Source: Kiritimatiellia bacterium (lineage in GTDB: Bacteria > Verrucomicrobiota > Kiritimatiellia > RZYC01). From it: a DNA stretch of 48,671 bases. The stretch spans positions 1 to 48,671 of the forward strand of contig JAQVYB010000009.1 in assembly GCA_028708815.1 (NCBI GenBank), written 5' to 3'. The position numbers and the translations under genes are program-made. This document shows positions 1-48,671 of this stretch, piece after piece (the first letter of the stretch is position 1; every line of letters starts with the position of its first letter). The notes beneath the pieces were generated by a model, which worked only from the letters and a program-made list of their open reading frames with translations, ran no database searches and was not told where the DNA came from.

Positions 1-243
1 CGCCGGATCGCCCCACCAGCCACCCCGGGCATCCACCGCCCCGCCGAAGGAATAGGTCGGCGCCCAACCCTGACATTCGTTGAAAAACAGCCAGTTTCCG
101 TATTCAATCGTGTCGATAAATTCAGCATCTGATCGATCCCAGGCCGAGAAGGCCGTCGTCGAGGAAAAGAGGAACAAAAAGGCGCCGACCACGCCGCTCA
201 GGCGCGCGAGCCTGGTTCGCCTCTTCTCGGTCGTCTGTTGCAT
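1..243 (-). CDS. Secreted protein, N-terminal part only (runs off left edge)
   Basis: An open frame of 81 codons runs off the left end of the window. It starts with a basic stretch (EKRRTRLAR), then a hydrophobic segment (GVVGAFLFLFSS) and a plausible signal-peptidase site after AFSA, so the product is probably exported. The mature start is rich in Trp, Phe and Gly. I chose the second of two in-frame ATGs (241-243) because an AAGG lies about 7 bases upstream of it; the first ATG, at 247-249, sits directly against that AAGG. I do not recognise the family from the roughly 80 residues visible. Confidence 0.6.
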   Translation of the reverse strand, partial: MQQTTEKRRTRLARLSGVVGAFLFLFSSTTAFSAWDRSDAEFIDTIEYGNWLFFNECQGWAPTYSFGGAVDARGGWWGDPA

Positions 244-678
244 GGCCATGCCTTGATTTCTTTCGGTGCCGTGCTGATTTCCGCACCCACACGCCGGGTA
301 ACCGTTTACATACCACTCGAAAGACCGGTTGTAAAGGATGGCCACCCGCGCATTCCTGGAGTGGGAGCCGATTAGTCGCCTTAAGGGGACCGAATGAACA
401 AAACAGGATTCATTCGATCTGAAATCGCAAAAAAAATCGACAAAAACACTGAAAAAATGACAAAAAACGGCCAAAAACGCCCGAAAAACGCTTTTTTCAC
501 TACGAAACACTCGAAAATTGCGAAAAATAGAGAAAATTTCAATCGGTGCAATCTGGAAAAGTCTCTTTCCCAAATCGCGCATGCGATTTTCACTAAAGCG
601 GGCGGGAATCAAACGATTGACACAGAATCAAACAACGGGAGAATCACGGGACGTTCATTGGGTTGCGGGACACCCGCT
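244..678. other. Long intergenic spacer, A-rich repeat-like stretch and hairpins
   Basis: No convincing gene. Bases 400-560 are A-rich and repeat a CGAAA-type unit about every 10 bases (around 500-540). This resembles the degenerate 'CACGAAG' intergenic repeats common in PVC genomes, which give spurious open frames rich in Lys/Asn on one strand and Phe/Val on the other. A 7-bp stem with a 4-base loop (572-589, AAATCGC/GCGATTT) is followed by T residues. An 11-bp inverted repeat has arms at 592-602 and 673-683, and a short GCGGG/CCCGC hairpin lies at 665-677. The last two touch the stop codon of the downstream minus-strand methyltransferase, so some of this could be its transcription end. Confidence 0.5.
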
Positions 679-1827
679 TTAGTACAGATCAAAACGCGCC
701 AGGCGGCCTTCGAGTCCGCCGTTGAACAGCGGCCATTTCCCGGAGGTGCGCAGGCCGATGGATTTGAGCAGCTCGCGCTGACCGAAAAAGACGTATGCCG
801 TCGATCCGGTGCAGTGCTGCTTGAGAAAATCACCAAACGCCTTGAAGAATAATGGCATATCGGTATTTTTTTCCAAACGGATTCCGTAAGGCGGGTTGCA
901 AATCAGCACCGTATTTTCCAGCTTTTCGATCCGGCGATAGTCCTGAGTCGCGAGGCGCACGGCCTTTCCGCCCGGCAGACGGGCCAGGTTCGCTTTCGCG
1001 GCGCGTATGGCGTCGTTTGACACATCCGATCCGCTGATTAATCCCTCCGGCAGGGGGCGAATTTGCCGGTCGCATTCCGCCTTCACTTTTTTCCAGAGGC
1101 TGCCATCGAATTCCGGAAGCAGGCGGAATCCCTCGGCAGGATTCAAATAGCCCGCCGGAATACGGCAATAGCTCATCATGGCCTCGGCAAGCAGAGTCCC
1201 GGAACCGCACATGGGATCGAAAAGAGGTTGGTTCCCCTCCCATCCGGAGAGCCGAACCATGGCGGCGGCCAATGTTTCCTGGAGCGGGGCCTCCACCGAT
1301 TCCACGCGGTAGCCGCGCTTGTGCAGGGCGCGCCCGGAGGTGTCGAGGCAGATATCGGCGCGATTTTCATGAATGCGCAGGTGAATCCAGACGTCCGGAT
1401 TCTTCGGGTCCACGGAGGGACGTTTTCCGGTTTTCTCACGAAACGCATCGACGATGGCATCCTTCAGGCGTTGTCCGGCAAACTGGGAGTGACTGATGCG
1501 GCTGTTGGATACGGAAGATTGAATGGCAAAGGTTTGTTCGGTGGAAAACAGTTCCGTCCAGGGCATTTTGAGGGCGGTCAGGTAGAGATAGCGGTCGCTG
1601 TGGCAGTCAAAGGCGATGAGCGGAGCCAGAATACGGCTGGCCAGGCGGGAACAGTAGTTGATGCGATAGAGGGTGGCCTGATCGGCAATAAAATGGGCTC
1701 CTCCATAGGTGGCGCGGCATCCCGAGGCCCCCAGTTCGGTCAGTTCATCCATCCCCGGTGCTTCCAGTCCGGGTGCGAATTGTGCGAAGTACCTTCCCTC
1801 ATGCTGATAATCGTATTCTTTATTCAT
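679..1827 (-). CDS. rlmL: THUMP-domain class I RNA methyltransferase (RlmL/UPF0020 type)
   Basis: Probable SAM-dependent guanine-N2 methyltransferase acting on 23S rRNA, cytoplasmic. The 382-residue protein has an N-terminal ferredoxin-like/THUMP region (about residues 1-160), then a Rossmann methyltransferase domain with the SAM motif FDPMCGSGTLLAEA (about 203-216) and the catalytic NPPYG motif near residue 312. It matches the N-terminal methyltransferase half of E. coli RlmL and the stand-alone YpsC/YcbY-like family; the second (RlmK) half of the E. coli fusion is absent, which is usual outside gammaproteobacteria. The gene is monocistronic. The exact target base is inferred from the family and could differ. 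Confidence 0.85.
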   Translation of the reverse strand: MNKEYDYQHEGRYFAQFAPGLEAPGMDELTELGASGCRATYGGAHFIADQATLYRINYCSRLASRILAPLIAFDCHSDRYLYLTALKMPWTELFSTEQTFAIQSSVSNSRISHSQFAGQRLKDAIVDAFREKTGKRPSVDPKNPDVWIHLRIHENRADICLDTSGRALHKRGYRVESVEAPLQETLAAAMVRLSGWEGNQPLFDPMCGSGTLLAEAMMSYCRIPAGYLNPAEGFRLLPEFDGSLWKKVKAECDRQIRPLPEGLISGSDVSNDAIRAAKANLARLPGGKAVRLATQDYRRIEKLENTVLICNPPYGIRLEKNTDMPLFFKAFGDFLKQHCTGSTAYVFFGQRELLKSIGLRTSGKWPLFNGGLEGRLARFDLY

Positions 1828-1890
1828 AGTGGCTGCCTATAACCCATATCCCGATCCTTGACGAGGGAAAACGCAGGATCTTCCCGGCAA

Positions 1891-2002
1891 GGGGCGCATC
1901 CCCGATTCGTGCACCATGTGCCAATCAGACGATTGGCGGTCCCGGGAGCGCCGATCATCGGATCGGCTCTTCGTGCGATGCACTAAATCGGAAATGCGCC
2001 CC
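1891..2002. repeat. Multibranched palindromic element (candidate structured RNA or MITE-like repeat)
   Basis: The outer arms pair over 9 bp (1891-1899 with 1994-2002, GGGGCGCAT/ATGCGCCCC), then a 2-base mismatch, then 6 bp (1902-1907 with 1986-1991) and, after small bulges, 5 bp (1909-1913 with 1979-1983). Inside are two perfect hairpins with 4-base loops: 1921-1936 (CCAATC-AGAC-GATTGG) and 1950-1967 (GCCGATC-ATCG-GATCGGC). An alternative hairpin (GCAC-CAT-GTGC, 1911-1921) competes with part of this. The element is noncoding, lies between divergent genes, and lacks a recognisable target-site duplication. Identity unknown. Confidence 0.6.
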
Positions 2003-2110
2003 CTGACAAGTACCCGCCTTCGCTACGAGATGGCGACCATAACCGGGAATGGCTTTACTCTTTTCCGCCATTCGCCGCTATGGCATTAAAGTTGCTTTAC
2101 AGATGATGCT

Positions 2111-2320
2111 ATGAAAACCATTCCAGACAACAACAATTGGCTTGAGAAGTTCCAGCTGGTGAAGGTGACTCGCCGGATGGAAGACGACATCAAGCGGCAC
2201 CGATGCGAGATGAACTCGGCATCGGGGGTTGAAACGGACTGGGACAGCGCTTTGGTGGACTGGGTGATGCATTCCGCTCACACCTACGCCAAAGAGCACC
2301 GGAATGTTCCGCAACTGTGA
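2111..2320 (+). CDS. Small hypothetical protein (69 aa)
   Basis: Encodes 69 residues, charged and probably helical, with no signal peptide or membrane segment. The middle (RRMEDDIKRH) and end (SALVDWVMHSAHTYAKEHR) loosely recall small bacterial proteins of the type 'H..YLSE..G.DVGWE.A..DWI..HA..WR', but I cannot name a family. No good ribosome binding site precedes the ATG. A 7-bp stem with a 13-base loop lies just upstream (2047-2053 with 2067-2073). It stands alone between the palindromic element and the converging flavoprotein gene. Confidence 0.5.
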   Translation: MKTIPDNNNWLEKFQLVKVTRRMEDDIKRHRCEMNSASGVETDWDSALVDWVMHSAHTYAKEHRNVPQL

Positions 2321-2337
2321 AAACACCACCCGCCTGA

Positions 2338-3354
2338 TCAGAGCTTGCCGGCCACGGAGTCCAGCGTGGCTTCCGCCTCGCTGATCAGCTCTTCGAAGAC
2401 TTCTCTCATCGGCTTCACAGAGTCAAACAGTCCAACGCTTTGGCCCGCCATGCACGAACCATGTTCGATATCTCCCTCAACCGCCGCTTTCCGCAGGCCG
2501 CCCATCCAGAAACTTTCCACCTGATACTGCGCTTCCATGCGGGTGACTTCCCCGGCATCGAGCTTTTTGATCAGTTCGAGTTGGAGGCGTCCGAAGGCGT
2601 CCGATGAGGCATTGCGCAGCGCACGCACGGCCACGATCGGGAGGCGCTTGTCGTATTCCGGGGTCTCAATGGCCTCGCGGGCCCGTGCGCGGATAAACCG
2701 CTTCTTGAAATTGGCATGCGCATTGCATTCTTCGGTCATCACAAAACGGGTCCCCATCTGTACCCCCGAAGCACCCATCAGCAGCAGATGAGCCATCATG
2801 CGTCCCGTACCAATGCCGCCCGCCACAAAAACAGGCACCCGCGCATGACCGAAGAGGACCTGCTGAAGCAGAATCGTCAGCGAGGTATGCCCGATATGGC
2901 CACCCGCCTCGCTCCCTTCCAAAATCAGCGCATCCACCCCGAAACGCGTCATCTGCTCGGCGATCGACATGGTCGAAGCAAAAGAAAAGACCTTTTTCCC
3001 GGCATCTTTCATCTCCTGCACATCATTTTTCTTGGGAAAATTGCCTGCAAAGATCACGCAGGGCGCCTTCGACTTCAAAACGACCTCTTTATGGCCCGGA
3101 AAATTCGGCGCAATCGTCACCAGATTCACCGCAAAAGGGTTGGCCAGCGTATCCGTGCATTTGGTCAGTTCCTGCTCCAGCATTTCGGGCGGCATATTCC
3201 CCGCAGCCAGAATGCCGAAGCCGCCATGGTCATGAACGGCCTTTACCAGATCGTAATCGCTGATCCATGTCATCGCGCCGCACATAATCGGGTAACGAAC
3301 TCCGAGAAAGTCCTGTCCGCTCTTCCACTGTTTATCCAATCGGGGGGTATTCAT
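2338..3354 (-). CDS. Nitronate monooxygenase / FabK-like FMN flavoprotein
   Basis: A TIM-barrel FMN enzyme of the 2-nitropropane dioxygenase family, 338 residues from the chosen start. Visible motifs are the N-terminal YPIMCGAMTWIS, the EGSEAGGHIGH segment carrying the catalytic His, the phosphate-binding VAGGIGTGR and the C-terminal SCMAGQSVGL. Members either oxidise alkyl nitronates or act as enoyl-ACP reductase II (FabK); the C-terminal MAGQS motif is shared with FabK, but sequence alone does not settle which. The start is at 3354 because AAGGAG lies 8 bases upstream; a longer frame to 3393 has no such site. It is divergent from proB. Confidence 0.85.
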   Translation of the reverse strand: MNTPRLDKQWKSGQDFLGVRYPIMCGAMTWISDYDLVKAVHDHGGFGILAAGNMPPEMLEQELTKCTDTLANPFAVNLVTIAPNFPGHKEVVLKSKAPCVIFAGNFPKKNDVQEMKDAGKKVFSFASTMSIAEQMTRFGVDALILEGSEAGGHIGHTSLTILLQQVLFGHARVPVFVAGGIGTGRMMAHLLLMGASGVQMGTRFVMTEECNAHANFKKRFIRARAREAIETPEYDKRLPIVAVRALRNASSDAFGRLQLELIKKLDAGEVTRMEAQYQVESFWMGGLRKAAVEGDIEHGSCMAGQSVGLFDSVKPMREVFEELISEAEATLDSVAGKL

Positions 3355-3415
3355 ATGCGTGGCTCCTTGTTGTTTTTCGTGCTGAATGCGCACTCCAATA
3401 GCACTTTTTCATCGT

Positions 3416-3445
3416 TTGACAAGGTTTTTATCATCACCCTATTTG
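3416..3445 (+). promoter_or_regulatory. Possible sigma-70 promoter for proB
   Basis: TTGACA at 3416-3421 and TATTTG at 3440-3445 are separated by 18 bases. It would give a leader of about 90 bases before proB. Consensus match only. Confidence 0.35.
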
Positions 3446-3541
3446 AATCTCCACGCCGAAGGCACCGAACCCGTGAAATAACAAAACTCGACAAGCCGGA
3501 CCCGAATTTGATAGCAGAATCACGCTATGAATGGATGTGAA

Positions 3542-4678
3542 ATGAATATACGGGGCAGACTGCAAGAGGTCCGGCGCGTGGTCGTCAAAGTCGGAACGCG
3601 CGTCCTCGTGGAAAAAACGGGGCGCCCCAATCAGCGGCGCATCGACGCGCTGGCCGCCGATTTAGCCGCCCTGCGCAAGCGGGGCATCGACGTGATGCTC
3701 GTTTCTTCGGGTGCCGTCGGCTCCGGGGTGGAAGCCCTCGGCATGAAGTCCCGTCCCAAGACCCTTCCCGAACTCCAGATGGCGGCGGCCGTCGGACAGG
3801 CCCGCCTCATGGCCCGCTATCAGAAACCCTTCACCAAACACAAATGCCAGGTTGGACAACTCCTCCTCACCTATGCCGATTTGACCAACCGCGAGCGCCA
3901 TCTCAACATCCGCAATACCGTTAACGCTCTCTTCCAGCACCAGATCATACCGATTGTGAATGAAAACGACGTGGTCTCCGTGAATGAAATCAAGGTGGGC
4001 GACAACGATGTGCTGGCCGCCCTCTCAGCCATTATGATCGATGCCGACCTTCTTATTCTGCTCAGCACCACCAACGGCTTCCGCAAGACGCTGGAAAGCG
4101 GACGAAGCCGAACGGTTTCCTATCTGCCCTGCGTGGATCAGGAAGCCATGAGCCACGTCAACGGCAAGGGCAGCGACCTCTCCACCGGAGGCATGACAAC
4201 AAAACTCCAGGCCGCCCAAAAGGCCGTCGATGTCGGCATTGCCACGGTCATTGCTGATGGACGCCGCCCCGGGATTATTCAAAAAATCATGAGCGGCCAA
4301 CGCTGCGGCACGCTGATTGCCGATCCGGCCTGGGCTCTGCACGAGCGAGCGCTCTGCGCGCGTAAACGGTGGATCGCCTATTTCAACCGGGCATCGGGGT
4401 CCATCACCGTGGATGATGGCGCAAAAAAAGCCCTCCTGGAAAACGGGAAAAGTCTTCTTCCCATCGGTATCCGCAAGGTCACCGGAACGTTTTCCATGGG
4501 TGACATCGTAAACGTCCGCGATCTCGCCGGCCACCTCATCGCCACAGGCCTGACGGATTACGCCTCCGATGATATCGAACGGATCAGGGGGCGCAACACC
4601 CGGGAAATCCGCGAAATAATGAAAACCTGCGAGTACGACGAAGTCATCCATCGCGATAACCTCGCCGTCCTGAAATAA
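3542..4678 (+). CDS. proB: Glutamate 5-kinase
   Basis: Catalyses ATP-dependent phosphorylation of glutamate to glutamate 5-phosphate, the first step of proline synthesis, in the cytoplasm. The amino-acid kinase fold begins with RRVVVKVGTRVL and contains LVSSGAVGSG, the substrate-binding IVNENDVVS and the nucleotide-binding LSTTNGF region. A C-terminal PUA domain follows from about residue 270. The 378-residue length fits the E. coli type (367). I chose the ATG at 3542 because known family members begin a few residues before the VVVKVG strand; another in-frame ATG lies at 3527. Only 16 bases separate it from proA, so the two are cotranscribed. Confidence 0.95.
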   Translation: MNIRGRLQEVRRVVVKVGTRVLVEKTGRPNQRRIDALAADLAALRKRGIDVMLVSSGAVGSGVEALGMKSRPKTLPELQMAAAVGQARLMARYQKPFTKHKCQVGQLLLTYADLTNRERHLNIRNTVNALFQHQIIPIVNENDVVSVNEIKVGDNDVLAALSAIMIDADLLILLSTTNGFRKTLESGRSRTVSYLPCVDQEAMSHVNGKGSDLSTGGMTTKLQAAQKAVDVGIATVIADGRRPGIIQKIMSGQRCGTLIADPAWALHERALCARKRWIAYFNRASGSITVDDGAKKALLENGKSLLPIGIRKVTGTFSMGDIVNVRDLAGHLIATGLTDYASDDIERIRGRNTREIREIMKTCEYDEVIHRDNLAVLK

Positions 4679-4694
4679 AAAAAAGAGGTACACC

Positions 4695-7338
<2,644 letters not shown>

Positions 7339-7418
7339 GGCCGATACGGACCGCACCATGGGACAGATAGGGTTCTGAGATTCGACACTTCACCCGATAA
7401 AAACGGAACATTCGTTCT

Positions 7419-8561
7419 TTATTTACCGTTTAAGGACTGACGCAGGGCATCGAAGGAGCGCAGGGGCGTCTCCCATTCTGCGGCAATCCGGTCGGGCGAC
7501 TTGCCGGCAAGGAGAGCTTCGCGGGGCCGGCGCGATCCGAGCAGCTGGTCAAAAAAGGCGGGCCGCGAGCCCTCGGCGTGCCAGATTTGATCCTCCCCGC
7601 AGAGATCGGTCAGCAGGCGCAGCAGGTGCATCAGGGTGTAGGCGGGACGGTAGTTTTTCAGTTCCTCAACTTCGAGGCGAATCCCCTGCACCGGGCAACC
7701 CTTGTAGAGCCCCTCGGTAGCAGTATAGCGGATCGGCACGGCGTGCAGGGCCGGCAGGGCAAGACGAACCACATGCCGGGCGAGCGCCTCGCCATCGAGC
7801 CAGGGTGCGGCCATCACCTGGAATACAAACGGATGGCCGCGTCCGTAATCGAGTGCGGGCAGGGCTTCGCAGCAGACGGTCACGGGATAGGTCAGAGCCG
7901 TCTGACGGGTCTTGATGCCCGGCGAAGGCGGAATCCAGGGGGCATCAATTCCGGCGGGGAGGCCGGAGCGAAAGGCGATCTTGAGATCCAGGTCCAGCCG
8001 GAAATGATCGGCCAGCAAACGAGCCAGCTCGCCGGTGGAAAGTCCGTAGCAGTAGGGCGTGGGAATCAGCCCTACGAAGGATTCGAGTTCCGACTCGAGC
8101 ATGGGGCCGTCAAGGATCCCGGCCAACGGGGCAGAACGATCGGCCACCACCACGGTTTTTCCGCATTCGGAGGCGGCCTCGAGCATCAACCGCAGCGAGG
8201 AGGAATAGGTGTAACAGCGGACGGGTAGGTCCTGCAGATCGAATACGAGAACATCCAGCTCATGAAGCATCTCCGGGGTCGGTTTCCGGGTGGTGCCATA
8301 GAGAGAAAACACGGGGATATCCCAATCGGCATGGGCAGCATCACCAACCGGTATGCCCGCCGCCGCCAGACCGGAAAAGCCGTGTTCAGGCCCGAACAGA
8401 CACGACAGGCGAACCTCCGGGCAGGCGCGCAGACGCAACGCGGCATGCACCCCCTGCGCATCCACGCTCGCCGGATGCGCGACAAGCCCCACCCGACGCC
8501 CGGCCAGCCAATCCAGGTGCCGCTCGAGGAGGACGTCCAGTCCCTGCATAAACTTACCCAT
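7419..8561 (-). CDS. DUF1343 family protein, NamZ-like exo-beta-N-acetylmuramidase
   Basis: Belongs to DUF1343, whose characterised member NamZ removes terminal N-acetylmuramic acid from peptidoglycan fragments. Conserved signatures are DVLLERHLDWLAGRRVGLV near the start, LFGPEHGF, VFDLQDLPVRCYTYSSSL, and YGLSTGELA. The 380-residue start at 8561 is preferred because GAGGTG lies just upstream and the family begins here; a longer frame reaches 8657. Secreted homologues have a signal peptide, but none is seen here, so it may act on cytoplasmic muropeptides. It is downstream of frr on the same strand with a 120-base gap. Confidence 0.8.
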   Translation of the reverse strand: MGKFMQGLDVLLERHLDWLAGRRVGLVAHPASVDAQGVHAALRLRACPEVRLSCLFGPEHGFSGLAAAGIPVGDAAHADWDIPVFSLYGTTRKPTPEMLHELDVLVFDLQDLPVRCYTYSSSLRLMLEAASECGKTVVVADRSAPLAGILDGPMLESELESFVGLIPTPYCYGLSTGELARLLADHFRLDLDLKIAFRSGLPAGIDAPWIPPSPGIKTRQTALTYPVTVCCEALPALDYGRGHPFVFQVMAAPWLDGEALARHVVRLALPALHAVPIRYTATEGLYKGCPVQGIRLEVEELKNYRPAYTLMHLLRLLTDLCGEDQIWHAEGSRPAFFDQLLGSRRPREALLAGKSPDRIAAEWETPLRSFDALRQSLNGK

Positions 8562-8681
8562 TGCACCTCGATAGTATTGGCTGGTGCCAAGAACGATGTT
8601 GCGCCTGAAAAAAGCCGACTCACTCGGACGCTCGCCTCCCCGCAGCGTTTTTTCCATGGCGAATAATTCAGCCAGCCTTCA

Positions 8682-9245
8682 TCAAACTTCCTGAATTTCC
8701 TTTTCCTTGGCGGAGAGAAGGCCATCCATTTTTTTGATATAGGCATCGGTGTTTTTCTGAATATCGTCCAGGGCCTTGTCGCGTTCGTCTTCGGTAATGA
8801 CGCTCTTTTTCTGAAGAGCCTTGACAGCATCGTTGGCTTCGCGACGCAGATTGCGCACGGCCACGCGCTGCTCTTCGGTTTCCCGTTTGGCCACTTTGAT
8901 GATTTCCTGACGGCGCTCCTGACTCAACTCGGGAATGGGCAGGCGTATCACGCGCCCGTCATTCATCGGCGTCAGCCCGAGATTTGCGGCCAGAATGGCC
9001 TTTTCAATCGCACCGAGGGCGGTGGGGTCATACGCATTGATCACAATGAGGCGCGGTTCGGGTGTTGCAATGCCGGCCAGATCACGCAGGCGGGTCTGGG
9101 TGCCGTAATACATCACCTGCACGTTCTCAACCAAACTGGGCGAGGCCTTTCCCGTGCGAAGACCCGCAAACTTCTGCTGCAGAAAATCCAGGGCCTTACT
9201 CATTTTATCTTCGTTGTCCAGCAGGACTTCATCCAGTGATTCCAT
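8682..9245 (-). CDS. frr: Ribosome recycling factor
   Basis: Splits post-termination ribosomes together with EF-G, cytoplasmic. The 187-residue protein has the family length and the landmark segments GLRTGKASPSLVENV, ELSQERRQE and the RNLRREAND helix. AAAGGAGA precedes the ATG by about 6 bases. It follows pyrH by 42 bases on the same strand, the common bacterial pyrH-frr order, so the two are probably cotranscribed. Confidence 0.97.
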   Translation of the reverse strand: MESLDEVLLDNEDKMSKALDFLQQKFAGLRTGKASPSLVENVQVMYYGTQTRLRDLAGIATPEPRLIVINAYDPTALGAIEKAILAANLGLTPMNDGRVIRLPIPELSQERRQEIIKVAKRETEEQRVAVRNLRREANDAVKALQKKSVITEDERDKALDDIQKNTDAYIKKMDGLLSAKEKEIQEV

Positions 9246-9287
9246 AGCGATTCTCCTTTTCGTTGTGTATGGGGATAGGGCGCGTGC

Positions 9288-10010
9288 TCAGCGCACCAGA
9301 GTGCCGACCGGTTCGCCCTGCAACACCCGCATAAGCTCGTTTTCCTTGAAAAAATTAAAGACGATAATCGGAACCTTGTTTTCCTGACAAAGCGAAAAGG
9401 CGGAAGCATCCATGATGCGCAGGCGCTTTTCCAGGGCTTCCTGATAGGTAATCTCATCGTACCGCACCGCGTCCGGATTTTTTTTGGGGTCGGCGGTATA
9501 GATACCATCCACCTTGGTGCCCTTCAGAAGCACATCGGCCTTGATTTCAGTGGCACGCAGAGCGGCGGCACTGTCGGTGGTGAAATAGGGATTCCCGGTT
9601 CCGGCGCCGAAAATCACCACGCGCCGCTTTTCCAGATGCCGCATGGCACGCCGCCGTATGGCCTGCTCGCAGATTTTAGGCATGTCGATGGCGGACATCA
9701 GGCGCGTGGGAATGCCGACGTTTTCTATAGCCGCCTGGAGTGCCAGGCTGTTGATCATGGTGGCCAGCATGCCCATATTGTCGCCGGTGGTTCGGTCTAT
9801 ACCGCACATTTCGCCGGGCATTCCGCGAAAGATATTTCCCCCGCCAACGACCATGGCCAAATCAGCGCCCAGATCGTGTACCCGCTTAATCTGCCGAGCG
9901 GTGGCATTCAGTGCCACCGGATCAATGCAGTCGCCGCCATTCGGCGCATGAAACACCTCTCCACTCAATTTGAGCAGCACTCGTTTGAACTTCAATCCTT
10001 CCGATACCAT
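9288..10010 (-). CDS. pyrH: UMP kinase
   Basis: Phosphorylates UMP to UDP with ATP; bacterial hexameric type of the amino-acid kinase superfamily. The 240-residue protein shows RVLLKLSGEVF at the N-terminus, MVVGGGNIFRG, the DRTTGDNMGMLAT loop and GTGNPYFTTDSAAALRA. AAAGGAAAAA lies directly before the ATG. First gene of pyrH-frr and divergent from parE. Confidence 0.97.
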   Translation of the reverse strand: MVSEGLKFKRVLLKLSGEVFHAPNGGDCIDPVALNATARQIKRVHDLGADLAMVVGGGNIFRGMPGEMCGIDRTTGDNMGMLATMINSLALQAAIENVGIPTRLMSAIDMPKICEQAIRRRAMRHLEKRRVVIFGAGTGNPYFTTDSAAALRATEIKADVLLKGTKVDGIYTADPKKNPDAVRYDEITYQEALEKRLRIMDASAFSLCQENKVPIIVFNFFKENELMRVLQGEPVGTLVR

Positions 10011-10225
10011 GTTTTTCCTTTCGTACGCCGGATCAATGCGGCCATCGGGACGGCATCTTAAGTCAAGCTCCCGGCGCTTGCAATACTCTTTGATTTTTCT
10101 TTATGCGGGTCTTGACTCGCAGCCCACTCCGCTATTTGATGAGCGACTGTTTCACATGAAAAAACATCCGGCGATAATGCGAGGCAAAATAAACACCTCT
10201 CCCCTCCGGCAAGGATTTCGGCGCT

Positions 10226-12046
10226 ATGGCAAAGAAAACAACGCACAATTACGACGAAAGCAAAATCAAGACCCTTTCCTCCCTCGAACATATCCGCAAG
10301 CGCACCGGCATGTATATCGGGCGTATTGGCGATGGCTCTCACTATGATGACGGAATCTACGTGCTGCTCAAAGAAGTCATCGACAATTCGATCGACGAAT
10401 TCATCATGGGTTATGGCAGGAAGATCGAAGTCACCATTGACGATGCGGAAGTCACCGTGCGCGACTACGGGCGCGGCATCCCGCTGGGGAAGATTCAGGA
10501 ATGCGTCTCGCGCATCAACACCGGGGCGAAATACAATGACGAGGTGTTTCAATTCAGCGTCGGCCTTAACGGCGTCGGGACCAAGGCGGTCAACGCTCTC
10601 TCCGAATCGTTTGTGGTGCGCAGTTGTCGGAACGGAGAATATGCGGAGGCCTGGTATGCTCAGGGCGTACTGAAGAAAGAAAGCCAGGGCAAGGCCCCCG
10701 GCGAACCGGACGGCACCCTGATTTCCTTCATCCCCGACCCGGAAATCTTTCCGAAGGTCTATTTCGATCCCGATCACGTAGCCCGGCGCATCCGGCTGTA
10801 CGCCTACCTCAATGCGGGCCTTGCCATCTGGTACAACGATGAGGAATTTCATTCCGGGGATGGTCTGCTTGATCTCATTCGGGAGGAAGTCGAGGACGAG
10901 GCCCTCTACCCGCCGCTGCATTATCAATCCAAAACCCTCGAACTGGTTCTGACGCATACCCGACGCTTCAGCGAAACCTATTTTTCCTTTGTCAACGGCC
11001 AGTTCACCAGCGATGGCGGAACCCACCTCAGCGCCTACCGGGAGGGCGTTCTCAAGGCCGTTAACGACTACTCCAAAAAGAAATTCAGCGGGGAAGACGT
11101 GCGCGAAGGAATCGTCGGAGCCCTGGCCATCCGGCTCAAGGAACCAATCTTCGAATCCCAAACAAAAAACAAACTGGGCAACACCGAAATACGCACCGAT
11201 CTGGTCAATCAGGTGCGCGATGTGGTCACCGACCTGCTTCACCGGAATCCCGAAGCCGCCGACCTCGTCATTCAGAAAATCGAGGAAACCGAAAAGCTGC
11301 GCAAAGAACTCAATACCGTAAAAAAAATGGCCCGCGAGAAAGCAAAGGCCATTTCCATCCGCATCCCGCAGCTCAAGGACTGCAAGCTGCACTTTAACAG
11401 GGAAAAGGGCAAAGGCCTGGAGACGTCCATCTTCATCACGGAGGGCCAATCCGCCGCCGGTTCCATCGTGAGTTGCCGCGATGTCAACAACCAGGCCATC
11501 TACACCCTGCGGGGCAAGCCCCTCAATGTCTGCAACCTCAATCGTGACGCCATCTACAAAAATGACGAACTCTACAACCTGATGCGGGCTCTGAACATCG
11601 AAGAATCCTTCGACCGCCTCCGCTACAATCGCGTTGTACTCGCCACCGACGCCGATGTGGACGGCCTTCACATCCGCAATCTGATGCTGACCTTCTTTCT
11701 GCGATTCTTCGACGAACTCGTCTTCAATGGACACGTCATGATCCTGGAAACGCCCCTCTTCCGCGTGCGCAACAAGGCCAAGACGGCCTATTGCTACTCG
11801 GAAAACGAGCGCGACAAGGCGGCCAAAGCCATCGGACGCGGCGCCGAAATCACCCGATTCAAAGGCCTTGGCGAGATTTCTCCTTCCGAATTCAAGCAGT
11901 TCATCGGCAAAAACATCCGCCTGACCCCCGTGGAAGTGAATCAGCATCATGTCGTTCCCTCCCTGCTCTCTTTCTACATGGGAAAAAACACACCCGAGCG
12001 CCGGGAATTCATCATGAAGCATCTTGTGGTGGATGAAACGGCCTGA
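10226..12046 (+). CDS. parE: DNA topoisomerase IV / gyrase-type subunit B (ParE-like)
   Basis: ATPase subunit of a type IIA topoisomerase that passes DNA duplexes. It has a GHKL ATPase domain (about 1-210; IDNSIDEF, DYGRGIP, GLNGVGTKAVNAL), a transducer domain (about 215-385) and a TOPRIM domain with the catalytic Glu at 406 and the DADVDG triad (Asp 475, 477, 479). RFKGLGEISPSEF and FYMGKNTPERR are typical of the short Bacteroidetes ParE type (606 residues here), not of long GyrB. The TOPRIM motif reads EGQSAAGS instead of the usual EGDSAGGS; the catalytic Glu is kept. The partner ParC gene is not adjacent, which is unusual for this subtype. Confidence 0.85.
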   Translation: MAKKTTHNYDESKIKTLSSLEHIRKRTGMYIGRIGDGSHYDDGIYVLLKEVIDNSIDEFIMGYGRKIEVTIDDAEVTVRDYGRGIPLGKIQECVSRINTGAKYNDEVFQFSVGLNGVGTKAVNALSESFVVRSCRNGEYAEAWYAQGVLKKESQGKAPGEPDGTLISFIPDPEIFPKVYFDPDHVARRIRLYAYLNAGLAIWYNDEEFHSGDGLLDLIREEVEDEALYPPLHYQSKTLELVLTHTRRFSETYFSFVNGQFTSDGGTHLSAYREGVLKAVNDYSKKKFSGEDVREGIVGALAIRLKEPIFESQTKNKLGNTEIRTDLVNQVRDVVTDLLHRNPEAADLVIQKIEETEKLRKELNTVKKMAREKAKAISIRIPQLKDCKLHFNREKGKGLETSIFITEGQSAAGSIVSCRDVNNQAIYTLRGKPLNVCNLNRDAIYKNDELYNLMRALNIEESFDRLRYNRVVLATDADVDGLHIRNLMLTFFLRFFDELVFNGHVMILETPLFRVRNKAKTAYCYSENERDKAAKAIGRGAEITRFKGLGEISPSEFKQFIGKNIRLTPVEVNQHHVVPSLLSFYMGKNTPERREFIMKHLVVDETA

Positions 12047-12132
12047 GGAACGGGATCCGGGACTGAACGCCACCCCGCGAACGGACTCGCTGATTGACTC
12101 CACGGGCTCAATATTTTATTGCTCATCGCATC

Positions 12133-13452
12133 ATGAGTATGTTTGAGCCCTGCTATCATCCGAATCTTGAATTTCTGCCGCCGGAGGAACAGCGTCGCGT
12201 TCAGGCGGGTCTGCTCCAACAACAACTCCGCTATACCTTGGAAAAATCCCCGTATTACCGCCAAAGTCTTCCCGGCTGCCGCGTACCCGAAAAGCCCGAA
12301 GAGGTCTTTGCTTTTCTCTCCTCGCTGCCACTCACCACACGCGACGATCTGGCCCGCTGCAACGAGGCTTTTTTTGCCGCCCCGCCCCAGGCTGTACGCG
12401 AGGTCGTCTGTTCCTCGGGCACCACGGGACGCGCCATTGCGCTGCCCCTCACCAGCGTTGATCTGGAACATCTGACCGTAGCCGAATACTACACCTTTGC
12501 AGCAGCGGGGCTGACGGAAAACGATACGGTTCTGTTGTGCGTCACGATGGACTCGCTCTTCATGGCGGGCATGGCTTATTATCTGGGGCTCCAGCGTATC
12601 GGATGCTGCGTGTTGCGCCAGGGTGCCGGCGGGCCGGCTCTGCAGGTCGAACGGATTCGGCGCTTCGGCGTCACGGCGATCATGACCGTCCCTTCTTTCC
12701 TGCTGGCCATTCTCCGCGAGGCGGAGAAACAGGGGCTTTCCAAAACCGACTTTTTCCTGCGCAAAGCCATTCTGGTGGGCGACGCCGTGCGCGACGCCTC
12801 CCTGCGCCCCAATGCCGTGGCCCGCTGCATCGCCGGGCTGCACAACCTGGAACTCTACGGCAACTACGGAAACACGGAAATGAACGGCTCGCTCTGCGAA
12901 TGCAGCGCCGCCGCAGGACATCATATTCATCCGGACCTGGTCCATGCGGAAATTCTGCGCGGGGATGGCTCCCCGTGCGCCGACGGAGAGCCAGGCGCAC
13001 TGGTGGTCACCAGTCTTCAAACCGAAGGCGCACCCCTGATCCGCTACCGCACCGGCGACATTACCTTCCGTATCACCGAGCCCTGCGCCTGTGGGCGACA
13101 CTCACACCGCATCGGCCCCATTTTGGCACGCGAAAATCAGATGCTCAAAATACGCGGCACCACGATTTATCCCGCCGCCGTGCGCGATTATCTCCACGGT
13201 CATGAAGCCGTCCGCCATGCCGTACTGATTGCCGGGCGCGACGCCTGTCACGGCGAACAGCTCACCATCCTGCTTTGCGTCGACTCCCCCGACGAGCGCC
13301 TGCACACCCGCCTGCGCGATGAGCTCGCCGATGCCTTTCGCGTCCGCCCGGCCCTGGAGTTCCTGCCCGAAGAGCGCCTGCTCGAATTGATGTCACCCCC
13401 CGGCTATCGCAAAAAACGATGGTTCATAGACCGGCGCGGAGAACCCGACTGA
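12133..13452 (+). CDS. PaaK-like AMP-forming ligase (phenylacetate-CoA ligase family)
   Basis: Member of the ANL adenylating superfamily, 439 residues. The ATP-binding loop SSGTTG is at residues 94-99, the family motif YGNYGNTEMN lies near 240, and YRTGDI precedes the C-terminal lid domain (LKIRGTTIYPAAV). It should activate a carboxylic acid as an acyl-adenylate and pass it to CoA or another thiol; the substrate is unknown. The start is uncertain: ATG 12133 matches the family N-terminus, and an upstream TTG at 12094 is also in frame. It ends 2 bases before the B12 radical SAM gene, making it the first gene of a tightly coupled four-gene operon with two radical SAM enzymes and an acyltransferase. 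Confidence 0.8.
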   Translation: MSMFEPCYHPNLEFLPPEEQRRVQAGLLQQQLRYTLEKSPYYRQSLPGCRVPEKPEEVFAFLSSLPLTTRDDLARCNEAFFAAPPQAVREVVCSSGTTGRAIALPLTSVDLEHLTVAEYYTFAAAGLTENDTVLLCVTMDSLFMAGMAYYLGLQRIGCCVLRQGAGGPALQVERIRRFGVTAIMTVPSFLLAILREAEKQGLSKTDFFLRKAILVGDAVRDASLRPNAVARCIAGLHNLELYGNYGNTEMNGSLCECSAAAGHHIHPDLVHAEILRGDGSPCADGEPGALVVTSLQTEGAPLIRYRTGDITFRITEPCACGRHSHRIGPILARENQMLKIRGTTIYPAAVRDYLHGHEAVRHAVLIAGRDACHGEQLTILLCVDSPDERLHTRLRDELADAFRVRPALEFLPEERLLELMSPPGYRKKRWFIDRRGEPD

Positions 13453-13454
13453 CC

Positions 13455-14729
13455 ATGCACATCCACTTTATCTATCCACGCTGGAAAAAGCTGCTCGAGG
13501 ACTTCCCTGAACTGCGCGAAACCCTTTCCGGCAGAGAAGTCGGCACCTTCTGCATGGCCGGCCTCGGCATTCCAACCGCCGCCGCCGCCATCCCGCCCGA
13601 CCATACCGTGAGCATGACCGATGAGCACGTCGAACCCGTGGATTACGCCGTGCACGCCGACCTGATTGCCCTCAGTTTTTTCACCCCGCAGGCCTCCAAC
13701 GCCTATGCCATCGCCGACCGTTTTCGCGCGGCGGGCCGAACCGTTGTGGCCGGCGGCATTCATCCCTCCATGAACCCGGAAGAAACGCTCCTGCACGCCG
13801 ATGCCGTCATTACCGGCCCCTCCGAAGGGGTCTGGGAATCGCTGCTCGAGGATTTTCTTCATGGGCGCATGCAGCGCCTTTACCGAGGCACTCCAAACGC
13901 CCCCTTCGCCCAACCCCGCCGAGAACTATTTCGGGCCTCCGGCTACCTCCGCGCCGGGATCGTGCAAACCGCGCGCGGATGCGATGTGCGCTGCCCCTTT
14001 TGCGTTGTTCACGAATATAACGGCCCCGGAATTATCCGAAAACCTATCCCGGAAGTGCTCGATGATCTGCGCCGCCTGCCTTTCCCCTGCTTCTATTTTG
14101 CCGATGAAAACCTCCTGTTCAGCAATCCGTCCGACCGCGCCTACCGCCACGATCTCTTCGATGCCATGAAGGCGGAGAATATCCGCAAAGCCTTCTTTTT
14201 TGCTGCGTATCCCTTCATGCTGCGCGGCCTTTTGTCCGAAGACATACAGCGTCTGGCCAAAGCTGGATGCCGTCAGATTTATCTGGTACTCGGCCTGTTT
14301 GATCCCCTTTGCCGTGAACTGACGAATGAAAGCCTGATCGAGTCGATGCGCCGCCTGCAGGACGCCGGCATTGAAACCATGGCCTCCTTCACCATCGGCC
14401 ACGAAGAAGACGACCCCGCACAGACCGACGACCTCATCACCGCCTTCGCCTCCCGTTCGCATCTCAACCTCGCCGAATTCATCATTTGGACCCCCTTCCC
14501 CGGAACGCCCGTCTTCCAACAGTTGGAAAAAGAAGGCCGCATCCTCACCCGGGACTGGAGCCTCTACAACGGCGCGCACCCCGTCTTCCGCCCGCTCCGC
14601 GAAACACCCGAGGCCCTGCGCCGGCGTTTTATCCATTTATGGCGCGTATTTTATGAAAAACTCGATACATTCAACGTCAATCAGCGTTATGCAAAAGGAT
14701 TCAGCACGAGGATTTTCAATCATGAATAA
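13455..14729 (+). CDS. B12-binding domain radical SAM protein
   Basis: The N-terminal half (about 1-140) looks like a cobalamin-binding Rossmann fold (LIALSFFTPQASNAYAIAD, VVAGGIHPSMNPEE). The second half is a radical SAM core with the iron-sulfur motif CDVRCPFC (Cys 176, 180, 183). It lacks an obvious DxHxxG cobalamin His motif, so the fold may bind B12 base-off or be a vestige. Members methylate or rearrange unreactive carbons in lipids and natural products; the substrate here is unknown. The start at 13455 follows the ligase stop by 2 bases and its end overlaps the next gene by 8 bases, so all are translated together. Confidence 0.8.
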   Translation: MHIHFIYPRWKKLLEDFPELRETLSGREVGTFCMAGLGIPTAAAAIPPDHTVSMTDEHVEPVDYAVHADLIALSFFTPQASNAYAIADRFRAAGRTVVAGGIHPSMNPEETLLHADAVITGPSEGVWESLLEDFLHGRMQRLYRGTPNAPFAQPRRELFRASGYLRAGIVQTARGCDVRCPFCVVHEYNGPGIIRKPIPEVLDDLRRLPFPCFYFADENLLFSNPSDRAYRHDLFDAMKAENIRKAFFFAAYPFMLRGLLSEDIQRLAKAGCRQIYLVLGLFDPLCRELTNESLIESMRRLQDAGIETMASFTIGHEEDDPAQTDDLITAFASRSHLNLAEFIIWTPFPGTPVFQQLEKEGRILTRDWSLYNGAHPVFRPLRETPEALRRRFIHLWRVFYEKLDTFNVNQRYAKGFSTRIFNHE

Positions 14730-15792
14730 TAAACCGCTTCTCTCCCCCGAAAAAGTGTACGGGCTGCACTTCACCCCCGAAGAAATCCGCGAAGCAGTGG
14801 AGGGCAAGCGCCTGCTCACCCTCGACCTGGAAACCAGCCGCCAATGCAATCTCAAATGCATCTACTGTTACTCCGATGCCGGACGTAAAATGGAGAACGA
14901 ACTGACGCTGGATGAAATTCAGAGCGTCATCGATCAGGCCATCGAACTCGGGGTGCGTGCCATCACCATCATCGGCGGCGGCGAACCCCTGGTGGTCCCC
15001 TACATCCTCGACATGATCGACTACCTCAGCCGCCAACCCGTGAAAATCAATCTCTTCACCAACGCCACCCTCCTCACCCCGTTTAAGGCTGAATTTCTGC
15101 GCGACCGGCATGTCGCCGTCGTCACCAAATTCAACAGCATGAAACCCGAGGTGCAGGACCGCCTCGCCGGCGTACCCGGAAGCTACGACCGCATACAGGC
15201 CGGCATTCAACTGCTGCTGGATGCCGGATACGGCTCCTCGCCCGACCTGCCCCTCGGGCTCGAAACCATTATCTGCCGACAAAACATTGATGAAATCGAA
15301 ACCATGTGGCGCTACGCACGCGATCGGCGCTTCAATCCGTATTTTGAAGTCATCACCTTTCAGGGACGCGCCAAACGGGAAGCACTGAACGTCGAACCGG
15401 ACCAATTACAGCGCCTCTTCGAGCGCCTGCTGGCCATTGACGAAGAAGAATACGGCTACACCTGGATCCCACGCCCTCCCATTGCCGCGCTGACCTGTTC
15501 CCGCCATTACTACAACCTGCTCGTCACCTCCAACGGCTTTGTTCATCCCTGTACCGGCGTCGACATCAACGTGGGCAATATCCGGCACGAAACCCTCGCC
15601 GAGATCGTGCACACCTCGCCCGTCGTGGCCGCCCTGCGCGATGTCGGTTCGCTCATCAAAGGCAAGTGCCGCACCTGCCGACACAACCCCGAGTGCTATG
15701 GCTGCCGGGGGTTCGCCTACCATTTCTGCGGCGACTTCCTGGCCGCCGATCCCACCTGCTGGATCAACGACCCCAAGGAGCCGACCCCTTGA
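14722..15792 (+). CDS. Radical SAM/SPASM domain protein
   Basis: 356 residues. The radical SAM motif CNLKCIYC has cysteines at 42, 46 and 49, followed by the IIGGGEPL SAM-binding segment. The C-terminal region carries an SPASM-type auxiliary cluster set (C in HPCTGVDI, then CRTCRHNPECYGCRG, and a late Cys). Such enzymes modify peptides, or activate other enzymes, or act on small substrates. GAGGA lies 9 bases before the ATG, which overlaps the previous stop by 8 bases. No precursor peptide is visible beside it, so a RiPP role is not supported; context suggests action on the same substrate as its operon partners. Confidence 0.85.
   Translation: MNNKPLLSPEKVYGLHFTPEEIREAVEGKRLLTLDLETSRQCNLKCIYCYSDAGRKMENELTLDEIQSVIDQAIELGVRAITIIGGGEPLVVPYILDMIDYLSRQPVKINLFTNATLLTPFKAEFLRDRHVAVVTKFNSMKPEVQDRLAGVPGSYDRIQAGIQLLLDAGYGSSPDLPLGLETIICRQNIDEIETMWRYARDRRFNPYFEVITFQGRAKREALNVEPDQLQRLFERLLAIDEEEYGYTWIPRPPIAALTCSRHYYNLLVTSNGFVHPCTGVDINVGNIRHETLAEIVHTSPVVAALRDVGSLIKGKCRTCRHNPECYGCRGFAYHFCGDFLAADPTCWINDPKEPTP
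15775..15791 (+). promoter_or_regulatory. Ribosome binding site fixing a TTG start for the acyltransferase
   Basis: AAGGAG at 15775-15780 stands 8 bases before a TTG (15789-15791) that overlaps the preceding TGA stop as TTGA. No ATG in this frame lies near a similar site, so the TTG is the likely start. Confidence 0.75.
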
Positions 15793-16703
15793 CCGCCCCC
15801 CCCTCCACCACCGACTTTTTTACCGGAGGGTTTTCCTTTCTTGAATGGCTCGCACGCACCTTTCCTTATCCCATCCAGCGTGTGATTGCCCGCCTCTTCT
15901 GTGAAGCCGTCTTCTGGGGTACGGCATCCCTCCGCCGCACCCTTCTGCAAAACCTCGCCCTGGCCCATCCCGAAGCCTCTGGCTTCCAGCGCCTCCGAAC
16001 AGCTCATCGCATCCTCCTGAATTACGGCATCTACTTCTGCGACCTGTTTCGACTGCTCCACGCAACCGAACCACCCCCCATCGAAACCTTCTTTGACAAC
16101 CTGCAGAATCCCGAAACCATTCAAGCCGCCCTGGATGCCGAAAACGGCGCCCTGCTCATCACCCCGCATCTGGGCAACTGGGAACTGGGGATGCTCCCCC
16201 TCGGCACCTGCCGCGGACGCCTCGCCGCCATTACCGCGCCCATCAAAAACCCCTCCATGCGCAGAATAATGGAGACCTTCCGGGAACGCAACGGCATCGA
16301 ACTGGTGACGCTCGAAAACCCCGGCGAATACCTCTTTATGCTCAAACGCCTGCTCATGGAGCGGCGGCTGGTGACGCTGCTGGTGGATCGGTATATTGGC
16401 GGGCACGCCATGCAGGTCCCGTTTTTCGGGCGCGAAACCACGCTGCCCTGCGGGTATCTCCATCTGGCCCGCATGTTCGAAGCACCCATCGTGCCCGTCT
16501 TTGTTATCCGCAATCCAACCGGAAAATATTCCTGTATCGCCGAAACGCCAATCTACGTCAAACGCACCGACAACCGCGAGCGCGACATCCGCGAAGCCCT
16601 TCTCCGCGTCACCGCCGTCCTCGAAAAATACATCCTGCTCCACCTGGACCAGTGGTACGCCTTCGCTCCGCTTCAACAACCGGAGTCAGCCCTTACGAAT
16701 TAA
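15789..16703 (+). CDS. LpxL/HtrB-like lysophospholipid acyltransferase
   Basis: 304 residues with a TTG start. The HLGNWE motif (His 127) is the HX4D/E catalytic site typical of lipid A late acyltransferases, followed by GRLAAITAPIKNP and DRYIGGHAMQVPFFGRE, the expected substrate-binding blocks. A hydrophobic N-terminal region suggests inner-membrane association. It should transfer an acyl chain onto a glycolipid or other lipid. As last gene of an operon with a PaaK-like ligase and two radical SAM enzymes, it may attach the unusual acid those enzymes make. A housekeeping lipid A role is the alternative. Confidence 0.85.
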   Translation: MTAPPSTTDFFTGGFSFLEWLARTFPYPIQRVIARLFCEAVFWGTASLRRTLLQNLALAHPEASGFQRLRTAHRILLNYGIYFCDLFRLLHATEPPPIETFFDNLQNPETIQAALDAENGALLITPHLGNWELGMLPLGTCRGRLAAITAPIKNPSMRRIMETFRERNGIELVTLENPGEYLFMLKRLLMERRLVTLLVDRYIGGHAMQVPFFGRETTLPCGYLHLARMFEAPIVPVFVIRNPTGKYSCIAETPIYVKRTDNRERDIREALLRVTAVLEKYILLHLDQWYAFAPLQQPESALTN

Positions 16704-16775
16704 ATGAACCCGCTTCTTCAGTCGCCGAAGAGCTCCGGCCCGTGCCGCAAATGTCCCATCCCGCATAAAAGACGA

Positions 16776-16804
16776 TTGACCGGACGGGCGCGGAATTATA
16801 TACG
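16776..16804 (+). promoter_or_regulatory. Probable sigma-70 promoter for the fmdB-queH operon
   Basis: TTGACC at 16776-16781 and TATACG at 16799-16804 with a 17-base spacer, about 40 bases before the first start codon. Confidence 0.5.
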
Positions 16805-16842
16805 ATTTCCCTGAAACCACGTCACGAGGAGCGTCCCGAACT

Positions 16843-17340
16843 ATGCCGATTTATGAGTTTTACTGTCCGAAGTGCCATCAAATCTTCAATTTCTTCTCAC
16901 GCGGAATCAATACGCGGAAGCAGCCGTCCTGCCCGAAGTGCGGCAGGGAAAAGTTGAGTCGGGAGGTGTCCCGGTTTGCGGCGATCGCCGCCGGAAAAAC
17001 AAAAGACGGCGGGGATGGCGGCCTTGATGATCTGCCGTTTGACGAATCCCGGATGGAACATGCAATGGAAGCGCTCGCCGGTGAGGCCGAACACATGAAT
17101 GAGGATGATCCCCGCGCCGCCGCACAGCTCATGCGCAAAATGTCGGAGATGACCGGCCTGAAATTCAACGAGACGATGGAACAGGCCATTGCCCGCATGG
17201 AGGCCGGAGAAGATCCGGATCAGATCGAGCAGGAACTGGGCCCGATGATGGAGGGCGACGAAATGCCCTTTGAACTGCCCGGCGGAAAGGGCGCCCCGAA
17301 ACCACCTCCACGCCACGAGGAAACGCTGTACGATTTATGA
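16843..17340 (+). CDS. FmdB-family zinc ribbon protein with long acidic tail
   Basis: The first about 50 residues form the FmdB-type zinc ribbon (YEFYCPKCHQIF and PSCPKCG, four cysteines). The remaining about 110 residues are acidic and helical with many Met and Glu, ending in a Pro-rich stretch. Most FmdB proteins are 60-110 residues, so the 165-residue length comes from this extra tail. Function is unknown; the family is thought to be regulatory. A GAGGAG lies 12 bases upstream, rather far. The stop overlaps the queH start (ATGA). Confidence 0.8.
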   Translation: MPIYEFYCPKCHQIFNFFSRGINTRKQPSCPKCGREKLSREVSRFAAIAAGKTKDGGDGGLDDLPFDESRMEHAMEALAGEAEHMNEDDPRAAAQLMRKMSEMTGLKFNETMEQAIARMEAGEDPDQIEQELGPMMEGDEMPFELPGGKGAPKPPPRHEETLYDL

Positions 17341-17969
17341 ACGCACCCACTACCGACACCCGCAATGTCACTCCGCACCTCGCCACGCCGCATGGAGAGG
17401 ACCGCGTGCTGCTGCACATCTGCTGCGCGGTGTGCGCAGGCCCTATTCTGGAAATGCTGAAGCAATCCGGCATAGAAACCATCGCCTTTTTCTATAATCC
17501 GAACATTGATTCACCGGAAGAATACGCAAAACGCAAGGAGGAGCATCTGCGGTATGCGCAAAAGCTGGGGGTACGTGTGGTGGATGCCGATTACGATCCG
17601 AAATGCTGGGCCGAGGCGGTACGGGGACTGGAAAACGAGCCGGAGCGTGGGGCCCGTTGCGACCGCTGCTTCGAAATGCGCCTGACCCGCGCCGCGCAAG
17701 TGGCCCAACAGCAGGGCATCCCCCTGCTGGCCACCACCCTCGGCATTTCACGCTGGAAAGATGTGGATCAAGTAAACCGCGCCGGCGAACGGGCGGTTCG
17801 GAAAACCCCGTCAGTGACATTCTGGCCGCATAACTGGCGCAAAAAAGGCGGTTCGCCGCGGATGGCGGAGCTGGCACGCGAGGAAAATTTTTACCGGCAG
17901 AATTACTGCGGCTGCTCCTACAGTCGGCTCGCCGCGGAGCAGGCCGCCGCCCGAAGGAGCGGCACATGA
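17337..17969 (+). CDS. queH: Epoxyqueuosine reductase QueH
   Basis: Reduces epoxyqueuosine to queuosine in tRNA, the final step, as the non-B12 alternative to QueG. The 210-residue DUF208 protein has the full cysteine set for its iron-sulfur and metal sites: HICCAVC near 28, CDRCFEMRL near 111, and NYCGCSYS near 193. TTLGISRWKD is also typical. It starts inside the fmdB stop (ATGA) and ends inside the next gene (ATGA). No other queuosine genes are in the window. Confidence 0.92.
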   Translation: MNAPTTDTRNVTPHLATPHGEDRVLLHICCAVCAGPILEMLKQSGIETIAFFYNPNIDSPEEYAKRKEEHLRYAQKLGVRVVDADYDPKCWAEAVRGLENEPERGARCDRCFEMRLTRAAQVAQQQGIPLLATTLGISRWKDVDQVNRAGERAVRKTPSVTFWPHNWRKKGGSPRMAELAREENFYRQNYCGCSYSRLAAEQAAARRSGT

Positions 17970-18184
17970 GCAAAGGGCGAAAACGCATGGCTCCCTGGTT
18001 ATACGCCTGGTTCGGGATGACCCGTCACGAGCGCATGACTCTTTCGGCCATCCTCCTTATTCTATTGATCGGAATAACCGCCCGCCATTTTTATTTGAAA
18101 AAACAGGTGCCGACGGATTATGATCCTCCGCAACCGATGGAAACAACCAATGCGCCGATCGGCACAGCGGGAGCGCAACGATGA
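17966..18184 (+). CDS. Small single-span membrane protein
   Basis: 72 residues with one clear membrane helix (SAILLILLIGITARHFYL, about 27-44), a basic N-terminus and a Pro/Thr-rich tail. AAGGAGC lies 6 bases before the ATG, and both ends overlap neighbours by ATGA, so it is certainly translated with QueH and the HIT protein. No family recognised. A TM stub of a ComEA-like DNA-uptake protein is one possibility, but no helix-hairpin-helix motif follows. Confidence 0.7.
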   Translation: MSKGRKRMAPWLYAWFGMTRHERMTLSAILLILLIGITARHFYLKKQVPTDYDPPQPMETTNAPIGTAGAQR

Positions 18185-18600
18185 GCGACTGTATTTTTTG
18201 TAAAATAGTGGCCGGGGAAATTCCCTGCACCCGGGTCTATGAAGATGATCAGACCCTGGTGTTCATGGACATCGGGCCGATCATCAAAGGGCATATGCTG
18301 GTGATTCCGAAGCAGCATCACGACCCCATCACCGAAACCCCGGACGATGTGCTGGGCCACCTGATCGCCGTGGTGAAGAAAATCGCCGCCGCCCAGAAAA
18401 AGGCGTTGAAGTGCGATGGATGCAACATCATCCAGAATAACGGCGTTTGCTCCGGGCAGGCCGTGCCGCATCTCCATTTTCATGTGATTCCACGTTTTGA
18501 AAAGGATGGTCACACGTGGAACTGGGCGGCAAAAAAGTATGACGACATGCAGGAAATGAAACAACTCGCCGAGGCGGTAGCCTCGGCACTCACCCCCTGA
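18181..18600 (+). CDS. HIT family nucleotide hydrolase (HINT-like)
   Basis: 139 residues. Begins with the zinc-binding-like CIFCKIVAGEIPC and ends its core with the His triad HLHFHVIPR. These proteins hydrolyse AMP-linked or related nucleotides such as AMP-lysine and Ap4A; the substrate here is unknown. It is in the ATGA-coupled chain after the small membrane protein. Confidence 0.92.
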   Translation: MSDCIFCKIVAGEIPCTRVYEDDQTLVFMDIGPIIKGHMLVIPKQHHDPITETPDDVLGHLIAVVKKIAAAQKKALKCDGCNIIQNNGVCSGQAVPHLHFHVIPRFEKDGHTWNWAAKKYDDMQEMKQLAEAVASALTP

Positions 18601-18605
18601 GGCGC

Positions 18606-19031
18606 ATGATGCATTCAGTGAATTTCGACGAAGTGCTGGAGCGAATTCTTGCGGAGGAAACCCGCTACCATCGCAATGCCTATACCTTCATTCGCGAGGG
18701 ACTGGACTATACGGTGCAGCGGCTGCAAAAACCCCACAAAGGTCCCAAACGCCATGTTTCCGGGCGGGAACTGCTGGACGGGCTGCGCCTCTTTTCGCTC
18801 GAACAACTCGGGCCGATGGCCAAAACCGTATTCAACCGCTGGGGCATTCATACCACACGTGACATAGGCGAAATGGTCTTTATTCTGGTGAGCCACGGCA
18901 TTCTTGGAAAAACCGATGACGACCACATCGAGGATTTTGACGACGGCTTTGATTTTGACGAGGCGTTTCGCCGCCCGTTCCAGCCCCGAAGCCGGCATCC
19001 GCGCCCCGAACCGGTTGTTCCGCACTCCTGA
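18606..19031 (+). CDS. Minf_1886 family protein
   Basis: 141 residues, matching the uncharacterised family typical of Planctomycetes and Verrucomicrobia: FDEVLERILAEETRYHRNAY, HVSGRELLDGLR, then EQLGPMAKTVFNRWG and FVLVSHGILGKT-like blocks, and the DFDDGFDFDEAFRRPF tail. Its function is unknown. It is the strongest taxonomic marker in the window. It follows the HIT gene by 5 bases, so it belongs to the same operon. Confidence 0.85.
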   Translation: MMHSVNFDEVLERILAEETRYHRNAYTFIREGLDYTVQRLQKPHKGPKRHVSGRELLDGLRLFSLEQLGPMAKTVFNRWGIHTTRDIGEMVFILVSHGILGKTDDDHIEDFDDGFDFDEAFRRPFQPRSRHPRPEPVVPHS

Positions 19032-19157
19032 AAAAACGAAAAAGAGGCTTTTCTTTCGGCATCCAGTCGCTACCTTACGGGCCGAACCAACCGATTACTT
19101 CTCAAGGGATGGCCGCTTCCTCTATCATCAACTCTTAAAGCGGTCGTGGAGGAACTC

Positions 19158-19655
19158 ATGAAAATTGGATTAGCCGTGCGGACGCTGTTCCGCGTGCTGG
19201 GCGATGCAGCATTCGCCCGGAAAATAAAAGAACTTATGGATGGCGCGGGGACCGAAACGAAAAAACCGGCCCCGGCCCGACGTGAAGCGCTCACGCTGCT
19301 GGCTACGTTCCAGCGCGAGGGACGCCTGATCGACTTCCTGATGGAAGATATAAAGGACTACAGCGACGCCCAGATCGGCGCCGCCGTGCGGGATATTCAC
19401 CGGGACTGCGCCGCCGCCATGCAGCGTATGTTCGCCATGGCACCACTCACCGACCAGGCCGAGGGCTCCGCCATCGAAGTACCCGCCGGATTCGACCCGG
19501 CGATGATTCACCTCACCGGAGAGGTGGCCGGCGAGGCCCCCTTCCGAGGGATTGTTCGCCATCACGGCTGGAAGGCCGCGAAATGCGACGTGCCGGAATG
19601 GATCGGACGCGACGATTCCATGCTGGTGGCCGCACCTGTGGATGTGGAACTCTGA
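19158..19655 (+). CDS. DUF2760 domain protein
   Basis: 165 residues. The N-terminus has hydrophobic and basic stretches; the core (REALTLLATFQREGRLIDFL, DIHRDCAAA) and the C-terminal VAAPVDVEL match DUF2760, a family of unknown function usually encoded next to Hsp70-like ATPases, as here. GGAGG lies 6 bases before the ATG at 19158; an in-frame GTG at 19146 is less likely. Confidence 0.75.
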   Translation: MKIGLAVRTLFRVLGDAAFARKIKELMDGAGTETKKPAPARREALTLLATFQREGRLIDFLMEDIKDYSDAQIGAAVRDIHRDCAAAMQRMFAMAPLTDQAEGSAIEVPAGFDPAMIHLTGEVAGEAPFRGIVRHHGWKAAKCDVPEWIGRDDSMLVAAPVDVEL

Positions 19656-19767
19656 TCACCGCATACGATAACTCCGTTTAATAACACGGGACCACCCCGG
19701 CCCGGAAAACAACCATCCCGGCGCGGGTTCTCCCTCGCAACAATTCTCCTAAAGAAAGGAAACAGCC

Positions 19768-21561
19768 ATGAAAGCACAATTTGCCATTGGCATTGACCTC
19801 GGAACCACCAATACCGTACTCGCCTTCCTGCCGCTCGGCGGCGAACAGGCCCCCCTCGAAATTCTGCCCATCCCGCAACTCGTTGCGCCGGGCGTGGTCG
19901 AGGCACGCAAAGAATTGCCCTCGTTTCTCTACCTGCCCCTCGCCGAAGAAATCAGCGGCGGGCAATTCGCCCTGCCGTGGGATCAAAAACCCGACGTCAT
20001 CGCAGGCGAATGGGCTCGAAAACAGTCGGCCGATGTGCCCACGCGCACGGTAGCGGCCGCAAAATCGTGGTTGTGCCACAGCCGGGTCGACCGGCGTGCC
20101 GCCATTCTCCCCTGGAACGCGCCGGACGACGTGAAAAAGATTTCACCCGTCGAAGCCTCCCGCCGCTATCTGGCGCACCTGGTGGCGGCCTGGAACCAGG
20201 CGCATCCGGAGGCGCCGCTCAAGGAGCAGCAGGTGGTACTGACCGTCCCCGCCTCGTTTGATGCCAGCGCCCGCGAGCTGACGCATGAAGCCGCCCTCGC
20301 CGCAGGCCTGCCGAAAAACTTCCTGCTGCTCGAAGAGCCGCAGGCCGCCGTCTATTCCTGGCTGGCCGATCACGGCGAAGGGTGGCGCAGGCAAATGACT
20401 GAAGGCGACTCCCTGCTCGTCAGCGATATCGGCGGCGGCACCACCGATTTCACCCTTATCCGCGTGGAATCGGAAGAGGGTGACCTGGTCCTGCGCAGGC
20501 AGGCCGTGGGCGACCATATCCTTGTCGGGGGCGACAACATGGACCTCACCCTGGCGCACCTCGCCAAAACCGCCTTTGACGAGCAGGGCACCGCGATCGA
20601 TGCCTGGCAGTCGGTATCGCTTTGGCACGCCTGCCGAGCAGCCAAGGAGGCCTTGCTGACGGAAGGCGGCGACGAGAAATATCCCGTCACCATCCTTGGG
20701 CGCGGGAGCAAACTGATCGGCGGAACGGTCACCACCGAACTCGAACGCGAGCCCGTCGCGCAGATTCTGCTCGATGGATTTTTTCCGCATTGCGAAGTCG
20801 ACGCCGTCCCGGCGCGGCGCCACGCCTCCGGCTTTCGGGAAATGGGTTTGCCCTATGAATCTGATACCGCCGTCACCCGGCATCTGGCCGGTTTTCTGCG
20901 TCGGCACGGAGAAGGTGGGGCGTCGGTACGTCCCACGCACATTCTCTTCAACGGTGGCGTACTGAAATCGCCGCGACTTCGCAGCCGTCTGACCGAAGTG
21001 GTCGGCGCGTGGCTCGGTGGAGCCGAGGCCATTAAGCGCCTCGAAGGGAACAACGATCTCGATTACGCCGTGGCACGCGGCGCGGCCTTTTACGGCTATT
21101 CCAAACAATCCGGCGGCCTGCGCATTCGGGGCGGCACGGCGCAGTCCTACTATATCGGCATTGAAACGGCGGGGTTGGCCATACCCGGCGCGCCGCGCCC
21201 GCTCAGTGCCCTCTGCGTGGTGCCCAACGGTATGGAGGAAGGCACCGAGTGCGATGTGCCCGGAAAAGAAATCGGCCTCATCGTCGGCGAACAGGTCCGC
21301 TTCCGCTTCTTCAGTTCGACCCGTCGTACGGAAGACCGTCCCGGCGCACAGCTCGACCGCTGGAACGAAGGCGATCTGATCGAAACCGATTCGCTCGAAG
21401 CGCAACTCCCCGCCGCCGAAGGCGTGGAAGACGACTTTGTGCCGGTTCACTTCCGCTCGCGCATCACCGAACTGGGCATGTTTGAACTCTGGTGCGTAAG
21501 TACCGTTTCCAAAGACGAATGGAAACTGGAATTCAGCGTACGCGAGCAGGACGCACAGTAA
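19768..21561 (+). CDS. Hsp70-like ATPase (DnaK superfamily)
   Basis: 597 residues. The actin-type ATPase motifs are present: phosphate 1 GIDLGTTNTVLAF, phosphate 2 VSDIGGGTTDFTL (near 216), VTVPASFD, and the adenosine motif FNGGVLKSP (near 392). The C-terminal region is short and does not look like a full DnaK substrate-binding domain. It probably works with the DUF2760 protein as a specialised chaperone rather than general DnaK. AAAGGAAA precedes the ATG. In some genomes such pairs are followed by a second DUF3731-containing Hsp70; here only remnants and a different operon follow. Confidence 0.88.
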   Translation: MKAQFAIGIDLGTTNTVLAFLPLGGEQAPLEILPIPQLVAPGVVEARKELPSFLYLPLAEEISGGQFALPWDQKPDVIAGEWARKQSADVPTRTVAAAKSWLCHSRVDRRAAILPWNAPDDVKKISPVEASRRYLAHLVAAWNQAHPEAPLKEQQVVLTVPASFDASARELTHEAALAAGLPKNFLLLEEPQAAVYSWLADHGEGWRRQMTEGDSLLVSDIGGGTTDFTLIRVESEEGDLVLRRQAVGDHILVGGDNMDLTLAHLAKTAFDEQGTAIDAWQSVSLWHACRAAKEALLTEGGDEKYPVTILGRGSKLIGGTVTTELEREPVAQILLDGFFPHCEVDAVPARRHASGFREMGLPYESDTAVTRHLAGFLRRHGEGGASVRPTHILFNGGVLKSPRLRSRLTEVVGAWLGGAEAIKRLEGNNDLDYAVARGAAFYGYSKQSGGLRIRGGTAQSYYIGIETAGLAIPGAPRPLSALCVVPNGMEEGTECDVPGKEIGLIVGEQVRFRFFSSTRRTEDRPGAQLDRWNEGDLIETDSLEAQLPAAEGVEDDFVPVHFRSRITELGMFELWCVSTVSKDEWKLEFSVREQDAQ

Positions 21562-21583
21562 TCGCCGGGGGTTTTTAAACTGT

Positions 21584-21685
21584 TTATGTCACGCAGGTGA
21601 AGGCCCAATGGTTCTCCGTTCCCGGAATGCCGCCTCCTTTTCCGTCCAGTGCAAAGGCAAAGATAAGTCCGTTGTTGTCGTTCAT
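21584..21685 (-). pseudogene. Truncated start of a CorA/ZntB-like metal transporter gene
   Basis: On the minus strand an AAAGGA and ATG open a 33-codon frame beginning NDNNGLIFAFALDGKGGG, which resembles the N-terminus of ZntB/CorA-type zinc transporters (their 'AF.LDG.GG' segment). The frame stops soon after, and nothing downstream continues the family. I read this as a decayed fragment; a chance peptide is the alternative. Confidence 0.45.
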
Positions 21686-21757
21686 CGGTCTGTCCTTTCG
21701 TGCCGACGCCGCAGGCGAGCGGCGGCTTTAGCCGCACACTCCCCCGGGCTTGTTCGC

Positions 21758-21934
21758 TCAAGCAATTTTCAGCGTGAAACGTTTTCCAATGGCCTCGGCG
21801 AAATGCTCAAGCGCGGAGAGCTTGATGTCTTCGGCGTGGTTCTCGATGCGGAAGACCGCCGTATTCCCGGTGCGCAGACGAGCCGCCTGGTCTCCCTGCG
21901 TAAATTCTGCACCTGTCTTGCTTGTTTGAGATTT
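21758..21934 (-). pseudogene. N-terminally truncated XRE/HigA-type HTH antitoxin remnant
   Basis: The minus-strand frame ending at TGA 21758-21760 reads as the C-terminal part of an XRE-family repressor: TQGDQAARLRTGNTAVFRIE, then NHAEDIKLSALEHFAEAIGK and the closing RFTLKIA. That is the end of helix 2 through the recognition helix and tail of HigA-like antitoxins. No start codon lies upstream; the frame breaks off against the terminator of the SPFH gene. No toxin gene is nearby. Confidence 0.6.
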
Positions 21935-21942
21935 CGTTTCCG

Positions 21943-21977
21943 AAAAAACCGGTCGGGCACACTGCCCGACCGGTTTT
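21943..21977 (-). terminator. Rho-independent terminator of the nfeD-SPFH operon
   Basis: A perfect 15-bp stem (21945-21959 with 21963-21977) with a 3-base loop, ending on the minus strand in a run of T, just after the SPFH stop codon. Confidence 0.9.
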
Positions 21978-21998
21978 CAAGCACTGAAACTATTTCCA

Positions 21999-22925
21999 TC
22001 AACCCTCGGATGTTTTGGCCTGGAAAACACCCTTGGCCACCTTCATCATGCTGGCGATATCGGCCACGTCCGAAGAAATGATCATGGAATTGTTTTCCTT
22101 GGCCAGTTTTCCGAATTCATTCAGATACTGCTCGGCAATGCGCAGATTCACGGCATCCATGCCGCCTTTTTCATTGATGGAGGTGGCAATCGCGCTGATG
22201 CCTTGAGCCGTCGCTGCGGCAATCTGCCGGATTTCCTCGGAACGGCCCTTCGCCTCGTTGATGCGCTTCTGCATTTCACCCTCGGACTGCGCAATGGCGG
22301 CCTGCTTTGCACCCTCGGCACGATTGATCTGCGCCTGACGTTGTCCTTCGGATTCCGCAATGGTGGCGCGCTTCTCGCGATAGGCACGCATCTGTTTCTC
22401 CATGGCGTCTTTGATACTTTGCGGTGGGGTAATGTTCTTCACCTCGTAACGGGTCACCTTGACGCCCCACGGATCGGACGCGCGGTCCACGGCATCCACG
22501 ATGGCGCTGTTGATGGTGGCGCGCTCCTCAAAGGACTTGTCGAGTTCCAATTTTCCGATGACGCTCCGCATGGTGGTCTGGGCGAGCTGGGTGGCGGCAA
22601 AACGATAATCGCCGATGCCGTACGAGGCCTTTTCCGCATTCATCACCTGCATGTAGAGAATACCATCCACCTCCACGGCGATGTTATCGCGCGTGATACA
22701 CACCTGCGGCGCGACATCCACAGCCTGCTCCTTCAGCGTGTGCTTGTAGGAAACACGGTCGATGAACGGAATCAGCACATGCAGCCCGGCTTCAAGGGTG
22801 CCGGCATACTTGCCCAGCCGCTCCACGATAAAGGCGCTCTTTTGCGGAACGATCCGGATATACTTCACGAAAAGTATAAACGCGAATACGATAATGATAA
22901 TCAGTAGAACGGTGAATCCTGTCAT
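21999..22925 (-). CDS. SPFH/band 7 domain membrane protein (stomatin/QmcA-like)
   Basis: 308 residues. One N-terminal membrane helix (FTVLLIIIIVFAFILF), then the band 7 domain (VERLGKYAGTLEAGLHVLIP; DVAPQVCITRDN) and a helical Ala/Glu/Gln-rich coiled tail. These form oligomeric membrane scaffolds that organise lipids and proteases. AAGGAGAG precedes the ATG. It is cotranscribed with the NfeD gene just upstream, the usual partner for this class. Confidence 0.93.
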   Translation of the reverse strand: MTGFTVLLIIIIVFAFILFVKYIRIVPQKSAFIVERLGKYAGTLEAGLHVLIPFIDRVSYKHTLKEQAVDVAPQVCITRDNIAVEVDGILYMQVMNAEKASYGIGDYRFAATQLAQTTMRSVIGKLELDKSFEERATINSAIVDAVDRASDPWGVKVTRYEVKNITPPQSIKDAMEKQMRAYREKRATIAESEGQRQAQINRAEGAKQAAIAQSEGEMQKRINEAKGRSEEIRQIAAATAQGISAIATSINEKGGMDAVNLRIAEQYLNEFGKLAKENNSMIISSDVADIASMMKVAKGVFQAKTSEG

Positions 22926-22948
22926 TTTAATCTCTCCTTGTTCCGGGT

Positions 22949-23407
22949 TTATGCCTGCCCTTTGACAAACAGCGTCAAATTATCCTGTCTGGTCACGGTC
23001 ACCCGCTCACCCGGCGCGAGCGATTCATCTGATGCGGCGCGCCAGTCCGTGCCGTTTAATTCCACCTTGCCATCACGCCCCGGCGCAATCGCCTCAAGCA
23101 CGACCACGATTTTCCCCGTGAAATCACCATCGGCATTGACTTCCAGGTTCTGCTTGTTGGCAATGAAGCCGGTGAACACATTCTTGAGCCAGCGGCGCAA
23201 TCCAACCAGCATCAACAGAGAGGAAACCAGAAACAGCACCAACTGCTGGTTCAGCCCGAGCGGCACAACAAAAAGCACCACGGACGTCAGCAACGCGCCA
23301 AGACCAAAAAAGAAAATGATCAGTCCCGGGATTCCCAGTTCGGCCAACAAAAGCAGAATGCCTACGATGGCCCAGAGATACTGTGGTTGCATAAAACTAC
23401 TCATCAT
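22949..23407 (-). CDS. NfeD family membrane protein
   Basis: 152 residues. Several membrane helices (LWAIVGILLLLAELGIPGLI, GLGALLTSVVLFVV, LVLFLVSSLLMLVG) are followed by a C-terminal OB-fold-like beta domain (GRDGKVELNGTDWRAASD, GERVTVT). It pairs with the SPFH protein, as in YbbK/QmcA operons. The start at 23407 is set by AAAGGAGAG upstream; a few extra codons to 23434 are possible. Confidence 0.9.
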   Translation of the reverse strand: MMSSFMQPQYLWAIVGILLLLAELGIPGLIIFFFGLGALLTSVVLFVVPLGLNQQLVLFLVSSLLMLVGLRRWLKNVFTGFIANKQNLEVNADGDFTGKIVVVLEAIAPGRDGKVELNGTDWRAASDESLAPGERVTVTRQDNLTLFVKGQA

Positions 23408-23770
23408 GGGCGACTCTCCTTTTACACGGCACACTCATGCCTTACCTTGCAACGTAGAGTATATACGCGACACCAAGGCAACACCAAGATAAAAATCAAA
23501 GGCCCACGCGGCACACCGCACGGCCCTCCGATTGCAATCTTCGCAAAAAATGAAAAACACCCCGCCCGCAAACGCCTTTTTCTCTTTACAGACCGCGGCT
23601 TCGTGCCTTAAATGCGCGCATTCAACAGTTCGAACCGCGTACTATTGATGCAAAGAAACGCCCACCATTTGGACGGGATTGTCCGAAAAGAGCTTGCCAA
23701 GGCCCTGCAACCGTAACCGCCCGGCTCGGTTTTGCCCCCCCCCCGGAGTATCCCAACGGTCATTGGTTGT
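23408..23770. other. Spacer with nfeD promoter and a C10 run
   Basis: Between the nfeD start and the regulator stop. Bases 23408-23490 hold the likely nfeD promoter and the tandem octamer ACACCAAG (23470 and 23481). The only short plus-strand frame (23612-23716, 34 codons) has no ribosome binding site and no recognised family. A run of ten C (23735-23744) lies about 27 bases beyond the stop of the sigma-54 regulator. I see no RNA gene. Confidence 0.4.
23458..23487 (-). promoter_or_regulatory. Possible promoter of nfeD-SPFH
   Basis: On the minus strand TTGGTG and TATACT are separated by 18 bases, about 50 bases before the nfeD start. Confidence 0.35.
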
Positions 23771-25222
23771 TCATTCGATGTCTTCGGGCAGGGTCCCCTC
23801 TTCGCGATATTGATTAAGCTTATTGCGAAGAGTACGAATGCTGATGCCCAGCAGCTCTGCGGTGTCCTTGCGGTTACCACCGGTTTTGCGCAAGGCCTGA
23901 ATAATAGCGTGGCGCTCCAGCTCAGCGATATTCAAGGTTTCCCCCGATCCTGCCGACGGAACGACGACTCCCGGCTCGTTGACCGGACGGGCTTCACTCG
24001 TCTCCGGCATCGAAAAGGCTACCCCGCTGCGCCGACCCCGTATTTCGACCGGGAGCGTTTCCGGGCCGAAGACGGGCCCCTCCTCCATCACGCAAATACG
24101 CTCCACCACATTCTCCAGCTCGCGGATGTTACCCGGCCAGTTGTATTGCTGCATGGCTTCCACCGTCTCGGCGGCAAAGCTCAGTTCCTCGCTGCCCTTG
24201 CCCCGTCCGGCGCCGTGGCGCTGAACAAAGGAACCAACCAGCAGAGGAATGTCCTCAAGCCGTTCGCGCAGAGGCGGCAGCTTAATGGGCACCACATTCA
24301 AACGGTAATACAAATCCTGACGGAACTTCTTTTCATCCACATAGAGTTGCAGATTCCGATTCGTGGAAGCAAGCACCCGGCAATCCACCTGAATGGTCTG
24401 CGAACCGCCCACGCGCTCGAATTCACGCTCCTGGAGGACGCGCAGCAGTTTGGATTGAAGATTGATGTTCATTTCGCTGATCTCATCAAGCAAGAGCGTA
24501 CCGTGATTGGCCAGCTCGAAACGTCCAATGCGCCGGGCGACGGCACTGGTGAACGAACCTTTCTCATGTCCGAAGAGTTCGCTGTCCATCAGGGCTTCGG
24601 GTACGGCCGCGCAGTTGAGCCGGATAAACGGCTGGTTCTTTCGCTCACTCATGCAGTGAATCGCAGAAGCGACCAATTCTTTGCCGGTCCCGCTCTCCCC
24701 ATTGATCAGCACCGTGGCGTTCGATTGAGCCACTCGAGTCACTTCCTTCATCAGCTTCTGCACGGCGGTGGACTGGCCGACAATCTGCCGCCCCTGCGGA
24801 AGAATCCAACCGAGCTCTTCTTTCAAATAGGTATTCTGAGCCTGAAGGCCCACCCAATCGCGGGCACGATTGATAATGATTTCAACCTGCTCCGGTGAAA
24901 AGGGCTTCATCAGAAAATCATAGGCCCCGTTTTTCATGGCATCCACGGCGCGTTCCACCGTTCCAAAGGCCGTGATAATGACCGTCAGAGTTGGACAGCC
25001 AACAGCGGTCATGTGCTTGAGCAGGCCCATGCCGTCCAACCCCGGCATTTTCAAATCCACAAAGGCCATATCGAAATCCTGCTGCGTAAGCAGTTCCTTG
25101 GCGTCCAGCCCGTTGCTGGCCTCCGTCACCTTGATCTTATTACGCCGAAGGGTTTCCACCACAAATTCGCGCATCAGGGCATCATCATCCACAACCAGCG
25201 CATTTTCGATTGATGTTATCAT
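23771..25222 (-). CDS. NtrC-type sigma-54 response regulator, distal gene of the operon
   Basis: 483 residues: REC domain (about 1-120; phosphoacceptor Asp in FVDLKMPG), AAA+ domain (about 145-385; Walker A GESGTGKE, Walker B LLLDEI) and a Fis-type HTH at the C-terminus (NRKDTAELLGISIRTLRNKL). It should drive sigma-54 promoters in response to the adjacent kinase. The sigma-54 contact loop reads GSFTSA instead of GAFTGA, so contact with sigma-54 may be altered or weak. Its start overlaps the kinase stop by ATGA. Confidence 0.92.
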   Translation of the reverse strand: MITSIENALVVDDDALMREFVVETLRRNKIKVTEASNGLDAKELLTQQDFDMAFVDLKMPGLDGMGLLKHMTAVGCPTLTVIITAFGTVERAVDAMKNGAYDFLMKPFSPEQVEIIINRARDWVGLQAQNTYLKEELGWILPQGRQIVGQSTAVQKLMKEVTRVAQSNATVLINGESGTGKELVASAIHCMSERKNQPFIRLNCAAVPEALMDSELFGHEKGSFTSAVARRIGRFELANHGTLLLDEISEMNINLQSKLLRVLQEREFERVGGSQTIQVDCRVLASTNRNLQLYVDEKKFRQDLYYRLNVVPIKLPPLRERLEDIPLLVGSFVQRHGAGRGKGSEELSFAAETVEAMQQYNWPGNIRELENVVERICVMEEGPVFGPETLPVEIRGRRSGVAFSMPETSEARPVNEPGVVVPSAGSGETLNIAELERHAIIQALRKTGGNRKDTAELLGISIRTLRNKLNQYREEGTLPEDIE

Positions 25223-26490
25223 GTTGCTGCTCCCACCTGCGGTATGATGACCGTGAATTCTGTCCCCGATCCCGCCTGGCTTTCCACCGTGATTTCACCT
25301 CCGTGCGCCGTGACAATTTTATGGCACAACGAAAGCCCCAATCCCGTCCCGGCATCTTTCCGGGTAAAGAAGGGATCAAAGACATGATGTATATCTTTTT
25401 TTGGAATACCGCAACCCGTATCGGAAACCGTGAAGCACACGCTTCGTTTTCTGACTTCGGAACGGATGGCTACACATCCGTTTTCGCGACCCGCACAGGC
25501 CTCCACCGCGTTACGCCCAAGATTGACCAGCACTTGACGGAGCTGGCGTATATCGCCGCCAACCGTATGGACCTTTCCGGTATGCCTGAATTCCAGCGCA
25601 ACACCGTGCTGTGCGGCAAGCCCGCCAAGCAGATCTTCCACGCTGGAAAGCAGCATGCTGACATCAAAGAGATCGTTCTGCAGGGAAAGCGGGCGCGCAT
25701 AGGTGAGCAGATTGGTAATCACGTAATTCAGGTTGGTCACGCCGGCAATAATTTTGGTGGCCATGCGGGAATGATTTTCGAGGCCATCCTTGTCGAGGTC
25801 GGATTTCAGGAGGCGGGCAAACCCCTCGATCGTGCCCAGCGGATTGCGTATTTCATGGGCGACGCTGGCTGCCATCTCACCCAAGGCGGCGATACGCTGC
25901 TGATGCTGCATTTTTTCCTGCAGCAACCGCAGCGGGGTGATGTCGCGCAGGACTTCCACCGCACCGATGATTTCCCCATCGGTCGACCGCACCGGCGCGA
26001 TGCCGGCGAGCACGGTGATGGTGTGATCGCCATTCTTCCGCACCCGTTCCTGATCAAACACCACCTTGCCCTTCCGAATCGCCTCCTGGATGGCCTTGGG
26101 ATTCCCGAGATCTTCCATCACTTCGGAATAGGCGCGCTTTTCCACCTCTTTCCTCTTTTTCTCCAACAGATTCAAGAAGGCGGGGTTCGTCCGTTCCACG
26201 CAGAGATTGGGATCCACCACCAGGACGCCGTCGCCAATACTTTCGAGAATGCACTCGAGGCGCCCGGTCATTTGGTGCAACTCATCCACCTTTTCGGAAA
26301 GAGCCGCGTTTTTCTCATTCAATTGCTGATTGGCCCGGGCGAGATCCTTTTTCAGATTCTCAAAGGAATGCTGCAGCAGACTGCTCTGCTCATCGAAGAG
26401 TTCGAAGGCTTTTTTGATACCGGCCATCAGCTCGCCGTCCGTCCATTGCTGCTTCATGAGGGCCTGCAGGTTTTTTTGTTTTTCAGTCAT
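25219..26490 (-). CDS. PAS-domain sensor histidine kinase (cytoplasmic, NtrB-like)
   Basis: 423 residues, no membrane segments. A coiled coil (about 20-90; KKDLARANQQLNEKNAALSE) leads to a PAS domain (about 90-205), HisKA with the phosphoacceptor His in VAHEIRNPL (near 230), and HATPase (DTGCGIP, GTGLGLSL). This layout is like AtoS/FlrB kinases that feed NtrC-type regulators. The start at 26490 has AGGA five bases upstream; a frame to 26541 overlaps the TPR gene. The stop overlaps the regulator start, so the two are a coupled pair. Confidence 0.9.
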   Translation of the reverse strand: MTEKQKNLQALMKQQWTDGELMAGIKKAFELFDEQSSLLQHSFENLKKDLARANQQLNEKNAALSEKVDELHQMTGRLECILESIGDGVLVVDPNLCVERTNPAFLNLLEKKRKEVEKRAYSEVMEDLGNPKAIQEAIRKGKVVFDQERVRKNGDHTITVLAGIAPVRSTDGEIIGAVEVLRDITPLRLLQEKMQHQQRIAALGEMAASVAHEIRNPLGTIEGFARLLKSDLDKDGLENHSRMATKIIAGVTNLNYVITNLLTYARPLSLQNDLFDVSMLLSSVEDLLGGLAAQHGVALEFRHTGKVHTVGGDIRQLRQVLVNLGRNAVEACAGRENGCVAIRSEVRKRSVCFTVSDTGCGIPKKDIHHVFDPFFTRKDAGTGLGLSLCHKIVTAHGGEITVESQAGSGTEFTVIIPQVGAAT

Positions 26491-26506
26491 ATATTCCTGC
26501 CGGTTG

Positions 26507-28705
26507 TCAGCGGATGCCCCGTCGTTTCCGATAGAGTTCATTCAGGGCCAACTTGATTCCCTGATTGGTCAGTTCGAGTTGCCTGGTACTTTGAAGAAAC
26601 GGGATCCAGAGATCATCCTGAAGTTGTTCCTGCTGCTCGATCGGGAGCAGTTCATCCGGACCGTCCAGATAGGCGACCAAATCCTTCAGCGTTCCCTTTT
26701 CGAGAATGATATTGGCGATGCGCAGAAAAAAATCATCCAGCGGAATCTCTTCGCGATGCGGGCTGGCGCGGCTTCCCTCGTACCAGCGCCTCATGGCTTC
26801 CAGATTATCCCGCTTTTCCCACATGTCGAAAAAGGCTGGATAGTAGGTGCGGATGAAATCGCGATCCGCATCGGTCAGGCTCGCCAGTTCGGCCAGCACC
26901 GGATCAATCACTTCCTCGTTGCTGATGCCCAGCCGAATGTTAATGAACTGATCCAGGATTTTGGCCTTGGCGGTGAAATCGGGCGAGAGCGAGGCGAGGT
27001 CCATCAGGCCGAGACGGCGCGAGGCCTCCTGAAGCTGATCGTGACGGAAGGCGATCTGAGCCCACCAGAAGGCGGCTTCGGACTGAAGCGGCCCGACATC
27101 GTAGTTATTGCATATTTTGCGGAGCAGATAATCGGCCTTCAGGTCGTTTCCTTCCTTAAAGTAACAACGAGCCGTGCCAAGAGTGGCCGCCTCGATGGAA
27201 AGCGGCACGACACCGGAGGCATCGGCATCCTGTGCGGCCGCCATACCGAGCAGGGCTATTTTATCATAGATTTCCTGTGCATAAACCGGCAGTCCCATCT
27301 GCTCCACCGTTCGGGCCATCTGAATCAGAATTTTCTTGGCGTGTTCGTTTTCGGGGTCGGACTCCACGGCCTGAATACCCGTCAGCAGCATTTCAATGTT
27401 ACCCTGGTTGCGGGTGAGCTGGGTTTCGAACAGGCGCGAGACGGCTGCCTGTTTGATCGCGGGCGGATAATCACCGGTGGCCAGTTCGCTCAGGATGTCC
27501 TCGGCATTCTCCGGTTCGTTGATTTTGAAAAAATACTCCGCTCTGTATAGTTGGCTTTGGGCCATAAGTTCATGAGCCCTGGGTTCCAATTGCGGCTGAC
27601 GGGTAAGCGCCTCGAGCGAATCGGCGGCCTCCCGGTAAAAGCCCATATCCGCCATTTCCCGTATAATTTCCATAATCTGATTTTGGGAATCACCGGAAAT
27701 TCCATAGCGTTCAATGTGCTGCGTCAGCAGGTGATTGGCGCGGCGGGGATCGCCTTTGGCCCGTGCTATCTGAGCAAGCAGCAGCATGGTTTCGGGAATA
27801 AACGTCATTGGTTCGTTGTCGAGAAAGTTCTGAATAGTCTGGTCGGCCAGGTCGTATTTTTTCTCGTCCATTTGAAGTTCCGCAGTGCGAAAACAAGCCT
27901 CGTCGCGCAGGGGGCCGGACGCCTGCTCCGTCAGTTCGCGATATTGATTCATCGCTTCCGTGCGAAGTTTCTCTTTGGCTTCGGCAGGATTCTCTTCGGG
28001 GTGATCCAAGAGATATTCCTTGAACCAGGAGGAATTCAACACCGTTTGCTGGGTGGCATTGGCCTCGCGCAATTTATACTCCAACTGCCGGGAGGGAGTC
28101 TGCATCACGGGCCGGGCCTTTTCCAGAGCATCCAGCATCTGAAAACGATTTCCGGTCTCCGGGATGTCCACCAGTTGGCTGGAATACAGAATCTCCCGCG
28201 TTTCGCGCAATCGTTCTTCGGCCTGCTCTCGACGCTCCGGATCCTTTTCCAATTCCAAAGCGCCTTCCAGATATTGTTCGGCGGCCAGGGCGTTCGGCCA
28301 AGGCGTCACCTGGGCTTCTTCAAGCAGCACGGCGCCCATCTCCTGAGCGGCCATGGCTCGCAAGGTGGCATTGGAGGTAAGGTCAATGGCACTGCGCAAG
28401 AGGGCCTTGGACATTTCCCAGCGATCAATCGCCGCTTCGTTCTGCGCATCGCCCAGCAGTTGATCGAACGCCATCAGCCGGGCCGGGGGCACTTCCTGCA
28501 CATCCGCTTCCGAATAGGTCACCGAGGGAAGTTCCACCACCTCGTCGCTCTCTTCCTCTTCCGGTTTCTCTTTCTCCTCCACCTCCTCAAGCGCCTTCTG
28601 AAGCCGCTCTTTGTCCTTTTCCAGGTATCGGGTCAGCCCATAATACAGCCCGGCACTGGCGCCAAGAAAAACCATAAGAACCAGAATGATGGCCGATTTT
28701 TTCAT
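26507..28705 (-). CDS. Membrane-anchored TPR-type repeat protein
   Basis: 732 residues. One N-terminal membrane helix (SAIILVLMVFLGASAGLYYG), an acidic Glu-rich linker (about 30-60) and a long all-helical region of TPR-like repeats through to the end. No enzymatic motif. It is likely a scaffold in the periplasm anchored to the inner membrane. Its start overlaps the REC-STAS stop by ATGA and the kinase follows after 16 bases. Context suggests it senses or organises something for the signalling genes around it. I cannot name a specific family. Confidence 0.8.
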   Translation of the reverse strand: MKKSAIILVLMVFLGASAGLYYGLTRYLEKDKERLQKALEEVEEKEKPEEEESDEVVELPSVTYSEADVQEVPPARLMAFDQLLGDAQNEAAIDRWEMSKALLRSAIDLTSNATLRAMAAQEMGAVLLEEAQVTPWPNALAAEQYLEGALELEKDPERREQAEERLRETREILYSSQLVDIPETGNRFQMLDALEKARPVMQTPSRQLEYKLREANATQQTVLNSSWFKEYLLDHPEENPAEAKEKLRTEAMNQYRELTEQASGPLRDEACFRTAELQMDEKKYDLADQTIQNFLDNEPMTFIPETMLLLAQIARAKGDPRRANHLLTQHIERYGISGDSQNQIMEIIREMADMGFYREAADSLEALTRQPQLEPRAHELMAQSQLYRAEYFFKINEPENAEDILSELATGDYPPAIKQAAVSRLFETQLTRNQGNIEMLLTGIQAVESDPENEHAKKILIQMARTVEQMGLPVYAQEIYDKIALLGMAAAQDADASGVVPLSIEAATLGTARCYFKEGNDLKADYLLRKICNNYDVGPLQSEAAFWWAQIAFRHDQLQEASRRLGLMDLASLSPDFTAKAKILDQFINIRLGISNEEVIDPVLAELASLTDADRDFIRTYYPAFFDMWEKRDNLEAMRRWYEGSRASPHREEIPLDDFFLRIANIILEKGTLKDLVAYLDGPDELLPIEQQEQLQDDLWIPFLQSTRQLELTNQGIKLALNELYRKRRGIR

Positions 28706-29514
28706 TGTTCGGCACCCTCCGGATTGGCGGAAATCACCGAGGCGAGCAGGGAAGAACGCTCACAGAAAGAGGAAAGACGACGACTCAGGGCTTCGAGCGC
28801 CCGGATGTCGGGCAGAGCGTCAAAAGCGGGCGGGGTGCTCTGTTGCCGAAGCAGGTGAACCAGCTCGGGCTGTGCACCAAGCAGAGCCAGGCGCCCTCCC
28901 AGGGCCAGACAGGCCTCAGCCAGGGCATCCAGCTTGCCGGCACACTCCGGCTCAAGACTCACGGTCTGACGAAGATCCAGAGCCAGCCAGCCCTTGTCTT
29001 CAGGACCGGGCGCCAAGGCGGAGAGATCGTCCGCCGTCATCGCCGGCGGCATGGGCACCACACAAAAACGCTCCACCCAGGCCCGCCTCACAGCGGCGCC
29101 CTCCACATCGAAAGCCGATGATCCGGAGGCGGAACAATACTTCTGCACGGCCCGCTGCAACTCATCCACATCCAGTGGTTTGGTCAGCACGCCGGAAAAG
29201 AGGGAGTCGGGAGCGGAAACCTCCGCAGCAAAGTCATCGGCATCGGCACTCAACAGCAAAATCGGACAGCATACACCATTCTCGCGTGCAGAGGCAGCCA
29301 CGGAGGCACCATTCCCGTCCGGCAACCGGTAATCCAATACCAGCAGATCAAAAGCATACGTTTCCAAATGGCGCAGCGCCTCCTCGCAGGTCGCCGCCTC
29401 CACCACCTGTGCACCGGTTTCTTCGAGGGCTTTCAACGCCAGCCAGCGTGCCAGCGGCTCATCTTCCATCAGGAGGATGCGCGGGCCGGAAGAGGATAAT
29501 GCTTGTACATCCAC
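28702..29514 (-). CDS. Response regulator with C-terminal STAS-like domain
   Basis: 270 residues. The REC domain (about 10-130) has the acidic pair in LLMEDEP, the phosphoacceptor Asp in LLVLDYRLPDG and a Lys in GVLTKPLD. The C-terminal region (about 145-250) reads like a STAS domain: VVPMPPAMTADDLSAL, WLALDLRQTVSLEPEC, then LGGRLALLGAQPELV and a helical end. STAS domains bind anti-sigma factors or transporters. The usual Ser/Thr switch residue in STAS is not obvious (the segment reads SLEPEC). REC-STAS fusions are uncommon; the output could be partner switching rather than DNA binding. Confidence 0.7.
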   Translation of the reverse strand: MDVQALSSSGPRILLMEDEPLARWLALKALEETGAQVVEAATCEEALRHLETYAFDLLVLDYRLPDGNGASVAASARENGVCCPILLLSADADDFAAEVSAPDSLFSGVLTKPLDVDELQRAVQKYCSASGSSAFDVEGAAVRRAWVERFCVVPMPPAMTADDLSALAPGPEDKGWLALDLRQTVSLEPECAGKLDALAEACLALGGRLALLGAQPELVHLLRQQSTPPAFDALPDIRALEALSRRLSSFCERSSLLASVISANPEGAEQ

Positions 29515-29527
29515 ACGGAACTCCTTC

Positions 29528-30241
29528 TTACCAAAGATATTTTCCGCTGGCCGGGAAGCGGGGAATCACCAGCACGTCACCCGACTGCAGATTTTTCAGA
29601 TCGGGAACACGCTTACGGTTGGGCGCGATAAGCAGGCTGGCTTTGTTCGTATCCCCATACACCATGGGCAGCCCGGCAATGGAATAGAGAGTTTCTCCCG
29701 TTTCCCGCACCTCATAATACTCAAAATTACCGAGCAGGAGCTGATCAATCGTTTGATGCAGCGACTCAATCACCCCCTGCAACACCTGATTCGACTGAAC
29801 CATGCTCTCATACTCAAGCCGCAACCCTACAAACTGCTCTTCCGTTTCCGTCATCGCCAGGCGCAATTCCTCGTTTTCCTCGTCCAGCAGACGAATCTGT
29901 TCGGTCTTGGCTTCGTTAATCAGCACCACCTGTTCAAATTGTGCGGCCTTGCGTTCGAGCGAGTCCAGCCTTCCCCGCCCCGCACGCGGACGAGCCTCAT
30001 CCCCCATGCCAAGCTGCTGCTGAAGAGTCACGAGTTCATCTTCGAGTGTCTGACACTTTTCGGCCAGCTTGTCGCGTTCTTCAGCCTTCTGCTGGAGTTC
30101 CACAAGGCGTCCCGGCCCCTTCGGGGGGGCTTCCGGCGGGGGGTTAATCTGTTGAGCCGCAGCCGCCAGAGACAGCACAAGCGTACCAAAACAGCCGATC
30201 CCTACCGCTGCAAGCCGTTTGTATGTAGTCTTCTTCAACAT
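29528..30241 (-). CDS. Secreted coiled-coil protein with LysM-like C-terminus
   Basis: 237 residues. Signal peptide (KRLAAVGIGCFGTLVLSLAA then AQQ), a Pro-rich linker, a long coiled coil (about 45-180) and a C-terminal LysM-like fold (YYEVRETGETLYSIAGLPMV, then LKNLQSGDVLVIPRF). LysM domains bind peptidoglycan, so this is probably a periplasmic cell-wall contact. AGGGGA precedes the ATG at 30241; a longer frame to 30307 is less likely. Second gene of the six-gene signalling operon. Confidence 0.75.
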   Translation of the reverse strand: MLKKTTYKRLAAVGIGCFGTLVLSLAAAAQQINPPPEAPPKGPGRLVELQQKAEERDKLAEKCQTLEDELVTLQQQLGMGDEARPRAGRGRLDSLERKAAQFEQVVLINEAKTEQIRLLDEENEELRLAMTETEEQFVGLRLEYESMVQSNQVLQGVIESLHQTIDQLLLGNFEYYEVRETGETLYSIAGLPMVYGDTNKASLLIAPNRKRVPDLKNLQSGDVLVIPRFPASGKYLW

Positions 30242-30316
30242 GGCTTCCCCTTTAGCACCCGAAATGCCACAACGGCCTTCGAATGGTGTTTCCCAACTGA
30301 AAACCACAGGATTTCT

Positions 30317-31696
30317 CTAGGATATTTCGTATTCCGCCATTTTTTTATACAAGGTGGTCCGGTGAATCTGCAGAATTTCCGCCGCCTTGTTTTTATTTCC
30401 GTCCACGCTTTTGAGCACGGAAAGAATCAGTTTCTTTTCACATTCCGAAAGGCTCATGGGAGGAAAGTCTCCCGAAGGACCGGCCGGGGTGGGAAGCTCC
30501 GGCTGAAGAACGCCGGTCAAGGGCAGACCGAGCACATCCGGCTCAATCTCTCCGCTCGGTGTCAGAATCAGGCTGCGCTCTACAACATTACGCAGTTCCC
30601 GGATATTGCCGGGCCAGTCATAGGCAAGCAGAGCGGCGACGGCCTGCGGGGTATATCCCGTGACCTTCCGCCCCATCTGCGCCGTGAGCAGTTTCAGGAA
30701 ATAACGGGCCAGCGGCTCAATATTCTCCTTATGATCCCGGAGCGGCGGCATGATAATCGGCAGAATGGAAAGACGGTAATACAAGTCTTCCCGAAAGAGC
30801 CCTTCCTCCACTCGCTTTTTCAAGTCGCGATTGGTCGCCGCCACCACACGTACATCCACACTCACCGGTTTTGCTCCACCCAACCGACGAAACGACTTAT
30901 CCTCCAGCACCTTGAGAATTTTTCCCTGAAGCTTCTGGTCCATATCGCCGATCTCATCCAAAAAGATGGTTCCCCCCTCTGCCGCCTCGAAAAGCCCCGG
31001 CTTTCGCTGCTTGGCATCCGTAAACGCTCCCTTTTCATAACCAAAGAGTTCGCTCTCCATCAGTTGTTCGGGAATCGCCGCACAGTTGATGTCCAAAAAC
31101 GGTTTTTTGGCACGCGGGCTGGACATATGAATCGCGCGGGCGAGCATCCCCTTCCCGGTTCCGCTTTCTCCCATCACCAAGGCGGTGGTATCCGGTGCCT
31201 GCGCGATCAGTTGTGCGCGTTCGAAAATCTTTGCCAGCACGGAGGAGCCGATCATCTCGCCGAAACTGAGCACCTCGCCGCATTCTTTGACCTGCATTTC
31301 GCTCAGCGAGGTCACCTGACGGGTCAGCGTCTGTTTGTCCGCCACATTGCGTACAATCTTATCGAGCTGTTCATCCTCGAAAGGCTTCGGCAGATAATCA
31401 AACGCGCCGGCCTTGAGCGCCTCCACAGCGGTGGAAATATCCGCATAGGCGGTCATGATCACCATTTCCAGATCCGGATGCAGCTCTTTCTGCTCGGCAA
31501 TGAATTTCAGTCCATCGCCATCCGGCAGCCGCATATCGGAAAGGACCAAATCCAACTCCGCCTCTTCGAGGACCTGCCGGGCCTGCGCCAGACAGTCGCG
31601 TGCCTGAACGTCGTGACCCATCGCACGCAACCGATCGTAAATCGCCTTTCGCAGCAAGGCATCGTCCTCAATCACCAAAATCCGCAACTCTTTCAT
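30317..31696 (-). CDS. NtrC-type sigma-54 response regulator, promoter-proximal gene
   Basis: 459 residues: REC (about 1-120; Asp in LVLSDMRLPDG, Lys in LPKPFED), AAA+ (about 145-380; GESGTGKGM, contact loop GAFTDA, FLDEIGDMD) and a Fis-type HTH (NKNKAAEILQIHRTTLYKKM). It is the first gene of the operon that contains a second regulator of the same class at its far end. The two regulators differ clearly in their HTH and contact loops, so they are not a recent duplication. Confidence 0.93.
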   Translation of the reverse strand: MKELRILVIEDDALLRKAIYDRLRAMGHDVQARDCLAQARQVLEEAELDLVLSDMRLPDGDGLKFIAEQKELHPDLEMVIMTAYADISTAVEALKAGAFDYLPKPFEDEQLDKIVRNVADKQTLTRQVTSLSEMQVKECGEVLSFGEMIGSSVLAKIFERAQLIAQAPDTTALVMGESGTGKGMLARAIHMSSPRAKKPFLDINCAAIPEQLMESELFGYEKGAFTDAKQRKPGLFEAAEGGTIFLDEIGDMDQKLQGKILKVLEDKSFRRLGGAKPVSVDVRVVAATNRDLKKRVEEGLFREDLYYRLSILPIIMPPLRDHKENIEPLARYFLKLLTAQMGRKVTGYTPQAVAALLAYDWPGNIRELRNVVERSLILTPSGEIEPDVLGLPLTGVLQPELPTPAGPSGDFPPMSLSECEKKLILSVLKSVDGNKNKAAEILQIHRTTLYKKMAEYEIS

Positions 31697-31742
31697 AATC
31701 GCTCACAATCCATGTGGTTCAGCAATTCCCTACAGGGCACAG

Positions 31743-31771
31743 CTTGTACCCCGAATAGCCACCGCTGTCGA
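31743..31771 (-). promoter_or_regulatory. Possible sigma-70 promoter for the six-gene signalling operon
   Basis: On the minus strand TCGACA and TACAAG with a 17-base spacer, about 45 bases before the first start codon. I found no good -24/-12 sigma-54 match here. Confidence 0.35.
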
Positions 31772-31805
31772 GTAAAGAGCGGAGAATCCCTCATCGCAGA
31801 TTCCT

Positions 31806-31912
31806 GCACATTATGGGTATAATCGGTATCGGAATCGAAATGAAGAAGAAAACCCGATTTCAACCCCGGCGAACCGAGGCCGAAGGCGAGGCCCGATAGC
31901 GATTGGGGTGCA
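31806..31912. repeat. Degenerate ATCGG/GATTTC repeat-like spacer
   Basis: Short units of the type TATCGG, AATCGA, CCGATT and CCGATAGCGATT recur (plus-strand view), together with GAGGCCGAAGGCGAGGCC. Such low-complexity spacers are common in related genomes. No gene seen. It lies between the rpsA terminator and the signalling-operon promoter. Confidence 0.4.
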
Positions 31913-31916
31913 GAAG

Positions 31917-31948
31917 AAAAAAGGGACCTGCCGAGGCAGGTCCCTTTT
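31917..31948 (-). terminator. Rho-independent terminator of rpsA
   Basis: A perfect 14-bp stem (31919-31932 with 31935-31948) with a 2-base loop; on the minus strand it ends in a T run. Placed about 30 bases after the rpsA stop. It could also act in the plus direction. Confidence 0.85.
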
Positions 31949-31978
31949 CATTGATTCGCCTGAAAGGCTCCGAGGCGC

Positions 31979-33736
31979 TTACTGGCCCGGATGCCATTCC
32001 TGTGCTTTGCCGGTGTTCTGTCCAAACGCCTGATCAAAGGCGCCGGCCAGGTCCACCAGGTCTTCACCCGGCTGGAGGCCGGTCAGCATATCCTCGCTGA
32101 CTTCAAATTCCTCATCCGAAAGCGCGGCGGCCTTGATGCTGAGCCCGATACGGCGTTCCACGGGATCAATTTTGACCACGCGTGCCTGCACTTCCTGGCC
32201 CGGCTTCAACACATCGCGCACGTTTTCGACGCGATCTTCGCTGATCTGGCTGATATGCACCAGCCCGTCAATGCCCTCCGCCAGCTCGACAAAGGCACCG
32301 AACGACGTCAGCTTGCTGACTTTGCCGTTGACCAACGCACCTACGCTGAACTGTTCGGAAATCTTCGACCACGGATCATCCTGCGCCTGCTTCAGCCCGA
32401 GGCTGATGCGCTGATTATTCGGGTCCACTTCCAACACCACGCACTCGACCTCATCGCCCTTGTTCAAGACTTCGGACGGGTGGTTGATTTTGCGGATCCA
32501 GGACATATCGGAAACGTGAATCATGCCATCCACGCCTTCCTGCAGTTCCACAAATGCCCCGTAGGTGGTGAAATTGCGGACCTTGCCGGTAATGCGGGTG
32601 CCGATCAGGTAGCGGTCGGCCACGAGATCCCAGGGATTCTCTTCGGTCTGGCGCATGCCCAGCGATATCTTCTTTTCGGTCTCGTTGATGTTCAGCACCA
32701 CGGCCTCAACCATGTCGCCCACCTTCATCACATCCGAGGCCTTGGCAATACGCTTCGTCCAGGAAATTTCGGAAACGTGGACCAATCCTTCCACGCCTTC
32801 CTCGATTTCAACAAATGCACCATAGGGCATAATGTTGACGACTTTGCCGCGGATGCGGCTGCCGATGGGATAACGGACTTCGATGTCATCCCACGGATTT
32901 TTCAGGCGCTGTTTCAGGCCGAGGGAAATCCGTTCTTTTTCGAGATTCACATCCAGAATCACCACTTCGAGTTCCTCGCCGACGGACAGCATTTCCGACG
33001 GATGGTTGATGCGGCCCCAGCTCATATCGGTGATATGCAACAGGCCGTCCATACCGTTGAGGTCGATGAAGGCGCCGAAGTCGGTGATGTTCTTGACCAT
33101 GCCCTTGCGCATCTGCCCGGGCTTGATCTCCATCAACAGGACTTTCTTCTGCTCGCGACGCTGATCTTCCATCAGTTCACGACGGGACAGCACGATATTG
33201 CGCCGTTCCGTGTTGATCTTGAGAATCTTGAATTCAAGTGATTTTCCAACGTACTCATCCACGTTGCGAATAGGCACCACATCCAGTTGCGAGCCGGGCA
33301 GAAAAGCTTCCACGCCCACATCCACCAGCAGGCCACCACGCACCTTGCCGGTAATGGTTCCGCCGATGATCGTGCCTTCCTGAAATTCGCTGAGCACACG
33401 CTCCCAGTTTTTCTGCTGCTCGGCCTGCTCTTTGCTGAGCACGACCATGCCTTCGTCATCTTCCATGCTTTCAAGCAGAACCTCTACCGTGTCGCCCACG
33501 CTGAGGTTTTCGAGGTCTTTGAATTCTTCCGAAGGGATCAACCCTTCCGACTTGTAGCCGATATCCACCAATACGGAGTCCGGACGAATCTCCAGAATCT
33601 TGCCTTCGACAATCGAGCCTTCCTTGAAGTCTTTCAAGGTGTTTTCATACATGGCTGCCATTTCGGCCTGTGCATCTCCCTCATAGTTGTTGAGGTTGAA
33701 ATCCATGTGCATTTTTTGGGTTTTCTGTTTTTCCAT
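31979..33736 (-). CDS. rpsA: Ribosomal protein S1
   Basis: 585 residues with six S1 (OB-fold) repeats: two divergent ones near the N-terminus (GSIVEGKILEIRPDSVLVDI; GTIIGGTITGKVRGGLLVDV), then four canonical ones ending in HITDMSW, HVSEISW, HVSDMSW and HISQIS. It binds mRNA and docks it on the 30S subunit. The start at 33736 is preferred because the family begins a little before repeat 1; a longer frame to 33820 adds a non-homologous stretch. The ribosome binding site is weak, as is usual for rpsA. Confidence 0.95.
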   Translation of the reverse strand: MEKQKTQKMHMDFNLNNYEGDAQAEMAAMYENTLKDFKEGSIVEGKILEIRPDSVLVDIGYKSEGLIPSEEFKDLENLSVGDTVEVLLESMEDDEGMVVLSKEQAEQQKNWERVLSEFQEGTIIGGTITGKVRGGLLVDVGVEAFLPGSQLDVVPIRNVDEYVGKSLEFKILKINTERRNIVLSRRELMEDQRREQKKVLLMEIKPGQMRKGMVKNITDFGAFIDLNGMDGLLHITDMSWGRINHPSEMLSVGEELEVVILDVNLEKERISLGLKQRLKNPWDDIEVRYPIGSRIRGKVVNIMPYGAFVEIEEGVEGLVHVSEISWTKRIAKASDVMKVGDMVEAVVLNINETEKKISLGMRQTEENPWDLVADRYLIGTRITGKVRNFTTYGAFVELQEGVDGMIHVSDMSWIRKINHPSEVLNKGDEVECVVLEVDPNNQRISLGLKQAQDDPWSKISEQFSVGALVNGKVSKLTSFGAFVELAEGIDGLVHISQISEDRVENVRDVLKPGQEVQARVVKIDPVERRIGLSIKAAALSDEEFEVSEDMLTGLQPGEDLVDLAGAFDQAFGQNTGKAQEWHPGQ

Positions 33737-33832
33737 GATATAACTTACTTGTTCATTCGGGCTTGGTTTCGTCCCATGCAATCTGTGAAAAGCAGCCCAC
33801 GCACTTCTCATCCGGGACATCTAAAGCGAGGC

Positions 33833-33861
33833 AAAGTAGCACAGGCCCCCAGGCATGGCAA
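33833..33861 (-). promoter_or_regulatory. Possible promoter of rpsA
   Basis: On the minus strand TTGCCA and TACTTT with a 17-base spacer, about 100 bases before the rpsA start. Confidence 0.4.
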
Positions 33862-33933
33862 GGCGTTAAACCGGGAATTTTTCGCCAAAAACCAGCGGTT
33901 TTCAGGGGATATAACAGCCGAAAAACAGCGCGA

Positions 33934-36009
33934 TCAGTGTGCCGCCGAGCGGGGCCGCTCATAGACCTCCAGCTCCCCGATCGTCCAATCGCGCCCGGCA
34001 CGCGGACGGGCAATTTCGATGCGAATCGCGTCGGCTTCCGCTCCTGTCAGCGGGATATCCTGCACCTGCCAACCATACACGGGATGCCCGTTGACCACAT
34101 CAAACGCGGCCATATCAATGGGCACATTGGTGGCTACAGGCGTCCAGACGCCGTCTTTGCGCCGAATCAGGATGTTCAGCGCATCGGCATAATCAAAGGG
34201 GTACTCATTATAATAGAAGCGCAGGCATTCAAGCTCGGCCGGGCGCGGCAGGTCCAGCTGAATCCACATCCCCGCCTCCTGAGCCTGATGCGATCGCCAG
34301 TAATGCGTCAGCACGCCGTCAGAAAGGGAATCCTGGTCCGCCGGGTAATGACTGACGCTTACGCGCACCACGTCAGGCGACAGGGCATGCCCACGTTTTT
34401 CCGGGCCTCCCTGAAAATCGGTATAGACCCGACAGACCCCGCAGGTCTGCACCTGATACGTCAAGCCGCTGCGCTCCATATCGCTTTCAAAATCCATCCA
34501 GCGGAAGCGCCGGCCCGGCCCGAGCACATAGGCCACATTGGTTGCGCGGTCCACCAGGTCCGCATACGGATAAGGCCACCCGAAAAATCGTTCATTGAAA
34601 GGTTGCGCGCATAAAATTTCCTCGTCGGTTAGAAAATTGATCGTGTACGCATCAAAATAGGAACTGTAGGCATGGCGGATTCCTTTTTCGCGCAGGGCTT
34701 CAATGGCCGGGCGCGTATCCGTAAAATAGCCGTTAAACGAGTCGCTCAACCAAGTGCGTGCCAGCGCCAAAGAGGTGGTGATATTCACCAGCAGGAGGGC
34801 CGCCACGGCGAACCCCGTCACGCGCCGTCCGGCTGTTGTTCTTCCGCGCAGTACGCCGCCGAGCACCAACGGAAAAAACAGAGCCACCGGAAGCAGATAG
34901 CGGAACTCATGCGATCCGAATCGGGTGGTCATCACAAAAAGTAACACATACACCCAGCTCAATCCGGTGATTACGTCCAACCCCGAAATGTCCGGCCAAC
35001 GGGCCCGTACCGCCCGGCGGAAAAAGGAGACCACGCAGCACACCGAGACCGCCGCCATAAAAATCAGCCACCCCACCGCCACAACAGGCAGCAGAGACTC
35101 CGGAAGAAACCCCCTCACCATTTCCACCGCATCCGGCATCAACGTACCGACAAACCCCAGCGCCGTCGGCAGCGTGAATTTCAGCGCCGGATTCCAGAGC
35201 CGTTCCAGCGCCTCCGGAAAAGAGACCGTGGCCGAGACCGCCGCATGAGCCCCGGGATACCACGCCTTCGCCAGAAAATACGGACCCAACCCCACCGCCA
35301 GACCCAACGCAAAAGACGGCAGACCGACCAAGGCCTTGCGCGGGCTGCGCCCCACCGCCGTCATGACGCCCAACGCACCCGCCAACGGAAGCGCCAGCAG
35401 CGTGGAACTCCCCGCAAGCCCCGCCAGAAAACCGGTCAAAAGCGCCCAGCCCGGATTCCAACCCGTTTCCGCCCGATTCCGTTCCGCCGCCCAAAGCGCC
35501 GCCAACCCCAGCAACATAAACGCCGGATAACTCGGTAACATATAGACGCATTGAAGCATCAATACATAAGCCGAAGGAAAAACCACCAGCCAGGCCGCCG
35601 CAGGAAACGCCGCAGGCAGCCCGTCTACCCGCGCGTCCTCCCCCGCCCAGCGCCTCAGCAACAGCAGGCCGAAAAGACTGGAGAACAGGCCCATAATCGA
35701 AGGAACCAGGCGCAATCCGAGCGCCGTGGCCGGAAGCAGGCGAATAAAAGGTGCGCTGAGATAGGATTCCACCGGAAAAAGGTAGGGTTGCGCCATGAAA
35801 AGCAGCGGAAACCGCCCAAACACCCCCCGCGGACGCTGCTTGGTTTGAAATGCCGGGTCCTCCGCCGACTGCGTCATACCCCGGGCCTGAAGCGCCATAA
35901 TACACTCATCGCCCGAGACGTGCACCCGGTTCACGCTGACGCAGAAAAAGGCTGCACGCCAAAGCAGCGCCACCAGCAGCAGCATCCATAGAACCTGTTT
36001 TTTTTTCAT
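33934..36009 (-). CDS. GT39-like membrane glycosyltransferase with C-terminal discoidin-like domain
   Basis: 691 residues. About ten or more membrane helices (residues 1-430) follow an N-terminal VNRVHVSGDECI loop with the acidic Asp-Glu pair expected of ArnT/PMT-type GT39 enzymes. After the membrane part, a soluble tail (about 540-691) resembles an F5/8-type C (discoidin) domain: WIQLDLPRPAELECLRFYYN, then DALNILIRRKDG and IRIEIARPRAG. The discoidin-like tail may bind glycan outside the cytoplasmic membrane. It follows the ArnT-like gene by 10 bases, so the two form an operon. The sugar and acceptor are unknown. Confidence 0.75.
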   Translation of the reverse strand: MKKKQVLWMLLLVALLWRAAFFCVSVNRVHVSGDECIMALQARGMTQSAEDPAFQTKQRPRGVFGRFPLLFMAQPYLFPVESYLSAPFIRLLPATALGLRLVPSIMGLFSSLFGLLLLRRWAGEDARVDGLPAAFPAAAWLVVFPSAYVLMLQCVYMLPSYPAFMLLGLAALWAAERNRAETGWNPGWALLTGFLAGLAGSSTLLALPLAGALGVMTAVGRSPRKALVGLPSFALGLAVGLGPYFLAKAWYPGAHAAVSATVSFPEALERLWNPALKFTLPTALGFVGTLMPDAVEMVRGFLPESLLPVVAVGWLIFMAAVSVCCVVSFFRRAVRARWPDISGLDVITGLSWVYVLLFVMTTRFGSHEFRYLLPVALFFPLVLGGVLRGRTTAGRRVTGFAVAALLLVNITTSLALARTWLSDSFNGYFTDTRPAIEALREKGIRHAYSSYFDAYTINFLTDEEILCAQPFNERFFGWPYPYADLVDRATNVAYVLGPGRRFRWMDFESDMERSGLTYQVQTCGVCRVYTDFQGGPEKRGHALSPDVVRVSVSHYPADQDSLSDGVLTHYWRSHQAQEAGMWIQLDLPRPAELECLRFYYNEYPFDYADALNILIRRKDGVWTPVATNVPIDMAAFDVVNGHPVYGWQVQDIPLTGAEADAIRIEIARPRAGRDWTIGELEVYERPRSAAH

Positions 36010-36019
36010 GATCCGCGTA

Positions 36020-37747
36020 TCAATCGTACTGAAGAATCATCAACTTACCATCCACCTCAACGAAAGACGGTTCGTGGGTCTTAAAATACTCCTCCCGTTC
36101 CAGATAGTGCTCATGGTCCAGCAGAAGAATCAGCGGCTTGTCACGGTTCGGATCGCGCACCATGGCATCAAAACCATCCACCGTCATCAATCGGTGTTGC
36201 GCATCCGGATAACTCAGACCATATTCAAACTCGCCGCGACTGTCGAACAGATAGAGATCGTCCCGTTCGAGAAAGAAACAGGCCGAATGCGCCAGATACT
36301 TGTTGGCGGCCACCAGAGCCGGTTCAGTCCGCTCGCGGTGCCGACGCAGAAAATCCTGCGCGCTTTCCGTCACCGCCAATCGTGCAGGCAGGGCCACATG
36401 CGCGGAGGCCAGCACCAGCACCGGAGTCAATGCGAAAAGCACGAGCTTGGCGCGATAGTCCGGCCTACGCGCCGCCGCCGCCGCGCAACCCGCCAACCAG
36501 CACAAACCAGCCAGAAGCAACGCGAATTTCATCCATTCCGACGGCTGATACACCACCTCCGGCCAACCCGTGACGTAATTGACCAGCAATCCGACCGCCA
36601 CCAGCGCAAAAAGCCCCGCCATGATCCACGCACCCACATTAAAGGCCTTGCGAACCCCCAATCCGAAGTATTTGCACAGCCCCCAACCGCCCAGAATGGC
36701 CAAGGGCGGATAGCAGGGAAGAATATAGGTGCCCAGTTTGCCGCTCGAGGCCGAAAAAAACAAAAAGGGAAACACAAACCAACATATCGCAAATCGAATC
36801 AGCGGCTCGCCTTTCCGGGTGACGAACAGCCCCTTGAAGGCTGCCGGAAGCGCAAAAACCCAGGGAATGGCCCCACCCAGCATGATCGGTATGAAGAACC
36901 AAAACGGCTCTTCATGCTGGGTTTCCCGCACCACCAGCCGATTGATCACCTTTTCCCCCAACAAATCCTTCCAGAACGCGCTCTCGTGCAGCGGCTGACT
37001 CAGAGATTCGGGCACAAAGCGGTTAATATGTTCTTCCCAGAAAAAATAACTCCAGAAATCAGGCTCACGCTGATGAATGGCCAAGGCCCAGGGCAGGATC
37101 AACAAAGCGACCGTCACCAATGGGATCCACGGCATCGTAAAGAGCCGTTTCCAGTCCTTTTGCCAAAGCAAAAACGGCACCACCGCGATCACCGGCACCG
37201 CAAACGCCAGAAACCCCTTTGTCATGAAAGAAAGCCAGGCGAAAACTCCACAGAACAGCAGGTGCAACACTCGCCATCCGACAGATTCCGATCGGTACGC
37301 CAAATAGAAAAAGGTCAGCATGCCTGTAACAAAAAAGGTGAGCATACTATCGAGCACGCTGGTCACGCCCACCACGCACACCTCGGCAAACGTGACCTGC
37401 ATCGCCGCACCAAGCAACGCGATACCCGTGGAAAAAGTGGCCCGGCGCAGAAGAAAAAACACCAGCAGGGCCGTCCCACCCACCGCCAGAGCCGACGGCA
37501 GGCGGATGGCAAAGCCATTCTGACCGAAAAGCTGCATCGAGGCGGCATTCATCCAATACCCAAGCACGGGTTTCTCAAAATAGCGCAACCCGTTCAGACG
37601 CGGCGAAACCCAGTCGCCTTCCGCAATCATTTCACGCGGAATCTCTCCGTAGCGCGCCTCGTCAATCAGGGCAATTGGACGAAGCCCCAGCGGAATCACG
37701 TAAATCAGGAGGTACACAAACAACGCGCCGGCAATCAGTTTCTTCAT
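36020..37747 (-). CDS. ArnT-like GT39 family glycosyltransferase
   Basis: 575 residues. The first helix is followed by LRPIALIDEARYGEIPREM, carrying the Asp-Glu catalytic motif of ArnT, and by many membrane helices (to about 430) and a soluble tail. ArnT-type enzymes move a sugar from undecaprenyl phosphate to lipid A or protein in the periplasm. AAGGAAG lies 6 bases before the ATG at 37747; a longer frame to 37807 is less likely. First gene of a two-gene operon. Confidence 0.85.
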   Translation of the reverse strand: MKKLIAGALFVYLLIYVIPLGLRPIALIDEARYGEIPREMIAEGDWVSPRLNGLRYFEKPVLGYWMNAASMQLFGQNGFAIRLPSALAVGGTALLVFFLLRRATFSTGIALLGAAMQVTFAEVCVVGVTSVLDSMLTFFVTGMLTFFYLAYRSESVGWRVLHLLFCGVFAWLSFMTKGFLAFAVPVIAVVPFLLWQKDWKRLFTMPWIPLVTVALLILPWALAIHQREPDFWSYFFWEEHINRFVPESLSQPLHESAFWKDLLGEKVINRLVVRETQHEEPFWFFIPIMLGGAIPWVFALPAAFKGLFVTRKGEPLIRFAICWFVFPFLFFSASSGKLGTYILPCYPPLAILGGWGLCKYFGLGVRKAFNVGAWIMAGLFALVAVGLLVNYVTGWPEVVYQPSEWMKFALLLAGLCWLAGCAAAAARRPDYRAKLVLFALTPVLVLASAHVALPARLAVTESAQDFLRRHRERTEPALVAANKYLAHSACFFLERDDLYLFDSRGEFEYGLSYPDAQHRLMTVDGFDAMVRDPNRDKPLILLLDHEHYLEREEYFKTHEPSFVEVDGKLMILQYD

Positions 37748-37901
37748 GCATCTTCCTTGGTCTTTGGGTTGGTTATTGCGGCGGATACTATCAACGCCCA
37801 CCGTCAAGGACTACCCCTTTGTGGTAAAATCTGCACGCCCCGACAAGCCCTCTGTCGGGCTTTGGATAGAGGCCTGCCCAATAGATGCCATCAGCAATCA
37901 C

Positions 37902-40900
37902 TCACTGGCAAGGGCCCCCCGCTTGCTGTTCGGATGTTTCCAGGACCTCGCGGACCTTCGCGGCCAGCGTTTGGAAGGTGAGCGGTTTCTGGATAAAGTG
38001 AACGCCGTCATCCAGCACCCCTTGAGACGTAATCATGTTAGACGTATAGCCGGACATGTAAAGCACCCGCAACAAGGGACACGTGCGGCACATCTGAACA
38101 GCCAACTCCCGCCCACTCATTTCCGGCATCACAACGTCGGTCAGCAGAAGCTGAATTTTACTGCACGGTTCACGGGCAAGTTCCAGCGCCTCGCGGGGGG
38201 TGCCGGCGGCCAGTACCTGATAGCCCATGCGTTCAAGCATTTTGCGGGTCAGTTCGAGCAGGGCGGGTTCATCCTCCACAAGCAAAACGGTCTCCCCCTT
38301 CCCGAGGGGGGTGCTTAAAAAAGGCTCGACATACGGCGCCTGCTCTTTTCCGGTATATTTCGGCAGGTATATTTTAAAACAGGCTCCCCTGCCGACTTCG
38401 GAATATACCGTGATGAACCCATTGTTTTGCTTTACAGCACCATACACCATGGCCAGCCCAAGTCCCGTACCTTCGTTCACGGCTTTAGTGGTGAAGAAGG
38501 GTTCAAACAGATTCTCCCTGACTTCCTGATCCATACCATGCCCGTCATCACTGACCAACAGTAGAACATACTCCCCCGGCGCCACCTCGCCATGCCCGGA
38601 ACAAAAAGTGGCATCCAACGTGACGTTGGTTGTTTCCACCATGATTTTCCCGGAACCCGAGATGGCATCGCGGGCATTGACACATAGATTCACCAGTATC
38701 TGATGAATCTGGGAAGGATCCATGTGCACCATCCAAAGGTTCGCCCCGGGCACCCAGCCCAGGTCAACATGCTCGCCAATGAGCCGCCGCAACATGAGTA
38801 ACATTCCCTCAATGGCCCCGTTTAAATCCAGCGGTGTGGGGCGGATGGTTTGCTTGCGGGCAAAGGCCAGCAACTGACGGGTGATGTCAGCGGAACGTTT
38901 GCCCGCTTTGATAATTTCCAGGAGGCTGCTGCGTACGCTCTCGTTATCGCCGACATCATCCAGGCCCAGTTCCGCAAAGCCGATGATAATGCCCAGCATG
39001 TTGTTGTAGTCATGCGCCACTCCGCCGGCCAACCGCCCCACCGCTTCGATTTTTTCCGACTGCCGCAGGCGTGCTTCCAGTCTGCGCTGATCCGTGACGT
39101 CTGTGAAAATTGCGAAATACCACTCCGGCGTGCTTGCCAGGCGGAGTTCGGTCTGCAAGACGGCACCGTTTTTGCAGGTAATGGAAAAATCCATGGGTGC
39201 TATTTCCAATCCATTTTCTTTCTGCGTTTCAAAGCTTTCCCGCCAGACGTTGAAAACCTTCCGTCTCTGCTCCTCATCGGGATAGGCACACACCCACCAG
39301 TCACTTGCCGTTGGAATGTCTTCCAATGTATAGCCGCACAATCGGGTGAACTGCCGGCTGACATGAATGGTTTTATTCCCGCTGGAAAAAATGACGATGC
39401 CCACAGGCGCAGACTCGGCCAGCAGACGAAAACGATCCATGCTTTCCCTCAACTCGCTCGTGCGTGCCGCTACGCGCCGCCGCAAGGACCAAACCCACAG
39501 AACGACAACCAGCAGAACCAACAGCAGGGGAACCAGCACAAACATCGCCAGGCGCAGGGCCGGCATAAACGAAACGGGGTGTTTCTCGTACACCCCCAAC
39601 CATTCATCATAAATGCGGCGGTACTCCCCAGAGGCCTCCACCACCCGCAACCCTTCATTGAATTCAGCAAGAAGCGCCTGCTGTCCACGGCGCACCGCAT
39701 AGCAGTAATCCATCGAGGCAAACGGCCGCTTGCCCACCTCCAGGTTCTCCAGGCCCATTCGGTCAATAAAATAGAGGGTGGACACCCGCGGCGCCAAAGC
39801 ACAATCGCATTCCCCTTCGGCCAGGGCCGATAAAACGGCCTCTTCCGACCCCACCATGACAAGCTGGTCCGCCAATCCGTTGTCCCGGAGCATGTCTTCT
39901 ATCGCGGAACCCTGCTGCACCACCACTTTTTTCCCCACCAAATCAAGCAGGTTTTCCGGCGGAGCTTCTTCCCCACGTCGTACGACGCCCACATAATGAT
40001 TCACACTGTGTGTCTGTGAAAAATCAAATTTCAACCCCCGTTTTGTGGTATAAAAAAGACCCTGCAAAACATCGATTTCGCCCTCTTCGAAGGCTTTCAC
40101 TATATCGGCCCATGGGCCAAGGCGTATCGTGACATCCAGCCCCATTTCCCGCGCAATGGCACGGGTCAAATCCACATTATATCCTGCCGGACGCCCCCGT
40201 TCGTCGCGAAATTCAAAGGGGGGATAACGATCATCTCCTCCCACAACAATACGCCGATGGACCGGCAGTTCCATTTCTGCAAACCACTTGGCGTGCAAAT
40301 GCCGGTGTGTGCCATTGGCCACCGCAATGGCCAGCCCTTCATTCAGCATCGCCAGATTCTGCGCATCCCCTTCCTTCACCGCAAAGCAGAACTCCTGCGC
40401 AAACCCCTCGAGCAATTGGTCCACCACCAACAGATTGCTCAACCCCAACTCCTGAATCAAGCGCAGGGCGAGCAGGTGCTGAATCAAAACGGCATCGTAC
40501 AACCCATTGGCGAGGCCTTCGAGCGCCTGCGCATACGTATCGGTGAGGCAGATCTCAAAATCACGCTTTTCCCGATGAAGAAACTCTTCCATATTATCGC
40601 CTCTCATCACGGCCACCCGCCGCCCGCTCAGCGAGCGCAGATCGCTGACGTCGTGGGTATCGTCACGCACCACAATAGCCCCGTGCAGAACCATATACGG
40701 CACCGTGAAATCAAACAGGTTCTCGCGTTCGGGCGTACGCCCCACCAAAGGAAGCACCTCCACCTCTCCGCGTTCCAATAACCCGCGCACATTCGCCCAG
40801 ATACCCGTTTGAAAGCTTGCCTCGCGCCCCATAGCGGCCAGCGAGGCCTGCAGCAGTTCGATGGAAAAGCCGGTCAGATTTCCCTCATCGTCCAGGGTGC

Positions 40901-41066
40901 AAAACGGGGGATAATCAACCTCCCCGGCGCTGGTGATCGGTATCAGCCCGCCGGCAGCCGCCGGCGTTAGGCCGGCAAGAGCAACAAACACCAGGAAGCC
41001 GAACAGGCGGCTTGCATCCCCAAACAAACACAGACCGGCGTGAAGAAAACGGCCCAACATCTTCAT
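37902..41066 (-). CDS. Hybrid histidine kinase with two periplasmic SBP_bac_3 domains
   Basis: 1054 residues from the ATG at 41066, where GGGG lies five bases upstream. A signal-like N-terminus is followed by two type 3 solute-binding domains (about 40-265 and 275-500; both open with the family's 'YPPF' segment), one membrane helix (LVPLLLVLLVVVLWVW, about 520), PAS (about 550-665), HisKA (phosphoacceptor His in GGVAHDYNNML), HATPase (DDGHGM, GTGLGLAM) and a C-terminal REC (Asp in LLLTDVVMP). It probably senses an amino acid or similar small molecule and phosphorelays onward; the partner regulator is not adjacent. Confidence 0.92.
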   Translation of the reverse strand: MKMLGRFLHAGLCLFGDASRLFGFLVFVALAGLTPAAAGGLIPITSAGEVDYPPFCTLDDEGNLTGFSIELLQASLAAMGREASFQTGIWANVRGLLERGEVEVLPLVGRTPERENLFDFTVPYMVLHGAIVVRDDTHDVSDLRSLSGRRVAVMRGDNMEEFLHREKRDFEICLTDTYAQALEGLANGLYDAVLIQHLLALRLIQELGLSNLLVVDQLLEGFAQEFCFAVKEGDAQNLAMLNEGLAIAVANGTHRHLHAKWFAEMELPVHRRIVVGGDDRYPPFEFRDERGRPAGYNVDLTRAIAREMGLDVTIRLGPWADIVKAFEEGEIDVLQGLFYTTKRGLKFDFSQTHSVNHYVGVVRRGEEAPPENLLDLVGKKVVVQQGSAIEDMLRDNGLADQLVMVGSEEAVLSALAEGECDCALAPRVSTLYFIDRMGLENLEVGKRPFASMDYCYAVRRGQQALLAEFNEGLRVVEASGEYRRIYDEWLGVYEKHPVSFMPALRLAMFVLVPLLLVLLVVVLWVWSLRRRVAARTSELRESMDRFRLLAESAPVGIVIFSSGNKTIHVSRQFTRLCGYTLEDIPTASDWWVCAYPDEEQRRKVFNVWRESFETQKENGLEIAPMDFSITCKNGAVLQTELRLASTPEWYFAIFTDVTDQRRLEARLRQSEKIEAVGRLAGGVAHDYNNMLGIIIGFAELGLDDVGDNESVRSSLLEIIKAGKRSADITRQLLAFARKQTIRPTPLDLNGAIEGMLLMLRRLIGEHVDLGWVPGANLWMVHMDPSQIHQILVNLCVNARDAISGSGKIMVETTNVTLDATFCSGHGEVAPGEYVLLLVSDDGHGMDQEVRENLFEPFFTTKAVNEGTGLGLAMVYGAVKQNNGFITVYSEVGRGACFKIYLPKYTGKEQAPYVEPFLSTPLGKGETVLLVEDEPALLELTRKMLERMGYQVLAAGTPREALELAREPCSKIQLLLTDVVMPEMSGRELAVQMCRTCPLLRVLYMSGYTSNMITSQGVLDDGVHFIQKPLTFQTLAAKVREVLETSEQQAGGPCQ

Positions 41067-41159
41067 AAAAACCCCATCCCTTGTATTCCGTCGTAAACCC
41101 ACCGGTACCGGTGCAGAACAATACCTGCACATCCCTCGTGTGCAACCGGCGTAGGTGTT

Positions 41160-41189
41160 AGTGTAGCGGCCCACCCCCCCCGCTGTCAA
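41160..41189 (-). promoter_or_regulatory. Probable promoter of the hybrid kinase, with a G8 run in its spacer
   Basis: On the minus strand a perfect TTGACA (41184-41189) and TACACT (41160-41165) are separated by 18 bases. Eight consecutive G (C at 41174-41181 on the plus strand) lie in the spacer. Loss of one base would give the optimal 17-base spacing, so slippage could tune expression. Leader is about 90 bases. Confidence 0.55.
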
Positions 41190-41275
41190 AATGCTTGTCG
41201 CCCTTTCTTGTCTTCCGGCCTTTCTCATGATAGACGACTGACCATGTGCGTAAGACCATTCAGTAAGGATCCACG

Positions 41276-41536
41276 ATGAGGCGAATGATTTGCTGGAAGG
41301 AACGATTATCGGGCGGCGTGAAACGCGAGGTGCGTGTCACCTTTCTACCCGGAGAACACCTCAAGTGGCAGTACAAGCGTTCCGATGAAGAACGCTGGGA
41401 TTACGATACCCCGCCCACCAAGGCCGACTGGGATATCCTGCTTGAAAAAACGCAGGGGTTTTACAATCGCCGCCGCGCCACATTGAAGCAACTGGAGGCC
41501 GTCCAACGCCTCACGCGGCTGGAGCCTGAGTCGTGA
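41276..41536 (+). CDS. Small hypothetical protein (86 aa)
   Basis: 86 residues, basic and Trp-rich (WKERL, LKWQYKRSDEERWDYD), with a helical C-terminus (GFYNRRRATLKQLEAVQRL). No signal or membrane segment. AAGGA precedes the ATG by 7 bases. Its stop region overlaps the methyltransferase GTG start (GTGA), so the two are coupled. No family recognised. Confidence 0.7.
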   Translation: MRRMICWKERLSGGVKREVRVTFLPGEHLKWQYKRSDEERWDYDTPPTKADWDILLEKTQGFYNRRRATLKQLEAVQRLTRLEPES

Positions 41537-42216
41537 CGACGCCGGCCACCCAACCCGCAGATGCCCCCCCAAAAAGCCGGTGTCCTCTTTGCCAGACACC
41601 GGACAGCCCCTTGTTTTTCCGCGATGCCACCCGTGTCTATCACCATTGTTCGACCTGCGACTATGTGTTTGTTCCGCCCGAATATCATCTGAGCAAACAC
41701 GAGGAACGGGCACGTTACGATCAGCACCAAAACCACCCGGACGACCCGGGATACCGTCGTTTTCTTTCCACCCTCTTCGAACCGATGCGCGCCCTTCTGC
41801 GTCCCGGCGCCAAGGGCCTCGACTTCGGATGCGGACCGGGCCCGACACTCTCCATCCTTTTCGGCAGCACCGGATTTGAGATGGACCTGTACGATCCCTT
41901 TTACGCCCACCGCCCCGAGGTATTTCAACGCCGCTATGATTTTATCACCGTCACCGAAGTGGCGGAACACCTGCGCGATCCGGCACGTGAATGGGAACGC
42001 CTCTTCCACATGCTCAATCCCGGCGGATTGCTGGGCATCATGACGCAGATGCGCCCGGAACCCGACGCCTTTGCCTCCTGGTATTATCTCCGGGATCCCA
42101 CCCACATCGGATTCTATTCGCACGACACCTGCGGATGGATGGCCAATCAACAGGAGGCGGATATTCCGGCCCTCTTTGGAAGCGTCGCCATCCTGCGAAA
42201 GACGCTGTCGGACTGA
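41533..42216 (+). CDS. Class I SAM methyltransferase with N-terminal zinc ribbon
   Basis: 227 residues from a GTG start that overlaps the previous stop; GGAG lies 8 bases before it. The N-terminus has two cysteine pairs (RCPLCQTPD; CSTCDYVFV), as in the methyltransferase type that begins with a zinc ribbon. The SAM site is LDFGCGPGPTLSIL (near 95) and VTEVAEHL follows. The substrate is unknown; the coupled small protein may be a partner. Confidence 0.82.
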   Translation: MTTPATQPADAPPKSRCPLCQTPDSPLFFRDATRVYHHCSTCDYVFVPPEYHLSKHEERARYDQHQNHPDDPGYRRFLSTLFEPMRALLRPGAKGLDFGCGPGPTLSILFGSTGFEMDLYDPFYAHRPEVFQRRYDFITVTEVAEHLRDPAREWERLFHMLNPGGLLGIMTQMRPEPDAFASWYYLRDPTHIGFYSHDTCGWMANQQEADIPALFGSVAILRKTLSD

Positions 42217-42389
42217 ATGCCGCATGCCGCTCTCTTTCCAAACGTCCCCTCCGGAGAATGAACCCTCGCCCACCAACTCGCCGGACCGCATTTTGTTCCT
42301 TGATAAAAGGGTATGACTTTGCGCCGCATTTCGGTTATCCTGGCTCCTGTTTCCACTCAAGGCGACGGAAAGCGAAAAGGAGGCGAATC

Positions 42390-42587
42390 ATGTCAGAACA
42401 GTCCAAAGAAGAGATAAACTGCGAAGGGCACGAGCATCATCTGTGTCATCTGTTCAACCTGCGAATGCTTCAAACCAGTCCCGAAGAATATAAGGATTTG
42501 GTGCGGGATGCGCGCTTCATCTGCATCGGATGCGGGCGCGTCGCGGCATCGGCCGACAACCTGTGCGCCCCGCGTCCGCTGGACTGA
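42390..42587 (+). CDS. Small Cys/His-rich protein (65 aa), possible zinc-binding
   Basis: 65 residues with an excellent AAGGAGG six bases before the ATG, so surely translated. An N-terminal CEGHEHHLC and a C-terminal FICIGCGRVAASADNLCAP give five cysteines and several His, likely a metal site. No signal peptide. I do not know the family; similar small Cys-rich proteins are found in related bacteria but are uncharacterised. Confidence 0.75.
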   Translation: MSEQSKEEINCEGHEHHLCHLFNLRMLQTSPEEYKDLVRDARFICIGCGRVAASADNLCAPRPLD

Positions 42588-42690
42588 TCCAACCGGTGCC
42601 GGCGGCGGCCCCGTTTTTCTTTCGCGCGTTCGTGTTCCGGGCCGCGGCGGAGACTCTCCAAGAAGCCCCACCCCGGCTATTAAAACAGGA

Positions 42691-42719
42691 TTGACCCGCA
42701 GGCGGCAGGATTGTATTTC
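42691..42719 (+). promoter_or_regulatory. Probable promoter of the secreted repeat protein
   Basis: TTGACC (42691-42696) and TATTTC (42714-42719) with a 17-base spacer, about 60 bases before the start codon. Same -35 hexamer as the fmdB promoter. Confidence 0.45.
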
Positions 42720-42781
42720 ATAACACGCAAACGGCACGCATGCAGCAGGCCGCGCAAACAGCTCAGGGGGGAGATTCAAGG

Positions 42782-44887
42782 ATGAATGGTATGGCAATAC
42801 GATGGTGGATGACGATGGGCATTCTCGGTGCAGCTCTTCAGGTGCAGGCGGCGCCGACCGTGGTAAACACCGGGGCGGCGGTACTGACGGTAACCGGAGC
42901 GGGGGGCGTACGCAGCAGCATTGCCGTGGACAGCGCCGCCACGCCGCATGTGGTCACCACCGAGGCTCCTGGAAACAATTTTTACTTTTCCGACCTGGTC
43001 AACGGGTCCTTTTCCACCGTGAAATACGATTCCTCGGCCCTCTTCAACAGCCCGCAATTCGGGTCGCCGCATATGGAGATCGACGCCAACGACACCGCCT
43101 GGATTTCCGCCACGTTCTGGTATCCAAACATGGGCATCGGAATTACGGTGCGCCCGAACATCAAAAGCAAGCCCGGCGCATGGCCGAGTTTTAACAGCGA
43201 AGATATATGGGGCGGCGGCACCTATGATGTCGCCAATCTCTCGCTGGATCCATCTGCTCTCGGCAAATGCTACTTCGGTTCGCACCGGGGCGTCTGGGAG
43301 GAATACACCTTCAACGCCTCCGCCTACAATATTTACGAAAGTGCCAACGGCACGGTGAATGACGGCGCCGGAGGAGAAAAGGCCTACTTCTGGATCAGTA
43401 AAGCCGGAAGCGTACAACATGCCAATGGACCGAACGTCGGCGTGAAACACCATGCCACCGAATGGTCTTACAACAACTCGCTGCGCGCCGCGGCGGGACT
43501 CGATTGCCTGAAATGGTCCGACTGGGACTACTACCCCGGCATGTTGAACGATCACGCCTATCCCTCCGTAGTGTCCGACAGCACGGAACCGCAAACCGCC
43601 TATATAGTGGCCGTGTATGACGAACGCGCGCCTTACGGCATCTTCCTGAATATCTGGCACGGAACCGACAATAACGGCAACGGCTACTTCGCCTTCAGTC
43701 CGCAGGGCGGTCTGCTCTGCCTCGATCCCGATGGACGCACCGGCACCGGCGGACGCTACGAAGTGCAGCAATATCCCGCCAACCGGGGCGGCGTTTGGGT
43801 GAGCTGGATTCGCGCCGGGCGCGCCAAGCTCCGTTATGTGCCGGCCAACGCCGCGAAACTGGCCGATTGCGGGCCCGAGGTGGATGTCTGCGCGGCAAGC
43901 GTCGTGGGCTCCATCTGCGTCGACTTCAATGGCGACATTCACATGTCCTACGTGGGTAACAACGCGGTTCAGTACCGCCGAATCACCGTCTCCGGCGACA
44001 GCCGCGTCCTTTCCAAATACACCTATCTCGCCGGCGATTACGATGGCAACGGCTACGATGACCTCTGTGTCTATGCTCCCTCAAACGGCACCTGGTACAC
44101 CTGGTTCAACAAAAACGGAAGCTGGATGCGCACCGAGACCAAACAATGGGGCTGGGCCGAAGCCCAGGCCGTACCCGCCGATTATGATGGCGACGGCATC
44201 ACCGACCGCGCCGTGTTTGCCCCGACCCTCGGCTCCTGGTACGTTTGGAAGAGCAAGACCCAGACTCAGTGGACCACGCAATGGGGCTGGAGCGAGTCCA
44301 TGCCCCTCCCGGCGGACTACAGCGGCACGGGGTGCGCCACGCCCGCCGTGTATGATCCGTCCACCGGGCGGTGGTACATCCAGCTCGCCAACGGTAAAAC
44401 CAAGACCCTGGACCTCGGCTACCCCGCCGCCATCCCCGTACCCGGCGATTACAATGGCGATGGGCGTGACGACATCGCCGTCTATTCACCCGACACCGGC
44501 GCCTGGACTGCCCGCGACGTCCTCACCGGCAAGGTCATTCTGAATCTGAATTGGGGCTGGGCCTCCGCCCGTCCGGTCCCCTTTGATTACAACGGCGATG
44601 GACGCCACGATCTCGTGGTCTATGATTCCGGCACCGGAAAATGGTACTGCAACTTTCTGAACGGCCAAACCCGCACCTTCCTGTGGGGCGGCGGCCAGCT
44701 GTTGCCCGTGCCCGGACGCTATCGGCGCGCGCACCCCAGTTTCCGCAATGCGCAATTCGGCGTTTATTACCCCGATACCGGCTCCTGGGCCATCCGCGAA
44801 TTCCTCATGGAGTTTCTCAGCCCGTGGTACTTGATGCTGGACTTCGGCTTCCCCGAGGCCCGCCCCCCCGCCTATCTGATCGAATAA
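42782..44887 (+). CDS. Secreted protein with FG-GAP/VCBS-like repeats
   Basis: 701 residues from the ATG at 42782, after a GGGGGAG. Signal peptide (MGILGAALQVQAAPT cut). An N-terminal beta-rich domain (about 25-410) with many Trp and Tyr, followed by six repeats of about 48 residues (from about 415), each with a calcium-loop-like 'DYDGDG..D..VY.P..G.WY' pattern, as in FG-GAP/VCBS proteins. The last repeat is degenerate. No LPXTG or PEP-CTERM end is seen. Function unknown; likely surface or extracellular. Confidence 0.8.
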   Translation: MNGMAIRWWMTMGILGAALQVQAAPTVVNTGAAVLTVTGAGGVRSSIAVDSAATPHVVTTEAPGNNFYFSDLVNGSFSTVKYDSSALFNSPQFGSPHMEIDANDTAWISATFWYPNMGIGITVRPNIKSKPGAWPSFNSEDIWGGGTYDVANLSLDPSALGKCYFGSHRGVWEEYTFNASAYNIYESANGTVNDGAGGEKAYFWISKAGSVQHANGPNVGVKHHATEWSYNNSLRAAAGLDCLKWSDWDYYPGMLNDHAYPSVVSDSTEPQTAYIVAVYDERAPYGIFLNIWHGTDNNGNGYFAFSPQGGLLCLDPDGRTGTGGRYEVQQYPANRGGVWVSWIRAGRAKLRYVPANAAKLADCGPEVDVCAASVVGSICVDFNGDIHMSYVGNNAVQYRRITVSGDSRVLSKYTYLAGDYDGNGYDDLCVYAPSNGTWYTWFNKNGSWMRTETKQWGWAEAQAVPADYDGDGITDRAVFAPTLGSWYVWKSKTQTQWTTQWGWSESMPLPADYSGTGCATPAVYDPSTGRWYIQLANGKTKTLDLGYPAAIPVPGDYNGDGRDDIAVYSPDTGAWTARDVLTGKVILNLNWGWASARPVPFDYNGDGRHDLVVYDSGTGKWYCNFLNGQTRTFLWGGGQLLPVPGRYRRAHPSFRNAQFGVYYPDTGSWAIREFLMEFLSPWYLMLDFGFPEARPPAYLIE
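44020..44830 (+). repeat. Six tandem protein repeats in the secreted protein
   Basis: Coding repeats of about 144-150 bases with the shared motif D-Y-[DN]-G-[DN]-G followed by VY.P..G.WY. Units three and six have lost several calcium-loop residues. Confidence 0.75.
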
Positions 44888-44901
44888 CCGTCAGGAAAAA
44901 A

Positions 44902-45912
44902 ATGACCTTGATCGTTGACCATAATTTGTCGCCTCAACACACCATTCCAATCGGCAGCCTGTGCGAGTTCCATCTGGAAAAGGAACTCCCCGCCGAGAGC
45001 GAATGCTGCATCCGCCACGCCTCGATTCTGTATCTCAAACCGCTCCCGCACCCGGCGGCGGAGCGGATCCTGCGCTTCTTTCCCGAAGCACCGGGACGCT
45101 ACTCGCTGCTCCTCTTGTCCCCCGCCGGAGCCGAAGGCAGCGTTATCCGCGAGGAATTCCCCTTCGAGGTGCTCGCCAAAGAAGCCTCCTTCGACGGACC
45201 GCAACGACTCAAAACGTACAACCGAAACAATCTGCTCGTACCCAACGCCTGGGATGCCAAAAACTTTTCGTCCTTCGAAAAGCCCGTCTGGAGCGCCATC
45301 AAGGAACAGGTCAAACCCGGCTGGGTGGCCTACGACATCGGCGCCAATATGGGCATCTACTCCACGGCCTTCTCCCAACTGGTCGGACCTGCCGGACGGG
45401 TCTACTGCTTTGAAGCCAACCCCATGTGCCTCTATTTTCTGCAAACCAACCTGGCGCATGAAAAATGCGCGGAGAACTGCGAAATCATCCCGGAGGCCAT
45501 TCACAACCATACGGGCGAGTGCGCCTTTTCGATCAACTATGCCAACACCGGCATCGGCATGACCGCGACCAATTCCATGTACGGCGGCAAAATAGGACAC
45601 GAAATCAAGGTGCACTGTTCCGATTTGGATGCCCTGGCCACGCGTCTGGCCCTGCGTCCGCCCCAATTCATAAAAATAGACATCGAAGGCGCGGAAGGCG
45701 CCGCCATTCTCGGCATGAAAAACATCCTGCAGAAGGAACACCCGATCCTGCTCGTGGAAGTGCATGGCATCGAACCCGCACGCGTTGTTTTTCCCGCGTT
45801 GGATACCTGCCACTACGCCTATCAGGAAGTCAACGGTCGGACGCGGTTTAATTCCGCGCAGGAAGTCCTGGACTGGTTCCCCGACAACGTGTTTCAGTTT
45901 CTCTGTACGTAA
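44902..45912 (+). CDS. FkbM family methyltransferase
   Basis: 336 residues. An N-terminal beta-type region (about 1-100) precedes the SAM domain: YDIGANMGIYSTAFSQLVG (near 145), CFEANPMCLYFLQTNL, then FIKIDIEGAEGAAILGM, all typical of FkbM methyltransferases that O-methylate sugars or polyketides. AGGAA precedes the ATG. The stop and the next start overlap (TAATG). Given its neighbours, a surface-glycan methylation role is likely but not proven. Confidence 0.88.
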   Translation: MTLIVDHNLSPQHTIPIGSLCEFHLEKELPAESECCIRHASILYLKPLPHPAAERILRFFPEAPGRYSLLLLSPAGAEGSVIREEFPFEVLAKEASFDGPQRLKTYNRNNLLVPNAWDAKNFSSFEKPVWSAIKEQVKPGWVAYDIGANMGIYSTAFSQLVGPAGRVYCFEANPMCLYFLQTNLAHEKCAENCEIIPEAIHNHTGECAFSINYANTGIGMTATNSMYGGKIGHEIKVHCSDLDALATRLALRPPQFIKIDIEGAEGAAILGMKNILQKEHPILLVEVHGIEPARVVFPALDTCHYAYQEVNGRTRFNSAQEVLDWFPDNVFQFLCT

Positions 45913-46979
45913 TGAAAAAACTTCTTCTCAAACTGCTGTTGATCCCGCTGCTCACCCTGGTTCTTTGTGAAATGGCGCTTCGCCTCTATCATCACCTGGC
46001 CCCCTCGTTCATTTTCTACGACGCCGGCTACAATCGCTATCGCGCGCGCCCGCACAGCCTCCATCACGGCTATGAATTCAATTCGCTGGGCTTCCCCGGC
46101 GATGAAATTACGCCGAAACAACCGGAGACCTTTCGGATTCTGGGCATGGGTGATTCGTTTGCCGTCGGGGTCGTGCCCTATCCCGACAACTACTACACGC
46201 TGCTGGGAGAGCACCTCGCCAAGGCCGGGGAAAAGACCGAGGTCATCAACATCGGCATCTCCGCCATCGGCGTCAAAGATTACCTGGCCCTCTTCATCAA
46301 CGAGGGCCTGAGCTTCGAACCGGACATGGTCATTCTTTCCTTTTTTGTCGGGAACGACTTCCAGGACCGAATCGAAGAGGAAGCCGACCGTCCGCTCTAC
46401 ACACACTCCTATGTGCTGACCCTGCTTCGCTTTTTTTACCGGGCCTTCAACAAAACGGACTCCCCCGGCATCCTCTATGATCACACCGAGTATTGCGATG
46501 ACTGCCCGACCTTTGACGAACCCACCTACCTGAACATCGAGTTGGACCGCAGCTATATCTGCCTGAAAGACAACGCCAAACTGCTGAACGAGCTGAAGGA
46601 AATCACCGGCTACCTGCAAACCTTTTCCGCGTTGTGCAAAGACCGCAGCATTGAATTCCTGGTCGTCCTCATTCCAGACGAACTCCAGATCAACACCGAC
46701 CTGCAAAAAAAAGTTAAAGCCGAATATTATCCCGATCTGCCCCCGGATCAATGGGTCAACGATCAACCCAACCACCTTCTGAGGGCCACGCTCGGCCCGC
46801 TCGGCATCGCCTGTTTAGATTTATATCCGGCCTTTCTCAACGCCGGGAAAACACAAACGCTGTACCGCCTGCGGGACAGCCATTGGAACCGGGCGGGCAA
46901 CCGCCTGGCTGCCGAGAGTATCGCTCAGTTTCTAAACGAAAAGAGAACCGCGCCTCCGAAGTCCGCGCCTCCGGAATAG
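45912..46979 (+). CDS. Membrane-anchored SGNH/GDSL-like hydrolase
   Basis: 355 residues. N-terminal membrane anchor (LLLKLLLIPLLTLVL), then block I ILGMGDSFAVGV with the catalytic-like Ser, FVGNDFQD as block III, and a C-terminal RDSHWNRAGN with the Asp and His pair. This is the AlgX/DltD-type pattern for moving or removing acyl groups on polysaccharides. The ATG overlaps the FkbM stop. Confidence 0.82.
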   Translation: MKKLLLKLLLIPLLTLVLCEMALRLYHHLAPSFIFYDAGYNRYRARPHSLHHGYEFNSLGFPGDEITPKQPETFRILGMGDSFAVGVVPYPDNYYTLLGEHLAKAGEKTEVINIGISAIGVKDYLALFINEGLSFEPDMVILSFFVGNDFQDRIEEEADRPLYTHSYVLTLLRFFYRAFNKTDSPGILYDHTEYCDDCPTFDEPTYLNIELDRSYICLKDNAKLLNELKEITGYLQTFSALCKDRSIEFLVVLIPDELQINTDLQKKVKAEYYPDLPPDQWVNDQPNHLLRATLGPLGIACLDLYPAFLNAGKTQTLYRLRDSHWNRAGNRLAAESIAQFLNEKRTAPPKSAPPE

Positions 46980-47002
46980 GATCTCACGATTCGGTCGCAC
47001 AT

Positions 47003-47025
47003 AAAAGCAGCACCCCGCCGCTTTT
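47003..47025 (+). terminator. Terminator after the first SGNH gene
   Basis: Stem 47003-47011 with 47017-47025 (one A/C mismatch), 5-base loop, then TTTTG. It would separate the second SGNH gene into its own transcript. Confidence 0.5.
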
Positions 47026-47069
47026 GTTACGACTTGACCCTTTTCAGGCGATTATGACACGCTCTGGAC

Positions 47070-48404
47070 ATGTCATATAAAACGAAAAAGCGTCTTGTTG
47101 GGTGTCTCATCTCCGTGTTGATCTTTGTTTTTTTGCTGGAGATCTTCAGCGCGCTACTCCTCGGCATACGCGATCACAGCTGGCCCTACTCGGCCACCTC
47201 AATAAAACTTACCGAGCACCTTTGGGCTCCCTTCATTCAGAAAGAGCAAGGCGAGACCCAACCCAAAGACGATAAAATAATTGCCCGGCACCCCTACCTG
47301 GGCTTTGTCTATAATGCCGATCGAAACACCCCGTTCAACGGACGTCAAAATACGGCCTACGGCTTTTACAGCGAGTACGACGCCGTCCTCAAACGGTCGA
47401 ATGACCAGGATTTTATTGTGGTCGTGCTGGGCGGTTCGGTGGCCACCCATCTGTGTGTCTTTGCCGACGACGTCCTGCGCAAAACACTGGAAGAATGTCC
47501 GGCACTGAAAGGGCGAACGATTCGATTTAACCCGATCTGCCAAGGCGGCTACAAACAACCCCAACAGCTTCTCGCGCTCGCCTATTACCTCAGCCTGGGT
47601 ACCGAGGTCGATATGGTGATCAATATCGATGGCGTAAACGAACTCTACATTTACTATAAAAATGCCCGAGTCTTTAATATTGATCCGTCCTTCCCGCTCC
47701 ACTGGGCAGCGGAAACAGCCCGCAATGAAAAACAACCCGCATTGCTGGATTTCGAACGACGCGTGGCCGCTGCGCGAGAACGCGAAAGCACGTTTTACAG
47801 CTGGGCGGAGAACAGCGGCTGGGTTCGCTCAGCGCTTGTCCGTTTTTTGGGCCGAACCCTGCATATCTACACCGCCAAAAGCATATCCGACATGCAGGAA
47901 AAGGTGGAAACAAGGGTCGCTCAGCAAGGACAGGAAGGAACCTTAACCTATGAGCAAACGGGTCCTGTTTATGCCGATTTTGAGAAAGACCCGGAACTGT
48001 TCGAGGAGGCATCACGGCTTTGGGAACGCTCAAACCTACTGATCGACACCCTCCTTCACGGACTGGGCATTCCCTATCTTGTGTGTATTCAGCCCAACCA
48101 GTATTTCGCCGGAACACGCGACTTGCTGCCCACAGAAAAGGAATCCGCCTATCATACGGAGTCCGAATTCTACTATCCGCTGGCCAATGGCTACACCCAT
48201 TTACTGAAAGCCAAAGACCGCTTAATGGGGCAAGGCGTTTCGGTGGCCGACTTGACCGGCATCTTCAACGGCGAACCGGAAACCATTTACGCCGATGAGT
48301 GCTGCCATTACACCCTGTTAGGCAATCAGATTCTAGCCCGTGAAGTGGGACGGGCTGCCTGCCAAACACTAATGGACGCCCACTCGATAACCGAAACCGA
48401 ATAA
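47070..48404 (+). CDS. Membrane-anchored SGNH-like protein, divergent
   Basis: 444 residues. N-terminal membrane helix (VGCLISVLIFVFLLEIFSAL). Block I reads VVVLGGSVATH, a Ser in the expected place but without the GDS pattern; NIDGVNEL stands in for block III, and ADECCHYTLLGN is a plausible Asp-His end. It is probably a distant relative of the gene before it. No clear ribosome binding site. Function may be glycan acyl transfer or esterase. Confidence 0.7.
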   Translation: MSYKTKKRLVGCLISVLIFVFLLEIFSALLLGIRDHSWPYSATSIKLTEHLWAPFIQKEQGETQPKDDKIIARHPYLGFVYNADRNTPFNGRQNTAYGFYSEYDAVLKRSNDQDFIVVVLGGSVATHLCVFADDVLRKTLEECPALKGRTIRFNPICQGGYKQPQQLLALAYYLSLGTEVDMVINIDGVNELYIYYKNARVFNIDPSFPLHWAAETARNEKQPALLDFERRVAAARERESTFYSWAENSGWVRSALVRFLGRTLHIYTAKSISDMQEKVETRVAQQGQEGTLTYEQTGPVYADFEKDPELFEEASRLWERSNLLIDTLLHGLGIPYLVCIQPNQYFAGTRDLLPTEKESAYHTESEFYYPLANGYTHLLKAKDRLMGQGVSVADLTGIFNGEPETIYADECCHYTLLGNQILAREVGRAACQTLMDAHSITETE

Positions 48405-48510
48405 CCCACGGCAGACGGCCTCGCGGGTTTCACCGACCATCGCCCACCCCGATCTGTCTTCGTCTTCTTACCCTCGGGAAAACAGCCGCGCCTGCGCGCC
48501 GACTGACCGC

Positions 48511-48671
48511 TCAGCGCCGGGCCTGCGCCTCCGAGTCCGAATCGACGGAATAGGACTCAATGATCCGATCACAGCTGGAATCATAGGAAAAGGCCGGCCC
48601 CGTCTGAAGATAGGTGCTCCCCTTTTCCCCCTCGTTCTGAATCTCGCTGTTCAGCTCATAAATGGCATGAT
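48511..48671 (-). CDS. C-terminal end of an unknown protein (runs off right edge)
   Basis: The last about 52 codons of a minus-strand gene whose start lies beyond the window. The visible part is acidic and Ser-rich (SYDSSCDRIIESYSVDSDSE) and ends in QARR. Family not recognised. It converges on the SGNH gene. Confidence 0.5.
   Translation of the reverse strand, partial: HAIYELNSEIQNEGEKGSTYLQTGPAFSYDSSCDRIIESYSVDSDSEAQARR

Follow-up and report, generated by a model that had tools for sequence, protein, structure and literature searches.

The four-gene operon described here, from an uncultured, anaerobic Kiritimatiellia bacterium, is probably one module of a type II fatty-acid/polyketide-like pathway whose genes are dispersed over at least three such modules, and in which an unsaturated chain would be made, modified by radical SAM enzymes, attached to an envelope lipid and exported. 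Judged by its gene families and by the loci of its relatives, it appears to be a detached part of a cluster type that is already known, the “ladderane” FASII loci of Kuenenia and Desulfotalea, which are related to aryl-polyene and flexirubin loci. The window, i.e. the whole stretch of DNA that was analysed (48,671 nucleotides), is the entire contig C36 of a 272-contig assembly. From herein, G000 is the window's own genome and G002 is a genome of the same family. The four ORFs of the operon are all intact and all lie on the + strand:

12133..13452, + strand: FlxY-like (PaaK-fold) acyl-CoA ligase (PF00501; NF053551 match)
13455..14729, + strand: B12-binding-type radical SAM enzyme, named rSAMa (PF02310, partial, residues 65-129, and PF04055)
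14722..15792, + strand: radical SAM/SPASM enzyme of a ladderane/polyene-cluster family (PF04055 and PF13186)
15789..16703, + strand: LpxL/PatA-fold acyltransferase with a TTG start (PF03279, E 6e-35; HLGNWE)

A gyrase-B/ParE-like gene lies upstream, and genes for a zinc-ribbon protein and QueH lie downstream; none of these is part of the operon. An earlier, sequence-only reading of this DNA had named the four families, quoted the motifs SSGTTG, CDVRCPFC, CNLKCIYC and HLGNWE, and described a 2-base gap between the ligase and rSAMa, an 8-base overlap of rSAMa and the SPASM gene, and a TTGA overlap of the SPASM and acyltransferase genes. These details are all as described, and Pfam agrees for each gene (in order: AMP-binding; B12-binding and Radical_SAM; Radical_SAM and SPASM; Lip_A_acyltrans). 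The spacing suggests that the four genes may be translated together. G002 carries rSAMa, SPASM and LpxL-type genes in the same order and with the same 8-base rSAMa/SPASM overlap (identities of 64%, 77% and 56%, respectively), and the ATG of its acyltransferase, which occupies the same position, aligns with the TTG start of the window gene. Substitutions in the four genes relative to the same-family genome affect the third position in 57-62% of codons and the second position in 10-28%, and this concentration at third positions indicates that all four genes are selected as proteins. The arrangement is beyond chance, given the gene order kept in G002 and a FlxY-SPASM neighbour pair kept across phyla.

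The best NCBIfam match of the ligase is NF053551, FlxY_rubin (flexirubin acyl-CoA ligase; E 2e-112, 375.9 bits, full length). As this score lies under the equivalog cut-off of 520 bits, the protein is referred to as FlxY-like and not as FlxY. Its nearest solved structures are phenylacetate-CoA ligases, its orthologues in G002, G001 and G018 are 60%, 48% and 37% identical, and the FlxY proteins encoded in syntenic relatives reach 411-459 bits. Among 241 genomes drawn from the same phylum, FlxY-like matches of more than about 390 bits are found in 31 genomes, clearly set off from the next group, which scores below 235 bits. The SPASM family occurs in 21 genomes of this draw, 20 of which also encode FlxY, and in 18 of these 20 genomes no more than 100 bases separate the two genes (in G001, they adjoin on contig C371). 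The two non-adjacent cases are the window, where rSAMa is inserted between them, and G242, where they are 12 kb apart. A PaaK-like ligase with radical SAM genes as neighbours, as in Kuenenia (PMC4790861), is present in the window (12133-15792), and the adjacency is conserved in relatives.

The SPASM enzyme is 77%, 67%, 43% and 43% identical to its homologues in G002, G001 (two copies) and G018. It has both the CxxxCxxC motif (C42/46/49) and the seven-cysteine SPASM domain (C259/277/316/319/325/328/346) that define radical SAM/SPASM proteins, and all of these cysteines are invariant in five homologues. The family also occurs beyond the phylum: it was confirmed in 251 stretches of genome contigs, and the 80 that were kept come mainly from Desulfobulbaceae, Nitrospirota and other anaerobes. 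Fatty acid synthesis genes (at least one of KS, ACP, KS-like, FabG and dehydratase) are present in 59 of the 61 SPASM loci that span 10 kb or more, across phyla. Outside Desulfobulbaceae, the order seen most often is FabG, CrtI-like, KS, ACP, FlxY, SPASM, LolA, MMPL, DUF3261, ApeI-like dehydratase, thioesterase, KS, KS-like, a B12-type radical SAM enzyme (rSAMd), the TIGR04072 radical SAM enzyme (rSAMc) and a glycosyltransferase. The SPASM ORF has about 490 residues in FlxY-adjacent loci, versus about 345 in most loci without FlxY, and the extra part has a weak match to the ApeP-like dehydratase family (E 2e-4, under the cut-off). Of all the findings, this putative SPASM-dehydratase fusion in relatives gives the strongest hint that the SPASM enzyme may act on a growing acyl chain.

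Further pieces of such a cluster are encoded elsewhere in the window's own genome. Contig C29 (locus L023) carries genes for a LolA-like protein, a second B12-type radical SAM enzyme (rSAMb), KS, a short KS-like partner, a TIGR04072-like rSAMc, FabG, ACP and a FabZ-like dehydratase, and contig C57 (L174) has genes for KS and its KS-like partner together with one for an MMPL exporter. In G002, contig C101 holds one uninterrupted run of rSAMa-SPASM-LpxL followed by LolA-rSAMb-KS-KSlike-rSAMc-FabG-ACP-FabZ, and contig C31 has the KS/KS-like/MMPL set beside FlxY. The window's species therefore has the pathway in three pieces, and G002 has it in two. The C36, C29 and C57 pieces are alike in GC content (0.60, 0.61 and 0.61). 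Since those on C36 and C29 are interior to their contigs, the separation of these two is not explained by an assembly break, though misassembly could conceivably account for it. That the three modules function together is suggested by their linkage in a relative; in the window's genome, which is metagenome-derived, they are on separate contigs.

The partners on C29 and C57, the linkage on C101 of G002 and the clusters of relatives together indicate that the operon is a detached module and not a pathway of its own. The sequence-only reading had favoured an undescribed, stand-alone four-gene pathway, independent of ACP and KS, in which an acid is activated, modified by radical chemistry and used to acylate lipid A or a glycolipid. 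The tight coupling of the genes, the LpxL fold and a contig with no other pathway genes are in keeping with this, but we consider it very improbable, as homologues of the pieces lie in clusters with KS, ACP, FabG, dehydratase and exporter genes across phyla, the partners lacking from the window are found in the same genome, and four other PF03279 genes are available for lipid A-type work. The stand-alone claim fails the check that the reading itself had proposed, conserved neighbours in the absence of ACP and KS genes: the order rSAMa-SPASM-LpxL (in G002) and the FlxY-SPASM pair are conserved, but KS and ACP genes are present in the clusters of relatives and on C29 and C57.

The scattering of the pathway over three contigs, together with a missing CrtI gene, could also mean that the operon is a decaying remnant of a pathway that fell apart in this lineage, and contig C101 of G002 does start with remnants of rSAMa and KS. 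However, the ORFs are intact, their catalytic motifs are kept and their substitutions are biased to third positions, and G002 keeps the whole set although it too is without CrtI, making decay very improbable.

With regard to this gene, a CrtI-like flavin desaturase (phytoene-desaturase-like) had no match in G000 or G002; it is present in G001 (contig C313), G018 and many others. The dispersed pathway does include three B12-type radical SAM enzymes. Close orthologues of rSAMa (61-64% identity; beyond E 1e-90) are found only in the three genomes of the window's family, among 193 genomes of the class. In the phylogeny, a single clade unites rSAMa, rSAMb and the rSAMd of clusters, with rSAMa nearer to rSAMd (97/87, at a point where long branches meet). 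A phmmer search of the PDB with rSAMa gave no match. Its AlphaFold model (pLDDT 83.9) is most similar to AprD4 (TM 0.76), followed by cobalamin-dependent methylases of the TsrM/MgmA type; at about 17% identity, this likeness of predicted fold has no bearing on substrate. The model thus places rSAMa among the B12-fold radical SAM enzymes, an assignment to class that leaves the reaction unfixed. rSAMc scores 275.3 bits (G000) and 299.9 bits (G002) against the “ladderane” model TIGR04072, below its cut-off of 360 bits; in syntenic relatives it exceeds the cut-off (617 bits in L078 and 620 bits in G018). It is conceivable, if rather unlikely, that the three B12-type radical SAM enzymes and the SPASM enzyme replace the CrtI-like desaturase, and perhaps the starter-making step, in a polyene- or ladderane-like lipid pathway that is anaerobic throughout.

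The best PDB matches of the acyltransferase are the PIM acyltransferase PatA and a lipid A acyltransferase. Its best scores to NCBIfam models of LpxL/LpxM are 88-96 bits against cut-offs of 209-248, and it can therefore be assigned to the fold family and not to LpxL or LpxM. G000 encodes five PF03279 proteins, the window's and four others. In a tree built without housekeeping LpxL copies, the window protein is not close kin of the glycosyltransferase (GT)-linked acyltransferases of other clusters, which rules it out as their orthologue. Given these scores and the five PF03279 genes of the genome, lipid A modification is unsupported as the main role. Nor is lipid A supported as the acceptor, in view of the four other PF03279 proteins and the distance from the GT-linked acyltransferases. 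The more general logic of the sequence-only reading, that an acid is activated, altered by radical SAM enzymes and placed on a lipid, fits the findings.

The pairing of a ligase with radical SAM genes has been described before. In Kuenenia, a phenylacetyl-CoA-ligase-like gene adjoins two radical SAM genes (kuste3342-3344, in the numbering of PMC4790861) within a FASII cluster described in 2009 and 2016 (PMC2649909, PMC4790861). Here we take the content of the Kuenenia and Desulfotalea clusters as published in these two papers. Both clusters carry radical SAM genes and a ligase, and polyunsaturated acyl chains have been proposed as their products (Rattray et al. 2009, PMC2649909); such clusters are called “ladderane” by antiSMASH, ladderane makers being anammox bacteria. 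They share with the genes described here the adjacency of ligase and radical SAM genes, non-canonical KS paralogues, ACP, FabG, FabZ and a membrane transport gene, and a further likeness is that the SPASM family of the window is widespread in Desulfobulbaceae. In contrast to them, the genes here are spread over three loci, no phytoene-desaturase-like gene was found, a family-restricted rSAMa lies between the ligase and SPASM genes, and the LpxL-type acyltransferase is of another lineage. Measured against the ladderane type, the combination of fatty acid synthesis genes with radical SAM genes is present over C36, C29 and C57 taken together, and on one contig of G002, but not in the window alone, and a CrtI-like gene is found in neither genome.

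The flexirubin cluster of Chitinophaga and Flavobacterium (FlxA-FlxY, PMC3992019) is alike in its FlxY-family ligase, KS sets, KR, DH, exporter, acyltransferase and LolA-like protein (NF053544, a weak match), and differs in that no ammonia lyase FlxA was found here and several radical SAM enzymes are present. The E. coli aryl polyene (APE) cluster (ApeA-R, PMC8253772) shares LolA-like, RND/MMPL and dehydratase functions and an ApeP-like domain that in relatives is fused to SPASM, and its ApeD/ApeJ occupy a comparable acyltransferase slot. In that system, roles have been described for ApeL/M/N/J/I/P; export has been proposed for the LolA-like, RND and DUF3261 proteins, and transfer of the chain to a lipid for two acyltransferases (PMC8253772). 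It differs in its initiating ligase, which is ApeH and not of the FlxY/PaaK type, and no chorismate lyase was found here; radical SAM enzymes do not figure in the published APE list. Overall, the flexirubin/aryl-polyene set of KS/KS-like, DH, KR, ACP and LolA/MMPL is present on C29 and C57, and in G002, and a source of an aryl starter (ammonia or chorismate lyase) was not found.

These likenesses raise the possibility of a true, flexirubin-like aryl polyene, in which FlxY would load 4-coumarate or another aryl acid, the chain would be a conjugated polyene pigment and the radical SAM enzymes would have no more than a tailoring role. In Chitinophaga pinensis, FlxY is a 4-coumarate-CoA ligase (PMC3992019), relatives carry LolA, MMPL, DUF3261, ApeI-like and ApeP-like genes, and a yellow Pontiella has predicted carotenoid or aryl-polyene genes (PMC7356697). 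However, no aromatic ammonia lyase (PF00221) was found in G000, G001, G002, G018 and four further cluster carriers, and no chorismate lyase (PF04345) in five genomes. Tyrosine ammonia lyase and chorismate lyase are thus rejected as starter sources and an aryl starter is unsupported, with the proviso that other sources exist. The score of the ligase under the equivalog cut-off also counts against an aryl polyene, which we regard as possible but doubtful; as it is a sub-case of the dispersed-module explanation, the likelihoods of the two overlap.

Under this broader explanation of a dispersed fatty-acid/polyketide-like pathway, the FlxY-like ligase would convert a starter (or released) carboxylic acid to a thioester, and the KS/KS-like pairs, FabG, FabZ-like dehydratase and ACP of C29 and C57 would extend the chain without full reduction. 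The SPASM enzyme may take the ACP-bound or freshly dehydrated chain as substrate, and rSAMa, with the rSAMb and TIGR04072-like rSAMc of C29, may desaturate, methylate or cyclise it, amounting to putative oxygen-independent radical SAM chemistry on a highly unsaturated acyl chain. The LpxL-fold acyltransferase would then transfer the chain to a lipid or glycolipid, and the LolA-like and MMPL proteins would export it to the outer membrane. The chemistry, order of steps and product proposed here are inferred from gene content, families, linkage, the split and the fusion, which are observed.

Ladderane-type clusters are already on record from metagenome-assembled genomes of Verrucomicrobiota (PMC9902471), and the yellow Pontiella desulfatans has been suggested to carry carotenoid or aryl-polyene genes (PMC7356697). 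What we describe is accordingly a variant of a known cluster type and not a new class of pathway. Its unusual features are a radical SAM paralogue restricted to one family, the split into three, and the lack of a CrtI-like desaturase and of an aryl-starter lyase. Ladderanes were not detected when anammox cluster genes were expressed heterologously (PMC4790861). A natural variant without the CrtI-like gene, yet with FlxY, SPASM and B12-type radical SAM genes, shows which parts travel together, and the SPASM-dehydratase fusions of relatives suggest that the SPASM enzyme acts on the growing acyl chain. A carrier of the FlxY-SPASM pair in the same class, Pontiellaceae bacterium B12227 (L151), makes a test in culture conceivable.

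The ketosynthase (KS), KS-like and exporter (MMPL) genes at locus L174, on contig C57 of the window's own genome, are directly adjoined by a pyrophosphatase gene that has a possible tie to transport:

L174, 6921-9470, same strand as the KS/KS-like/MMPL module: membrane H+-pyrophosphatase (PF03030, E 8e-256)

On contig C92 of this genome, about 4 kb separate two genes that perhaps constitute an additional lipid pathway:

C92, 1657-2844: second PaaK-like ligase
C92, 6595-7446: another LpxL-fold gene

The window contig also carries two genes with no relation to its four-gene operon:

42740-44887: large FG-GAP repeat protein
45912-46979: AlgX-like SGNH protein

Locus L176, on contig C313 of the relative genome G001, is a second ladderane/aryl-polyene-like cluster, with its own SPASM, CrtI-like and LpxL-like genes and a long KS-containing protein:

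L176, 5432-11719: KS-containing protein of 2095 residues, type I PKS-like by reading

Short remnants of the module are found at locus L021 in the same-family genome G002:

L021 (contig C101), 108-417, contig start: remnants matching rSAMa, the operon's B12-binding-type radical SAM enzyme (residues 17-59, 64% identity), and KS (62%)

Their presence suggests an earlier duplication or rearrangement of the module.
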